A DNA stretch of 64,000 nt from Neoarius graeffei. Its lineage: Eukaryota > Chordata > Actinopteri > Siluriformes > Ariidae. The stretch is from positions 13,538,915-13,602,914 of the forward strand of contig NC_083572.1 of the NCBI RefSeq assembly GCF_027579695.1. Reading direction: 5' to 3'. Every line of letters starts with the position of its first letter. Position 1 is the first letter of the stretch. The notes beneath the pieces are model-generated. The model made no database searches. It was not told the DNA's origin and saw only the letters and a program-made list of their open reading frames with translations. This document shows, piece after piece, positions 1-64,000 of the stretch. The translations under genes were made by a program, and so were the position numbers.

Positions 1-700
1 TCTGAACTTCACAGTGTCTACAATCACCAGACCAAATACAGGTCTAGTGAGAGCAGAGGAGTCAGAACTGATCCCTGCTCTCCATTTTTCAGGGGATTGG
101 AGGTTATCAGTATGCCCTCTATCAGTTAATCTGCTCGGCAGTCTCTGGTAAGGGACCATTGAATAAGTCAGACCAAACTTTCCAGACTGTTTGAAAACAG
201 CCACAGGATCATGAGCAATTCCAGCGTTATGGACGTGACACTTGAACTCAAAATGGCAACAAATGACCCAGTGCATGTTTTATCGTCTCCCAGTATTTAA
301 ACAGGTGTTGCATATTTTAAGGCTGTACCATACTGGAGAAGTGATAGAACAAGAACAATTCCCATAGTACATCTAGGGCATGCCAGAAAATGCCAATAAA
401 AGATGCGTTATGGATGTGACAGAAAAAGTATCACTTTTCTTGGGTGACTGTACATTTTTATCAAACTCTGAAATTGTAAACCTAATGTTGAAATGGAGAT
501 ATCCATTTGATAGAGGGGTCCAAGGTGAATATTAAAAAATCTTTGTTTAAAATATTTTGTATTTCATGCAGAGTTTCGGAAGGAAAAGTCAGCGTTATGG
601 ATGCGACGAAATTCCGTTATGGATGTGACGCGTCTGAAATAGACATGGCATATGTTTAGAAAATCAGCAATTTAACCACCATAACCCTTTGAAAAACTCT
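1..700. repeat. Unclassified element with a repeated 15-bp word
   Basis: AT-rich, non-coding sequence cut by the left window edge. The word CGTTATGGATGTGAC, or a one-base variant, occurs four times in the same orientation at 225-239, 406-420, 593-607 and 615-629. No terminal repeat can be seen because the left end is outside the window. The clustered word suggests an interspersed non-autonomous transposon; the family is not recognised. Confidence 0.4.
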
Positions 701-1147
701 CTAAATATCAGCTAAAACTATCAAAGTTCTTAAATAATATTTAGGATGGCTATTTTTTTGCTGTTTTGTGGATTTTAACATACATTTCTGTGGCTTGTGG
801 CAATAATACAGAATTGTACATGATCAAAGTTGATTTTAGCTTGGGTTTTACATTATAAGAAAGAAAGACTGACAGTGACATATTAGGTTGGTTACAAATT
901 GGTTCAACTTATTCACATCTGTAAAATACAGGCCTAGGTGATCTCTCTGGGAGTGGTTTTGATGTATTACATGCTGCTTTATTTTTGCATGGTGAGGTTG
1001 ACATTTACATGGAATTGCCCTCAGCCAAGAAGTCTCCAGAAGTCATCCAGAACTAGGCTTAATGAAGCGCTGCCGCATCACTCTTTTGAAGAGGAAGAAG
1101 CCTGTCACCTGTTTTTGACCCATCTGAAGCAGTGAATGCACACAAGT
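701..1147. other. No recognised feature
   Basis: AT-rich sequence. A 65-codon open frame at 938-1135 (+) has no recognisable domain, and I do not call it a gene. Confidence 0.4.
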
Positions 1148-1380
1148 GAGCAATGAGCATGCACACATACATACCCAGAGCAGTGGGCAGCTATGCTACA
1201 GCGCCCAGTGAGCAGTTGGGGGTTAGGCGCCTTGCTCAAGAGCACTTCAGCCATAATACAGGGGTAAGTGCTGTTCATTCACTCAATTCCCCTCACATTT
1301 TTCCTGCTGGTCCCAGGAATCAAACCGACGACCCTTTGGGCCCAAGGCTGCGTCTCTAACCTTCAGGCCACGGCTGCCAT
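1148..1380 (-). mobile_element. tRNA-derived SINE (type 2), minus strand
   Basis: Read on the minus strand, the element starts near 1379 with a tRNA-like head. A box-A-like stretch (TGGCCTGAAGGTTAGAG) is followed by a box-B-like GGTTTGATTCC, then by a body with CTTGAGCAAGGC and AACTGCTCACTGGGCGC. The same family recurs at 7030-7197, and its tail occurs at 31201-31386. Confidence 0.7.
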
Positions 1381-1970
1381 TTTCAGGTGGAGATAATGTG
1401 AGACCTAATGCTGGCAAGGTAACTCGACCTATCTTGGACATGGGATGTTGGAGCTCAGAATGACATCATGGCCTCTGTGCATTTGAGCTACAAAGTGGGG
1501 GGGGACCAACAACAACAACGCTTGTTAGCAAAACGTCAGCCGGCTAAGTGAGCCATTTTCCTTGACAAAATGATGACCTGTGTAGTCAGTGTTGTAGATT
1601 TAAGAAACTGCTGTGCATGTTTGAATACTGATCGATTTGAAGGAAATACTTCATATAATGCAAAATAAAGTAACTTTGTTTACTGTCAATGCTGTGAGCA
1701 GCCATGTTGCTTTGAAGTCACAATATCACACAATAAATGTTTTGCACAACTGAAGCAGTGTCCAAGTAGTTCCAGGTGACATTTTCCTTGAAGGCATTTT
1801 CAAACTAAGAACAACAAATACACTGATAAAAGAGGCAGGGCTACTGATTAACGTTCACTGGATTAAACTGTCAACCTGTGTTTACCACTGACTAAAGTCA
1901 GACTTACCCATCCACTTCATTAGAATGTAAATTACGAATGTCCAGATCAGACAGCAGACACACTGTAACT

Positions 1971-2005
<35 letters not shown>

Positions 2006-2213
2006 GTGTGTAAACAGGTAGTGCTTGTAGGCACTGACAAGAATGGTTCTCACAGGGATATGGTGTCCTAACGGAAAATACTGATGAGATAGCGATGCAT
2101 AACAGAGAATTGCAATAAAGAGAAAGCATGACGACAAGTCTGAACTTGATGTTACAGAGAAGGTGACTGCACACAAATGAAACCACACAATGACAAGCAG
2201 ATCGAAAGAAAGA
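1381..2213. other. Intergenic, with (CA)n microsatellite at 1974-2003
   Basis: No gene is seen. The (CA)n tract of about 15 units near 1974-2003 creates spurious open frames rich in alternating Cys and Val on the minus strand. Confidence 0.5.
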
Positions 2214-2435
2214 TACAGTTAGGTCCATAAATATTTGGACAGAGGCAACATTTTTCTAATTTTGGTTCTGTACATTACCACAATGAATTTTGAACAAAAT
2301 TCAGATGCAGTTGAAGTTCAGACTTTCAGCTTTAATTCAGTGGGTTGAACAAAATGATTGCATAAAAATGAGGAACTAAAACATTTTTTTAAACACAATC
2401 CCTTCATTTCAGGGGCTCAAAAGTAATTGGACAAA

Positions 2436-3482
2436 TTAAATAATTGCAAATAAAATGTTCATTTCTAATACTTGGTTGAAAACCCTTTGTTGGCAATGAC
2501 TGCCTGAAGTCTTGAACTCATGGGACATCACCAGACACTGTGTTTCCTCTTTTTTAATGCTCTGCCAGGCCTTCACTGCACCGGTTTTCAGTTGTTTGTT
2601 TGTGGGCCTTTCTGTCTGAAGTTTAGTCTTTAACAAGTGAAATGCATGCTCAATTGGGTTGAGATCAGGTGACTGACTTGGCCATTCAAGAATATTCCAC
2701 TTCTTTGCTTTAATAAACTCCTGGGTTGCTTTGGCTTTATGTTTTGGGTCACTGTCCATCTGTATTATGAAACGCCGACCAATCAATTTGGCTGGATTTG
2801 TACGTCTCTGAATACCTCAGAATTCATCCGGCTGCTTCTGTCCTGTGTCACATCATCAATAAACACTAGTGACTCAGTGCCACTGGCAGCCATGCATGCC
2901 CAAGCCATCACACTGCCTCCACCGTGTTTTACAGATGATGTGGTATGCTTTGGATCATGAACTGTACCACGCCTTCGCCATACTTTTTTCTTGCCATCAT
3001 TCTGGTAGAGGTTGATCTTGGTTTCATCTGTCCAAAGAATGTTCTTCCAGAACTGTGCTGGCTTTTTTAGATGCTTTTTTACCAAAGTCCAGTCTAGCCT
3101 TTTTATTCTTGAGACTTATGAGTGGCTTGCACCGTGCAGTGAACCCTCTGTATTTACTTTCATGCAGTCTTCTCTTTATGGTAGATTTGGATATTGATAC
3201 ACCTACCTCCTGGAGAGTGTTGTTCACTTTGTTGGCTGTTGTGAAGGTGTTTCTCTTCACCATGGATATTATTCTGCGATCATCCACCACTGTTGTCTTC
3301 TGTGGGCATCCAGGTCTTTTTGCATTGATGAGTTCACCAGTGCTTTCTGTCTTTCTCAGGATGTACCAAACTGTAGATTTTTCCACTCCTAATATTGTAG
3401 CAATTTCTCAGATGGGTTTTTTCCGTTTTCACAGCTTAAGGATGGCTTGTTTCACCTGCATGGAGAGCTCCTTTGACTGCAT
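2436..3482 (-). pseudogene. Tc1-like transposase, broken
   Basis: This is a DDE transposase that cuts and pastes Tc1-type elements at TA sites. Minus-strand reading shows an N-terminal helix-turn-helix region (around 3480-3200, including KSTVWYILRKTESTG), then the catalytic core with first Asp in LWTDETK, second Asp in IQMDSDPKH and Glu in SPDLNPIEH. The frame is lost at least twice, within 3024-3085 and near 2785, and there is a stop in the N-terminal part near 3402. The ancestral protein would be about 340 residues. It cannot encode an active enzyme as it stands. Confidence 0.9.
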
Positions 3483-3762
3483 GTTTTCTTCACAGCAAAA
3501 TCTTCCAAATGCAAGCACCGCACCTCAAATCAACTCCAGGCCTTTTATCTGCTTAATTGAGAATGACATAATGAAGGAATTGCCCACACCTGCCCATGAA
3601 ATAGCCTTTGAGTCAATTGTCCAATTACTTTTGGTCCCTTTAAAAACAGGGTGGCACATGTTAAGGAGCTGAAACTCCTAAACCCTTCATCCAATTTTAA
3701 TGTGGATACCCTCAAATGAAAGCTGAAAGTCTGGACTTTATGTCCATGTCCATTATATAACT

Positions 3763-4138
3763 CATCTCATCTCATTATCTCTAGCCGCTTTATCCTTCTA
3801 CAGGGTCGCAGGCAAGCTGGAGCCTATCCCAGCTGACTATGGGCAAAAGGCGGGGTACACCCTGGACAAGTCGCCAGGTCATCACAGGGCTGACACATAG
3901 ACACAGACAACCATTCACACTCACATTCACACCTACAGTCAATTTAGAGTCACCAGTTAACCTAACCTGCATGTCTTTGGACTGTGGGGGAAACCGGAGC
4001 ACCCGGAGGAAACCCACGCGGACACGGGGAGAACATGCAAACTCCGCACAGAAAGGCCCTCGCCGGCCCCGGGGCTCGAACCCAGGACCTTCTTGCTGTG
4101 AGGCGACAGCGCTAACCACTACACCACCGTGCCGCCCC
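3763..4138 (-). mobile_element. V-SINE (DANA/Mermaid type), full length, minus
   Basis: The tRNA-like head (GGCGGCACGGTGGTGTAGTG, read on the minus strand) lies at the right, and the (GATGA)n-type tail at the left. A 12-bp target duplication, CATTATATAACT, flanks it at 3751-3762 and 4139-4150. It is inserted in the Tc1-like element, so it is younger. Confidence 0.93.
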
Positions 4139-4227
4139 CATTATATAACTATAACTTGAATATGTTTCAGTAAACAGGTAAAAAAACAAAATTTGTGTCA
4201 GTGTCCAAATATATATGGACCTAACTG

Positions 4228-4594
4228 TAGATGTAACTATGACTACTAGGACACTTTAAAACAATATTTTTTTTCAATAGTACTTCAATAGGCTCTAATA
4301 AACATTCTTCATTTCCACATTTGTAGGTAAAGAAATACACTAGAATTATAAACAAAGTGCAAAGCTGCAACAAAATAAATATCACTGCCTTGACCTATCA
4401 TTAAAATGTCTCTTTATGATACAGTATATAGAATATACATATATATTTTGTCACTTTTTACTCTTAATGACCGCTTATAGCTCTTGCCTTTTGCTATAAT
4501 TAGCATCACGAAGCCTGATAATATTCAAGATTTATTTATTGTCATTTTTTCCTGCACTTCTGTACAGTCAGAATTAAATACTGTTCCTCCTAGA
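4228..4594. other. AT-rich intergenic, nothing recognised
   Basis: No coding frame or repeat family is recognised in this stretch. Confidence 0.4.
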
Positions 4595-5001
4595 TCCTAA
4601 GATTACTGGACTCTTACAGTAATGCTTTTATGGCTGAGGACTACAGTTGTCTTGCTAACTTTAGGACTGCAGTTGTCATGAACAGTTTTGCACTCAAGTT
4701 TCCATCAATGAAGAGTTATAACATCAACGAAACTGTCCTCATGTTAAAACTGTTAATATTATGGTCAGGCTGTCTGTTGTTGCCCAAATGAGGATGGGTT
4801 CCCTTTTGAGTCTGGTTCCTCTCGAGGTTTCTTCCTCATGTCGTCTGAGGGAGTTTTTCCTTGCCACCGTCACCGCAGGCTTGCTCATTGGGGATAGATT
4901 AGGGATAAAATTAGCTCATGTTTTAAGTCGTTCAAATTCTGTAAAGCTGCTTTGCGACAATGTTTATTGTTAAAAGCGCTATACAAATAAACTTGACTTG
5001 A
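4595..5001 (+). mobile_element. L2 LINE 3' UTR fragment
   Basis: This is the reverse complement of the 3' UTR of the large L2 at 36508-36900. It shares the segment reading GAGGTTTCTTCCTCATG and the end AAATAAACTTGACTTGACT. It is 5'-truncated, as is usual for target-primed retroposition. Confidence 0.85.
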
Positions 5002-5029
5002 CTAAACAAATGTACATCAAATAACTATT

Positions 5030-5171
5030 GAAAAAGAATTCGTTACCAATCTTCTTCCTCTTTGTCCAGCTAGGACAAGGAGGTGTGTACCCTATTGATC
5101 CACATCATATTAACTGGAGCATAGTTTTACACCGGATGCCCTTCCTGCCACAACTCCAGACCCACTGCAAC
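5030..5171 (-). mobile_element. SINE left part, split by a hAT element
   Basis: The sequence around TTACACCGGATGCCCTTCC is a fish SINE body/tail. It stops at about 5171, where the hAT remnant begins, and the rest of the SINE resumes at about 6803. Confidence 0.6.
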
Positions 5172-5934
5172 AAGGTAGGCAGACTTGGCAATTGCCTAGG
5201 GCCCCAGCCCTCTAAGGGCCCCCGCTGCCGAACGACTGGTTATGTATTCAATAGCAATGACAACTTTTTGAGCACGGCAGCGCAGCGCCTAATGACACTT
5301 GTTGAAATACCCTAGTTCCAAGGGGGGCCCCCTAATGCACAACAGCGCCTCCCTACATGCTTTGGCCGAAAAGTGCAATGACAGTCTGTTGTCAACCCCT
5401 CAATGCTCATCTCCGTCCAGTCAAGTGGTTGCAGAGCTCCGCGGCAAAAAAAAAAAACAAAATCAAATATGAAGCGAAATTACCCCTCAGGGAGCCAGAA
5501 GAGAAAGAAGAAAAGGGAAGAGGAAGACAGAAAAAAACAAGACACTGGTAAGTGAGAATGTACACACTCATTAATACCAAGCGGGTCGACAAGCAAATTT
5601 GGTAGCTAGCTTACGTTAATGGTAGTTATCTTGTAGACAGTGTTTATAACAGTGATGTAAACGTTGTCATGCACAACAGGCTTCCAGACTTGCAAGGACT
5701 GGCTAAAAATTCTAATGTGTGCCACACAAATAGGTGAAAGACTGTCAACTTCTCCCAGATTAACTTATTGTGTTTATCAAAATGTCATAGTCAGAGTTAG
5801 TTTCAGCAAGCTGCATAGCTTTCATCAGAAGTAGCTAGTGTGTCGTGAGCATGAATGGCGTAGGACAGGGGATGGCTCACAAGAAAGCTCTTTTTTACAT
5901 AAATAGGCTACGTTTGTGACCTTGGTCAGATATT

Positions 5935-6291
5935 GACGCAGAGGACTTAGCACTGGAGATCAATTCTGCTGTCCACACTTTCCCAGATAATGCATCCACC
6001 TGCCCATTTGACATGCTTGACTACATATACAGTGAGAAGCTACTAGACTTGTACAGCAATTTAAGCATTGCACTACATTTACTTCTTACACTTCCTGTGT
6101 CAGTTGCCTCAAGTGAGAGGAACTTTTCAGCTCTGAAGCTTAAGAACTACTATATGAGATCCGCCATGGGCCAAGAGAGGCTCTCCGGACTGGCACTGAT
6201 GTCAATTGAATGTGATGTCCGCAGGTCTTTGGACATGGAGGGTATTGTGGCTGCCTTTGCTGAAGCCAAAGCCCGCAAGCAGCAGTTTTAG
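5935..6291 (+). pseudogene. hAT transposase C-terminal (dimerisation) fragment
   Basis: The open frame at 6013-6291 encodes a typical hATC dimerisation domain: a Leu-rich helix, LLLTLPVSVASSERNFSALK, then MRSAMGQERLSGLALMSIE, ending naturally at a stop. The same frame appears to continue upstream to about 5935. It most resembles the ZMYM1-like hAT proteins of fish. The BED finger and RNase-H-like catalytic core are absent, so it is a fragment with no expected activity. Confidence 0.85.
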
Positions 6292-6504
6292 ACATTTTGC
6301 CCATGATTCTAGTTGTGTATTCTTACATTTTTGTGTTTTTCTATACCTTTTGCACTTTTCTGTGTGTGCTGGTTCTTAAGATTCTTATTCATGTTTGTAA
6401 TCATTTAATCACCATTTGAAGTTATTTCTACTTGTGTATATACTGTAAATATTTAGTGCTGTGTTATTTGCACATTTTATATTACTTTGTCTTATTTTCA
6501 TATT

Positions 6505-6508
<4 letters not shown>

Positions 6509-6557
<49 letters not shown>

Positions 6558-6580
6558 GTGTGTGTGTGTGTGTGTATATA
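6509..6580. repeat. (TA)n(GT)n(TA)n microsatellite
   Basis: Perfect TA repeats from about 6509 to 6554 run into GT repeats and then a short TA stretch. Confidence 0.9.
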
Positions 6581-6802
6581 TTTTGTCTATTCTTGTATTT
6601 AATTGGGTTTGATAATTATTTATAATAATGTAAAGAGTTCATTTATTAAGTAAAAATCGTAAGAATGATTACAATGTGTGATGTTTGTTTATTAAGTCTT
6701 CAGTGGGTAGGCGGCCATAAGGCCTTTCGTCGAGGGGGGGGATAATTATGGGCCCCAGATCTCCCTTTCCCTAGGGCCCCCAAATAGCTTGAAATGGGCC
6801 TG

Positions 6803-7019
6803 CACAACTCTACCATTTCTGGGCTTGGGAAACAACCATGCACACGGGCAATTTAAAGTAGCCAATTAGCCAAACTGCATGTCTTTGGACTGTGGGAGGA
6901 AACCCACGCGGACAACATGCAAACTCCACATAGAAAGGCCCCTGTTGGCCACTGGGCTCGAACCCAGAACCTTCTTGCTGTGAGGCAACTGTGCTAACCA
7001 CTACACCACCGTGCCACCC
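6803..7019 (-). mobile_element. V-SINE head part, minus, truncated
   Basis: The sequence runs from CTGGGCTTGGG through GCATGTCTTTGGACTGTGG to the tRNA-like head at 7019. It is the continuation of the SINE interrupted at 5171 and is more diverged than the other V-SINE copies. Confidence 0.75.
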
Positions 7020-7029
7020 AGTTAGTTAC

Positions 7030-7197
7030 CAGTAAGTACTAGGACACACAGACACACACACTTGCTCACACACCCAGCAATTGGGGGTTAAGGTGCCTTG
7101 CTCAAGGGCACTTCAGCCATGGATTTTCTGGGAATTGAACCAGTGACCCCTTGGGTCCAAGGTTGCTTCTCTAACCTTTAGGCCATGACTGCCCCCC
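7030..7197 (-). mobile_element. tRNA-derived SINE (type 2), minus strand
   Basis: This is the same family as 1148-1380: tRNA-like head at the right (GGCAGTCATGGCCTAAAGG on the minus strand) and the GCCTTGCTCAAGGGCAC body. Confidence 0.75.
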
Positions 7198-7655
7198 ATG
7201 TGGTAAGCAAGAACTGTGTTAATGGAGTGTAAACTGCAAAATCCAGTAGTCCAGAATTGTAACAACCAAATAAATGGTGTTCTATCTTTTGTCTATTCAG
7301 TTCATGCATGTGGTCACATTTTTTTCTGCTCTGCACAGACTATAACCAATCTTCATTGGTGTAATTTGCAACTAAAACATGGTCATTTTTTAAAAATCAG
7401 CACAGAAAATCACTTCCTATAACATCAGATTTCAGATAATTTATTTTAAAGTAAATGCTCTTTCAGAAATAAACGGTACCAAACTGTACTTTTCCTTGAG
7501 TTTCATCAAGGATATATCCTGTGTGTCTGTAGTATGTATTTTTTAGCTGGGAAGGTGCATGTGATGTAACTTACATTTTACTTTAATTGGATCCTTCATT
7601 AGATCCAATTATATAAAAAGGCACAGTATTCAATTCATACTAAATGTAAAACAAG
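7198..7655. other. AT-rich intergenic, nothing recognised
   Basis: No gene or family is recognised. Confidence 0.4.
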
Positions 7656-8783
7656 ATGCTGTTACAGGTCAAAAAATTTCAACCTAGGTGATTTTTTTTT
7701 ATTTACCTGGGTTAAAAAAATTAACCTAGTTCATAATTTCCAACCTAGGTAAAATTTTGGATTATCTAATATTCTTAAAAGGGATTTTCCATCATTTCTT
7801 TTGTCTCGCTTTCTTTCATCCACTTCCTCTCTGTCTACACCTACCTAAGTATTTCCTCTTGGTTGTCTGTCTGCCTAATTAGCATTTTTTTAATCTGTTT
7901 TTTCATATTTCACCAGGATTCAAATTCAGAACCTTCTGATTCTTAACCCAAGACCTTCACCCCTAGACCTTTGTCCTGGGTTTGATTTTAAACTGCAACT
8001 GGTGGTGAGTCTCGGGTCCGGGAGGACTTGGAGTATTGGGGAAAGTGGAGTTACCCCTTAAATCACCATTGTTCCCAGGTCCGCTCTGACCCGGAGTGGT
8101 AGCACCTGCCTGGGTTCAACAGTACATCACCAGTAAGGCGCTGGCAGCAGGGCGCTTTTCAGTGCAATGTGGCAGATGAACCTACCAGGGTCAATGGCAC
8201 ACCACCAGATGGCATGCAGAAGAGCCACTCAAATGGCCAATGGATGGCATCACTCAGCACATCAGTTGTCACTGCAGGGCAACTTACATACCTGTCAGGT
8301 CTGTGGCACTTTTGTGCACCACTTGGCATCAGGTCCGGCGGTCCAGAGAGAACACGATGGGGGCACGATATCGTCTGACCTTACTATGTAAGGTGCTTCG
8401 CTGGGAGAGAATAGTATGCAAGAGCGAACGAGGCCAGACATTCAGTGGTGGCTCGGCCAGGCCATTCATGCCGCTGCTGCGGGCAACTCCGTCGATCTGG
8501 TGCAGGCCTTGCGGCCCATCTGCGTTTCTGCGCATCATAATGAAGCAGTCATCATCGCTAGCGATGGACAGCCGACAATGACCACTAGACCAGCGATCGC
8601 AATGGAAGGAGTGATCTGTAGTTTGAATTTATTAACGAGTCCAATCTTATTGCATAATCAAGTAGTTTAAAATACAAAGTCTTCCCAAATCCTAACCCTA
8701 GACATAGCAAGTCTCCCTAATACAAGTAGCAAATTATGAACTGGGTTAAAAATTTTAACCTAGGTTAAAAAAATCATATTATT
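7656..8783. repeat. Non-autonomous element with inverted AT-rich ends and GC-rich core
   Basis: The left arm (about 7690-7739: ACCTGGGTTAAAA then AACCTAGTTCATAATTT) matches the reverse complement of the right arm (about 8729-8783: AAATTATGAACTGGGTTAA). Between them is a GC-rich 0.6-kb core (about 7980-8600) unlike its surroundings. The core holds no recognisable domain; an open frame at 8416-8670 is unassigned. Confidence 0.5.
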
Positions 8784-9160
8784 ATTAGGGCCCAAGCACC
8801 AGTCGGTGCGAAGACCCTATTGTTTTTCAAAGGATTATTATTATTATTTTTCTGTCGCATTTGGCCTATTTTGAGGCATTTCCCATGCACAAAAACTCAT
8901 GAAATTTGATACACACATCAGTCATTGTAACCGCTTCTCAGCCACAGACGTTTGGCCCCAGGCATGGCCCAGGGACTTCATAGCGCCCCCTAAACGAAAC
9001 AAAACTCTTTAGAACTTATGGCTAGAATCTTACTCAGAACCCTTAGATCAGTACAAAAATGACATGAATCATGATAGTTGTCCTAGCAAAACACACACAC
9101 ACACTAATAGTGACCTGCCATCATTGTGCATTTTGTTGCAGACATATGAAAACTCTGCAT

Positions 9161-9201
<41 letters not shown>

Positions 9202-9890
9202 AGACACAGGAAAGCTAAGATGACAAGATTACAGCATGAGATGGAGATAAGAAGGAGACACATGTATAGTTTTGTGCATATATAAAGATACATCTTCACA
9301 CCACGGAAACACACACACACACACACACACAGTCTTTGTCTATCTCTCATCCGTCAAGCAGTCATGGCATTTGCAACATGCACATCACCTTTGAACATTT
9401 GATGAATATATGACATGTAACTGTTTTGGGGCGGCACGGTGGTGTAGTGGTTAGCGCTGTCGCCTCACAGCAACAAGGTCCTGGGTTCGAGCCCCGGGGC
9501 CGGCGAGGGCCTTTCTGTGTGGAGTTTGCATGTTCTCCCCGTGTCCGCGTGGGTTTCCTCCGGGTGCTCCGGTTTCCCCCACAGTCCAAAGACATGCAGG
9601 TTAGGTTAACTGGTGACTCTAAATTGACCGTAGGTGTGAATGTGAGTGTGAATGGTTGTCTGTGTCTATGTGTCAGCCCTGTGATGACCTGGCGACTTGT
9701 CCAGGGTGTACCCCGCCTTTCGCCCGTAGTCAGCTGAGATAGGCTCCAGCTTGCCTGCGACCCTGTAGAAGGATAAAGCGGCTAGAGATAATGAGATGAG
9801 ATGAGTAACTGTTTTGTTGGGTGGCGGGATGTCCTGGGTTGCAGAACCACACGTGCGAGGGCCCGTCAAGGCCGCTAGCGGCTTTAATTA
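8781..9890. repeat. GGGCCCGAGCAC-type repeat, unit 1, with SINE insertion
   Basis: The unit starts ATTATTATTAGGGCCC and ends in the palindrome GCCGCTAGCGGC followed by TTTAATTATTATT. It contains (CA)n tracts and is closely repeated as the next unit. Near the start a short stem-loop (GCACC...GGTGC) is conserved in both units. A V-SINE interrupts it at 9428-9804. The class is not recognised. Confidence 0.65.
9428..9804 (+). mobile_element. V-SINE, full length, plus
   Basis: tRNA-like head at 9428, tail of GATGAGATGAG. The 11-bp duplication GTAACTGTTTT lies at 9417-9427 and 9805-9815. The next repeat unit lacks it, so insertion followed the tandem duplication or occurred in one unit only. Confidence 0.93.
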
Positions 9891-10567
9891 TTATTAGGGC
9901 CCGAGCACCGTTCGGTGCGAAGACCCTATTGCTTTTTGAAGGATTATTATTATTTTTCTGTCGCATTTGGCCTATTTTGAGGTATTTCCCATGCACGAAA
10001 ACTCATGAAATTTGATACACACATCAGTCATTGTAACCGCTTCTCAGCCACAGACGTATGGCCCAGGGACTTCATAGTGCCCCCTAAATGAAACAAAACT
10101 CTTTAGAACTTATGGCTAGAATCTTACTCAGAACCCTTAGATCAGTACAAAAATGACATGAATCATGATAGTTGTCCTAGCAACACACACACACACACAC
10201 ACACACAATAATAGTGACCTGGCATCATTGTGCATTTTGTTGCAGACATATGAAAACTCTGCATGTACACACACACGCACACTGCAGACACAGGAAAGCT
10301 AAGATTACAGCGTGAGATAGAGATAAGGAGGAGACACGTATAGTTTTGTACATATATAAATGTACATTTTCACACCACGGAAACACACACACACAGTCTT
10401 TGTCTATCTCTCATCCGTCAAGCAGTCATGGCATTTGCAACGTGCACATCACCTTTGAACATTTGATGAATATATGACATGTGACTGTTTTGTTGGGTGG
10501 CGGAATGTCCCGGGTTGCGGAACCACACGTGAGAGCTCGTCAAGGCCGCTAGCGGCTTTAATTATTA
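9891..10567. repeat. GGGCCCGAGCAC-type repeat, unit 2
   Basis: Head-to-tail copy of unit 1 with the same order of landmarks: GGGCCC start, GTGCGAAGACCCTATTG, three CA tracts, and the terminal palindrome GCCGCTAGCGGC near 10546-10557. Confidence 0.65.
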
Positions 10568-10865
10568 TTATTTATACCTGACCTACAATTCTGACCTGTA
10601 ACAGTACCATCCAAACAAGATTAACTGTGAGCTACTGCTCACTTACATATACCCCCGCTCTTGCTTATATCAGAATGCAAGCAATCGAAGGAATTACTTA
10701 TTGTACACTTATTGGACACTTATTGTAAATGTTGACTTAAACAAATAATTAACCCTGACACAAGTAAAGAGCAGTGTTCTCCCCAGGTATTTCAAATAGC
10801 ATCCTGGTAAACTGTCATTTTGAAATAACATTTTGCTTCTTGAAACAGCATCAAAATCTATGCTA

Positions 10866-11400
10866 CATGTTTCGTAAAAGCATTCCGTTGGTAAACAGGA
10901 AGTCGATGTGCAACAGACATGAAAACGGTATACAGGGTATAGAACCCTAAGTTGAATCCTGGTACCAAATATCAAGCAGTTGTGATTTGTAGTTGCTGAG
11001 AAAAGTGTTATGAAAATCTTGTAAATCCACACTATACGTTTCGTACATACATTCAGTCGGTAAACAGGAAGTTGATGTGCAACAGACCTGAAAACGGTCT
11101 ACACGGTACAGAACCCCAAGCTGAATCCCCTTACCAAATATCAAGCAGTTGTGATTTGTAGTTGTTGAGAAGAGTGTTATGAAAATTTTGTAAAGCCGCG
11201 TTATGTTGTTTGGTAAATACAAATCACTCGGTAAACAGGAAGCTGATGTGTGACAGACCTGAAAACAGTACACACAGTATAGAACCCCAAGCTGAAGTTT
11301 GGTACCAAGTGGCTATGATTTGTGGCTGCTGAGAAAAAGGGTGTTTCGGACGGACAAACGAACAGAGATAAACCAGTATCCCCCCCCCCCCCCGGAGGAG
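10866..11400. repeat. Three tandem units of about 170 bp
   Basis: Units begin near 10866, 11037 and 11207, each with GTTT(C/G)GTA, GGTAAACAGGAAG and CAGACNTGAAAAC. They decay toward a poly-C run (about 11380-11394). Confidence 0.8.
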
Positions 11401-13334
11401 GGGTATATTAATGACAAGGAAAAGTAGGGATTTGTATGTTTCTAGGAGTATATGATCAAAGAAAGCCAAAAGTAAGTTATACAGTTTCTTTCTTTCCCAA
11501 AACATAGTCAAACAGCCAAAACTTTGTACCGAACCTATAAGGGTAAAGTAGCTCAGAAGTAAGAGAAGTTAATAGCTACGGTACCAGCGAAGCCTTGTGC
11601 AAACTGAATGAACAGAATTACAATAAACTGTGCTCCAAATTATGTACTAATACATGCTAAGACTTGCCCATTTGTGTATACATCAAAGAATGCCATACAG
11701 TATCAGATACAAGTGTGAGATTGCGTCATTTCATTGGCATGAACTTTTCATCCCTTTCTTTTTAACTGCATTAAGCCTTGGTGCACCAGTGCAAAACTAA
11801 ATCAAACTGAACAACTCAGCTGATATTGTGCACAGGAAAATTTATGTCCATTTAATTTCCCTTGACAAATGAGAACTTTATTTCCAGCTACAATGAAACA
11901 TCTCAGAAGGCTACGTTTTTAATGGCAATTCTAGTTATCTTTTTAAGAACGTCAAGTTGAATTATGGTCGTCTTTGCATTCAGTTCAAAACCACTAAAAG
12001 GAAGGAGTATCTGCAGAACGAGAGTGGGTAGAAAGAATAGGAGGAGAAAGATCAAGTCCAGCCCACTCATTCACCAAGATTTGCTCGTCTGTCTTGACTC
12101 TGATCAGAATGGGTTTCTTTCCCCGCATGCTGCACAATACCATCCACATCCAGCCTTCTGTACTGTGGTGAGTAAAATTTCCCATGTTCTCTTTTCTTCA
12201 TGATCAATACCAGTTTAAAAATTAAAAGGGGAATAAGTTTTGCTTTGTATCTACAGCAATAAAACCTGTTGCTCTTGTTGCAGATTCAGGTGAATTGATG
12301 AATGTCAGATTACTGCTGAATAGTCAGTACTGAATTTGGTTGTTTTTTGGTATTCATTAATACATTATGTTACTTGAATGGCACTGTAATGAAGAACAAA
12401 AGAAGGATCTTCCACTTCTTAACTTTCATTCAAATTTCCAGAGCTGTAAATTGCAAAAAAATCAATGCATTTTCTATTTATTTGTATTTATTTCTACATC
12501 CACACAGTCCAGGACAAAAAGGTTCCATTTATATTTGAAATCAAAAGTTACGCATGAATCAAGTCACTAAAAAGAATGAAAATTATACTACCATACACTG
12601 TTGCAGTATGCCTTGGCATCTACAAGAAACCCATTTAAGGTGTCTTACATGACATGAGATGTGATCCAAATTGTCCTTGAACCAAAATGATTTCCATTTG
12701 ATTCATGCAAAGCTTTCGTAGGGTGTCTCGATACACACATAGTATGACTTTGTAGTCTGGTTAGAAAGCTCTTTTGGACTTTGCTTGCACTTTGAAGCTT
12801 TCTAAAATGTCTAACCAAGGCTGATATATCACAAAGGATTAACATGCGATGCATTATGCAGCCCCGCTTTCCATCGTTGGCGTCCCAGGTAGTGAACTTC
12901 AGCAAGTGTAACCTGAGATCTTAAAATGTTACCATGTGTCTGACCGAGGCACTGGAATGCTGAAAAAAATCCTGGAGCAATTTCATGTTGTAAGATCAGC
13001 CAAAGGAATACACTTTTTAAAACAGAAAACTATTGTGCATATGCATATTATAATATATTAAATTTATTTAAGCATACATTCTGAAGCTATCCTTCATTAG
13101 GTGCATTTCTAAATAGCTTAGAAAGAGTTCATTTGAATACTAATCCCCTTTTTACAGTACTACCCTCAGCAATATCTTAATGTAATAGTCTAATGTGTAC
13201 ATTTCTCAAGAAACATATTAATGCATTGACTAACTTAATTTTAGCCTGATTTCTGTACACACCATCTTCCTTGTTTTCTACTTTCTGTATGAATCCACAA
13301 TAATTCTGTTTTTTTCTTTGTTTTGGCACCACAG
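11401..13334 (+). other. s1pr5 upstream region; possible 5' exon near 11960-12171
   Basis: No repeat family is recognised, in contrast with the flanks, which fits single-copy gene-proximal DNA. A consensus-like donor (CTGTG then GTGAGTAAA, boundary about 12170/12171) could pair with the acceptor at 13334/13335 to give a non-coding first exon. This is inference from splice motifs only. Confidence 0.35.
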
Positions 13335-13612
13335 GGCTTTGGAAAGTTAAGCAGAGTCTGGAAATCAGAGTTGTTCTCTTCTGCCTTCTAGTGGATGCTA
13401 CGTAAGGTCACTGGAAAACAAGGAATAAATGATACCAAGTTGGCTAATGGGCACATCGAGGAAACAAAAATCAAATAAAAATAGCTCTTTGACCTTGAGC
13501 TACTTCTACACAATGTACTCCCAGCCAAAGGACTTTTGGGAAAGTAACCCAGCACTGAAAGCCCAGTGAAGAAGATTTAGCCTTTCAATCCAAAAAGGCA
13601 AAAAAAAAAAAA
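13335..13612 (+). other. s1pr5 5' UTR portion of coding exon (predicted)
   Basis: A polypyrimidine tract followed by GGCACCACAG forms a good 3' splice site ending at 13334. S1P receptor genes commonly have the whole CDS in one exon behind a 5' UTR intron. The start codon follows a 13-A run, giving AAAAATGA. Confidence 0.5.
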
Positions 13613-14743
13613 ATGAATTTCAGTGACTTGTATTCCGATTACCATAACAGTTGTATCATTAAGCTCCACTATGAGTACATAGGGAAACTAAACCTTGACA
13701 AATACAAAGATACTATCAAACCGGAAGCAATTGCATTCATCCTGGTTTGCGTGCTTATTGTTGTGGAAAACGCGATTGTGCTGGTGGCCATCTGGAAGAA
13801 CAAGAAGTTCCACATGCCCATGTATTACTTACTAGGCAACCTGACTCTGTCGGATCTGCTGGCTGGATTCACATACATGGTCAATATCCTCTCGTCAGGA
13901 CCCAGAACTCTTAAATTGACCCCTCTGCTTTGGTTTCTGAGGGAGGGCGGAGTCTTCATCACACTCGCCGCGTCAGTCATCAGTTTGTTGGCCATCGCCA
14001 TTGAGCGGCACATCACCATGGTGAAGATGAAGCCCTATCATGGCACTAAGCGCATCCGTATGTTTGCCTTGATTGGTGCCAGCTGGGCACTGGCTGCCTT
14101 GCTCGGTGTGCTGCCCATTATAGGCTGGAACTGCATACATAAACTACATCTGTGCTCCACCGTGCTTCCACTCTATGCCAAGAGCTACGTCCTGTTCTGC
14201 GTCACTGTCTTCAGTGCCATCCTGCTAGCCATTGTCGTGCTATACGGGCGCATCTTTCACACCGTCAAGAGAAATACAAAGAGGTTGGGCAGCATAAGGC
14301 GCAAGGGCATGGCACGCCGGTCACAGAAGTACATGGCCCTGCTAAAGACTGTTACCATTGTCCTGGGGGTCTTCATTGCCTGTTGGCTGCCACTCTTCCT
14401 GCTCTTACTGCTGGACTTTATATGCGAAACTGGTACTTGCCTCATCTTGTTCAAGGCGGACTACTTTCTGGGGTTAGCGATGATCAACTCGCTGATCAAC
14501 CCTATTATATACACGCTGACGAGTAAGGACATGCGCAAGGCCATTATTAAGCTGCTCTGTCGTCACTGTTTGATCACTGAAGATGGTCAGGTAAAGAAGA
14601 TCGGAGTACCCTTCCTGGAGTGCAGCTTAAGCAAACCTGAGCCAACTGTTCACCATGGCCTTGATACCACCATCTCCTCTGGGAATGGCACATCTTCCCC
14701 AATTCGAGTCATCGCCCCAAAGATCAAAGCTGTCAGACTATGA
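13613..14743 (+). CDS. s1pr5: Sphingosine-1-phosphate receptor 5 (class A GPCR)
   Basis: Plasma-membrane receptor for sphingosine-1-phosphate, signalling through heterotrimeric G proteins. The 376-residue frame is complete and intronless. Seven membrane helices are visible, the first at about residues 39-61 and the last at about 282-302. Family signatures: N-glycosylation sequon at Asn2, the head-group pair Arg110-Glu111 in WFLREGG, ERH at 131-133 in place of DRY, CSTVLPLYAK in the second outer loop, CWLP at 257-260, NPIIY at 296-300, and tail cysteines at 316 and 319 likely palmitoylated. S1PR5 is favoured over S1PR1/2/3 by LTLSDLLAG, NILSSGPRTLKL, LREGGVF, DYFLGLAMINSLINPIIYTLT and the tail GLDTTISSG, all closest to human S1PR5 as I recall it. 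Fish may carry duplicate s1pr5 genes; which one this is cannot be told here. No other gene lies close by. Confidence 0.93.
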   Translation: MNFSDLYSDYHNSCIIKLHYEYIGKLNLDKYKDTIKPEAIAFILVCVLIVVENAIVLVAIWKNKKFHMPMYYLLGNLTLSDLLAGFTYMVNILSSGPRTLKLTPLLWFLREGGVFITLAASVISLLAIAIERHITMVKMKPYHGTKRIRMFALIGASWALAALLGVLPIIGWNCIHKLHLCSTVLPLYAKSYVLFCVTVFSAILLAIVVLYGRIFHTVKRNTKRLGSIRRKGMARRSQKYMALLKTVTIVLGVFIACWLPLFLLLLLDFICETGTCLILFKADYFLGLAMINSLINPIIYTLTSKDMRKAIIKLLCRHCLITEDGQVKKIGVPFLECSLSKPEPTVHHGLDTTISSGNGTSSPIRVIAPKIKAVRL

Positions 14744-15960
14744 ATACTGATTGAGTCACTGGGTGCTGGAACATGGTGCCAGAATGTGGTGCCAACACAC
14801 CAGAGATTGCCTGAAGCTACTAGCACCCTTTGAGAAATAAATAAACACTTGATCTCAGGACAAGTAGTCACAGGCAAAAAAACGGGAGCTCTGATAACTT
14901 TCCTGCTTATATCTGAACAGATGTCAAAAGGCAAACAGCGTGAGAAACTGCATCGTCAGCATCCATCAAAAAAAAAAAAAGTCGTAGCTTGCCCGAGTTC
15001 ATACAAATACAGGTATATTCCCTATGGGACTAAAATATGAACTTGACACCAGACCTATGGAATCTTGGATCAAAAGAGGTGCTTAAATTGTGAATCAGGT
15101 ATGCCTAGATGTTAGTATTACATCACAAGAAAAGCCTACAGTTAATAACATCTAAAGATGGCACCTAATGGAGGTCTAAGTTACTGTCAAGTACACCCCA
15201 GAATTTGACTGCTATACAAATGTTGTGGCTTTAAATCTGTATTGCTGTTTTGAAAATTCTGATAACTTGAGTCAGAGAGGAGGATAAGGCAGTAGGTGGT
15301 GTGTGAATTTCAACTTAAGTCCTACGACACAGCCAAATGCCGGAACTTCAGTGGAAAATTGAGGCAGAAAAAAAAGAAAGAAGACGATGGTAATTTCTGA
15401 ATGTAGATTGAGTCCTCCCTTTTTTTCTCTTTTTTTTTGCAAGCACTTGGAAATAACCTTGCATAACTATATTCCTTTTGACATTTAAGTTATTGCATTC
15501 TTTTGCAAGGTCCAGAATTTCAGTACTTAGATCTTTCAGTCTTGTAGAAGCTGCAGTCAACTAACTAGACTTTGCTATAAGATCATGCTGGAGAATGAAA
15601 ATCCAGGCTTTTTCTTTTCTCAAACAAAACCATAAATGCCTACACGAACTAGCATTCAGATCAACATTGCATTCAAAATCATGGACTATTTCATGTTTAA
15701 AGTACATTTGCCACATCTTTATTTTTAAGTCATGTACATATAAATATTCTACTTACCGATGATTATCGAAATGACCACTTTGTGTGTAGAATGTATTTCA
15801 CAATTTAGACAAGATGCAAGTCACTGTGTACAGTTTTCTTATGACAATGCATTTGATGTACTTATGACTGTACAGAATGGGTTTTTTTTCATAAAATGAT
15901 CTTAAATTATGTGCCTTTTTGCATAATGCTTACAATAATAAATATCCTGTGACCAGAACT
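14744..15960 (+). other. s1pr5 3' UTR with poly(A) signals (predicted)
   Basis: An early AATAAA overlaps AATAAATAAACA near 14836. A second, downstream AATAATAAATATCC near 15935 is followed by a TTTCTTTT stretch, a plausible final cleavage region. The interval is free of recognised repeats, fitting a long 3' UTR. Confidence 0.45.
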
Positions 15961-16462
15961 GATGATTTCTTTTAGTTCCCCCATACTTGAGCACTGTAAC
16001 TAGTCCAGGAAAGAAAAAGAAAAAAAAAAGTTTAAATTTGATATACAGAAAACTTCAGCAAGTGTGTTTTTGCTGCGTGTTTAAATGCGACAGCAGTGAA
16101 AACTATAACCGTTATAAGGAGGATGTCGGAGGAAGTGTAGCCACCCTGTCTGCACATCTGGTATAGGCATTGCCCTACATATCTTAGCCCACCAGAGGCT
16201 GTAAAGAAGACTGTAAAAGTGTGTCAGTCATAAATAACACAGCTCACTGCTGTAAACTGTGACCCTGAAAGGATACAAATGTTATTAGGATTAGTTATGA
16301 AAACGTCTCCATTTAACATAACAGGTCTAAATTTATAAGGGCAGAAAACCATTTTGCCTTTTGATTCTTATAACAATCTTTTATTGGATTTTTCAAGTTT
16401 ATGATACGTCATACAATACATAAAACCTACATAGAGGATTTTAAATGACAAGATGGAAGATC
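15961..16462. other. Intergenic, nothing recognised
   Basis: AT-rich, with short poly-A runs; no coding or repeat family is recognised. Confidence 0.4.
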
Positions 16463-17904
16463 CAGTTATTGTCAGAAGTTTACATACAGTGACATGAATG
16501 TTATCTTGGATATGAATGTCATGGCAATATTTGGGCTTTCAGTAATTTCTTTGAACTGTTCTTTTTCTGTGGCAGAATGTACAGCATACATCTTTAATTA
16601 AAAAAAACTAGAATTTGGTGCACAAGTTTTAATTTTCTTTGGGCTTTCTGAAATCAACACAGGGTCAAAATTATACATACAGCACACCTAATATTTGGGT
16701 AAAATGTCTCTTCGCAAGATTCACCTTGACCAAACATTTTTGTTTACCATGAACAAACTTCTGGCAGAATTCTGGTTGGATATTTCACGACTCTTCATGG
16801 TAGAATTGGTAGAGTTCAATTAAGTTTGCTTATTTTTTCTTGGCATGGACTCGACTTATAAGCACAGTCCATATATTTTCAATAGGGTTGAAGTCAGGAC
16901 TTGCTTTAAGCTTAATGTTAGTCTGCTTTATCCTCGACAACCAGCTCTGATGCATGTTTGGGTTCATTGTCCTGTTGTAATTCCCAAGTTGCGGTCAAGT
17001 TTCTGATGGTTTATGCTGAAGAATTCTGAGGTAGTCCTCCTTCTTCATTATTCCATCCACTTTGTGCAATGAACCACTTCCACTGGCAGCAAAAAGCCCC
17101 AGAGCATGATGATCCTACCACCACCACCAGAGGGTAGTGTCCCTCTGTACATGGTGGTCATTGTGGCCAAACAACTCCGTCTTTGTCTCATCTGACCATA
17201 CAGCTATCCTCCAGAAGGCTTTTTCTTTGTCCGTGTGGTAAGCTTCAAACTTTAGTGAAGCTTGAAGGTATCAATTTTGGAGCAGGGAGTTATTTCTTGG
17301 ATAGCAGCCTCTTAGTCCATGGTGATCTGAACTGTAGACAGTGAATCATCAGATTCCGGTTCATGGCAGGGCTGTGCCATGATGGTTCCCAGGTTGTTCC
17401 TGACCATCCAAACCAATTTCCTTTCAGCTGAGGGTGACCGTTTGGGTTTTCTTGAAGCAAAGTGGCTTGGCAAAGTGACTACACCTCACAATAACTTGGA
17501 TACAATTGTTTGAACTGATCTTGGAATTTGTAGTTGTTTAGAGATGGCTCCAAGAGACATTCCAGAGTCATGTATATTTGCAATCCTTTTTCTCAGATCT
17601 GCAGTGAGCTCCTTGGACTTTCCCATTTTACGGTGTGTTGGTCAAGCCAATGAGTGCTGTAAACAAATCCTTTTTATGAAGGCACAGAGACCATGTATGT
17701 ATAATTTTGACCCCGTGTTGATTTCAGAAAACCCAAAGAAAATTAACTTGTGCACCAAATTAAAAAAAAAAACTTTAAATTAAAGATGTGTGCTGTACAA
17801 TTATTCTGCCACAGGAAAAAAAAAACAGTTCAAAGAAAATCACTGAACGCTCAAATATTGCCATGACATTGATGTCACTGTATGTAAACTTCTGACCACA
17901 ACTG
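16463..17904 (-). mobile_element. Old Tc1-like transposon (Sleeping Beauty/Tdr-like type)
   Basis: The left end CAGTTATTGTCAGAAG and the right end ending CTTCTGACCACAACTG are inverted, with TA (17905-17906) on the right; the left TA has mutated to TC. The minus strand carries a heavily decayed transposase whose N-terminus is still readable around 17540-17630 (GKSKELTADLRKRIANIHDS). Many frame losses make this the oldest-looking Tc1 in the window. Confidence 0.85.
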
Positions 17905-18104
17905 TAACTGTACTTGCTCACAAAACTCAGATGGTGATGTTAGGTGTTAAAGTTCTATCGAAATAAAGACCTTTTTTGTGACTTAGGACGGCAAAAATGA
18001 TGACGTTCTAGTTTCTTTTGTAAGAAAGAAAAATACAAAGTCATAGTCAAATACAAAGTATCCTATTATGCTAAATTAAATACATTTGATTGTATAAGGT
18101 TCCA

Positions 18105-18197
18105 TCAGACTATTTCTTATTACTCTATCCACAGTCACTGGATATGAGCAATCGTGCGCTCTGATTGGCTACTGTACTACAAGGATATCAGCTCATA
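18105..18197 (+). repeat. KIAA1958/Crypton-like repeat, 5' part (copy a)
   Basis: The CTATCCACAGTCACTGGATATGAG-like core is shared with 26290-26320, 56450 (reverse) and 61490 (reverse). It continues across the composite element into 19203-19305, where an ATG with GGTGGAGGG begins the same exon type as at 29727. Confidence 0.55.
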
Positions 18198-18288
18198 TAG
18201 AGATCTTGCAGTCACGTGACCGGAAAGTACACAACCGGCATCTTGTCGGTCAAAAACACAGCTGAATACTGCTGCACTCGTGTACAGA

Positions 18289-18599
18289 ATGGATCAATTT
18301 CAACCGACGGACTACACGGCTCATTTTTCTAATGAACAGATAACTAGATATATGTCTAAAATAAACGATCTACAGATTTATGACCCTTATGGCTTACCGG
18401 ACGGAGTTTTCACGACCGGATATTGAACTGCCAGCGGAATACCCGGATGTGTATAATTACCTCATTAACTTTCCCTCGCTGTTCAGTGGTGAAGCACTGC
18501 GTGCTTATAAATCTCTGGACAGTTATCTTTACAGAAATTCAGGATTTGTCAGCGACTCAGATGTGGCATCTTGTAAACAAGAAAATCCTCATTGGATGG
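18289..18599 (+). pseudogene. YqaJ-associated-type transposon ORF, exon 1 (copy 1, broken)
   Basis: This is the counterpart of the intact frame at 62147-62476. The N-terminus (MDQFQPTDYTAHFSNEQITR) and the C-terminal stretch (PDVYNYLINFPSLFSGEAL, then KSLDSYLYRNSGFVS) are readable but in different frames. The break lies near 18415-18435, where copy 2 has extra sequence. It ends at the same GG|GTAAGT donor as copy 2. Confidence 0.6.
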
Positions 18600-18679
18600 G
18601 TAAGTCACTTAAGTATTGAGTATAGCACTGACCAGCCGATTATAGAATAGAATAAGGTAATTCCAAATCGTCCGTCTTG

Positions 18680-19010
18680 TTTACATGGATCTGGCGTTGG
18701 AGAGGTAGAGGCTTGGCAGTGGAGATTTGAGTGGCTGTTTTCTGAGCTTAGTCAACAGGCCGGCTCTGCCTGTAGCCTCGCTTTTGCTTCTGCTCCCGGC
18801 GCTGCCTCCTTCGCTTTGCTTCCGATAACAATCCACGGAGACCCCGCTGGTCTCGCTATCTCGTCCAGAATGTTGTGCATGCGATGGAAATCGCTACAAA
18901 CCATCATTTTCTGCTGGAAACCAATGTCCAGTAAGTCCATACGGTTGTAGTGGATATTGAAGTCCGGTACAGATGAACAACACGCAAAAATACACACAAA
19001 AAACAAAAAA
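18680..19010 (-). pseudogene. LINE ORF2 N-terminal fragment captured in copy 1
   Basis: The minus strand reads FNIHYNRMDLLDIGFQQK, then HNILDEIARPAGSPWIVIGS and a basic stretch; around 18690-18660 it resembles the start of LINE endonuclease domains (SLYLSNARSM). The same piece occurs in copy 2 in the same place. Confidence 0.5.
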
Positions 19011-19202
19011 CGTGCACAGGTAGCGAGAGCTTGTAGCCGCAGCCGTTGTAGTACAATTGTATATAGTAGGGTTTTCCAGAAGAAAAGGTAGAAGTAAAAG
19101 CAGAAGTAGAACCAGAAGTAGAAGGCGGAATATGGCGTTTGACCGACAAGATGGCGTCTGTCACAATCTGGATCAGCTGTGACGTCACATGCAAGTGCTC
19201 CA

Positions 19203-19309
19203 TACCATGAGTAGATGAAAACAAAATGGTGGAGGGGTGTTGCTGAACTAACTAAGGATGAAATTAAGACTGTACTCGAAAACAAAACCTCAAATTATCA
19301 AGTATTTAA
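19203..19309 (+). repeat. KIAA1958/Crypton-like exon start (copy a, continued)
   Basis: After the right TA of the composite element the sequence CCATGAGTAGATGAAAAC leads to an ATG at about 19225. One frame then reads AELTKDEIKTVLENKTSN, resembling N-termini of KIAA1958-like/Crypton-derived fish proteins. A frame shift separates the ATG from this stretch. It is cut at 19306-19309 (TTAA) by the next element. Confidence 0.4.
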
Positions 19310-19563
19310 AGGTGCCCTTCCACCAAAAACATTTAATACTGGCTCTTTTTGAAATACCATTGTTCACTCCAAGTTGCATATGCATGCTGCATGTGAAAAT
19401 GTAATTCTACTCCCATTCCCTGTATTAGCTTATGAAAGAAAATAGTCGGAAAAACGAGCGGATCAGAAAAAGCCATACGAAGTTACGTCACTTCAAAAAT
19501 TAGTATTCATGGCCTTGCCCACCTTGGCTTGCGACCGCCCACGGGAAGAAAGTGTGAGGAGAG

Positions 19564-20030
19564 AGACGTAATTCACCGAGAGGCGCGGCACAGTGCTCCG
19601 CATCAGTTTCGTTTCTAACGGAGGCTCCAGCCTGACTTTGCACACTCGTAACTTGGGCAGGGGAGGTCCCAGCCTTCCCAGACTTGGCAGCCAGCGACCT
19701 CTGCCCCCTCCCGAAGGAACCAGCGCTGCCAGGGTGGGCTAGCTCCGCGCCATGGGACGCAATTCGCCCAGAGGCGCAGCGCGGTGCTCCGCATCAGTTT
19801 CGTTTCAACAGCGGCTCCAGCCTGACTTTGCATGCTCGTAACTCGGGCAGGGGAGGTCCCAGCCTCCCCAGACTTGGCAGCCAGCGGCCTCTGCCCTCTC
19901 CCAAATGAAAGAGTGCTCGCTGGGTGGGCTAGCTCCGCGCCTCCGGACGTAATTCACCTAACCCTAGGTCCCAGCCTCCCCAGCCAGCGACCCCTGCCCT
20001 CTCCCAAATGAACCAGCACTGCCAGGACCC
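19564..20030. repeat. GC-rich tandem repeat, unit about 191 bp
   Basis: Unit 1 starts near 19564 (GACGTAATTCACCGAGAGG), unit 2 near 19755, and a shortened unit 3 near 19945. Shared words include CTCCGCATCAGTTTCGTTT and CAGCCAGCG. The 20140-20175 part is an (AAAT)n run. Confidence 0.75.
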
Positions 20031-20139
20031 ATCAGCTCCCAGCCAGGGGAGGTTATTCCCCCCACACACCCCGAGGCGAGCTCCGCTCCATGCCTCGTGC
20101 CTTGATGAGAGCCGCTGCCACAGGGAGTATTCAATTAAC

Positions 20140-20170
<31 letters not shown>

Positions 20171-20194
20171 ACGAATGAATGACTCCCACCCAGT

Positions 20195-20401
20195 CACGCG
20201 CGCACACATACACAAGCATTCTGGTTGGGGAGAGAGCTCCCTTCCTCTGCTCTCCCTCTCCTCTTATAGGGCATGGTCACTGGGGAAGACAGACACACAC
20301 ACACGTTAATTCCCGTCAGGTGCAGTAATTTTGCCACTTACCTTCCATGACTCCGCCCTCCATTCACAGACCAACGCACTGCCATGCCCCCGCTGCCACA
20401 T
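20195..20401 (-). mobile_element. LTR fragment related to the neighbouring gypsy LTR
   Basis: Reverse-oriented sequence similar to the LTRs of the element at 20754-26018 (shared TGTGGCAG start and the GGGAGCTCTCTCCCCAACC stretch). It is a fossil fragment with no internal region next to it. Confidence 0.6.
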
Positions 20402-20760
20402 CTATATTGTTATTGGTCAGAACATCAAATGTCGAGACCATAATAGCCAATCGATACAGTTTTTACAAAGACACCCACATCCGCTTGTTCTGACCCACTG
20501 GAGGTAGCGTCACAGTGCTGTTAGCCAATCAGAGGTAAGACGCTTACATGTCATGAATATTAATGAGTAAGAGCTGAAATCCTGTCGTTCTCCTGCCACC
20601 CACTCCTCCACCAAACTAGAACAGCCTGAAACAGGAGAACCACAGCATTTTTTTTTTCACCAAAACTGGCTCGCAGGGCATTCATTCATACTAGAGACCA
20701 CCACACAATGAAAAAACGATGAAAGGGAACTTTAAAATAAAGTGAAATAGCTATGTGGCA

Positions 20761-21139
20761 GGCGGCACGGTGGTGTAGTGGTTAGCGCTGTCGCCTCACA
20801 GCAAGAAGGTCCTGGGTTCGAGCCCCGTGGCCGGCGAGGGCCTTTCTGTGTGGAGTTTGCATGTTCTCCCCGTGTCCGCATGGGTTTCCTCCGGGTGCTC
20901 CGGTTTCCCCCACAGTCCAAAGACATGCAGGTTAGGTTAACTGGTGACTCTAAATTGACCGTAGGTGTGAATGTGAGTGTGAATGGTTGTCTGTGTCTAT
21001 GTGTCGGCCCTGTGATGACCTGGCGACTTGTCCAGGGTGTACCCCGCCTTTCGCCCGTAGTCATCTGGGATAGGCTCCAGCTTGCCTGCGACCCTGTAGA
21101 AGGATAAAGCAGCTAGAGATAATGAGATGAGATGAGATG
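20761..21139 (+). mobile_element. V-SINE inserted at the start of the gypsy 5' LTR
   Basis: The 12-bp duplication AGCTATGTGGCA at 20749-20760 and 21140-21151 contains both the gypsy target duplication and the first 7 bases of its LTR. The SINE therefore entered 7 bp inside the 5' LTR after the gypsy had inserted. Confidence 0.9.
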
Positions 21140-24082
21140 AGCTATGTGGCAGCAGGGGTGTGGCCAAGCATCGGTCTGTGAATGGAGGGCGGAGTCAGGG
21201 AAGGCAAGTGGTGGAATCATTGCACCTGATGGAAATTAACCTGTGTTTGTGTGTCTTCCCCAGTGACTGCGCCCTTTAAAAGGAGAGAGAGCAGAGAAAG
21301 GGAGCTCTCTCCCCAACCAGAACACTTGTGTGCATGCGTGTGTGGTTGGGAGAGTGTGGAAAGCTGAAAAGCTAAGAATAAAAAGAGTTTTTGTGAACTC
21401 AGTTCTAGCCTGCCATGCTTCTGTGCTCCACCCACCTGGTCAGATGCAACAGTGGTGCCGAAACCCACAAACGAGTGCAGAAGGGAATGAGTGCAGAAGG
21501 GAACGGCCACATGGAGTCCTCCCCCTTCAAGGACCTGGTCCATGCCCTCGCCACAGCCCAACAGAGCCAGCACCAGGCGCTGATCGCCCTCCTGAAGGAG
21601 CAGGAACAACGGTTCGAAGCCCTGGTGCTGGCGCAACAGGAAGATCGCCAGGCGTTCCAGCACCTGCTCGCGTCGGCAGGGTCCACCACCGGCCGCGGAC
21701 CCTCCCCACCTCACCCTAACGAAGATGAGTCCACATGACGACCCCGAAGCCTTCCTCACTCTTTTTGAGCAGGCAGCAGAGGTGTGGGGTTGGCCGGTGG
21801 AACAGTGTGCGGTGCGCCTCCTACCCCTGCTAACAGGCGAGGTGCAGCTGGCTGTGCTACAGTTCCCCGACGACAGCCGGCTGGTCTATGCAGACCTCCG
21901 CAGGGCCGTCCTCCAATGCGTGGGTCGCACCCTGGAACAACAACAGGAGCACTTCCGCGTGCTGTGCCTGGAGGAGGTCGGCCCGCCGTTCGCGTTTGGC
22001 CAGCAACTCCGGGATGCCTGCCGGCGGTGGGTGAGGGCTGACAACCACAACGCTGAGGGAATCATCGATCTGGTGGCGCTGGAACAATTCGTCACCGATC
22101 CCCGACGTGCCAGGGACTGCCCTCGATCGGGCCGGAGCATATCGCATACGAGTATCCAAGGGGATACGTATCAGGCTTTGGTGGACTCCGGCTGTAATCA
22201 GACCTCAATCCACCAAAGCCTGGTGCAAGACGAGGCATTGGGAAGAGCACAATTGGTGAAGGTATTGTGTGTGCACAGGGATGTTCACAACTACCTTTTA
22301 GTGTCGGTTCACATTCTATTTCAAAGGGAAAAATTTAGAGTAAAGGCAGCGGTTAATCCTCGCCTTACCCACTCGATAATTTTGGGGACTGATTGGCCGG
22401 GATTTCGGGAATTAATGTCACATTTAATGAAGAGTGGGGCCTGCCATAGTTCAGCAGGGGGAGGTCCCGGTGTGCCATTGGCGGGAGCAGCTGTCACAGA
22501 GCGTCTACGTCATCACCGCGTCAGAGTGAGGAGCAGCATGCTCCTCCTCCCTCTCTCGAGGAATCCTTCACGGATTTCCCGTTGGAGCAGTCGTGAGACG
22601 AGACTCTACAGCCTGCGTTTGACCAAGTGAGAGTAATCGATGGTCAAATGCTCCAGCCAAACGCCACCCCATCCTTCCCCTATTTTTCCATTATTAAGGA
22701 TAGATTATACCGAGTGACACAGGACACTCAGACTAAGGAACAAATAACACAGCTTTTAATCCCAAAGAGCCGCCTGGAATTTATATTCCAGGCAGCTCAC
22801 TTTAATCCCATGGCCAGACACTTGGGGCAGGATAAGACACTCGCCTGAATAATGGCCCGGTTCTATTGGCCAGGGATTTGCGGCGATGTCCGTAGGTGGT
22901 GTACGGCATGCTGCGAATGCCAGTTAGTAAATTCCATGGCCATTCCAAAAGCGCCTTTGCGCTCTCTGCCATTAATCGAGACCCCGTTCGAAAGAATTGG
23001 GATGGATCTCGTCGGGCCATTAGATCGGTCAACATGAGGGTATTGCTTTAATTTAGTTCTGGTGGACTATGCAACGCGATACCCTGAAGCAGTGCCTCTT
23101 TGCAATATCTCAGCACATAGTATTGCAGAAGTGCTCTTCTGCATCATCTCCCGGGTCGGAATCCCCAAAGAGATTCTGACTGATCAAGGCACTACGTTTA
23201 TGTCACGCACACTGCGCGAACTCTATGGGTTACTGGGAATTAAGCCTATCCGCACCAGCGTTTATCACCCAAAAATGGATGGCTTAGTCGAACGGTTTAA
23301 TCGCACCCTCAAAAACAATTAGAAAATTCATAAGAGAAGATGCACGCAACTGGGATAAATGGCTCAAGCCCCTGTTATTCGCAATGTGAGAGGTCCCACA
23401 AGCCTCTACGGTGTTCTCCCCGTTCAAATTATTATACAGGCGTAAGCCACGTGGCATTCTGGATGTGCTATGGGAAAATTGGGAGGAGGAACCTTTGACC
23501 AGTAAAAACGTAATTCAATACGTTATCGACCTGCACACCAAACTCCACACCCTCACACACCTAACCCAGGAGAATCTGCACCAGGCCCAAGAATGTCAAG
23601 TCCGTCTGTACGACAGGGGCACACGCCTTAGGGAATTCACACCGGGAGATAAAGTACTCGTGTTGTTGCCCACGTCGAACTCCAAATTGATCGCCAGGTG
23701 GCAAGGACCCTTTGAGGTCACACAGCAAGTCGGGGACGTCAACTATGAGGTGAGGCGAATGGACAGGGGTGGGGCGTTACAGATATACCACCTCAATCTA
23801 CTCAAACTTTGGAACGAGGAGGTCCCCGTGGCATTGGTGTCGGTGGTCCCAGAGAAGGCGCAGCTGGGGCCGGAGGTTCAAAAAAGAAAATTGACAAATC
23901 GCCCACCACTCCGGTCCCCTGTGGAGACCACCTCTCCCCGACCCAGCTCACGGAGGTCGCCCAGTTGCAAACAGAATTTTCTGACATGTTCTCACTGCTG
24001 CCCAGCTGCACCCACCTCATAGAACACCACATTGAGACTCCCCCGGGGGTAGTAGTGCGCAGCCACCCTTACAGACTGCCTG

Positions 24083-24124
<42 letters not shown>

Positions 24125-24561
24125 GTGGTTCGGGAAGAACTCGAGGCCATGCTCGAAATGGGCATCGTTGAGGAGTCCCACAGTGACTGGAGCAGCCCGG
24201 TGGTCTTGTTTCCCAAGGCTGACTGGTTGGTCCGGTTCTGTGTGGACTACAGAAAAGTCAACGCGGTGTCTAAATTTCATGCGTACCCAATGCCTCGTAT
24301 TGACAAGTTGCTTGATCGACTAGGCATGGCTCGTTTTTATTCGACACTGGATTTGACAAAGGGATATTGGCAGATCCCCTTGACTCCGCTATCCCGAGAG
24401 AGAACGGCCTTTTCCACACCGTTTGGCTTACACCAGTTCGTCACACTTCCTTTTGGGCTGTTTGGGGCACCTGCTACGTTCCAGCGGCTCATGGATAGGG
24501 TCCTCCGCCCCCATGCCGCCGCCTACTTGGACGACATTATTATTACAGTAATGACTGGCCA

Positions 24562-24944
24562 GGGCGGCACGGTGGCGTAGTGGTTAGCGCTGTTGCCTCA
24601 CAGCAAGAAGGTCCGGGTTCGAGCCCCGTGGCCGACAAGGGCCTTTCTGTGTGGAGTTTGCATGTTCTCCCCGTGTCCGCGTGGGTTTCCTCTGGGTGCT
24701 CTGGTTTCCCCCACAGTCCAAAGACATGCAGGTTAGGTTAACTGGTGACTCTAAATTGACTGTAGGTGTGAATGCGAGTGTGAATGGTTGTCTGTGTCTA
24801 TGTGTCAGCCCTGTGATGACCTGGCGACTTGTCCAGGGTGTACCCCGCCTTTCGCCCGTAGTCAGCTGGGATAGGCTCCAGCTTGCCTGCGACCCTGTAG
24901 AACAGGATAAAGCAGCTAGAGATGATGAGATGAGATGAGATGAG
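24562..24944 (+). mobile_element. V-SINE inserted inside the gypsy fossil
   Basis: Head at 24562, tail (GATGA)n, 11-bp duplication ATGACTGGCCA at 24551-24561 and 24945-24955. It lies in the region between the reverse transcriptase and RNase H parts of the host element. Confidence 0.92.
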
Positions 24945-26109
24945 ATGACTGGCCACAGCATCTGGAACACCTAAGGGCCATCCTTAGGTCTGTGAGGCGA
25001 GCAGGTCTCACAGCCAACCCGAAGAAGTGTGCGATTGGGTGGGTGGAAGTACGGTATCTGGGTTTCCACTTGGGCAATGGGCAGGTGCGTCCCCAAATCA
25101 ATAAGACAGCAGCAATTGCGGCCTACCCGAGGCCCAAAACCAAAAAGGAGGTGAGACAGTTCCTGGGGCTGACTGGCTACTATTGTAGGTTTATACCTAA
25201 TTATTTGGACGTCACCAGCCCACTGACTGATCTCACTAAAAAGGGAGCACCAGATCCCGTCCAGTGGACAGAGCAATGCTAGCAGGCTTTCTTGGAGGTA
25301 AAGGCTGCACTGTGTGGGGGGGCCACTGTTACACTCCCCTGACTTTTCTCTCACCTTTATTTTGCAGATGGACACATTGGACAGAGGGCTGGGGGCTGTT
25401 CTGTCCCTGGAGGGGGAGAATCGTCCAGTGCTGTACATCAGCCAGAAGCTGTCGGTGCATGAGGGCAGATACAGCACAATCGAAAAGGAGTGCCTCGCCA
25501 TCAAGTGGGCAGTCCTTGCCCTTCGCTACTACCTGCTGGGGTGCCCTTTCACCCTCTCTTCAGACCACACAGCCCTGCAGTGGCTCCACCGCATGAAGGA
25601 TGTCAACGCGCGGATCACGCAGATGGTTGTGGCGAATTTCCTCTCCCGTTTGGGGGGGGGGTAGTCGGCTACAGGCCGGATGGCTCCCCGGCCTGAGTCG
25701 GGCAGTGGGGGCATGTGGCAGTGGGGGCGTGGCCAAGCATCGGTCTGTGAATGGAGGGCAGAGTCAGGGAAGGTAAGTGGTGGAATCATTGCACCTCATG
25801 GGAATTAACCTGTTTGCGTGTCTTCCCCAGTGACCCCACCCTTTAAAAAGGAGAGAGAGAGCAGAAAAAGGGAGCTCTCTCCCCAACCAGAACACTTGTG
25901 TGCATGCGTGTGTGGCTGGGAGAGTGTGGAAAGCTGAAAAGCTAAGAATAAAAGTTTTTGTGAACGCAATTCTAGCCTGCCATGCTTCTGTGCTCCACCC
26001 ACCTGGTCAGATGCAACAAGCTATTAAAGAATATAGTCCCATCCACACTCCAGCTCAGTCGGTGGCGGTAATGCACCAAGAGAAAACTCCAAAAAAATAA
26101 AATAAAATA

Positions 26110-26506
26110 AATACAAGCGACAAAATATGAAATAAAAGTATTTGATGGCAAGAACGCATCTTTTTTTTTCAAGAATTATGGCATTTTTCACCAATTGCTA
26201 CTGTCATTTCACTGGTTTGTTTACGTTCCAAGCGGAAATGATTTGTACAAAACATTTGACAAAGTTTTTATTTATTGAATTTGCAAAAAAAAAAAAGTTT
26301 CTCAAAATCCAATGAATGTGGGTAGAATAAAAGAGTTATTCCACTCAATCTCGTCGTACATGGGTTATAGTCAACTCAGCACTACGTGCCTCGTCAGCTA
26401 TTGGCTCATATGCGACTCGAGTTCATGAAATAACTGTTCATTAGTATAAAGACACAGGTGATTATACAGGTGAACCACATGCTGGTTGGTTGAGAAATTC
26501 AGACTA
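26110..26506 (+). repeat. KIAA1958/Crypton-like repeat, 5' part (copy b)
   Basis: About 400 bp closely matches the reverse complement of 56230-56640 (shared TTTTTCAAGAATTATNG, GTTTGTTTAC, AGCGGAAATGATT, GAGAAATTCAGACTA). The copy is interrupted at TA 26505-26506 by a Tc1 and resumes at 29694. Confidence 0.75.
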
Positions 26507-26717
26507 CAGTGGTGCTTGAAAGTTTGTGAACCCTATAGAATTTTCTATATGTTTCTGCATAAATATGACCTAAAACATCAGACAAGTCCTAAAAGTAGAT
26601 AAAGAGAACCCAGTTAAACAAATGAGACAAAAGTATGATACTTGGTCATTTATTTATTGAGGAAAATGATCCAATATTACATATCTGTGAGCGGCAAAAG
26701 TATGTGAACCTTTGCTT

Positions 26718-27727
26718 TCAGTATCTGGTGTGACCCCCTTGTGCAGCAATAACCGCAACTAAGCATTTCTGGTAACTGTTGATCAGTCCTGCACACCAGC
26801 TTGGAGGAATTTTAGCCCATTCCTCTGTAGAGAACAGCTTCAACTCTGGGATGTTGGTGGGTTTCCTCACATGAACTGCTCGCTTCAGGTCCTTCCACAA
26901 CATTTCGATTGGACTAAGGTCAGGACTTTGACTTGGCCATTCCAAAACATTAACTTCATTCTTCTTTAACCATTCTTTGGTAGAACGACTTGTGTGCTTA
27001 GGGTCGTTGTCTTGCTGCATGACCCACCTTCTCTTGAGATGCAGTTCATAGATAGATGTCCTGACGTTTTCCTTTAGAATTCACTGGTATAATTCAGAAT
27101 TCATTGTTGGCAAGCCATCCTGGTCCAGATGCAGCAAAACAGGCCCAAAACCATGATACTACCACCACCATGTTTCACAGATGGGAAAAGGTTCTTATGC
27201 TGGAATGCAGTGTTTTCCTTTCTCCAAACATAATACTTCTCATTTAAACCAAAAAGTTCTATTTTGGTCTCATCCGTCCACAAAACATTTTTCCAATAGC
27301 CTTCTGGCTTGTTCACGTGATCTTTAGCAAACTGCAGATGAGCAGCAATGTTCTTTTTGGAGAGCAGTGGCTTTCTCCTTGCAACCCTGCCATGCACACC
27401 ATTGTTGTTCAGTGTTCTGATGGTGGACTCATGAACATCAACATTAGCCAATGTGAAAGAGGCCTTCAGTTGCTTAGAAGTTACCCTGGGGTCCTTTGTG
27501 ACCTCGCCGACTATTACACGCCTTGCTCTTGGAGTGATCTTTGTTGGTCGACCACTCATGGGGAGGGTAACGATGGTCTTGAATTTCATCCATTTGTACA
27601 CAATCTGTCCGACTGTGGATTGGTGGAGTCCAAACTCTTTAGAGGTGGTTTTGTAACCTTTTCCAGCCTGATGAGCATCAACAACGCTTTTTCTGAGGTC
27701 CTCAGAAATCTCCTTTGTTCATGCCAT
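26718..27727 (-). pseudogene. Tc1-like transposase, broken
   Basis: DDE transposase on the minus strand. The N-terminus begins at 27727 but codon 3 is TGA. HTH and linker follow (PRARRVIVGEVTKDP), then [12 protein letters not shown] (first Asp), MQQDNDPKH (second Asp) and [15 protein letters not shown] (Glu), ending at 26718. There are at least two frame losses, one in the N-terminal third near 27610-27700 and one between 27100 and 27020. The same TGA at codon 3 occurs in the 49491-51095 copy. Normal length for the family is about 340 residues. Confidence 0.9.
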
Positions 27728-27889
27728 GATGCACTTCCACAAACATGTGTTCTGAAGATCAGACTTTGATAGATCCCCGTTCTTTAAATAAAACAGGGTG
27801 CCCACTCACACCTGATTGTCATCCTGTTGATTGAAAACACCTGGCTAATTTCACCTTCAAATTAACTGCTAATCCTAGAGGTTCACATA

Positions 27890-29489
27890 CAACCCCGATT
27901 CCAAAAAAGTTGGGACAAAGTACAAATTGTAAATAAAAATGGAATGCAGTAATTTAGAAATCTCAAAAACTGATATTGTATTCACAATAGAACATAGACA
28001 ACATATCAAATGTCGAAAGTGAGACGTTTTGAAATTTCATGCCAAATATTGGCTCATTTGAAATTTCATGACAGCAACACATCTCAGAAAAGTTGGGACA
28101 GGGGCAATAAGAGGCTGGAAAAGTTAAAGGTACAAAAAAGGAACAGCTGGAGGACCAAATTGCAACTCATTAGGACAATTGGTAATAGGTCATTAACATG
28201 ACTGGGTATAAAAAGAGCATCTTGAAGTGGCAGCGGCTCTCAGAAGTAAAGATGGGAAGAGGATCACCAATCCCCCTAATTCTGCACCGACAAATAGTGG
28301 AGCAATATCAGAAAGGAGTTTGACAGTGTAAAATTGCAAAGAGTTTGAACATATCATCATCTACAGTGCATAATATCAAAAGATTCAGAGAATCTGGAAG
28401 AATCTCTGTGCGTAAGGGTCAAGGCCGGAAAACCATACTGGGTGCCCGTGATCTTCGGGCCCTTAGATGGCACTGCATCACATACAGGCATGCTTCTGTA
28501 TTGGAAATCACAAAATGGGCTCAGGAATATTTCCAGAGAACATTATCTGTGAACACAATTCACCGTGCCATCCGCCGTTGCCAGCTAAAACTCTATCGTT
28601 CAAAGAAGAAGCCGTATCTAAACATGATCCAGAAGCGCAGACGTCTTCCTCTGGGCCAAGGCTCATTTAAAATGGACTGTGGCAAAGTGGAAAACTGTTT
28701 TGTGGTCAGACGAATCAAAATTTGAAGTTCTTTATGGAAATCAGGGACGCTGTGTCATTCAGACTAAAGAGGAGAAGGACGACTCAAGTTGTTATCAGCA
28801 CTCAGTTCAGAAGCCTGCATCTCTGATGGTATGGGGTTGTATTAGTGCGTGTGGCATGGGCAGCTTACACATCTGGAAAGACACCATCAATGCTGAAAGG
28901 TATATCCAGGTTCTAGAGCAACATATGCTCCCATCCAGACGACCTCTCTTTCAGGGAAGACCTTGCGTTTTCCAACATGACCATGCCAAACCACATACTG
29001 CATCAATTACAGCATCATGGCTGCGTAGAAGGGTCCGGGTACTGAACTGGCCAGCCTGCAGTCCAGATCTTTCACCTATAGAAAACATTTGGTGCATCAT
29101 AAAACGGAAGATACGACAAGAAAGACCTAAGACAGTTGACCAACTAGAATCCTACATTAGACAAGAATGGGTTAACATTCCTATCCCTAAACTTGAGCAA
29201 CTTGTCTCCTCAGTCCCCAGACGTTTACAGACTGTTGTAAAGAGAAAAGGGGATGTCTCACAGTGGTAAACATGGCCTTGTCCCAACTTTTTTGAGATGT
29301 GTTGTTGTCATGAAATTTAAAATCACCTCATTTTTCTCTTTAAATGATACATTTTCTCAGTTTAAACATTTGATATGTCATCTATGTTCTATTCTGAATA
29401 AAATATGGAATTTTGAAACTTCCACATCATTGCATTCCATTTTTATTTACAATTTGTACTTTGTCCCAACTTTTTTGGAATCGGGGTTG
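27890..29489 (+). mobile_element. Second Tc1-like family, nested, 1600 bp
   Basis: Long inverted ends starting CAACCCCGATTCCAAAAAAG and ending in its reverse complement, flanked by TA at 27888-27889 and 29490-29491. It inserted into the outer Tc1, so it is younger. The TIRs are nearly identical over about 55 bp, so it is relatively recent. Confidence 0.96.
28252..29269 (+). pseudogene. Tc1-like transposase (nested family), nearly whole
   Basis: Reading starts at MGRGSPIPLILHRQIVEQYQ (28252), meets a stop near 28321, continues as KIAKSLNISSSTVHNIKRF (helix-turn-helix), then shifts frame near 28680-28725 into the catalytic part at 28679-29269. Catalytic residues: [19 protein letters not shown] and [12 protein letters not shown]. 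The spacing between the second Asp and the Glu is 33 residues, one fewer than in classic DD34E. Two lesions in about 340 codons; inactive as read. Confidence 0.9.
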
Positions 29490-29693
29490 TACTTTTGCCA
29501 TTCACAGATATGTAACATTGGATCATTTTCCTCAATAAATAAATGATCAAGTATAATATTTTTGTCTCATTTGTTTAACTGGGTTCTCTTTATCTACTTT
29601 TAGGACTTGCGTGAAAATCTGATGTTTTAGGTCATATTTATGCAGAAATATAGAAAATTCTAAAGGGTTCGCAAACTTTCAAGCACCACTGTA

Positions 29694-30020
29694 TTTGTCG
29701 ATAATCACGTCGAGTGACTCGGCAAAATGGCGGCCGATCGCTTGGTCACCATAAGCGAGGAAGAATTACAAATGAAAGAAAATGCTGTTCCTAAAAGCAC
29801 GAAAGATGCTATGAAGTTTGGTCTAAAACTATTCAAAACGTAAGGTGGAATTGTGATTCATTTTACCGATTTCAAAACAAAGCATTTTATGCAAGTCAGC
29901 ACAGATCAAGTGACAATTCTGCGCTGCACCTTAGTTACATTTGCATGCTGCTTTTGAAGATAATCACCTGGGTATTTATACTAAAATGGTTATCTGCCTC
30001 AGGCACAGTGAATATTGGTA
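29694..30020 (+). repeat. KIAA1958/Crypton-like repeat, exon 1 and flank (copy b, continued)
   Basis: Resumes after the Tc1. An ATG at 29727 opens a 38-codon frame reading MAADRLVTISEEELQ then KENAVPKSTKDAMKFGLKLF, followed by a GT at 29840-29841 (GTAAGG, donor-like). The reverse strand at about 56000-56110 carries the same exon (KENAVPKSTKDATKFG). The sequence recalls N-termini of KIAA1958/QRICH1/ZMYM-type, Crypton-derived proteins; that family call is inference. Confidence 0.5.
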
Positions 30021-30557
30021 AAGAAGAACCTCGACGAACTCAAGGTGAATAATTAAGAAAATCATGTTATTTAGCCAATAAATGATGCAACTCAGTAGAG
30101 GAAGCAATTTTGAGACTTAAGACTTCATTATGAGCATATCTGCTCTTTATTTCACGCCGTGTATTCTTTACGATTTCAAATTCAAAGAATATTTTGATTT
30201 CTAAACACCTATACGTTGTTCCTAATTAAGATTAGTTTACGTTGAAATTCCATCGTAAAACATTTAAGAATTAGTTTTTTAAAAAAAATCAGGAAATTCG
30301 AAAAGAAGAAAACATTGCTTTCAGAAACTGGTTAGAACGAAATAAAGGAAAAGTTTATGGTGAAGAAACATCCAGAAATATACTCAGAAAGAGTTGTATT
30401 TCTTTTCAGCATTTTGCAATGTGATTAGTTGCTTGCTGAATCAGAGAAGAAATATCGAAACAGATTTGCTTTATAAAATCAAATTTATCTCCGAGTTTGG
30501 AGATAGACCTTAAAAGCACATTGAAAAGGAAAAAAAAATCCTACAGTGAATTTTTAT

Positions 30558-30588
<31 letters not shown>

Positions 30589-30650
30589 GTCATCTCATTT
30601 GCAACCAAAAACCCATCAGAACAGGATATGTTTGAATACTGGGATATACT
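30021..30650. other. AT-rich intergenic with 22-G run at 30568-30589
   Basis: No gene is recognised. A T run passes into an uninterrupted run of 22 G. Confidence 0.45.
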
Positions 30651-31075
30651 GTATACTCACCAGCCACTTTATTAGGAACACCCATACATCCACCTGCAGT
30701 TTTGCGTAGTTCTTTAAAATCAGCCGAACCCTTGATAGCAGCACAGTGCTTCAAATCATGCAGATGCAAATCAAGAGCTTCAGTTAATGTTCACGTCAAA
30801 CATCAGAATGGGAAAAATGATTGCAATCTCAAAGTGTGACTTTCTTTCACTGTGGCATGGGTTTGAGCCAGATGGACTGGTTTGAGTATTTTGGAAACTG
30901 CTGATCTCCTGAGGTTTACAGAATGGTGCCAAAAACAAGAAAAACGTTGAGTGAGCGACAGTTTTGTGGGTGGAAACAAACGCCTTGTTGACGCGAGGTC
31001 AGAGGAAAATGGCTAGATTGGTTCAAGCTGTATCCAGGAAGGATATAGTAACTCAGTAACGAGTTACTATATCCT
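30651..31075. mobile_element. Truncated DNA repeat with CACTTTATTAGGAACACC end
   Basis: Starts TACTCACCAGCCACTTTATTAG, a terminus I recognise as widespread in fish genomes. The partner terminus is absent; the copy fades into AT-rich duplicated words (TATAGTAACTCG) and is followed by a SINE fragment. Confidence 0.5.
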
Positions 31076-31109
31076 ATATAGTAACTCGTTATTACTACAG
31101 TATATAGTA

Positions 31110-31386
31110 ATGAGTTTGCATGCTCTCCCCGTGTCTGCGTGGGTTTCCTCCGGGTGCTCCGGTTTCCCCCACAATCCAAAGACATGCAGGTTAGGTTAAT
31201 ATGGGACGGCCTTGGGCTGAGGTGCCCTTGAGTGAGGCACCCAACTGCTCCCTGGGCGCTGTGTGGGGCTGCCCACTGCTCTGGGTGTGCGCGTGCGTGT
31301 TCACCGTTTCAGATGGGTTAAATGCAAAGCGGAAATTTCACAAGTGTGTGATGAATAAAGTTGTGCTTTCTTTCTTTCTCTCATAG
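31110..31386 (+). mobile_element. Chimeric SINE: V-SINE body joined to type 2 tail
   Basis: 31110-31200 matches the V-SINE body (TTTGCATG through ATGCAGGTTAGGTTAA) without its tRNA head. At about 31201 it switches to the tail of the other SINE family (CTGAGGTGCCCTTGAG ... AACTGCTCCCTGGGCGC), ending AATAAAG and a CTTT-rich stretch. Template switching or a natural subfamily could explain it. Confidence 0.7.
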
Positions 31387-31735
31387 CAACTCTTTACAAC
31401 CGTGGTGAGCAGAAAAGCATCTCAGCATGCAACAGCAGAAGACCACACTGGGTTCCACTCCTGCAGCCAAAGAACAGGGATCCTAGAATCAAGAACAAGT
31501 TCCTATTGTATAACTAACTGATTATAAATCACTGCCTGACTAACTAGCATGAAGGTGTTTCTAAGCAAGTGCTCCATCTCCCTTTTGACACCTTAACCCT
31601 TTGACTGCAACATTATCGCATTATTTACCTCGCTCACCATGTGAGGACTTGATGTTTATCACGATTAAGTAAACTGAGGATTAGTCTTCGTCCAAGAAAT
31701 CACCTTAGTTCTAGGTATGCAAATTTAAAAACATA
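31387..31735. other. Intergenic, nothing recognised
   Basis: No gene or known repeat is recognised. Confidence 0.4.
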
Positions 31736-32339
31736 TGAGTGATTCCACGCTTATGGGTACTGAAATGGGGACATGAACTTATTTTTAAAAATTCACCTAA
31801 AACCATTTCTTTTTTTTACCATCAGGTCACAAAACATGTAATCTTTAATGAATGATATGTTAAAAGATAACTTTAATTTTCTGAGATGTAATAAAAACAT
31901 ATTTATATGCCAAAGTCAGAACGTAACAGAAGTGTTGTGGACATATATATTCTCAATTTTAACAATGTAGAATTACTTTTTGAAACATAGGAAGGTGATG
32001 TTTTAGCAAATATAATTAATAAACATGTGTAGTAGAATAAACATACACATTCTTTCAATAAGATTAACATGGTATATAGCTAGATTGTAATTAATTTGTA
32101 ACAGACGCGAGATGGACAATCGTAACAGAAGTAATGTAACAGACATCATTTTGGAACTCATAGGCTTGACTTTGGCATATAAATATGTTTTTATTACATC
32201 TCAGAAAATTAAAGTTATCTTTTAACATATCATTCATTAAAGATTACATGTTTTGTGACCTGATGGTTAAAAAAGAAATGGTTTTTAGGTGAATAAGTTC
32301 ATGTCCCCATTTCAGTACCCATAAGAGTGGAATCACTCA
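31736..32339. mobile_element. TA-flanked foldback element with about 180-bp arms
   Basis: The left arm 31736-31918 and right arm 32167-32339 are inverted and nearly identical. The termini TGAGTGATTCCAC and GTGGAATCACTCA are flanked by TA (31734-31735, 32340-32341). The 250-bp centre contains the word GTAACAGA four times (31923, 32098, 32122, 32136). No ORF. Confidence 0.85.
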
Positions 32340-32389
32340 TATATAAACGTAAAAACATCATATCATGCATTTCATAATCTATATAATAA

Positions 32390-32637
32390 GTGTCAAAGTT
32401 TGTTTGTTTATCTTGAGCTAACGTCACCATTTCTTGACGGATTTTCACCAAATTTGGCAAGCAGGTTGGAGGATGACCGGGAATTTTGCAGATATAAACA
32501 AAATTCATGTACGGTCCCCAGGGAGGTCCCTGGGTGGAGGGGCACAACATCCACCCACCCCCTTCCTCAATGCCTTTCATGTTACATTTATCAACACAAA
32601 CTCTTGACAGATCTTCACTAAATTTGGCACGTAGGTA
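32390..32637. repeat. Tandem-like repeat with ACCAAATTTGGCA unit
   Basis: CTTGACGGATTTTCACCAAATTTGGC near 32434 recurs as CTTGACAGATCTTCACTAAATTTGGC near 32602, and continues after 33884 as GAGCGCCACAATTTGGCAG. The element at 32638-33884 is inserted in it. Confidence 0.6.
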
Positions 32638-33884
32638 GGGGAGAGTGGGGAGGAGTGAGCCGCTTTTTTTATTTTTGGACCCCTAGCCAAAATAAAAGGG
32701 CTGAAGTTAAAATGATCCTATGCAAATGAAAGGTATTCAGAGTAGTTGCAACATGAACCAAGTTGTACAACTAATCGTGCAACCATCAGTTCTACAGATG
32801 GGAGAAAAAGCCTGTTAATTTTATGGCTCACTCCTCCCGATCTAAGGGAGGTGTGAATCACCCCATGGGGAGGACTGGACCACTGGCTTGAAATCATGAA
32901 CAAATGACATTTGTCATGAAATACAAACTTTTATTTGAACTGTAACAAATGAAACGTATTAAAAAAAACAAATAAGACTGTAAAACTTGTAAAACAGTAA
33001 AGATATCAAAAAAATCTAAAATCTTAACAAAAAAAGTCCAGCTATTATAAGTTTTTTTTTTGTAGGAACACGTGTTTGCACAGCAGCATTACAGTCTATA
33101 AAACATAATTAAACCTGAGGCCTGTCTTTAGCCGAAACACCAAAATAATCTGAAATGAGATACTAGTAATGGGCACGCTTAGCCAAATAACCAACTAACC
33201 TGAAATTGGAACTCAAGGCTTCTTAAAGCCTACAACAGAAGTATAGGTACCTCGTATGCCATCCCAGCATACAAAAATGAACGTGTTAAAAGACCACATC
33301 AAACATGAACTGGTCTAAAGTACGTTTGATGCCAACGACTGGTTGGTAGGATTATTGGTAATCTGTGGATTATAGCCCCATACCTTAATTACATGTAAAA
33401 GTATTAGTACGGTAATGTATCACCATGACACAAGATTAGTTAAGGGAGGAGTGGGCCACTGAAGGGAGGAGTGAGCCTAGGCTCACTCCTCCCATGCACT
33501 GTGTGGCTCACTCCTCCCAAAATGACCCGCCATTGCTTCTGATGTCGACCTACATTTGAACGGAAGGATGTGGCCCAGGTTATGTCATCACACAATACCA
33601 TAGTACATGCCTAATAAACAACAACAATGTGATTGTTATCTTGGTTTATTAGACAATAGGATGAAAAAATATGTTAAGTGAAATATTTACTTACTACTTT
33701 GAATTTTAGACTTTTGTTTACCTATTGTGAGCAGGGTGCCAGGATTCCATCCACTGTGGGTTGAAGTCAGGGGAATTCCCTGGTGACTTCATATGACAAG
33801 TTAACTGGGATAAACCCTGGCTAAATTTCGAAAAATTTTAAGTGGTTCACTTCTCCCCATGGCTCACTCCTCCCCACTCTCCCC
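32638..33884. mobile_element. TA-flanked element, perfect 24-bp TIRs, internal TIR-word copies
   Basis: The left TIR 32638-32661 (starts GGGGAGAGTGGGGAGG) and right TIR 33861-33884 are perfect inverted copies, flanked by TA (32636-32637, 33885-33886). The 14-bp word GGGAGGAGTGAGCC, part of each TIR, recurs inside: forward at 33444 (one change) and 33464; reverse at 32825, 33480 and 33505. The copies at 33464-33493 form a 30-bp palindrome. No transposase. Confidence 0.88.
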
Positions 33885-33991
33885 TACAGGAGAGCGCCAC
33901 AATTTGGCAGAACTCAGAAATTCCATATTTGGGCCCCATGGGAGTCCCTGGTGGGCCCTTGGGTGGTGGATTTTTGTTTGTCTTGGGTTAA

Positions 33992-36507
33992 TGTGATAAC
34001 TTAATCACAAAGGACGAGGTCACTCACAGGCATCCCGTTCTTGGCTTTTTATTACACACGAACTCAACTTACAAGTCACTGGTTATTCTTTCACTACCTC
34101 TCTATTGAGTAACTCATTAGTTCTAAAGGTCCACCATAACACCTGGTGGTGTGGGGTGGTAGTGCATGGAATACATTTCAGTCAGGATACCACATCCCTC
34201 CCCCCTTAAGAGTAAACTATTCAGGTGAGCTTAAACATCACTCTCACCTTCAACATCAACCTTCATTTTGCACTATAACAGTGAATTGCAAATACACCAT
34301 CTTGTAACAATCACCTAGACTATCTAACAGAATTCAACAATTAATACCTGACAGACAGTATAACAATGTCAACATCACATTTTCTTTTTAAACATTGAAA
34401 AAAGAACTAACTAGGAAGGTGGGTGGACTACCATCCTTCCAGTGAATCCCAGAGCGCATTCTTGCTCTTACTTGAGGGAACTCACTACTGTCTTACAAAG
34501 TCTTTTAGGTAAGCAGGAGTCTGTCTTGTGCGCTCAGAGCGACGCAGTACCAGTGATGATTCTGCTCTTGCATCTGACAGATCGTCAGCTGGAGGGTGAA
34601 CCTGGGCTGTCACAGCAGGCTCAGTCGCTTCCCTTTCCACTGAAGTTGGGACGGCAGAGTCTGTAAGCAAGACCTCCACTGCTTGCTCTGGAAACTGAAG
34701 ACAGGCTCCACCATCACCTCTGGTCTGGACATGTTGTTCAACGTTGCATGGCGCTTTCGGATTTGGTCGACATGACGTCTCATCACGCGTCCGTCTCCTG
34801 TCTGTACTGTATAGGATACAGGTCCTGTGTTCTCATCTATGACCGCTGGTATCCATTTGGGTCCATGGCTGTAATTGTGAATGTACACGTCATCACCAGA
34901 AGTAAAACGCCTCCACTTACTGTGTGTGTCATGTTCTTTTTGTTTGAGTTGTTTCTTGTGAATCTTTTACTTCACATCAGGCAGTAGAAGATCCAATGTT
35001 GAACGCAATCTTCTGGACATAAGCATTTCTGCTGATGACAAGCCAGTAGTCCTCTGTGGTGTGATTCTGTAGTTGAACAGAAATCTTGCTATTTTTGTTT
35101 CCAAAGTGTCTCCTTTTATTTTCTTTATTCCTTGTTTGAATGTCTGAACGGCTCTTTCTGCCAGGCCATTGGATGCCGGGTGGAAAGGCGCAGATGTCAT
35201 GTGCTGTACGCCATTCTGTTTCAGGAATGTCTCAAATTCTTGTAAAACAAGTTCCATTGTCAGATATTATTGTCTGGGGCAGACCGCGTGCGCTAAAACA
35301 CTGACTGAGCTTTTCAATAGTAACTTGACTAGTTGCACTGTTTGTTGGATACGCGTCAATCCATTTGGAATGTGCATCTACAATGATGAGAAGCATCTTG
35401 CGTAAGAAAGGACCTGCATAATCATTATGCAGTCTGCTCCAGGGTGTCTCAGGCCACTCCCATGGATGAAGCGGTGCCCCAGCTGGACACTTCCTGTTTT
35501 CTTGACAAGTGTGGCAAGACTGAACTTCCCTTTCGATCTCAGAGTCCATCCCTGGCCACCACACAAGAGCATGCTAGGCCCTTCATTCTGGATATCCCTG
35601 GGTGCGTGTGGTGCAGTTGCTTCAAAATGACATTCCTTCCCTTCTTTGGAACAACCACTCTTGCCCCCCAGAAGACACATCCATCTTTCACACTAAGCTC
35701 CAGCTTTCTCTGGCTGTAGGGTTTGAATGCTGTCTCCACCTCCTTTGGCCATCCTTTCAGACACCAGAATAGCACCTGCAAGAGTGTCCCATCTGTGGTT
35801 GTCCACTGCTTCACTTGAGCTGTTGTGATTGGTGGGTCTTCCATTACGTCAAGCATGAGGACTTGATCTGTGTCATCCTCTTCATCCATTTGTGGCAGAG
35901 GCAACCTGCTCAGCGCATCAGCGTTTGCGTGTTCCTTGCCTGGTTTGTATATGATTTTGTACTCATATGCTCTTAGCAAATGTTGCCCACCTTTGCACTC
36001 TCGGTGACCCCATCTGTGGAACAGGCTTCTTTTCATGGAAAAGTGATATTAGCGGTTTGTGGTCAGTGCTAATTGTAAACATTCGTCCATATATGTACTT
36101 ATGGAACCGCTTTATCCCAAACATGATGGCCAACCCCTCCTTGTCGAGTTGCAAATAGCGGTTCTCGGCTGGTGTCAGCATGCGTGACATGAAGCCTAAT
36201 GGCTTCTCGCTGCCATCTTTCATGACATGAGACAACACGGCGCCCACTCCATATGGTGAGGTGTCAGATGCCAGTACCAAGTCTTTGTCCACTGTATAGT
36301 GACTCAGGACTTTGGCTGATTTCAGCATCTGTTTGGAAATTCTAAAAGCATCTTCTTACTCTTTGTTCCAAGTCCACTGAGCATCTTTTCTCAGCAACTG
36401 ATGGAGTGGTGCTAAGAGTGTGGCCAGATTAGGGAGAAGCTTGTTATAGTAATTCAGCAGACCAAGGTAGGCTTTTAATTCACACAGCCAACCACAGTGA
36501 CCGAATT
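33992..36507 (-). mobile_element. Ty3/gypsy LTR retrotransposon fossil, 5'-truncated
   Basis: Broken, minus-strand element. The 3' LTR is at about 33992-34194 (TGTGGTAT start on the minus strand, preceded by a polypurine tract). Going upstream are the integrase region (about 34500-35560), then RNase H (about 35970-36330), ending abruptly where an L2 LINE tail begins at 36508. Resembles the K02A2.6-like/Mag group. Gag, protease and most of reverse transcriptase are missing here. Several breaks. Confidence 0.85.
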
Positions 36508-37440
36508 AAGTCAAGTCAAGTTTATTTATATAGCGCTTTTAACAACAAACATTGTCGCAAAGCAGCTTTACAGAATTTGAACGACTTAAAACATGAGCTA
36601 ATTTTATCCCTAATCTATCCCCAGTGAGCAAGCCTGCGGCGACGGTGGCAAGGAAAAACCTCCCTCAGATGACATGAGGAAGAAACCTCGAGAGGAACCA
36701 GACTCAAAAGGGAACCCATCCTCATTTGGGCAACAACAGACAGCATGACTATAACATTAACAGTTTTAACATGAAGACAGTTTTGTTGATGTAACTCTTC
36801 ATTGATGGAAACTTGAGTGCAAAACTGTTCATGACAACTGCAGTCCTAAAGTTAGCAAGTCAACTGTAGTCCTCAGCCATAAAAGCATTACTGTAAGAGT
36901 CCAGAGCATTCTCCAGGTGTAACTTTCAACTGTCTCCATGGGGCCATCCTCCACAGGAGTGATGCGATAAGACTCCAACCAGACACAGGGCACCAGGATG
37001 GATCAAGCAGGTCCGAGGGGCAGAAGAGGTCAGCATCGCGATCCCAGGACCGACATGTAACTAAGAGGGACAAAAAACAGGTTGTTAGGTATGCCCTAAA
37101 AATGACAAGTATTAAGTCTGTGTGGTAGGCTTGCAGAGACGAGAGTCTTGACATCAGGCATAATACACAACAATGGCATGTTAATTTGGTTAAAAAATAT
37201 CATGACCTGCTCTGGCTGGATGCTTGATTGGGTGATGGGAGCACACTCCTCAGCAATGATGGGATGCAGATGGGACCCTTAGGGCTGGCCAAGACAATTC
37301 AGTTACATTTCACCGGGTCTGGGACATGTGACAGAATGTCTGACGGCCGATTCCCTGCAGGCTACAATAGCCAGTCGAGGTCTCCACCCTCTCCACCAAA
37401 AGATTTCCTGTTGACTCCAGGTAACTCAGAGGGACAGATT

Positions 37441-37460
37441 TGGGGGGGGGGGGGGGGGGG
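37441..37460. repeat. Poly-G run
   Basis: An uninterrupted G tract of about 20 bases within the L2 3' UTR. Confidence 0.9.
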
Positions 37461-38013
37461 AGAGAAAACAGGTTGTTAGGTATGCCCAATGTCACCTGAA
37501 TAAGTAGGAACAGTATACATATTGCACTGAGTACAAGCAGGGACTCCGGCAACTAACTATGACAGCACAACTAAAAGGGGAGAGCCAGAAGGTAACACAG
37601 GCATGAGGGAGCCCTGGGACATAAAGCAGCCAGCCACTACACCGTCAACAAACTCGAGTGAGCAAGCGAGTGGGGACTGACAGCATCCATACATCCCAGT
37701 TTACCAAAACACTATGTCTGAGGACCCTTCAGATCTACACCTTTACCTCAAACACCATTAACAAAAGGCTTGACTAAACAGATATGTTTTCAGCCTAGAC
37801 TTAAAACACTGAGACTGTGTCTGATTCCCGAACATTACTTGGAAGGCTGTTCCATAACTGTGGGGCTTTGTAAGTAAAGGCTCTGCCCCCGATGCAGCCT
37901 TCACTATACGAGGTACCAGCAGATAGCCTGCACCTTTTGATCCAAGTAGGCGTGGCGGGTCATAGAGGACCAGAAGTTCACTCAGGTACTGTGGTGTGAG
38001 ACCATTCAGTGCT

Positions 38014-40621
38014 TTAAAAGGTCAATAGTAGTATTTTATAATCAATACGAAATTTGATTGGGAGCCAATGCAGTGTGGATAAGACCGGCGTGATGTGGTC
38101 ATATTTTCTAGTTCTAGTAAGGACTCTTGCTGCTGCATTTTGAACTAACTGGAGCTTGTTTATGCACTTATTGGAACATCCAGACAGTAAGGCATTACAA
38201 TAATCCAACCTGGAGGTAATGAAAGCATGAACTAGTTTTTCCACGTCATGTAGTGACATTAAATTTCTTATCTTTGCAATATTTCTGAGATGAAAGAAAG
38301 CTATCCGGGTAATGTTATCAATGTGAGTTTTGAATGAAAGTCTGGGGTCAATAATCACCCCGAGGTCTTTTACTACTGCACGTGAAGAAACAAAGGCCAT
38401 CCAGAGTCACTGTGTAATCAGAAAACTTATTTCTAGCTGCATGTGGTCCTAGTACAAGTACTTCAGTCTTGTCAGAGTTAAGCAGAAGGAAATTAATAAG
38501 CATCCAGTGTCTAATGTCCTTAACGCATTCCTCAATTCTATAAAGCTGGTGTCTCATCAGGTTTTGCAGAAACATACAACTGTGTGTCATCAGCATAACA
38601 GTGGAAACTAATACAACGTTTACAAATAATATCACCCAGAGGTAACATGTATAGAGAAAAAAAAAAAGCAGTGGACCCAAGACAGAACCTTGTGGAACAC
38701 CAAACTTTACCTCGGTACGTCTAGAAATATCACCATTTATATCAACATACTGATAACGATCAGTTAAATAAGAGCTGAGCCAGGAAAGGGCCATTCCCTT
38801 AACTCCCACAACATTTTCTAGTCTATCCAGAAGAATGGAATGATCAGTGGTATCAAATGCTACACTAAGGTCAAGCAACACAAGCAGCGAGACACAGCCC
38901 TGATCAGACGCCAACAGTAGGTCGTTTACTACTTTAACCAAAGCTGTTTCTGTGCTGTGATTAGGTCTAAATCCTGACTGATACATTTCATGGATGTTAT
39001 TCCTATGTAAATATGAGCATAACTGCTGTACCACAGCTTTTTCAAGGATCTTGGAGATAAAGGGGAGGTTTGATATTGGCCTATAATTGGACAGCTGACA
39101 GGGATAAAGGTCAGGTTTTTTAATCAGGGGTTTGATAACTGCTAGTTTCAAGGATTTGGGTACATAGCCAATCGTGATTGAAGAATTTATTATTTTTAGA
39201 AGCGGTTCAATTACTTCAGGTATTATCTGTTTGAATAGACGTGTAGGTAAGGGATCAAGTACACAAGTTGAGGCTTTTGATGCCAAGATTAATGAAAGTA
39301 ATTCAGTTTCTTTAAGGGGGAGTAAAACATTCTAACTGATGATCTGATAGAGTTTTATGATTAACTACAAGGTCACTTTCATTGTCTGACCTTAAATTAG
39401 TAGTTTGAATTTTTTGTCGGATATTCTCAATTTTGTCATTAAAAAAATTCATGTAATCGTTACTATTATATACTGCAGGTGTGCATGTGTCTATAGTGGA
39501 CTTATTCCTGGTTAATTTTGCTACAGTATTAAATAGGAATCTAGGATTATTTTTGTTATCTTCTATTAGGGAGGAGAGATATGTTGATATAGCAGCACTA
39601 AGAGCTTTTCTATACTTCAGGAAGCTCTCCTTCCACGCTAATTTGAACACTACCAATTTTGTTTGACGCCATTTACGTTCCAATTTTCGAGTGGTCTGTT
39701 TTAATGTGCGAGTGTCATCATTATACCAGGGTGCTAATTTTTTGTCTCTGACCATTTTCCTTTTTAGAGGAGCTACATTATCTAAGGTATGGCGGAATGT
39801 TGACTCTAAGCATTCAGTTGCCTGATCAAATTCTGCAGGGGCTGACAGTGACCCAATCAAAGTTGATAACTCTGGGAGATCATTTATAAAGCTCTGTGCA
39901 GTAGTTGATGTGAATGTACATTTAATACAGTAGCGTGGTGAGGTGCATATATTATTACTCAGACATAGTTTGAATGAGATGAGATAATGATCTGAGATAA
40001 CTTCAGACTGTGGAAGTATGACTATATTGTCTACATTTAACCTGAATGTTAGTATTAGATCAAGGGTGTGACCACCATTATGGGTCGGTCCTATGACGTT
40101 CTGATTAATCCCTACTGAATCTAAAATGGACACAAATGCTGTTTTTAAAGGGTCTTCTGGGTTATCTTAGTGAATATTAAAATCTTCGACAACTAAAGCT
40201 TTGTCTAAGGAACTAACCAGATCGGAGATAAAATCTGCAAATTCAGAAAGAAACTCAGAATATGGCCCCGGGGGCCTGTAAATAATAAGCAATGGAATTA
40301 ACTGGGTAGACTTATTTTTCAAGGCTACATACATTATACGAGTATGAAGAACTTCAAATGTATTACATTTATAACCAGGTTTGTGTGTTACACCTAGATA
40401 ATCATTATAAATAACCGCAACGCCTCCTCCTCTGCCAGTTTGACGAGGCTGGTGTACTGTATATAACTGTATCCAGGAGGACTCGCTTCATTTAATGCTA
40501 TATATTCATTTGGCTTAATCCATGTTTCAGTTAAACAAAGTACATTAAACTCCTGATCAGTAATGAGTTCATTAACCATTAGCGCTTTAGATGTAAGAGA
40601 TCTAATATTTAATAGCTCCAC
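38014..40621 (-). pseudogene. L2 LINE ORF2: endonuclease and reverse transcriptase, broken
   Basis: ORF2 makes and integrates LINE cDNA. From 40621 downward: apurinic-type endonuclease start (MELLNIRSLTSKALMVNEL, LCLTETWIKPNEY), endonuclease end with GGHTLDLIL and SDHYLISF (around 40090-39990), then a linker, then reverse transcriptase with [48 protein letters not shown] and [13 protein letters not shown]. The YADD motif is present near 38608-38600 but in a different frame, next to an A-run near 38655, and a further shift lies near 38400-38350. The C-terminal part (RNIAKIRNLMSLHDVEKLVHAF; NAAARVLTRTRK) ends at 38014. At least four frame losses. Confidence 0.9.
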
Positions 40622-40841
40622 CTTTAGATCAAAAGGTGCTAGCAGCAGCTGTACAGTCAGTATGATCCAATTTTATATTGATTAGATTACTGGAGCAAAC
40701 TCTCTGAAAAGTTCTACCTTTTTGTTTAGCCTGGGGAACAGACACAGTCTCAATGTAGTGGACCCTGAGTGACGACTCTGTGCAGCTAGCAGACAGTCGG
40801 TTTAGCCTGTTCGTCTGCTCCCTGGCCTTGGCTCTGGATTG

Positions 40842-41075
40842 TCAGGAATTAACTAGGCTTGTCCTGAGACTATGACCAATGTTGCAGGAAATGAGAGCAG
40901 CACCTTCCCGAGTGGGATGGATACCATCCCACCCTAACAGGCCAGCAGTGCCCTCAAAATTAGCCCAATTATCTATAAAGCCCACACTGTTTTCAGAGCA
41001 CCACCTGTACAACCAGCAGTTCAGCGACCATAACCTGCTGTAAGCTACATCGCCACGCCACAAAACCCTTAGATG
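40842..41075 (-). pseudogene. L2 LINE ORF1 SGNH-esterase-like C-terminal part
   Basis: Reads WSLNCWLYRWCSENSVGFIDNW, then LLGWDGIHPTREGAALISC. The Asp-Gly-Ile-His element is the C-terminal catalytic block of SGNH hydrolases found in ORF1 of CR1/L2-type LINEs. The upstream part of the same ORF lies at 43794-43932 (FSKMVIHAGANDIRLCQSEV), separated by the piggyBac-type insertion. Confidence 0.8.
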
Positions 41076-41579
41076 CATAAGTGGGGTCCAAACGGACCCC
41101 AGTGGTAGTTTTGTTGCAAAATCTTTGTCATTTTACATTTATATTGTCTAACCTTCCATGTATTCCTCAAATAGGGTGTTTTTGATATGGTCTCATTTGG
41201 ATTTGTATGTATAGTTTTTTTTCTTTTAAGTTATTTTATATTTTGTATCAATACCCAACTTTTCCATAAGTGGGGTCAAAACGGACCCCAAGCATTTTAT
41301 ATGGAGTTTCGGTTGATATCCCGAGGAACTTTTTATTTTTGTCACCTCTGGTTGTCAGGAATACATTTGTTGCCGATCAACACATCTACTGCTTACATTC
41401 TCACCACCCTGAAGAGCATTTTTACTCAGCAACACACATGTAAGTATTATCATCAGTTTTATTCGCCATACAATAGTCCTAAAATGTTAACTTATTTTCA
41501 ACATCAATGAATCTTGTGTGATTGTGTTGTTACTGCATACTTATGTTGTTCTATACTTATTTTTATTACACTAGCTTAC

Positions 41580-43013
41580 TGTGCTAACAGTAAAGTACGG
41601 CTTCCAAACTGCAACCTCAATGATGAGAAAACCTTGAAGAAAAAGGGAAGAGGGACATTTGATGTCAGAGTGGAGAAGAACCACAACATTTGTGCTGTGA
41701 CATGGTACGACACCTGTCAGGTGACACTTGTGTCATCCTTTACTGGCCCAGAACCAGTGGAAAAGGTTAAACGTTGGGACAAAACTGCCAAAACATTTGT
41801 GGAAGTTCAGAGGCCTAACATCGTGGCGACCTACAACAAAAACATGGGGGGAGTGGATTTGCTGGACTCATTTGCGGCCAAGTACAAGTTTCCTCTCAAG
41901 TCCCATCGTTGGTACATCAACATCTTCTGGCACATAATTATTCTAGCTGTGATCAACGCTTGGCTCCTGTACAAACGGGACTGCAAGGCCTGGGCTATTC
42001 CAAAGAAAGAGATCCTGATCAGGAGACGGTTTCAGGCCCAGTTGGCATCCTCCCTTATCCTGACTGGCACATCTGTCCCAGTGCCAAAGCGAGGGCGGCC
42101 ATCCTCAAGCCCTATGAGTTCTCCAGCTGCTAGGCCCTCTAATGGCCCTTTTCCACTACCGTTTTTCAGCTCACTTCAGCTCGCTTCAGCTCACTTCAGC
42201 CCGACACGGCTCGCGTTTCGACTACCAAAAACCAGCACGACTCAGCTCGCTTCAGCCCTACTTAGCCCCTAAAACTCGCACCGTTTTGGAGTGGGGCTGA
42301 AGCGAGCTGAGTGAGGCTAGGGGCGTGAGCAGACACTCCCCTGTGCACTGATTGGTGAGGAGGAGTGTCCTCACATGCCCACACACGCCCCGCGAGCACG
42401 CTGGGATCTGTAAACACCATAAACCCGGAAGAAGGAGAATTACGAATTACGAGAATTTCTGAAGCCTTATGCGCCTTGCCTCATCTATACGCTCTTGCCA
42501 GTATCTGTTGGCGTTGTCGGTGACAACAAGCCACAGCACCAAGACCAGCAACACTAACGACTCCATGTCCTCCATGTTTATTGTTTACTATTCGGGTTGT
42601 GAGACTACCGCTTAAAAGATCACTGATGTCACTGTTTGCGCTGCTTAACGACATCACGTGACGTCCACTCACTTTCGCTAACTCCACCCAATGTGTCCAC
42701 CCACTTCCAGCCAGCACAGTTCAGTGCGGTTGTAGTCGAAATGCAACTCCAACAGCCCCGCTCAGCTCGACTCAGCACGGCACGGCTCAGCCCGACTCAG
42801 CCGCATTTGTAGTGGAAAAGCGGCATAAGAGGAGAAATGCACACCCACCAAGTGATGTCTGCAAAGACATGACTGGGCATTTCCCCCATCAAAGCTGACG
42901 GGGGAAGGTGCAGACAGTGTGCTAAAGGCTACACTAACACTGTTTGTATGAAGTGTGATGTCCGCCTTTGTTTTTCAGAACAAAGAAACTGCTTTTTGGA
43001 CTACCATAGGTAA
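41580..43013 (+). pseudogene. piggyBac transposase C-terminal part, split by a MITE
   Basis: The first block at 41580-42140 includes VTWYDTCQVTLVSS, then RPNIVATYNKNMGGVDLLDS (the conserved Asp of the DDD triad region) and HRWYINIFWHIIILAVINAWLLYK. After the MITE at 42143-42825 the reading resumes and ends in a cysteine-rich finger (GGRCRQCAKGYTNTVCMKCDVRLCFSE, about 42901-42985), typical of piggyBac C-termini; a frame change occurs near 42890. The N-terminal two thirds are absent. Resembles PGBD4-type proteins. Confidence 0.85.
42143..42825. mobile_element. Harbinger-type MITE, copy 1 (in piggyBac)
   Basis: Termini TGGCCCTTTTCCACTAC and GTAGTGGAAAAGCGGCA, 3-bp duplication TAA at 42140-42142 and 42826-42828. 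Subterminal CAGCTC(A/G)CTTCAGC-type words are repeated at both ends. Non-coding. Confidence 0.85.
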
Positions 43014-43932
43014 AGGGAGATGTAAAAATGCATCTTAAGTTTGGTTTCAGATTTGTACATACAGCATTCATCCAGTGTTTTTAAAGAGTGGAAATTACTT
43101 TTTTTGAATAAATTACTGGTCATAAAACAATATAACATGTCTGACTATTATTGTTGTTGTTTGTTGTGAAGATACAATCACTTCTGTGACCCTTTATCAG
43201 CAGGAAGGTGAAGACAAACACACCCAGATCATTTACAGTGTGTGAATGATGCCAGTGAAATTCTGCTACCTACCCTTGAGAGCCAACGTTGTAATTTTAC
43301 AACATTTCCCCAAAAAGTTGCTAAAATGTCAAAATTAAAAAAGAAACACAATTTTTGCATCAGAGCCTACCTAGAACAACATATATTAGGTTGAAAAAAT
43401 TTTTTTACACTTTTTTTCTATATTTGGGTGTTAAGGGGATAAGTAAGCATGTAAATAAAGTGCATGAGAACATCATACAACATCATACTGTTGTCATTGT
43501 GTCATTACTGTTTCTCTCATCATTCTCTCCACTGGAGAATATGTTATCCTCTGAGATACCGCTATACGGATGAGCGCACACACACAAATTCAACTGTACA
43601 TGTACAGACAAACAAAAATAAACAAACAACAAACAAATTCACACAAAACAAACACAAACAAACATACAAAGTGGTGAATGAACATGTCAAATATCAAAAT
43701 ATGGCATTAACAATCAACTCTGAACAACATAAAATCAGTTTCCACTCAAAAATGCCCTAATTCCAATTGGGGTCATTTTTGACCCCACTCATGGAAGAGT
43801 GTAGGTCTGGTCGTCCATGCTTAAACACCTCTACAATGTTACTCTTCATAACCTCAGACTGACAAAGGCGTATATCATTAGCTCCTGCATGGATAACCAT
43901 CTTTGAGAACCTGTGCTTGCCTAGGACCCTAA

Positions 43933-45189
43933 TGGCCCTTTTCCACTACCCTTTTTCAGCTCACTTCAGCTCGCTTCAGCCCGACACGGCTCGCGTTTCG
44001 ACTACCAAAAACCAGCACGACTCGGCTCGCTTCAGCCCTGCTTAGCCCCTAAAACTCGCACGGTTTTGGAGTGGGGCTGAAGCGAGCCAAACCGTGCCGA
44101 GTGAGGCTGGGGGCGTGAGCAGACACTCCCCTGTGCACTGATTGGTGAGGAGGAGTGTCCTCACATGCCCACACACGCCCCGCGAGCGCGCTGGGATCTG
44201 TAAACACCGCAAACCCGGAAGAAGAATAATTACGAATTGCGAGAATTTCTGAAGCCTTATGCGCCTCGCCTCATCTATACGCTCTTGCCAGTATCTGTTG
44301 GCGTTGTCGGTGACAACAAGCCACAGCACCAAGACCAGCAACACTAACGACACCATGTCCTCCATGTTTATTGTTTACTATTCGGGTCGTGAGACTACTG
44401 CTTAAAAGATCACTGAATCAGTGACATACAGAGCATCGTGGACGAGTTCGCGGAGCGCAAGGCTCGTCGTATGCCCTTCAAATAATGCGCGCAGTAGGCT
44501 ATTGATGTTTTATTATGAGCCATGTACAGTATGTCGCCTAATGTTTTTTTGTTTCTGAGTTACATGTTCGTTTGAAGGACTTAATGTACAAAATAACATA
44601 GTTGCACCCGGTAGTGTTGAAATTGGTAAACACAGTGCATTCAGTGAGGTTTGCACCGCCCTCCTTTTATTTCTGACTCTTCCTGTCACCGTTGCAACCT
44701 CTGAGCGCTCATTTGTATGCCCTTCAAATAATGTGCGCAGTATAGGCTATTGATGTTTTATTATGAGCCATGTACAGTATCCTAATGTTTTTTGTTTCTG
44801 AGTTACATGTTCGTTTGAAGGACTTGATGTACTAAATAACATAGTTGCACCCGGTAGTGTTGAAATTGGTAAACACCGCAGTTGCGGACATTTTGTAGCC
44901 TAAAATGATGTTATGATAAGCTTTAATAAAGGGCCCGGTCATTTGCCCCGCCCCCGGCCCGGCTCTGACTTGTTCCGCCACTGTCACTGATGTCACTGTT
45001 TGCGCTGCTTAACGACATCACGTGACGTCCACCCACTTTCGCTAACTCCACCCAATGTGTCCACCCACTTCCAGCCAGCACGGTTCAGCGCGGTTGTAGT
45101 CGAAATGCAACTCCAACAGCCCCGCTCAGCTCGACTCAGCTTGACTCAGCACGGCACGGCTCAGCCGCGTTTGTAGTGGAAAAGCGGCA
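43933..45189. mobile_element. Harbinger-type MITE, copy 2 (in L2), with hAT insertion
   Basis: Same termini as copy 1. Flanks are TAA (43930-43932) and TTA (45190-45192, one change). Removing it restores the L2 ORF1 reading. A hAT fragment occupies 44417-44983. Confidence 0.85.
44417..44983 (+). mobile_element. hAT fragment nested in MITE copy 2
   Basis: Flanked by (A)TCACTGA on both sides (44409-44416, 44984-44990), right end CCGCCACTG. Contains a hAT dimerisation motif (LLFLTLPVTVATSERSF, about 44670-44714) followed by a 3' region. A block of about 165 bp is duplicated: 44466-44636 resembles 44713-44873. Confidence 0.75.
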
Positions 45190-45360
45190 TTAGATTACCT
45201 GCCCCATAAAGTATCTTTACAGTCATACATTGATGGGGTAAGTGGTTCAGATAATATTTCTCAGTTGTGGCAAAGACATTATAATAATTTGTTTGTGTCA
45301 AAAGCACTGGATTTACAGTAAGCAATATAGAAAAGAACAAGGATGCGGTTGCCACCCTGC

Positions 45361-45840
45361 ATGGTGAAGTCTCAAAGTTAAGGATAAGAACTGCTGAACA
45401 CTTAAAACTTGCTAGTTTAAAAAAAAAAAAAAAACCTGTGTCCTTTGCTTGGTATTTGTTTCACTGTTTTTTTTAGTCCATGGTATCTTACCAGACCCTA
45501 TTTTATGTCCGCCATTAAGGATAAAACTGGTAAGCTAAACAGTTTGGAGAACTACAGGCCTATAGCTGATATCCAAAGTGCTGGAGAGAACCCTTTTGAT
45601 TAGGGTAAGACGGTACATCTTTACTACAGATCATCAGTTCATCTTTAAAGTTGCAGTAGTTAAACCATATAAAAATAACTTCGCTATATTTGCTGAAAAT
45701 GTCACTATGTCCTGACAGTGGTACATGAAGACAGATAATCTGGGGGGAGGATTATTAAATAAAAATAAATCTTAAAAAATAAATAAATCTGGCTCCTCTG
45801 GCTCCACCTAGTGCTCCTAATGCCATTTGCTAATACAGGT
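45361..45840 (+). pseudogene. LINE reverse-transcriptase fragment (about 45478-45612)
   Basis: The plus strand reads KDKTGKLNSLENYRPIA, a conserved block of LINE reverse transcriptases, then decays. The family cannot be set from so short a piece. The rest of the interval is AT-rich with nothing recognised. Confidence 0.5.
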
Positions 45841-45939
45841 TGGTAGCCTGCTGTGATCTGGCCTCTTGCCCATAATCAACTGGGATAGTCGCTTGCCCGC
45901 GACCCTGCACAGGATAAGCGGTTGCGGATAATGGATGGA
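45838..45939 (+). mobile_element. SINE tail fragment
   Basis: Matches the 3' part of V-SINEs (AACTGGGATAG, CCCGCGACCCTG, AGGATAAGCGGTTGCGGATAA), of a subfamily ending ATGGATGGA. Confidence 0.7.
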
Positions 45940-46049
45940 GGTTGGTAGCTTGTGGGAGCACAGCAGCCTCCTCTACAGGAACAGACTTTGGAAGCAAGGC
46001 TGGAGTACAGTAGCAAAGGAGGGGAATTGGGGAGTATTAGGCCCCACAC

Positions 46050-46415
46050 TTCATCTCATCATCTCTAGCCGCTTTATCCTTCTACAGGGTCACAGGCAAG
46101 CTGGAGCCTATCCCAGCTGACTACAGGCGAAAGGCGGGGTACACCCTGGACAAGTCGCCAGGTCATCACAGGGCTGACACATAGACACAGACAACCATTC
46201 ACACTCACACCTACGGTCAATTTAGAGTCACCAGTTAACCTAACCTGCATGTCTTTGGACTGTGGGGGAAACCGGAGCACCCGGAGGAAACCCACGCGGA
46301 CACGGGGAGAACATGCAAACTCCACACAGAAAGGCCCTCGCCGGCCCCGGGGCTCGAACCCAGGACCTTCTTGCTGTGAGGCGACAGCACTAACCACTAC
46401 ACCACCGTGCCGCCC
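46050..46415 (-). mobile_element. V-SINE, minus, left arm of a head-to-head pair
   Basis: Duplication GGCCCCACAC at 46040-46049 and 46416-46425. Lacks one GTGTGAATGTGA-type repeat relative to the 9428 copy. Confidence 0.93.
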
Positions 46416-46455
46416 GGCCCCACACCTTTTTTTTTTGTTTAACATATGGTATAAA

Positions 46456-46833
46456 GGGGCGGCACGGTGGTGTAGTGGTTAGCGCTGTCGCCTCACAGCA
46501 AGAAGGTCCTGGGTTCGAGCCCCGGGGCCGGCGAGGGCCTTTCTGTGCGGAGTTTGCATGTTCTCCCCGTGTCTGCGTGGGTTTCCTCCGGGTGCTCCGG
46601 TTTCCCCCACAGTCCAAAGACATGCAGGTTAGGTTAACTGCTGACTCTAAATTGACCGTAGGTGTGAATGTGAGTGTGAATGGTTGTCTGTGTCTATGTG
46701 TCAGCCCTGTGATGACCTGGCGACTTGTCCAGGGTGTACCCCGCCTTTCGCCCATAGTCAGCTGGGATAGGCTCCAGCTTGCCTGCGACCCTGTAGAAGG
46801 ATAAAGCGGCTACAGATAATGAGATGAGATGAG
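46456..46833 (+). mobile_element. V-SINE, plus, right arm of a head-to-head pair
   Basis: Duplication ATATGGTATAAA at 46444-46455 and 46834-46845. Its head faces that of the preceding SINE 40 bp away; the distinct duplications show two independent insertions. Confidence 0.93.
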
Positions 46834-46845
46834 ATATGGTATAAA

Positions 46846-47724
46846 GAATATAACGTTATTAACAGTGTAATGGAGCAAACAAACAATTACAAATTAACCA
46901 GCATTAAATCCAATGATAAGTGCAACAGTTTTCCAACAAATCAACCCCCCCCCCCATAGAGCCTGTTCCCTACAGGTGTGGGGCAATAAGCCCCCAGAAG
47001 AGTCGTCACTTTCAATTTCTATTTTGTTTTCCTGGGTACAGTCATCATACATGCTGCTTGGCTCCTGATTAATCTGCAAGATAACGTCTGGCATGCTAAC
47101 AATAAATTCCCTACTTGTTCAAATTTCAAGCTACGGCCACCTCTTCTCAATCCTACCGACTTCTGCTTTAACCACGAACATAGCATTGACATTTTTGCCT
47201 TAAAATGTAAGGTAGGTAATTTTGGAGAAACTAGCTTTTGGAAGTATCCAACCACTCCTCCAAAACACATGAACACGCACTGCCTGATTACTGCTGGAGG
47301 CCAAGTTCACGAGAGCACACTTGGAGGGGAGCTTTTACTGGGGAGCATAGCGCCTTGTTGTCATATCCAACTACCTCAAGTCTCATTTCCATGCAAGAAA
47401 ACACCCAACATTAGCATAACGAACAAACAATAAAACAAGGCTATTGTGAGTACTCAACACTGTCGACTAGCTCGCTAGCTTTTGCAATACGTATACAATA
47501 TGTCTGCCTGGCCTTGTGGAAGACTCCAGTCACACGCAATGAGTTCATGTGTCGAGTACGCACGCACAAGTAGACCATCCAATCATTTCATTCCGACCGA
47601 GTGAAATGACTGGACGGGCTTTTTACAGCCCTGTGACGTCCACAGATGATGGATTTTTCTTCTTTTTATTTCATTCACCACTGTCAAGAGAATTTCATCC
47701 ATCCATCCATTATTTGTTGCCACT
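46846..47724. other. Intergenic, nothing recognised
   Basis: No gene is recognised. Short poly-C tract near 46946 and a (CCAT)n stretch near 47700. Confidence 0.4.
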
Positions 47725-47877
47725 TATCCTGTCCTACAGGGTCGCAGGCAAGCTGGAGCCTATCCCAGCTGACTATGGGCGAGAGGCGGGGTACACCCTG
47801 GACAAGTCGCCAGGTCATCGCAGGGCTGACACAGACAACCATTCGCACTCGCATTCACACCTACGGTCAATTTAGAG

Positions 47878-49067
47878 TAGGGTGACCAGACGTCCCGGTT
47901 TTACCGGGACAGTCCCAATTTGGGGTTGTGTGTCCCGAGTCCCTACAAAAGTCTGAAGGGACACGGATATGTCCCGGTTTGCGACTGAGCAGCGTGGGAA
48001 TCATTAGCGGAGAAATGTCTGCATTTACTATTTTGATGAACTGACAGGAATCGCAAACTTTCCTGGTTACTGCCCCCTGGCCCTGTGGCATGGGTGTTTA
48101 TTTAGCCACATTATTCCAGACAACAGAACGTGTTGCCATGCAACAATAAAATAAACATTAACTGGCGCGAATGTTCTTTGTCTAGCAGCTAGCAGCAGTA
48201 ATGCCGCAGCAATTATGCCGAAAAGAAAATGTACCTTTTCCAAAGACTTACTTCCTCCGAGAGGTGCAGAACAATGCGCACGAAGCCTACTGCACACACT
48301 AAGTAAATATACGTAGGCTAATGAATTTTGTTTAGGGTGGGTGGATTGACAGTTGCCTTAGCTTTGTTCCTGTGCTTTGTTCTTGTACTGAGTTGGGTAG
48401 CCTATGTTGCAAATGCTGTGCGCTCCTGTGGGGGCTTTCCTCGGGCTGTCGCCCCTCTCCTCCTTTACTGCTGTTTTGTTTGAGTGTATATTCTCAAATC
48501 ACTTGTCTTTTTTTTGTTTCTGTTTAGCATACCATTCTGACAGTTTGGCCATATTGCTGTGTTGAACAGCTTGTTGCACCTTCCATTAAAGTGTTCACTT
48601 TTGTACACATCTTGCTTTATTCATTCAGTTGTGGGGAATGGTTAGTAAGGTTGATTCTGACCTAGGCTATGTTGAGGTCACATATCTACTTTTTAAGTTC
48701 ATGCTATAGTGCATACAATTTTAGAGATATAGCCTACATGTGCATATGCATTCTTTTTGGTGTTCTCACCAACAGGTGAAATAAGTCAGTTTAAATTTGG
48801 CCTATGGACATAGCCTGGCCTATTCTCAGCCATTACAAAATCTGTTGCCTGACCGTAATTTAACTGATCTGTATACCACTATGCTACTAGATAACAAAAT
48901 GCCTGTTTGTTTTATTTCATGTGAGATGTTGATAAATGTGAGCGTCAACAAAATGATAAGAGCACCTCTCTGAGTGTCACGTTTACGTAAAAAAAAGGTG
49001 TGCGTGCGCGAGCATGGTCGCGCGCAAAAGTGTCCCGGTTTCAGACTAGGGAAATCTGGTCACCCTA
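47878..49067. mobile_element. hAT element with TAGGGTGACCAGA TIRs
   Basis: Perfect 13-bp TIRs (TAGGGTGACCAGA at 47878 and its complement ending at 49067), 8-bp duplication ATTTAGAG at 47870-47877 and 49068-49075. The CCCGGTTT word occurs near both ends. Contains only a vestige of transposase (48215-48316). Confidence 0.95.
48215..48316 (+). pseudogene. Possible hAT transposase N-terminal vestige
   Basis: A 33-codon frame MPKRKCTFSKDLLPPRGAEQ ... ending at a stop. MPKRKCTF resembles the start of transposases of hAT elements with this type of terminus. The rest of the gene is deleted. Confidence 0.5.
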
Positions 49068-49490
49068 ATTTAGAGTCACTAGTTAGCCTAACCTGCATGT
49101 CTTTGGACTGTGCGGAAAACCGGAGGAAACCCATGCGGACACGGGGAGAACATGCAAACTCCACACAGAAAGGCCCTCGTTGGCCGCTAGGCTCGAACCC
49201 AGGACCTTCCTGCTGTGAGGCGACAGTGCTAACCACTACACCACCGTGCCGCCTAAAAATTACCTATCCAGCCTTTAAAGGGAAAAAAAAGACAATAGGC
49301 AAAATTCCACAGTGTTTCTATGCAGGGGCGCTGCTAGAAATCTTGGGCCCTATGAAAGATTACAATTTAGGGCCCCCCCCCGGTAAAATTTTCAAGCTCA
49401 AGCAACTGAATTTCAAGTCTGTTTTTGGCTGGTACTTCTACTTTACTATGCATGTGATCAGCTACCTAGCAAGTTTAGGTGATACAATTA

Positions 49491-51095
49491 CAGTGGTGCT
49501 TGAAAGTTTGTGAACCCTTTAGAATTTTCTATATTTCTGCATAAATATGACCTAAAACATCATCAGATTTTCACACAAGTCCTAAAAGTAGATAAAGAGA
49601 ACCCAGTTAAACAAAGGAGACAAAAATATTATACTTGGTCATTTATTTATTGAGGAAAATGATCCAATATTACATATCTGTGAGTGGCAAAAGTATGTGA
49701 ACCTTTGCTTTCAGTATCTGGTGTGACCCCCTTGTGCAGCAATAACTGCAACTAAACGTTTGCAGTAACTGTTGATCAGTCCTGCATACCGGCTTGGAGG
49801 AATTTTAGCCCATTCCTCCGTACAGAACAGCTTCAACTCTGGGATGTTGGTGGGTTTCCTTACATGAACTGCTCGCTTCAGGTCCTTCCACAACATTTCG
49901 ATTGGATTGAGGTCAGGACTTTGACTTGGCCATTCCAAAACATTAACTTTATTCTTTAACCATTCTTTAGGAGAGCGACTTGTGTGCTTAGGGTCGTTGT
50001 CTTGCTGCATGACCCACCTTCTCTTGAGATTCAGGTCATGGACAGATGTCCTGACATTTTCCTTTAGAATTCGCTGGTATAATTCAGAATTCATTGTTCC
50101 ATCAAAGATGGCAAGCCGTCCTGGCCCAGATGCAGCAAAACAGGCCCAAACCATGACACTACCACCACTATGTTTCACAGATGGGATAAGGTTCTTATGC
50201 TGGAATGCAGTGTTTTCCTTTCTCCAAACATAACGCTTCTCATTTAAACCAAAAAGTTCTATTTTGTTCTCATCCGTCCACAAAATTTTTCCAATAGCCT
50301 TCTGGCTTGTCCACGTGATCTTTAGCAAACTGCAGACGAGCAGCAATGTTCTTTTTGGAGAGCACTGGCTTTCTCCTTGCAACCCTGCCATGCACACCAT
50401 TGTTGTTCAGTGTTCTCCTGATGGTGGACTCACAAATATTAACATTAGCCAATGTGAGAGAGGCCTTCAGTTGCTTAGAAGTTACCCTGGGGTCCTTTGT
50501 GACCTCGCCGACTATTACACGCCTTGCTCTTGGAGTGATCTTTGTTGGTCAACCACTCCTAGGGAGGGTAACAATGGTCTTGAATCTCCTCCATTTGTAC
50601 ACAATCTGTCTGACTGTGGATTGGTGGAGTCCAAACTCTTTAGAGATGGTTTTGTAACCTTTACCAGCCTGATGAGCATCAACAACGCTTTTTCTGAGGT
50701 CCTCAGAAATCTCCTTTGTTCATGCCATGATACACTTCCACAAACATGTGTTGTGAAGATCAGACTTTGATAGATCCCTGTTCTTTAAATAAAACAGGGT
50801 GCCCACTCACACCTGATTGTCATCCCATTGATGGAAAACACCTGACTCTAATTTCACCTTCAAATTAACTGCTAATCCTAGAGGTTCACATACTTTTGCC
50901 ACTCACAGATATGTAATATTGGCTCATTTTCCTCAATAAATAAATGACCAAGTATAATATTTTTGTCTCATTTGTTTAACTGGGTTCTCTTTATCTACTT
51001 TTAGGACTTGTGTGAAAATCTGATGATGTTTTAGGTCATATTTATGCAGAAATATAGAAAATTCTAAAGGGTTCACAAACTTTCAAGCACCACTG
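49491..51095 (-). mobile_element. Tc1-like transposon, 1605 bp, minus
   Basis: Same family as 26507-29691. Ends CAGTGGTGCTTGAAAG and its complement, TA at 49489-49490 and 51096-51097. Confidence 0.96.
49711..50728 (-). pseudogene. Tc1-like transposase, broken
   Basis: From 50728: MA, TGA at codon 3, then TKEISEDLRKSVVDAHQAG (HTH), with another stop before PTKITPRARRVI near 50551; ARRKPVLSKKNIAARLQFAK; a frame shift near 50280-50290; then WTDENKIELFG (first Asp), MQQDNDPKH (second Asp), SPDLNPIEMLWKDLK (Glu), ending QGGHTRY at 49711. Close to the 27.7-kb copy. About three lesions. Confidence 0.92.
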
Positions 51096-51212
51096 TATTT
51101 GGTATATGAACATTTTAAATGCAGAACTGTCAGAATTAGACTGAATAGACTGTTGCCTTAAAATGAAAATTCCATGATATAATCTTTCGATTACGTTCAT
51201 TATGTCTTATAT

Positions 51213-51560
51213 TAAATATAGTTAGTTTTTTGTTTCTATTTTTATCAGACATCTAGTTTTTGGGTTTGTTTACCTGACATGTTTCGACGTACAACTGTCG
51301 TCTTCCTCAGAGTGTCACCGGATGTTATTGGTGACGCATCTTTTATCAGCTGATGATTCCGAAGGCGTGGCCTTCCTGTCTGGATTGACAGGTCGGTCAC
51401 GCCTTCTACTGTCAGTTCGTCCCCTGCAAGATGGCACTCCAGGTATGGGAGAGCATGTATGCTCCCTCATCCCGGTTGATGGTCCTCGGGCTTCGCTTAC
51501 GGATCTATATGGCCTCCCTGATCCAGCGCTGTTTATTATCTTCTGTGCAGATAAAAAATA
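51213..51560 (-). mobile_element. Penelope-like element 3' fragment
   Basis: The minus strand reads DNKQRWIREAI then NRDEGAYMLSHTWSAIL, the C-terminal signature of fish Penelope-like elements downstream of the GIY-YIG endonuclease. It is followed by a non-coding stretch with a hammerhead-like core (51268-51317) and CATGTCAGGTAAAC. Stops interrupt the coding part. Confidence 0.7.
51268..51317 (-). ncRNA. Hammerhead-ribozyme-like core
   Basis: On the minus strand: CTGAGGA, then a stem (GACG, 9-base loop, CGTC), then GAAAC AT GTC. This fits CUGANGA / stem II / GAAA / tiny stem III / UH cleavage site. Stem I pairs only 2 bp beside the core, then an internal loop, so it may be degenerate. Hammerheads are known in Penelope-like elements. 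Confidence 0.45.
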
Positions 51561-51587
51561 AAATAAAATTCCATGATATATATGGAA

Positions 51588-51589
<2 letters not shown>

Positions 51590-51648
<59 letters not shown>
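51590..51648. repeat. (TA)n microsatellite
   Basis: About 29 uninterrupted TA units, creating Tyr-Ile repeat frames on both strands. Confidence 0.95.
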
Positions 51649-51649
<1 letters not shown>

Positions 51650-51989
51650 CTTCTTTTATGAGCAACTATTATTAGGCCACTCAGTAGCCTATGGAGTTCA
51701 TTCAATCCAAATGTTTGTGTTGAGAGAAATTGCATGCATCACTGTATCACTGTATCAGTATGGATTTATAACATTCTGTATGCACATTATGGATACTCCA
51801 GAGCCCTCCAGCAATCATCATCAATAATCAGGATTACAAAATGTATTCCTTTGTTTCCTCCATTTCTTGACTTATTGTGTGTGATCAAATGTATGCCTTG
51901 ATGACTAGTTTTTTGATACAATTACAGAGTGCACTGCAAGAAATCCACTAAGTCTTTTTGGTTTCTTTTAGGCATCACACATTTATTAG

Positions 51990-52165
51990 AAAACACAGCA
52001 AATGTTCAAATATTCAAGTTAAATACTTAGCAACAGTATCAATAAATCCACACATGAACAATAGCAATGATATCTCTGACCACAGCTAATGTGCAAAATA
52101 TTAAAGTTAAATACTTAACATTATCAACAAATCCACACATGAACAATGGCAAAACATCTAGACTT
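51990..52165. repeat. Local imperfect tandem duplication inside the hAT shell
   Basis: AAGTTAAATACTTA(G/A) ... AATCCACACATGAACAATNGC occurs near 52015 and again near 52100. Confidence 0.75.
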
Positions 52166-52730
52166 AATTATACAATAAAGATACCTATGAAAAAAGGTGA
52201 TTATTATTATTATTTTTTTTTTTTTACACACAGTGTGATATCCGGACTTCATAATTCATCACACCTGCTCCTGCTTAGCAACTTCTAGAATGTACACCTC
52301 TGCTGCGCACATACTGTAGGAAAACTGCCAGCTGATCTAAGCTGCGCTAATAGCGGCTCTGCGCATACACGGAGCTACACATTTCACGTGTCCCGCTCCC
52401 AGAATCAGACTGTACCATTAGTAAAAAGGGTGGAGGGGTGAAATGACAATATCAAATAATTCAAGAAAAATATGTTATAGCAAATCATAACCATGTATAA
52501 TTTGCATATTTTAACAGATGAAATGAAATATTTTATTTCAAAAACTTACACAAGGCAATACTATTAAAATAATATTAATATCCCTCACAGGCCCCCCTGT
52601 CAGTGCCAGGCCCTTAGAATCGTCCTAACCTTTCCCCCCCCTAGCAGCGCCCCTGTTTCTATGTGTTTTATTGAGGTTATATCGAATTATATATATCAGT
52701 TAGAAACAGTTCCCCGCCCCCTTACTGTTC

Positions 52731-52800
52731 TGGAAAATTAATCAATAAATTCTGACCAATCAGATTCGAGAATTCGACAGCACCGTTGCATAAACTTAAA
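52731..52800. repeat. Angel-like foldback MITE fragment
   Basis: ATTCTGACCAATCAGATTCGAGAATTCGA resembles one arm of the Angel MITEs known in zebrafish; a reverse-oriented related stretch (TTCTGATTGGTCAGCAG) is at 53965-54010. Old, partial. Confidence 0.4.
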
Positions 52801-52876
52801 AAAAAAGTTAAATCCTATTGTGTAGAACTGATCGACAGCTCATGGGACGCTGCTTAATAGTTAAAAAAGAAAAAAG

Positions 52877-52877
<1 letters not shown>

Positions 52878-52916
<39 letters not shown>
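52878..52916. repeat. (GT)n(GA)n microsatellite
   Basis: About 15 GT units followed by GAGAGAGA. Confidence 0.9.
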
Positions 52917-52918
<2 letters not shown>

Positions 52919-53159
52919 TTCCTTCATTCCTCATGTACAATAGTTGTTCGTTTGTTTGTATAAAAGTCCTCCTTCCCCCGACCCAAAGAATGCGGAAGTG
53001 TTTTTGATAGCACTCTTTGCTAGCTCCATAGCTAACTCTAAAGTTTCGCGATAAACGCGTGCGTTTACAAGCCTCCGTGCTTTGGATAATACACAATCTA
53101 AATCACTGATAATTAATACATATCTATAACACGCACTAAAGGCTTGAAAGCGGTTGTTT

Positions 53160-53471
53160 ATCAAATGCGGATGTACTGCTCCCTGTGCGCCGCCATTTTC
53201 AGTGACGTCACGCAGCCGCCATTCTCGACAGCTACCTCTAGTCTAAAAAATGCGCACTCAGACACTAGTAGCTGTTGCGTGTCAAAATAATGCATATATA
53301 GTGCACGAAGCGTGTGTAGAATTGCCTATTCGGTTCTCTCAGACACTCAGAGTAATATTTCGGTAATGCACTCTTGTACAGGTTGAGGGTTTGGAGATGT
53401 ATAGGGAGGAGGGAGATATTTGGGACGCAGCCCAACTTTTATTTTGGCGCTCCAGATCACAATGCTTAGTC
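53160..53471 (+). promoter_or_regulatory. Possible promoter with CRE-like and TATA-like motifs
   Basis: Two GCCGCCATT words flank a TGACGTCA-like palindrome (AGTGACGTCACGC, about 53201-53213). A CATATATAG box at about 53291-53299 lies roughly 175 bp before the ATG at 53472. The CpG density is higher than in the neighbours. Inference from motifs only. Confidence 0.3.
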
Positions 53472-53565
53472 ATGGTGACTTTATGGCTTTCCCTCGCTCT
53501 CCTGTGGAGTTTAGAAAGCAGTGCAGTGCAAGAATTCAGCCGTGTCACTTTGAATAGGAGGTTTT
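53472..53565 (+). CDS. Possible first coding exon: signal peptide
   Basis: From ATG 53472 the frame reads MVTLWLSLALLWSLESSAVQ, then EFSRVTLNRRF: a short n-region, a Leu-rich h-region and a small-residue region compatible with signal peptidase cleavage near SSA|V. After 94 nt comes a consensus donor, GTGAGTACT (intron phase 1, common after signal-peptide exons of secreted and type I membrane proteins). No partner exon is recognised in the remaining 10 kb, which is mostly repeats, so the rest of the gene would lie beyond the window. The frame is also open upstream (from 53391), which weakens the start choice. The product is not recognised. Confidence 0.3.
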
Positions 53566-54451
53566 GTGAGTACTGATTATCCATACGAGTTTTGCGTGGG
53601 TGGGTGTTTATGTAGTGCATGTTTTGTTTGGTTTGGTTTTTTTTCTTTCCCCTTCCATTGGGTTTGACTGCATGTTTAGTGAGGGATCAGATTTGCACCC
53701 TGACTGACTGTAGAAGAAGAAAAGAAGCCTGCTGGATGTTTTGTTTTTCTCTTCTTGTGCAACGCGAGTAGTCTAGTGTTTCTCTTGAAGCCTGATTTGG
53801 AATAACTTTTTAAGTGCATATAAAAAAAAAAGTCAGCAGTTTAGGAATAATAATAATAATGCTAAAAGTCAGATTGGAAACGTTGACTTTCTCAGTGGAG
53901 TAAACATGAGGTGCTTACGTCACTTCTTGCAGAGTCAGGATGCTTTGTTACTGATCTTGTTTTTCTGGATTCTGATTGGTCAGCAGCTCGGAAAGTAGTT
54001 CCAGCTGGAATTCAACTCACACTCGAGTTTATTATATTAATGCGCTCTTTGTGGTTGTTATAGCAACAGCTTACACAGGCTGATGCTGTACTTAATCTAA
54101 CACTAAAGCTAAAAAGCATTGAGATGGTGTGTATGTGTAAGGAGACTGTTTGTTTTATTTCACATTTCGGAAGGAGTCTCCAGTGTCCGCACTTTCTCCG
54201 CCCCTCCCCCCACTCAGTTTTCCACCACAGGAAAGTCTTCAGGACAAAAAAAAAAAAAGGACTCGAACATGCGCTTCAGCTTGTTTCAGACAATATTTCT
54301 CTCTTTCACGATGCTCGCCGAGTCAGATTCGGCGATCATAGCGGCGGAAATTCTCGCCGTGTCTCGTTTGAGAGACTGGCGACGTTGCGCCGGTTTTACA
54401 AATCCGGAAAGACCGAAACTCTCAATGTGCACTTCCGGTATCGAATTTGTT
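53566..54451. other. Intergenic or intronic; Angel-like arm near 53940-54075
   Basis: Besides the possible MITE arm, no gene is recognised. An open frame around 54119-54658 runs into SINE sequence and is not credible. Confidence 0.4.
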
Positions 54452-55444
54452 AATCTCATCTCATTATCTGTAGCCGCTTTATCCTGTTCTACAGGGTCGC
54501 AGGCAAGCTGGAGCCTATCCCAGCTGACTACGGGTGAAAGGCGGGGTACACCCTGGACAAGTCGCCAGGTCATCACAGGGCTGACACATATGGCCCTTTT
54601 CCACTACCCTTTTTCAGCTCACTTCAGCCCGACACGGCTCGCGTTTCGACTACCTTAGAGCAGCACGACTCAGCTCGCTTCAGCCCTGCTTAGCACCCAA
54701 AACTCGCACGGTTTTGGAGTAGGGCTGAAGCAAGCCAAACCGAGCCGAGTAGGGCTAGGGGCGTGAGGAGACACTCCCCTGTGCACTGATTGGTGAGGAG
54801 GAGTGTCCTCACATGCCCACACACGCCCCGCAAGCACGCTGGGATCTGTAAACACCGTAAACCCGGAAGAAGAATTACGAGAATTTCTGAAGCCTTATGC
54901 GCCTCGCCTCATCTATACGCTCTTGCCAGTATCTGTTGGCGTTGTCGGTGACAACAAGCCACAGCACCAAGACCAGCAACACTAACGACTCCATGTCCTC
55001 CATGTTTATTGTTTACTATCCGGGTCGTGAGACTACCGCTTAAAAGATCACTGATGTCACTGTTTGCGCCGCCTAACGACATCACGTGACGTCCACCCAC
55101 TTTCGCTAACTCCACCCAATGTGTCCACCCACTTCCAGCCAGCACGGTTTAGCGCGGTTGTAGTCGAAATGCAACTCCAACAGCCCCACTCAGCCGCGTT
55201 GATAGTGGAAAAGCGGCAATAGACACAGACAACCATTCACACCTACGGTCAATTTAGAGTCACCAGTTAACCTAACCTGCATGTCTTTGGACTGTGGGGG
55301 AAACCGGAGCACCCGGAGGAAACCCACGCGGACACGGGGAGAACATGCAAACTCCGCACAGAAAGGCCCTTGCTGGCCACGGGGCTCGAACCCGGACCTT
55401 CTTGCTGTGAGGCGACAGCGCTAACCACTACACCGCCGTGCCGC
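54452..55444 (-). mobile_element. V-SINE, minus, split by a Harbinger-type MITE
   Basis: The tail-side part 54452-54590 and head-side part 55219-55444 are contiguous in intact copies (GCTGACACATAGACACAG). The MITE fills the gap with a 3-bp duplication. Confidence 0.92.
54591..55218. mobile_element. Harbinger-type MITE, copy 3 (in SINE)
   Basis: Starts TGGCCCTTTTCCACTAC, ends GTGGAAAAGCGGCA, duplication ATA at 54588-54590 and 55219-55221. The three copies are highly similar internally, so the family moved fairly recently. Confidence 0.9.
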
Positions 55445-55859
55445 CTATTTTGTACGATGATCGTATTAAAATACATTGATTGATCGCTCATGCGATCATT
55501 TAATTAGACCTAACCCTCGATCTCATTATCTGTAGTTTTGCCGTATACACAAACACAATCCTTGTTCGGGTCCTTGCGTGTCGTCAGAGAGGAGGGTCAA
55601 GAAATTCAGTGGTTGCCATCAAGAAAATATCAAACTAGGCCAGAAAACGCAAAATTCTGATGTGCTCGACTTTTCGTCAGGGTGTCACATTGCTGTTCTT
55701 TGATTATGTTGCATGACAAGGTTCATGTTTTTATCGAGGCCCGACACTTGAAATTTGTCCGCCGTGACAAAGTCCAGAAGAATTTGTGTCGTCTGTGCTT
55801 ACCGTGTAGCAGTTCTCAAAGTGGGTAGGTAGTATTACACAGCGAAATCCTGGAGCTCT

Positions 55860-56640
55860 GCAGTAATGTAATGTAGTTTAGTTTACTAATGCACTGATCG
55901 TGGAGATTAACAATTATTCACTGAGCCGGAGAATTGTTTTGGTATAAATAGATTTAAAAAATAATTTTTCAAACTTCAAAATCAGCATGCAAATGTAATA
56001 ACTGTGCAGCGCAGACTTGTCACTTATCTACGCCGCATCACATAAAATACTTAGTTTTGAAATCGATAAAATAAATCCCAAGCCCACCTTCCCTTTGGAT
56101 AGTTTTGGACCAAATTTTGTAGCATCTTTAGTGCTTTTAGGAACAGCATTTTCTTTCATAACTTGCGATTCTTCCTCATTTACAGTGACAAAGCAATTGG
56201 CCGTTATTTTGCTGAGTCACTCGAGGTGATTAGTCGAGAAATTCAGACTATTTCTCTATAATCGGCGCGCACGACTTTCTGTAATCGCCCGAGTATTTAT
56301 ACCATTATAAAATGAATATAAATGGCTGTTGTTAAAGTGGTTATATTTAAGTTATTCCACGAAATCAAGTCATACATGAGCTGATAGCAGAGTTAGCTAT
56401 AAGCCGTGTATGATGAGCGAGTGGAATAGCCATTTTATTTTATCCACAGTCACTGGATTTTGAGAAATGGCTTTTTTTTTGCTAATTCGATCAATAAAAA
56501 CTTTATACAAAACGTCCAACAAAATCATTTCCGCTTCAAATGTAAACAAACCGGCGAAATGACAGGAGCGATTTGTGAAAAATACGATAATTCTTGAAAA
56601 ATTAAAATCAATTTTTTATTTTTTGCGGTTTCAATCAAGA
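55860..56640 (-). repeat. KIAA1958/Crypton-like repeat with exon 1 (copy c)
   Basis: Minus-strand homologue of 26110-26506 plus 29694-30020 without the Tc1. The exon region (about 56190-56070) reads NEEESQ then MKENAVPKSTKDATKFG. The ATG of copy b is ATA here. It shows the sequence the Tc1 interrupted in copy b (AATAGTCTGAATTTCTCG). Confidence 0.65.
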
Positions 56641-58003
56641 TAAGATGTCTTTATTGATACATCGCAGTGAATTAACACTGAATTGCGATCAATTTACATT
56701 AAAATCAATATTAAGAACAAATTTAATCATTAAAAAGTATCGATAGCAGTCGTTATGTACTAAAGTTATATATAATAAAAACAAGTGACATGAAAATACA
56801 TCAAAATCCATATTTGTTAATGAGATGGCGCATGTAAGGTATGGGAGAAGTCTTATCCATTTGTTCGTATTTTGAGATGGTCCAGTTTCTGGTCATTTCT
56901 AGTGTTCCGATTAGTTATCTGTGATCTGGTTGGTGGCAGCCAGTCTCTGAAGTCCGACTTCAACAGTGATCTAGCAAATTTCAGGCACAACTGTTTTCTT
57001 CTCTCAACTAGTGGTGATGTCAGTCCAAGATGTTGTAATGCTAAGGCATACCCTGTGTGTGTCATACCCAAGATTATTCTACAAGCCCGATTCTGGATAC
57101 GTTTAAGTTTGTTCGCTTGAGTTTTTGTGATTCCAGAAGACCAGACAGGGACTGTATACTCTAGGATTGGTCTAATATACGCCGTGTAGATGGTTGTCAA
57201 ATCACCTTGAGAGATATTAAGCTTCCTAATTTGTTTGAGGAGATACAGTTTCCTGGAGGCTTTCCCAACCATCATCTGTTGTTTCACTTGTTCGTCCCAT
57301 CGAAGGTTTGACTGGACAAAGACCAAGCATCTTCAGACATGGAACGACAGCTAAGGGAATATTGTTGATCTGTAATAGTGGCAGTGATGGCGTATTCCGA
57401 CAGAAAGTAACGTGCATGGCAAAGCATTTACTAATATTTAAAAGCATGTGATTCCTATCTGACCACAGAACCAATTCGTCAGACTGTAAAGTGGAAGGTT
57501 GGCACAGGATTCTTGTTTCCAGCAGGTTCATGTCGTCCACGTATTTCCACACTGAATTGGTAGCATTACCTGCGGCATCATCAATAAGTACAAGAAATAA
57601 GATGGGCCCAAGTAAGGTTCCTTGCGCCACACCACAAGACAAATATTCCCAGTCGGAAAGGGACCCGCGGTAACATACACGCTGTCTATTGGAGATTAAA
57701 TCAGCTACCCATAGCACCAGTTCAGGTCAGAGTCTTATGTTTATCAGTTTCATAATTGCAGTGTTGTGGTGAACTCGGTCAAAGGCTTTCGAAAAATCTG
57801 TAGCTACAGCAGTACAGATAGTAGATGGTTTGTCCATTCCCTTGTAAAGACTGTCAACCAGGTTAACAAGCGCATGAACTGTAGAGCGCCCTTTCAGACT
57901 GCCAAACTGACTATTGTCGAATCCCATGTCCTTTAGAACCCAGTTTAAGGCGAAGGGTTGAGCAATCTTAGAAAGCTGAGAAGTCAGGTAAATTGGTCTT
58001 AAC

Positions 58004-58969
58004 TAGGGATGTTAATCGATGACTGTTTGACCGATGGTTGACTGAATCAACGTCAACCAGTTAATTTTTTTTTTTTGGTTGTCGGTTAAAAAAAAAAAAA
58101 AAAACGGTTTTGAAGCTGCCGATTTGAGCGGAGAACCTGGAATTCTGTGTTGTAAACGCTTGGGGCATGCCATGCGGTGTAAGGACGACAGCTGACAAAT
58201 CAGAAACACCCATTCAGTCATGTCCTGCCCTCCCGCTCCAGTTGAAGACAGCTGACACTCGGCGAAAGAAAAGTGTAGACACAGGCTTTTTAGCTTACAA
58301 ATTACTATTCTGTTGTTGTTTTTTTTTATTAGAAGGCACATCGAGTTTAGTCCTGCCTTGGCCAGTGCATTCTGAAAGTATGTTTCGGTCTGTAGCCAAC
58401 AATGCATGTTATTGCAGATCATATCTCTCCACACAAACTAAAGGCGCAGATGCCGACTTTTTCACGGCTGAATCGTGCAGATCCGATTTTTTTTTTTAGG
58501 GGGGGCGTTGGAGTGTCTGAATAATTTCATCAGAGTAAATTCTGTATTAAAATTACTAAATAAGCAAATGGCGTTACAGTCCATGAAACAGGAAGTATGA
58601 GAAGAAAACAGTAAATCAGAAAGCTGCGCACATTTGCTCAGCTTCCGCGAAAACATATGCAGCTTTCTGATTTACTGTTTTCTTCTCATACTTCCTATGT
58701 TTCATGGACTGTAACGCCATTTGCTTATTTAGTAATTTTAATACAGAATTTACTCTGATGAAATTATTCAGACACTCCAACCCCCCCCCCCCCCCCAAAA
58801 AAAAAAAAAAATCGGATCTGCACGATTCAGCCGTGAAAAAGGCGGCATCCGCCAAAAGGCGCGCCGTTTGCATCCCTGTTTAAACTCATAGGTTAACCGA
58901 CTTTAACCGGCTAATGAGGCTTGGTGGTCGGTCAAGATTTTTTTTTTTTTTTAATTTTCACCATCCCTA
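58004..58969. mobile_element. hAT element, 966 bp, containing a long foldback
   Basis: TIR-like ends TAGGGATG and CATCCCTA, 8-bp duplication GTCTTAAC at 57996-58003 and 58970-58977. Internal arms of about 180 bp (58446-58626 and 58659-58850) are near-perfect inverted copies around a 32-bp spacer. No transposase. Confidence 0.92.
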
Positions 58970-59407
58970 GTCTTAACTGGTCTACTGTAGGTGGCTGGAA
59001 TTTAGGAACAGGCACAACAACTGCTTGTTTCCGCTGACTGGGAACTATGCCATTTGCAAAAAAGAGGTGTTGAGAATATGGCAGAAAGGTGAACCAAATT
59101 CACAGGCAAACTCCCATAGCAGCTTGGGGGATAGGCCATCTGGACCAGATGCCTTATTTATCTTGACTGCCAGAAGGCTTTTATACACATCCCAAACCTG
59201 CAGAGTTGGTAATGTTTGAGGAGCTGGTAGAAAAGCAGGAAGCTGAGTAAGGTCCAATGCAGGAAGGGCTTTTGATACTTTGGCAAATTTGGCGTTAATG
59301 GTGTCTGCGATGATGGAATTATCGTCTGTATCAAGTCCAGGGATCGTTATGTTACTATCACACTTTTTTTTTTTTCTTTTATTTGCCATGTTCATAATTT
59401 CCTGATG

Positions 59408-59770
59408 GGGCGGCACGGTGGTGTAGTGGTTAGCGCTGTCGCCTCACAGCAAGAAGGTCCTGGGTTTGAGCCCCGGGGCCGGCGAGGGCCTTTGTGTGGA
59501 GTTTGCATGTTCTCCCCGTGTCTGCGTGGGTTTCCTCCGGGTGCTCCGGTTTCCCCCACAGTCCAAAGACATGCAGGGTAGGTTAACTGGTGACTCTAAA
59601 TTGACCGTAGGTGTGAATGGTTGTCTGTGTCTATGTGTCAGCCCTGTGATGACCTGGCGACTTGTCCAGGGTGTACTCCGCCTTTCGCCCGTAGTCAGCT
59701 GGGATAGGCTCCAGCTTGCCTGCGACCCTGTAGAAGGATAAAGCGGCTAGAGATAATGAGATGAGATGAG
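59408..59770 (+). mobile_element. V-SINE, plus, inserted in LINE
   Basis: 14-bp duplication ATAATTTCCTGATG at 59394-59407 and 59771-59784. Slightly shortened body. Confidence 0.94.
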
Positions 59771-61394
59771 ATAATTTCCTGATGCCAGTGTCGTGGGTCG
59801 GAAGTTTTAAGAGAGGTAACTTGATCTGAATAATAGCTCTTCTTAGCTCAAGCAAGAGCTCTTTGCGTAAGGTTCCGATAAAACTTCCAGACAGTTGGAA
59901 CCTGTTTGTTGAAGGCCTTTTGTCTCAGGCTCCTCAGTCATTTGATGTTTGGCGTCACCCAAGGTTTGTCAGTATTAGGTATTCTGATGGTTTTAGTCGG
60001 GAAAAAGGTTTCAATGGAACTTTTGAGCATGGCGTAGAAAGCATTAGCCTTTGCAGCTACATCTTCAGTATCATATACCTCTGACCAGTTGTGAGATGCA
60101 ATCCACCTGCCAGTCTCATTCAGCTGTCAAAGTTTTCTTCTTAGGTTTGTTATCTGTGACTTTGTTCTTTGGAATCCAAAGAACTGAAGAGTGGTCACTC
60201 AGGCCCACTGGCGGCAAAATCTGAGGACTGAGGTACACATTTCATATTGGTTATAATCAAATCCAAGATGGCATTACCCCTAGTATTGCTTTTCACCACT
60301 TGCAAAAAAAAAGACCTCCTCTACAGATATCTGAAATGTCTGTTCTATTAAAATCTCCAAGAAATGCAAGCCTGCAGTCAGGGTACTTAGTACACAGGTC
60401 ATCGGAGACAGTTAGCAGGTGGTCAACAAGAGTTTCCTGATGAGATAAGTTGGGGAGCAAGTAAATCCCACAGACAGCAATTGCTGACAATGGTCTAGGT
60501 AGACGACGCGGCCTAATCCAAATCCCCACACACATTCCAGGTTAGGTACTACATGTTCTGTCAGCTGTTTTGACGGTATGTCCTGTTTAACATAGACTGC
60601 TACTCCTCCCCCTCTCTTAACTTCTCTGTACTTGGAAAACAAGTTATAATCGCTTACTGCAATGGCAGATGCAGGATGGACTTTTGAAAACCGAGTTTCG
60701 GCCATTACGGCGATGTCCACTTGGTTCTGAGACAGAGTTATTTGGAACTCATCCAATTTATTGATCAAAGACCTTGGGTTACATAACATACGAGGGGCAC
60801 AGGCCTTCTTGTCAAGTTTGTTTGCATTGAACTGAACAGAGAATACGGGGCCTCGCCATAATATGTTGGAAAGTTGAGTTGTCTTGTTTCTCAAACGCCG
60901 ATTTGCATACGATGGTAGCGGCTTGGGTTAGGGACGCCAGCCTATTTCCAATCACAGTTTCAATTTTACGAATACGATTCCTACCTCCCTTACATCCTCT
61001 GGGTCTGGAGGACATCCGAAGCAGTCCAGCCTCCTTTAGGAATGCCGTTTCCTGTGGTAAAAGGGGCTGGGTAGTCGGCCAGTAAGCACGTAAGAAACTG
61101 GATGTGTATCTAAATAGCGTCACCATTGTTGACATACACCACCACAGTCACAATGAAGTACAGCACACAAAATCCAATCGTATGGTCGCTTAGCTAACTC
61201 AACTTCCTTCAGTTTGATCCAACTATCTTCATTCATTTTCACACAAACATTTAAGATATTCTAAACAAGCTAACTCTTAAAATTTTCACGACCAAACACG
61301 GAGCTGTATTTGCGCGTGGCCGCCCTTAGAAACACCACCTACCACACCTTTGTTTTTCAAGTAGAGTTTTTAAATTTTGTCCTCGGTTGGTTCA

Positions 61395-61515
61395 CCAAAA
61401 TGCTCCGCCATGTTTTTTTTCCCTCTACTCACGGTATATGAGCTGATTGGCTACTCTACTACTAGGCTATCAGTGCCTGCGAATACTCATATCCAGTAAA
61501 TGTGGATAGAATAGT
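61395..61515 (-). repeat. KIAA1958/Crypton-like repeat, 5' part (copy d)
   Basis: Minus strand: CTATTCTATCCACATTTACTGG ... AGCTCATACCGTGAGTAGAG ... then ATGGCGGAGCATTTTGGTG at about 61411 (MAEHFGEPTEDK). It lacks the composite element found at the equivalent point of copy a. Confidence 0.5.
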
Positions 61516-62146
61516 TAGGCTGTATAGACTAGTCTAACCCTGTGTCCGAAATCGCTCCCTACTCACTATATAGCGAGGACACCATTTTGTAGTGCTGTCC
61601 GAAACCTTAGTGAGGATTATTTATACCCTACATAGTGCACTCAAAGTATCCCACAATGCATCATGAAAAGTAGTGTACAACCGATGGTCACTAACCAAAG
61701 CGATATATCCCATCGTGCATTGTGGTCACGCTGAAAGAAATCAAATTAAAAGTCTCAAATTTGATTTAATAAAAGGCAGCGGCAAAGAAGAAAGTATTCA
61801 GCGTCGATTTAAAAGAACTGAAAGATGCAGGTACTTTGTATTGATTAGTGTCGGAAAGACGCTCAGTAGAATACAGATTTGTCACAAAAATACATGCATG
61901 TGTTTATTATTTTGAAAACCCACCAGCCGACTGATCTGGCACGTTTTAATTGTGTGACAGTAATGATGTAAATACCAGCGCGATGGACTAGGGTCTGAAA
62001 GCGTTTAATTTTACCAACGAGCTCACGATATAGTCCTCTATATAGTAATTCCCTATAGAGATCTTGCAGTCACGTGACCGGGAAGTACACAGCCGCCATC
62101 TTGTCGATAAAAAACACCGCTGAATACTGCTGCACTCGTGTACAAA

Positions 62147-62476
62147 ATGGATAAATTTCACCCGACGGACTACATGGCTCATTTTTCTAATGAGCAGATA
62201 ACTAGATACATGTCTAAAATAAACGACCTACAGATTAGTGACCCTTATGGCTTACCGGACATAGTTTTCACGACCGTGTCAGTGGATATGGAACTGCCAG
62301 AGGTGGAATACCCAGACGTGTATAATTACCTCATTAACTTTCCCTCGCTGTTCAGTGATGAAGCACTGCGTGCTTATAAATCTCTGGACAGTTATCTTTA
62401 CAGAAATTCAGGATTTGTTAGCCGCCCTCAGATGTGGCATCTTGTAAACAAGAAAATAACAATCCTCATTGGATGG
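62147..62476 (+). CDS. Transposon ORF exon 1, YqaJ-associated type (intact exon)
   Basis: A 110-codon exon from ATG 62147 to a GG|GTAAGT donor at 62476/62477, phase 0. It reads MDKFHPTDYMAHFSNEQITR, then YPDVYNYLINFPSLFSDEALR and AYKSLDSYLYRNSGFVS. The block PDVYNYLI...AYKSL is, as I recall, the N-terminal signature of fish and cnidarian proteins with a SWIM finger and a YqaJ-type exonuclease domain, accessory proteins linked to ISL2EU-type transposons. Those domains are missing; the exon is followed only by captured LINE sequence, so a functional product is unlikely. Copy 1 holds the same exon with its frame broken. Confidence 0.55.
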
Positions 62477-62544
62477 GTAAGTCACTTAAGTATTACTAGT
62501 ACTGATAGTAGATATATCAGTAGTATCTAGTATAGCACTGACCA

Positions 62545-62916
62545 GCCGATTGTAGAATAGAATAAGGTAATTCCAGCTGTAATTCCAAATCGTCCGTCTT
62601 GTTTACCATGGATCTGGCGTTGGAGAGAGAGAGAGGCTTGGCAGTGGAGATTTGAGTGGCTGTTTTCTGAGCTTAGCCAACAGGCCGGCTCTGCCTGCAG
62701 CCTCGCTTTTGCTTCCTCTCCCGGCGCCGCCTCCTTCGCCTGCCAGACCCGATAACAATCCATGGAGACCCCGCTGGTCTCGCTATCTCGTCCGGAATGT
62801 TGTGCATGCGATGGAAATCGCTACAAACTGTCATTTTCTGCTGGAAACCAATGTCCAGTAAGTCCATACGGTTGTAGTGGATATTGAAGTCTGGTACAGA
62901 CGAACAACACGCAAAA

Positions 62917-62975
<59 letters not shown>

Positions 62976-62990
62976 AAACGTGCACAGGTA
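62545..62990 (-). pseudogene. LINE ORF2 N-terminal fragment captured in copy 2
   Basis: The minus strand reads SVPDFNIHYNRMDLLDIGFQ, HNIPDEIARPAGSPWIVIGS, a run of Arg, then after a stop and shift SLSLSNARSMVNKTDDLELQ, the typical start of a LINE endonuclease domain. Only the 5' side of the LINE is present and there is no poly(A), which argues against ordinary retroposition. Confidence 0.55.
62918..62971. repeat. (CA)n microsatellite
   Basis: About 26 uninterrupted CA units; the matching place in copy 1 has only a few. Confidence 0.95.
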
Positions 62991-63182
62991 GGGAGAGCTT
63001 GTAGCCGCAGCCGTTGTAGTAGAATTGTATATAGTAGGGTTTTCCAGAAGAAAAAGTAGAAGCAGAAGGCGGAAATATGGCGTTTGACCGACAAGATGGC
63101 GTCTGTTACAATCTGGATCAGCTGTGACGTCACATGCAAGATCTCTATATAAGGAGTAGTGAACAAGTGAGCGATTTCAGAC

Positions 63183-64000
63183 ACCAGACAAGTTTTTTTC
63201 TCGAATATTTCCTAATCTAAAGCCCAACATCCTAAAAACAAGCATAAAATTAAAACGCTACTTTTAGTAAACCCAGGAAAAAGTTCTCTTGATATGTTAC
63301 AGCACATTTTAAAAACACGAACACCTCGCAGATTCAGTTTGTATGATGTGGATGGAATGGAAATGTCCAGATTAAGAATTTTTCTTTCTGGTAAAGAGTG
63401 CCATTATTACGTCTTGGTGCTGAGGTGTCATTATTTATCCGAGGTTTTGCACCGAGAGCGCTGTAAGCCAATATTTAAACTGTAATGTTTTGGCTTTTTG
63501 TTTTACCACACAATTAATAATATACAGGGAGTGTGCAAGTTTAGTATACGTGTAGTTGTTATTGGCTTGTTGCTGGACAGTGTGTTCCATTCTCTTATTT
63601 CCTCCCACTTTATTAAAGTCAACTATGTCTGTTGAGTCACTGCTGATGGCACTTTGCCAAAACTGTTAACTTGCCACTCCCCCCAAAAAAAGATCACATT
63701 TGCTGACTGCATCTCGTGCTTTCGATCAAGTGAAACACGCGCGCACACGCAAATCTGTACACGGGGTCATTAGGTGAAGGTCCAGTGCAATACGACCGTC
63801 TTGTCTAAAATAGTCTTCAGTAAAAATGACACGCTGTGCCCCGATTTCCTCTGATGCAACGTTCTTCCTGGATCACATCCTCTTACTGCAGGGTTCAGTG
63901 GAATTATCAGCTTTAACATTGCAGAGCCGATAACAAGGAGTGCAAGTGCATCCTGAAACGCATCATGCTTTAAATGATTAACGTGGCGAGAGTTTGGCTT
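63183..64000. other. Intergenic, nothing recognised
   Basis: No repeat or domain is recognised. A 63-codon open frame at 63294-63485 (+) has no identifiable motif. Confidence 0.4.

Follow-up and report, generated by a model that had tools for sequence, protein, structure and literature searches.

A non-autonomous composite element with a reversed LINE 5' block, very probably an internally deleted ISL2EU-type transposon

ISL2EU elements are DNA transposons of the PHIS superfamily (PMC4482050, PMC9179366) that duplicate AT within an A/T-rich target and carry a DDE transposase with HTH and THAP domains alongside a second gene with a YqaJ exonuclease. In the portions of PMC4482050 used here, their target rule is given as A-AT-T, their average length as approximately 4.84 kb, and their termini as usually starting with GG. 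The nearest precedent that we found for a retroelement piece amplified within a DNA transposon is MER6/MER6A, described in the part of PMC6887750 consulted as a composite MITE with Mariner ends and a SINE body. The element analyzed here is similar in that DNA-transposon ends enclose a captured retroelement piece and the whole has been amplified together, and differs from MER6/MER6A in its ISL2EU ends, a retained parental exon and a captured piece that is a LINE 5' part. The comparison drew on parts of four papers (the three above and PMC12730594); no report of this composite was noticed among the open-licence PubMed Central papers listed. We consider it very probable that the composite is an internally deleted, non-autonomous ISL2EU-type derivative that contains a reversed LINE block and has presumably been moved by the transposase of its parent.

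Two copies occur in the window (the whole analyzed stretch of 64,000 nucleotides), at the places where the first-pass annotation had put them (18198-19202 and 62056-63147), and they align end to end. The core of copy 1 (18199-19201, plus strand) has a parental right end and an exon broken by indels, while that of copy 2 (62057-63146, plus strand) belongs to a subfamily with symmetric ends. With the CA tract excluded, 58 of 968 aligned bases differ (6.0%), and the flanks of the two copies do not match each other. Divergence is similar from the left end (7/91, 7.7%) through the exon (18/314, 5.7%), the intron side (2/54), the LINE-like part (17/284, 6.0%) and the stretch upstream of it (2/53) to the right part (12/172, 7.0%). 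Copy 2 is bounded by a perfect 13-base inverted repeat, with TAGAGATCTTGCA at 62056-62068 (plus strand), which is also the left end in the parent regions L060-L064, and its exact inverse at 63135-63147 (minus strand). Subterminal repeats at 62089-62112 (plus) and 63083-63106 (minus) form a further inverted pair (87.5% over 24 bases). The suggestion that both copies share the same termini therefore stood for the ends of copy 2 and failed at the right end of copy 1, which has three mismatches to TAGAGATCTTGCA and matches instead the GGAGCACTTGCA-type right end of the parents. Approximately two chance occurrences are expected for the 13-mer of the inverted ends when up to two mismatches are allowed, and perfect inverted 13-mer pairs within 1.5 kb number 1,323 in the window vs. 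0-5 in 20 simulated sequences. In this repeat-rich window, the inverted ends alone are weak evidence, and the case for a composite element rests on genome-wide matches.

The source genome (2.34 Gb, 38 contigs) was searched with copy 2, as had been proposed, and 40 of 4,472 first-look candidates were scored. All 40 were at least 90% identical to the query and were spread over 22 of the 38 contigs, and 38 of them (copy 2 included) extended from query base 1-2 to base 1088-1092. Genome matches to exact 22-base probes numbered 2,975 (parental-type right end), 955 (symmetric right end) and 2,960 (left junction); the reversed-pattern controls of all three gave none. Each of ten sampled parental-type right ends (the first 10 loci listed, all on contig C1) belonged to a composite 79-87% identical to copy 2, two of these being incomplete on the left. 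The end-to-end matches and the recurrence of one junction bear out the idea that the whole composite was mobilized as a unit and, having ends in common with the parents, no complete transposase and a high copy number, it is a non-autonomous DNA transposon. That the window holds only two copies would agree with a segmental duplication rather than transposition, but their flanks are unlike, the scored copies lie on 22 contigs and empty sites exist (below); segmental duplication was thus rejected as their origin, and we regard it as having practically no chance of being correct.

An AT duplication flanks copy 2 at 62055-62056 and 63147-63148. For the target-site count, the core was taken as AGAG...CTCT or ...CTCC in 38 rows, in which the left end was unreadable in five and the right end in one (L022). 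Next to the core, AT stands in 32 of 33 readable left ends and 36 of 37 readable right ends; the exceptions are L024 on the left and parent L061 on the right. These counts should be read with the selection of rows in mind. Row choice or trimming fixed the A of the right AT for the fetched symmetric copies (the 19 that are readable) and for the 10 parental-type-right-end loci, and also fixed the left T wherever these 10 loci are readable on that side. Free of preselection were the right T in all rows and both left letters in the 20 fetched copies. Outside AT, the next base on the left is A or T; on the right it is likewise A or T except for three rows with G. When the flanks outside TAGAG...CTCTA are joined, the unoccupied site is restored at L009 (with one base different) and at L014/L027; unoccupied paralogues located in the window have four bases with a single AT at the place where the filled sites have two. 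L022, damaged at its right end, and copy 1 were left out of this comparison. The L009 copy is inserted in a Tc1 relic, and those at L014 and L027 in another repeat. The target rule is thus the A-AT-T of ISL2EU relaxed to W-AT-W. The TA duplication proposed in the first-pass annotation is contradicted both by AT at the ends and by the empty sites, and the composite lacks the TA target duplication by which Tc1/mariner elements are recognized, so that it was not assigned to that group. The flanks of copy 1 (18119-18197 and 19208-19294), L014 and L027 all belong to one repeat family, of which an unoccupied copy lies at 61349-61513. This family is likely a target hot spot, the exact position having been seen for L014 and L027 only.

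Autonomous relatives were found in the same genome. A search for the YqaJ family gave 71 matches, from which 30 loci were fetched. Six of the 30 contain exon 1 of copy 2, with 82-90% identity across 100-111 residues of protein and a stop in one of them, and also carry its left 496 bases at 88-94% identity (from base 7 in L043); a seventh locus, L050, has only bases 439-496, and five further loci contain distant exon 1 matches (35-38%). The open reading frame of the composite is accordingly the first exon of a YqaJ-type gene, as had been supposed. Both parental ends were recovered in four of nine fetched 10-kb regions, delimiting elements of 6,709 (L060), 8,247 (L061), 6,096 (L063) and 6,128 bp (L064). 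L059 and L062 have the left end only, L065 the right end only together with a bit of intron 1, L066 neither parental end, and L067 only a 48-base match at the region edge. In L064, Pfam searches identified YqaJ (1e-22) on the plus strand and DDE_Tnp_4 (4e-50), HTH_Tnp_4 (1.1e-17) and THAP (1.9e-13) on the minus strand; DDE_Tnp_4 and HTH_Tnp_4 were found also in L061 and L065, and THAP in L063 (2e-13). Longer relatives that combine YqaJ with a DDE gene and begin with the same left end, as had been anticipated, thus exist in this genome. In L063 and L064, THAP is encoded close to the right end on the minus strand, in a different frame from DDE, and the two would presumably be spliced together. 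By eye, L060 and L061 contain frames resembling Tc1, which look like nested insertions, and none was shown in L063 and L064. A symmetric composite is itself nested inside its own parent element (L061:4738-5780).

With a DDE transposase with HTH and THAP domains, a YqaJ exonuclease gene and the AT duplication, the parents have the proteins and target site of ISL2EU as far as these can be judged from sequence and from the portions of the literature used, and their right end starts with GG in four of five regions. They differ in a left end that starts with AG and in being longer (6.1-8.2 kb vs. the average of ~4.84 kb), while the composite differs further in encoding no complete parent protein and in carrying LINE DNA. 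A search with the L064 transposase, in which 94 of 482 candidates were scored so that all locus counts are lower bounds, found five full-length stop-free frames at ≥ 95% identity (query locus included), two further full-length frames with one stop each, and at least 16 loci with a match at ≥ 79% identity according to our own grouping of the listed matches. The composite, with its thousands of exact end and junction matches, far outnumbers this parent. Two other arrangements were noticed during these searches. On contig C11 (~37.98-40.32 Mb), 11 ISL2EU-like transposase matches, 45-52% identical to that of the parent, form a cluster with frames of 416-425 aa, 10 of the 11 without internal stops, which is perhaps a tandem or domesticated gene family. 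On contig C17 (~2.2-4.5 Mb), six YqaJ matches lie ~0.4-0.6 Mb apart, four with near-identical frames (548-549 aa), in what looks like a repeated large duplication.

Compared with its parents, the composite retains the left 496 bp (terminus, exon 1, splice donor and intron start) and the last ~80 bp. In copy 2, the left segment in common with the parents covers 62057-62551 (plus strand, 88-94% identical) and includes exon 1 of the YqaJ gene (62147-62476, plus strand) as an open frame of 110 codons followed by the GTAAGT donor (62477-62482, plus strand), intact as originally described. The left break falls at 62551/62552, where parents have CCAGCCGATT followed by ATGG (TTGG in L059) and copy 2 has CCGATT followed by GTAG. 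Parental sequence resumes at ~63067 with the right end segment (63067-63146, plus strand, 87-93% identical over 72-74 bases), and the ~515 bases between the two segments were not found in the parent regions, except in the composite nested in L061. The exon frame is kept in 16 of 22 aligned copies (the two window copies plus 20 fetched ones) and the donor in all 22. The very unlikely proposal that exon 1 was retained for a predicted function, as a short N-terminal peptide regulating the parent, draws on these figures and on a single stop change where 3.3 were expected, but the 47 synonymous and 107 replacement changes observed in the 22 copies, against 35.0 and 89.5 expected without selection under the element's own mutation spectrum, indicate at most weak purifying selection. 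From these changes, exon 1 looks carried along rather than maintained. Pfam searches with exon 1 and the LINE pieces returned nothing relevant, a PDB search gave a best E of 0.28 (chance level), and the predicted structure of exon 1 had a mean pLDDT of 44.3. In viral_contigs and genome_contigs, no relatives of the exon or the LINE piece were confirmed and the left end had no match.

The block between the parental segments contains a frame-shifted LINE 5' part on the minus strand (62574-63015), reaching up to the endonuclease start; its assignment is firm by BLAST for ~62575-62808 (to 62935 in one LINE), the remainder relying on multiple alignment. Three pieces were set against two LINE ORFs of the window (six comparisons, 500 shuffles each). 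For one of them, 21 residues align with the start of the endonuclease in the ORF at 60412-60927 (itself a Pfam endonuclease match below the curated cut-off); the score of 51 (shuffle mean 20.4) was equaled by none of the 500 shuffles, while the other five comparisons were unremarkable (33 to 368 of 500 shuffles as good). A very abundant LINE of the source genome, found with a LINE endonuclease query (150 scored of 15,121 candidates; ≤ 84% identity to the query among the matches listed), corresponds to the block up to the endonuclease start. Five genomic LINEs were aligned to the block through their 5' regions; identity is 71-76% over 236-371 bases, and every alignment extends as far as the junction. 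BLAST reaches base 265 of the block for four and base 138 for one, and by multiple alignment only, L078, L079 and L081 continue nearly to the LINE 5' end. The minus-strand piece is thus a LINE endonuclease-start fragment, as first read. The block differs from the abundant LINE in being only 71-76% identical, frame-shifted and without the LINE 3' part and poly(A), and no close donor was found among the five LINEs aligned. A retroposition product would have a 3' part with poly(A) and a duplication of its own; here there is a 5' part only, again in agreement with the first reading, and no direct repeat of ≥ 8 bases was found between 62470-62610 and 62860-63147 of copy 2. A separate later insertion of the LINE piece, the possibility that would have undone the composite, was rejected because all segments diverge to a similar extent and the same junction recurs at 2,960 exact places. 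As a separate observation, the abundant LINE seems to start with AAGATGGCGGCGCGCG (L078 and L079; one base different in L081), which resembles the AAGATGGC motif of the transposon's subterminal repeats. The LINE start and the subterminal repeats may possibly contain a common transcription-factor site, perhaps a YY1-like one.

These observations are best accommodated by a parent in which a YqaJ gene and a THAP/HTH/DDE transposase gene lie on opposite strands. A derivative of it would have kept the left end, exon 1, the beginning of intron 1 and, of the right end, the last ~80 bp, its gap being filled by a block with the reversed LINE 5' part. Because both ends survive, the parent transposase could mobilize the composite, and would excise it in trans, insert it at W-AT-W sites and duplicate AT, giving rise to thousands of copies. 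The first-pass annotation had envisaged captured pieces that were joined and then mobilized; movement as a unit and the foreign origin of the LINE block agree with this, but the element itself contributes the ends, exon 1 and the start of the intron, and a deletion derivative with a LINE insert or filler is the better description. The order of LINE entry and deletion is something that we infer, and two routes were weighed. With about an even chance, a full-length LINE inserted in a parent near the right end, and a single large deletion subsequently took away the LINE 3' part together with the parent genes as far as intron 1. In favor of this, the block has its LINE 5' side facing the right terminus and stops at the endonuclease start, with one breakpoint within the LINE and the other within intron 1. 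Against it, none of the nine regions showed a parent with a LINE so placed, the ~50 bases next to the right end (63016-63066) match neither the five LINEs nor the parents, and no LINE target duplication was found, although the deletion would remove one side of it. Alternatively, and with a probability that we place somewhat short of even, the LINE piece is filler copied from elsewhere by template switching during imperfect repair of an excision gap. Extra bases that repeat adjoining sequence are typical of template-switching repair, and ~22 such bases at the left junction (62552-62573) repeat GGAATTAC of the adjoining LINE end (minus strand); the near-reach to the LINE 5' end would then be a coincidence.

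The deletion derivative appears to have split later, with the right end mirroring the left exactly in the subfamily of copy 2. The terminal sequence is ...TGCAAGTGCTCC in parents and copy 1; in copy 2 and its relatives it is ...TGCAAGATCTCT, which inverts the left end exactly. The left end reads AGAG, which copy 2 has at both ends. The right end of copy 1 and of four parent regions is GGAGCA, and that of the fifth parent region (L061) is AGGAGCA. In a midpoint-rooted FastTree tree of 33 composites, the 22 symmetric-labelled copies are monophyletic (L022, with a damaged right end, being labelled by origin), and mean pairwise distances are 0.033 within the symmetric and 0.045 within the asymmetric set, the former chosen by closeness to copy 2 plus the copy nested in L061, and the latter comprising copy 1 and the 10 loci listed first on contig C1. 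The tree groups the symmetric-end copies as a derived clade, and three coincident changes suggest that the right end was converted by copying the left. Symmetric ends do not explain the abundance of the family, since exact symmetric right ends number 955 against 2,975 parental ones.

With parents and composites in one genome, this is a traced case of a deleted ISL2EU element picking up retrotransposon DNA, and as the same body occurs with asymmetric parental or symmetric derived ends, the effect of end symmetry on transposition is directly testable. More speculatively, and in our estimate improbably, the composites, many with an open 110-codon exon and donor and a reversed LINE 5' region, could supply first exons or promoters to host genes, and the switch to mirrored ends may have begun a second wave of copies. 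Elsewhere in the window, a single-exon reading frame of a rhodopsin-family receptor was observed at 13559-14743 (7tm_1, 3e-40).
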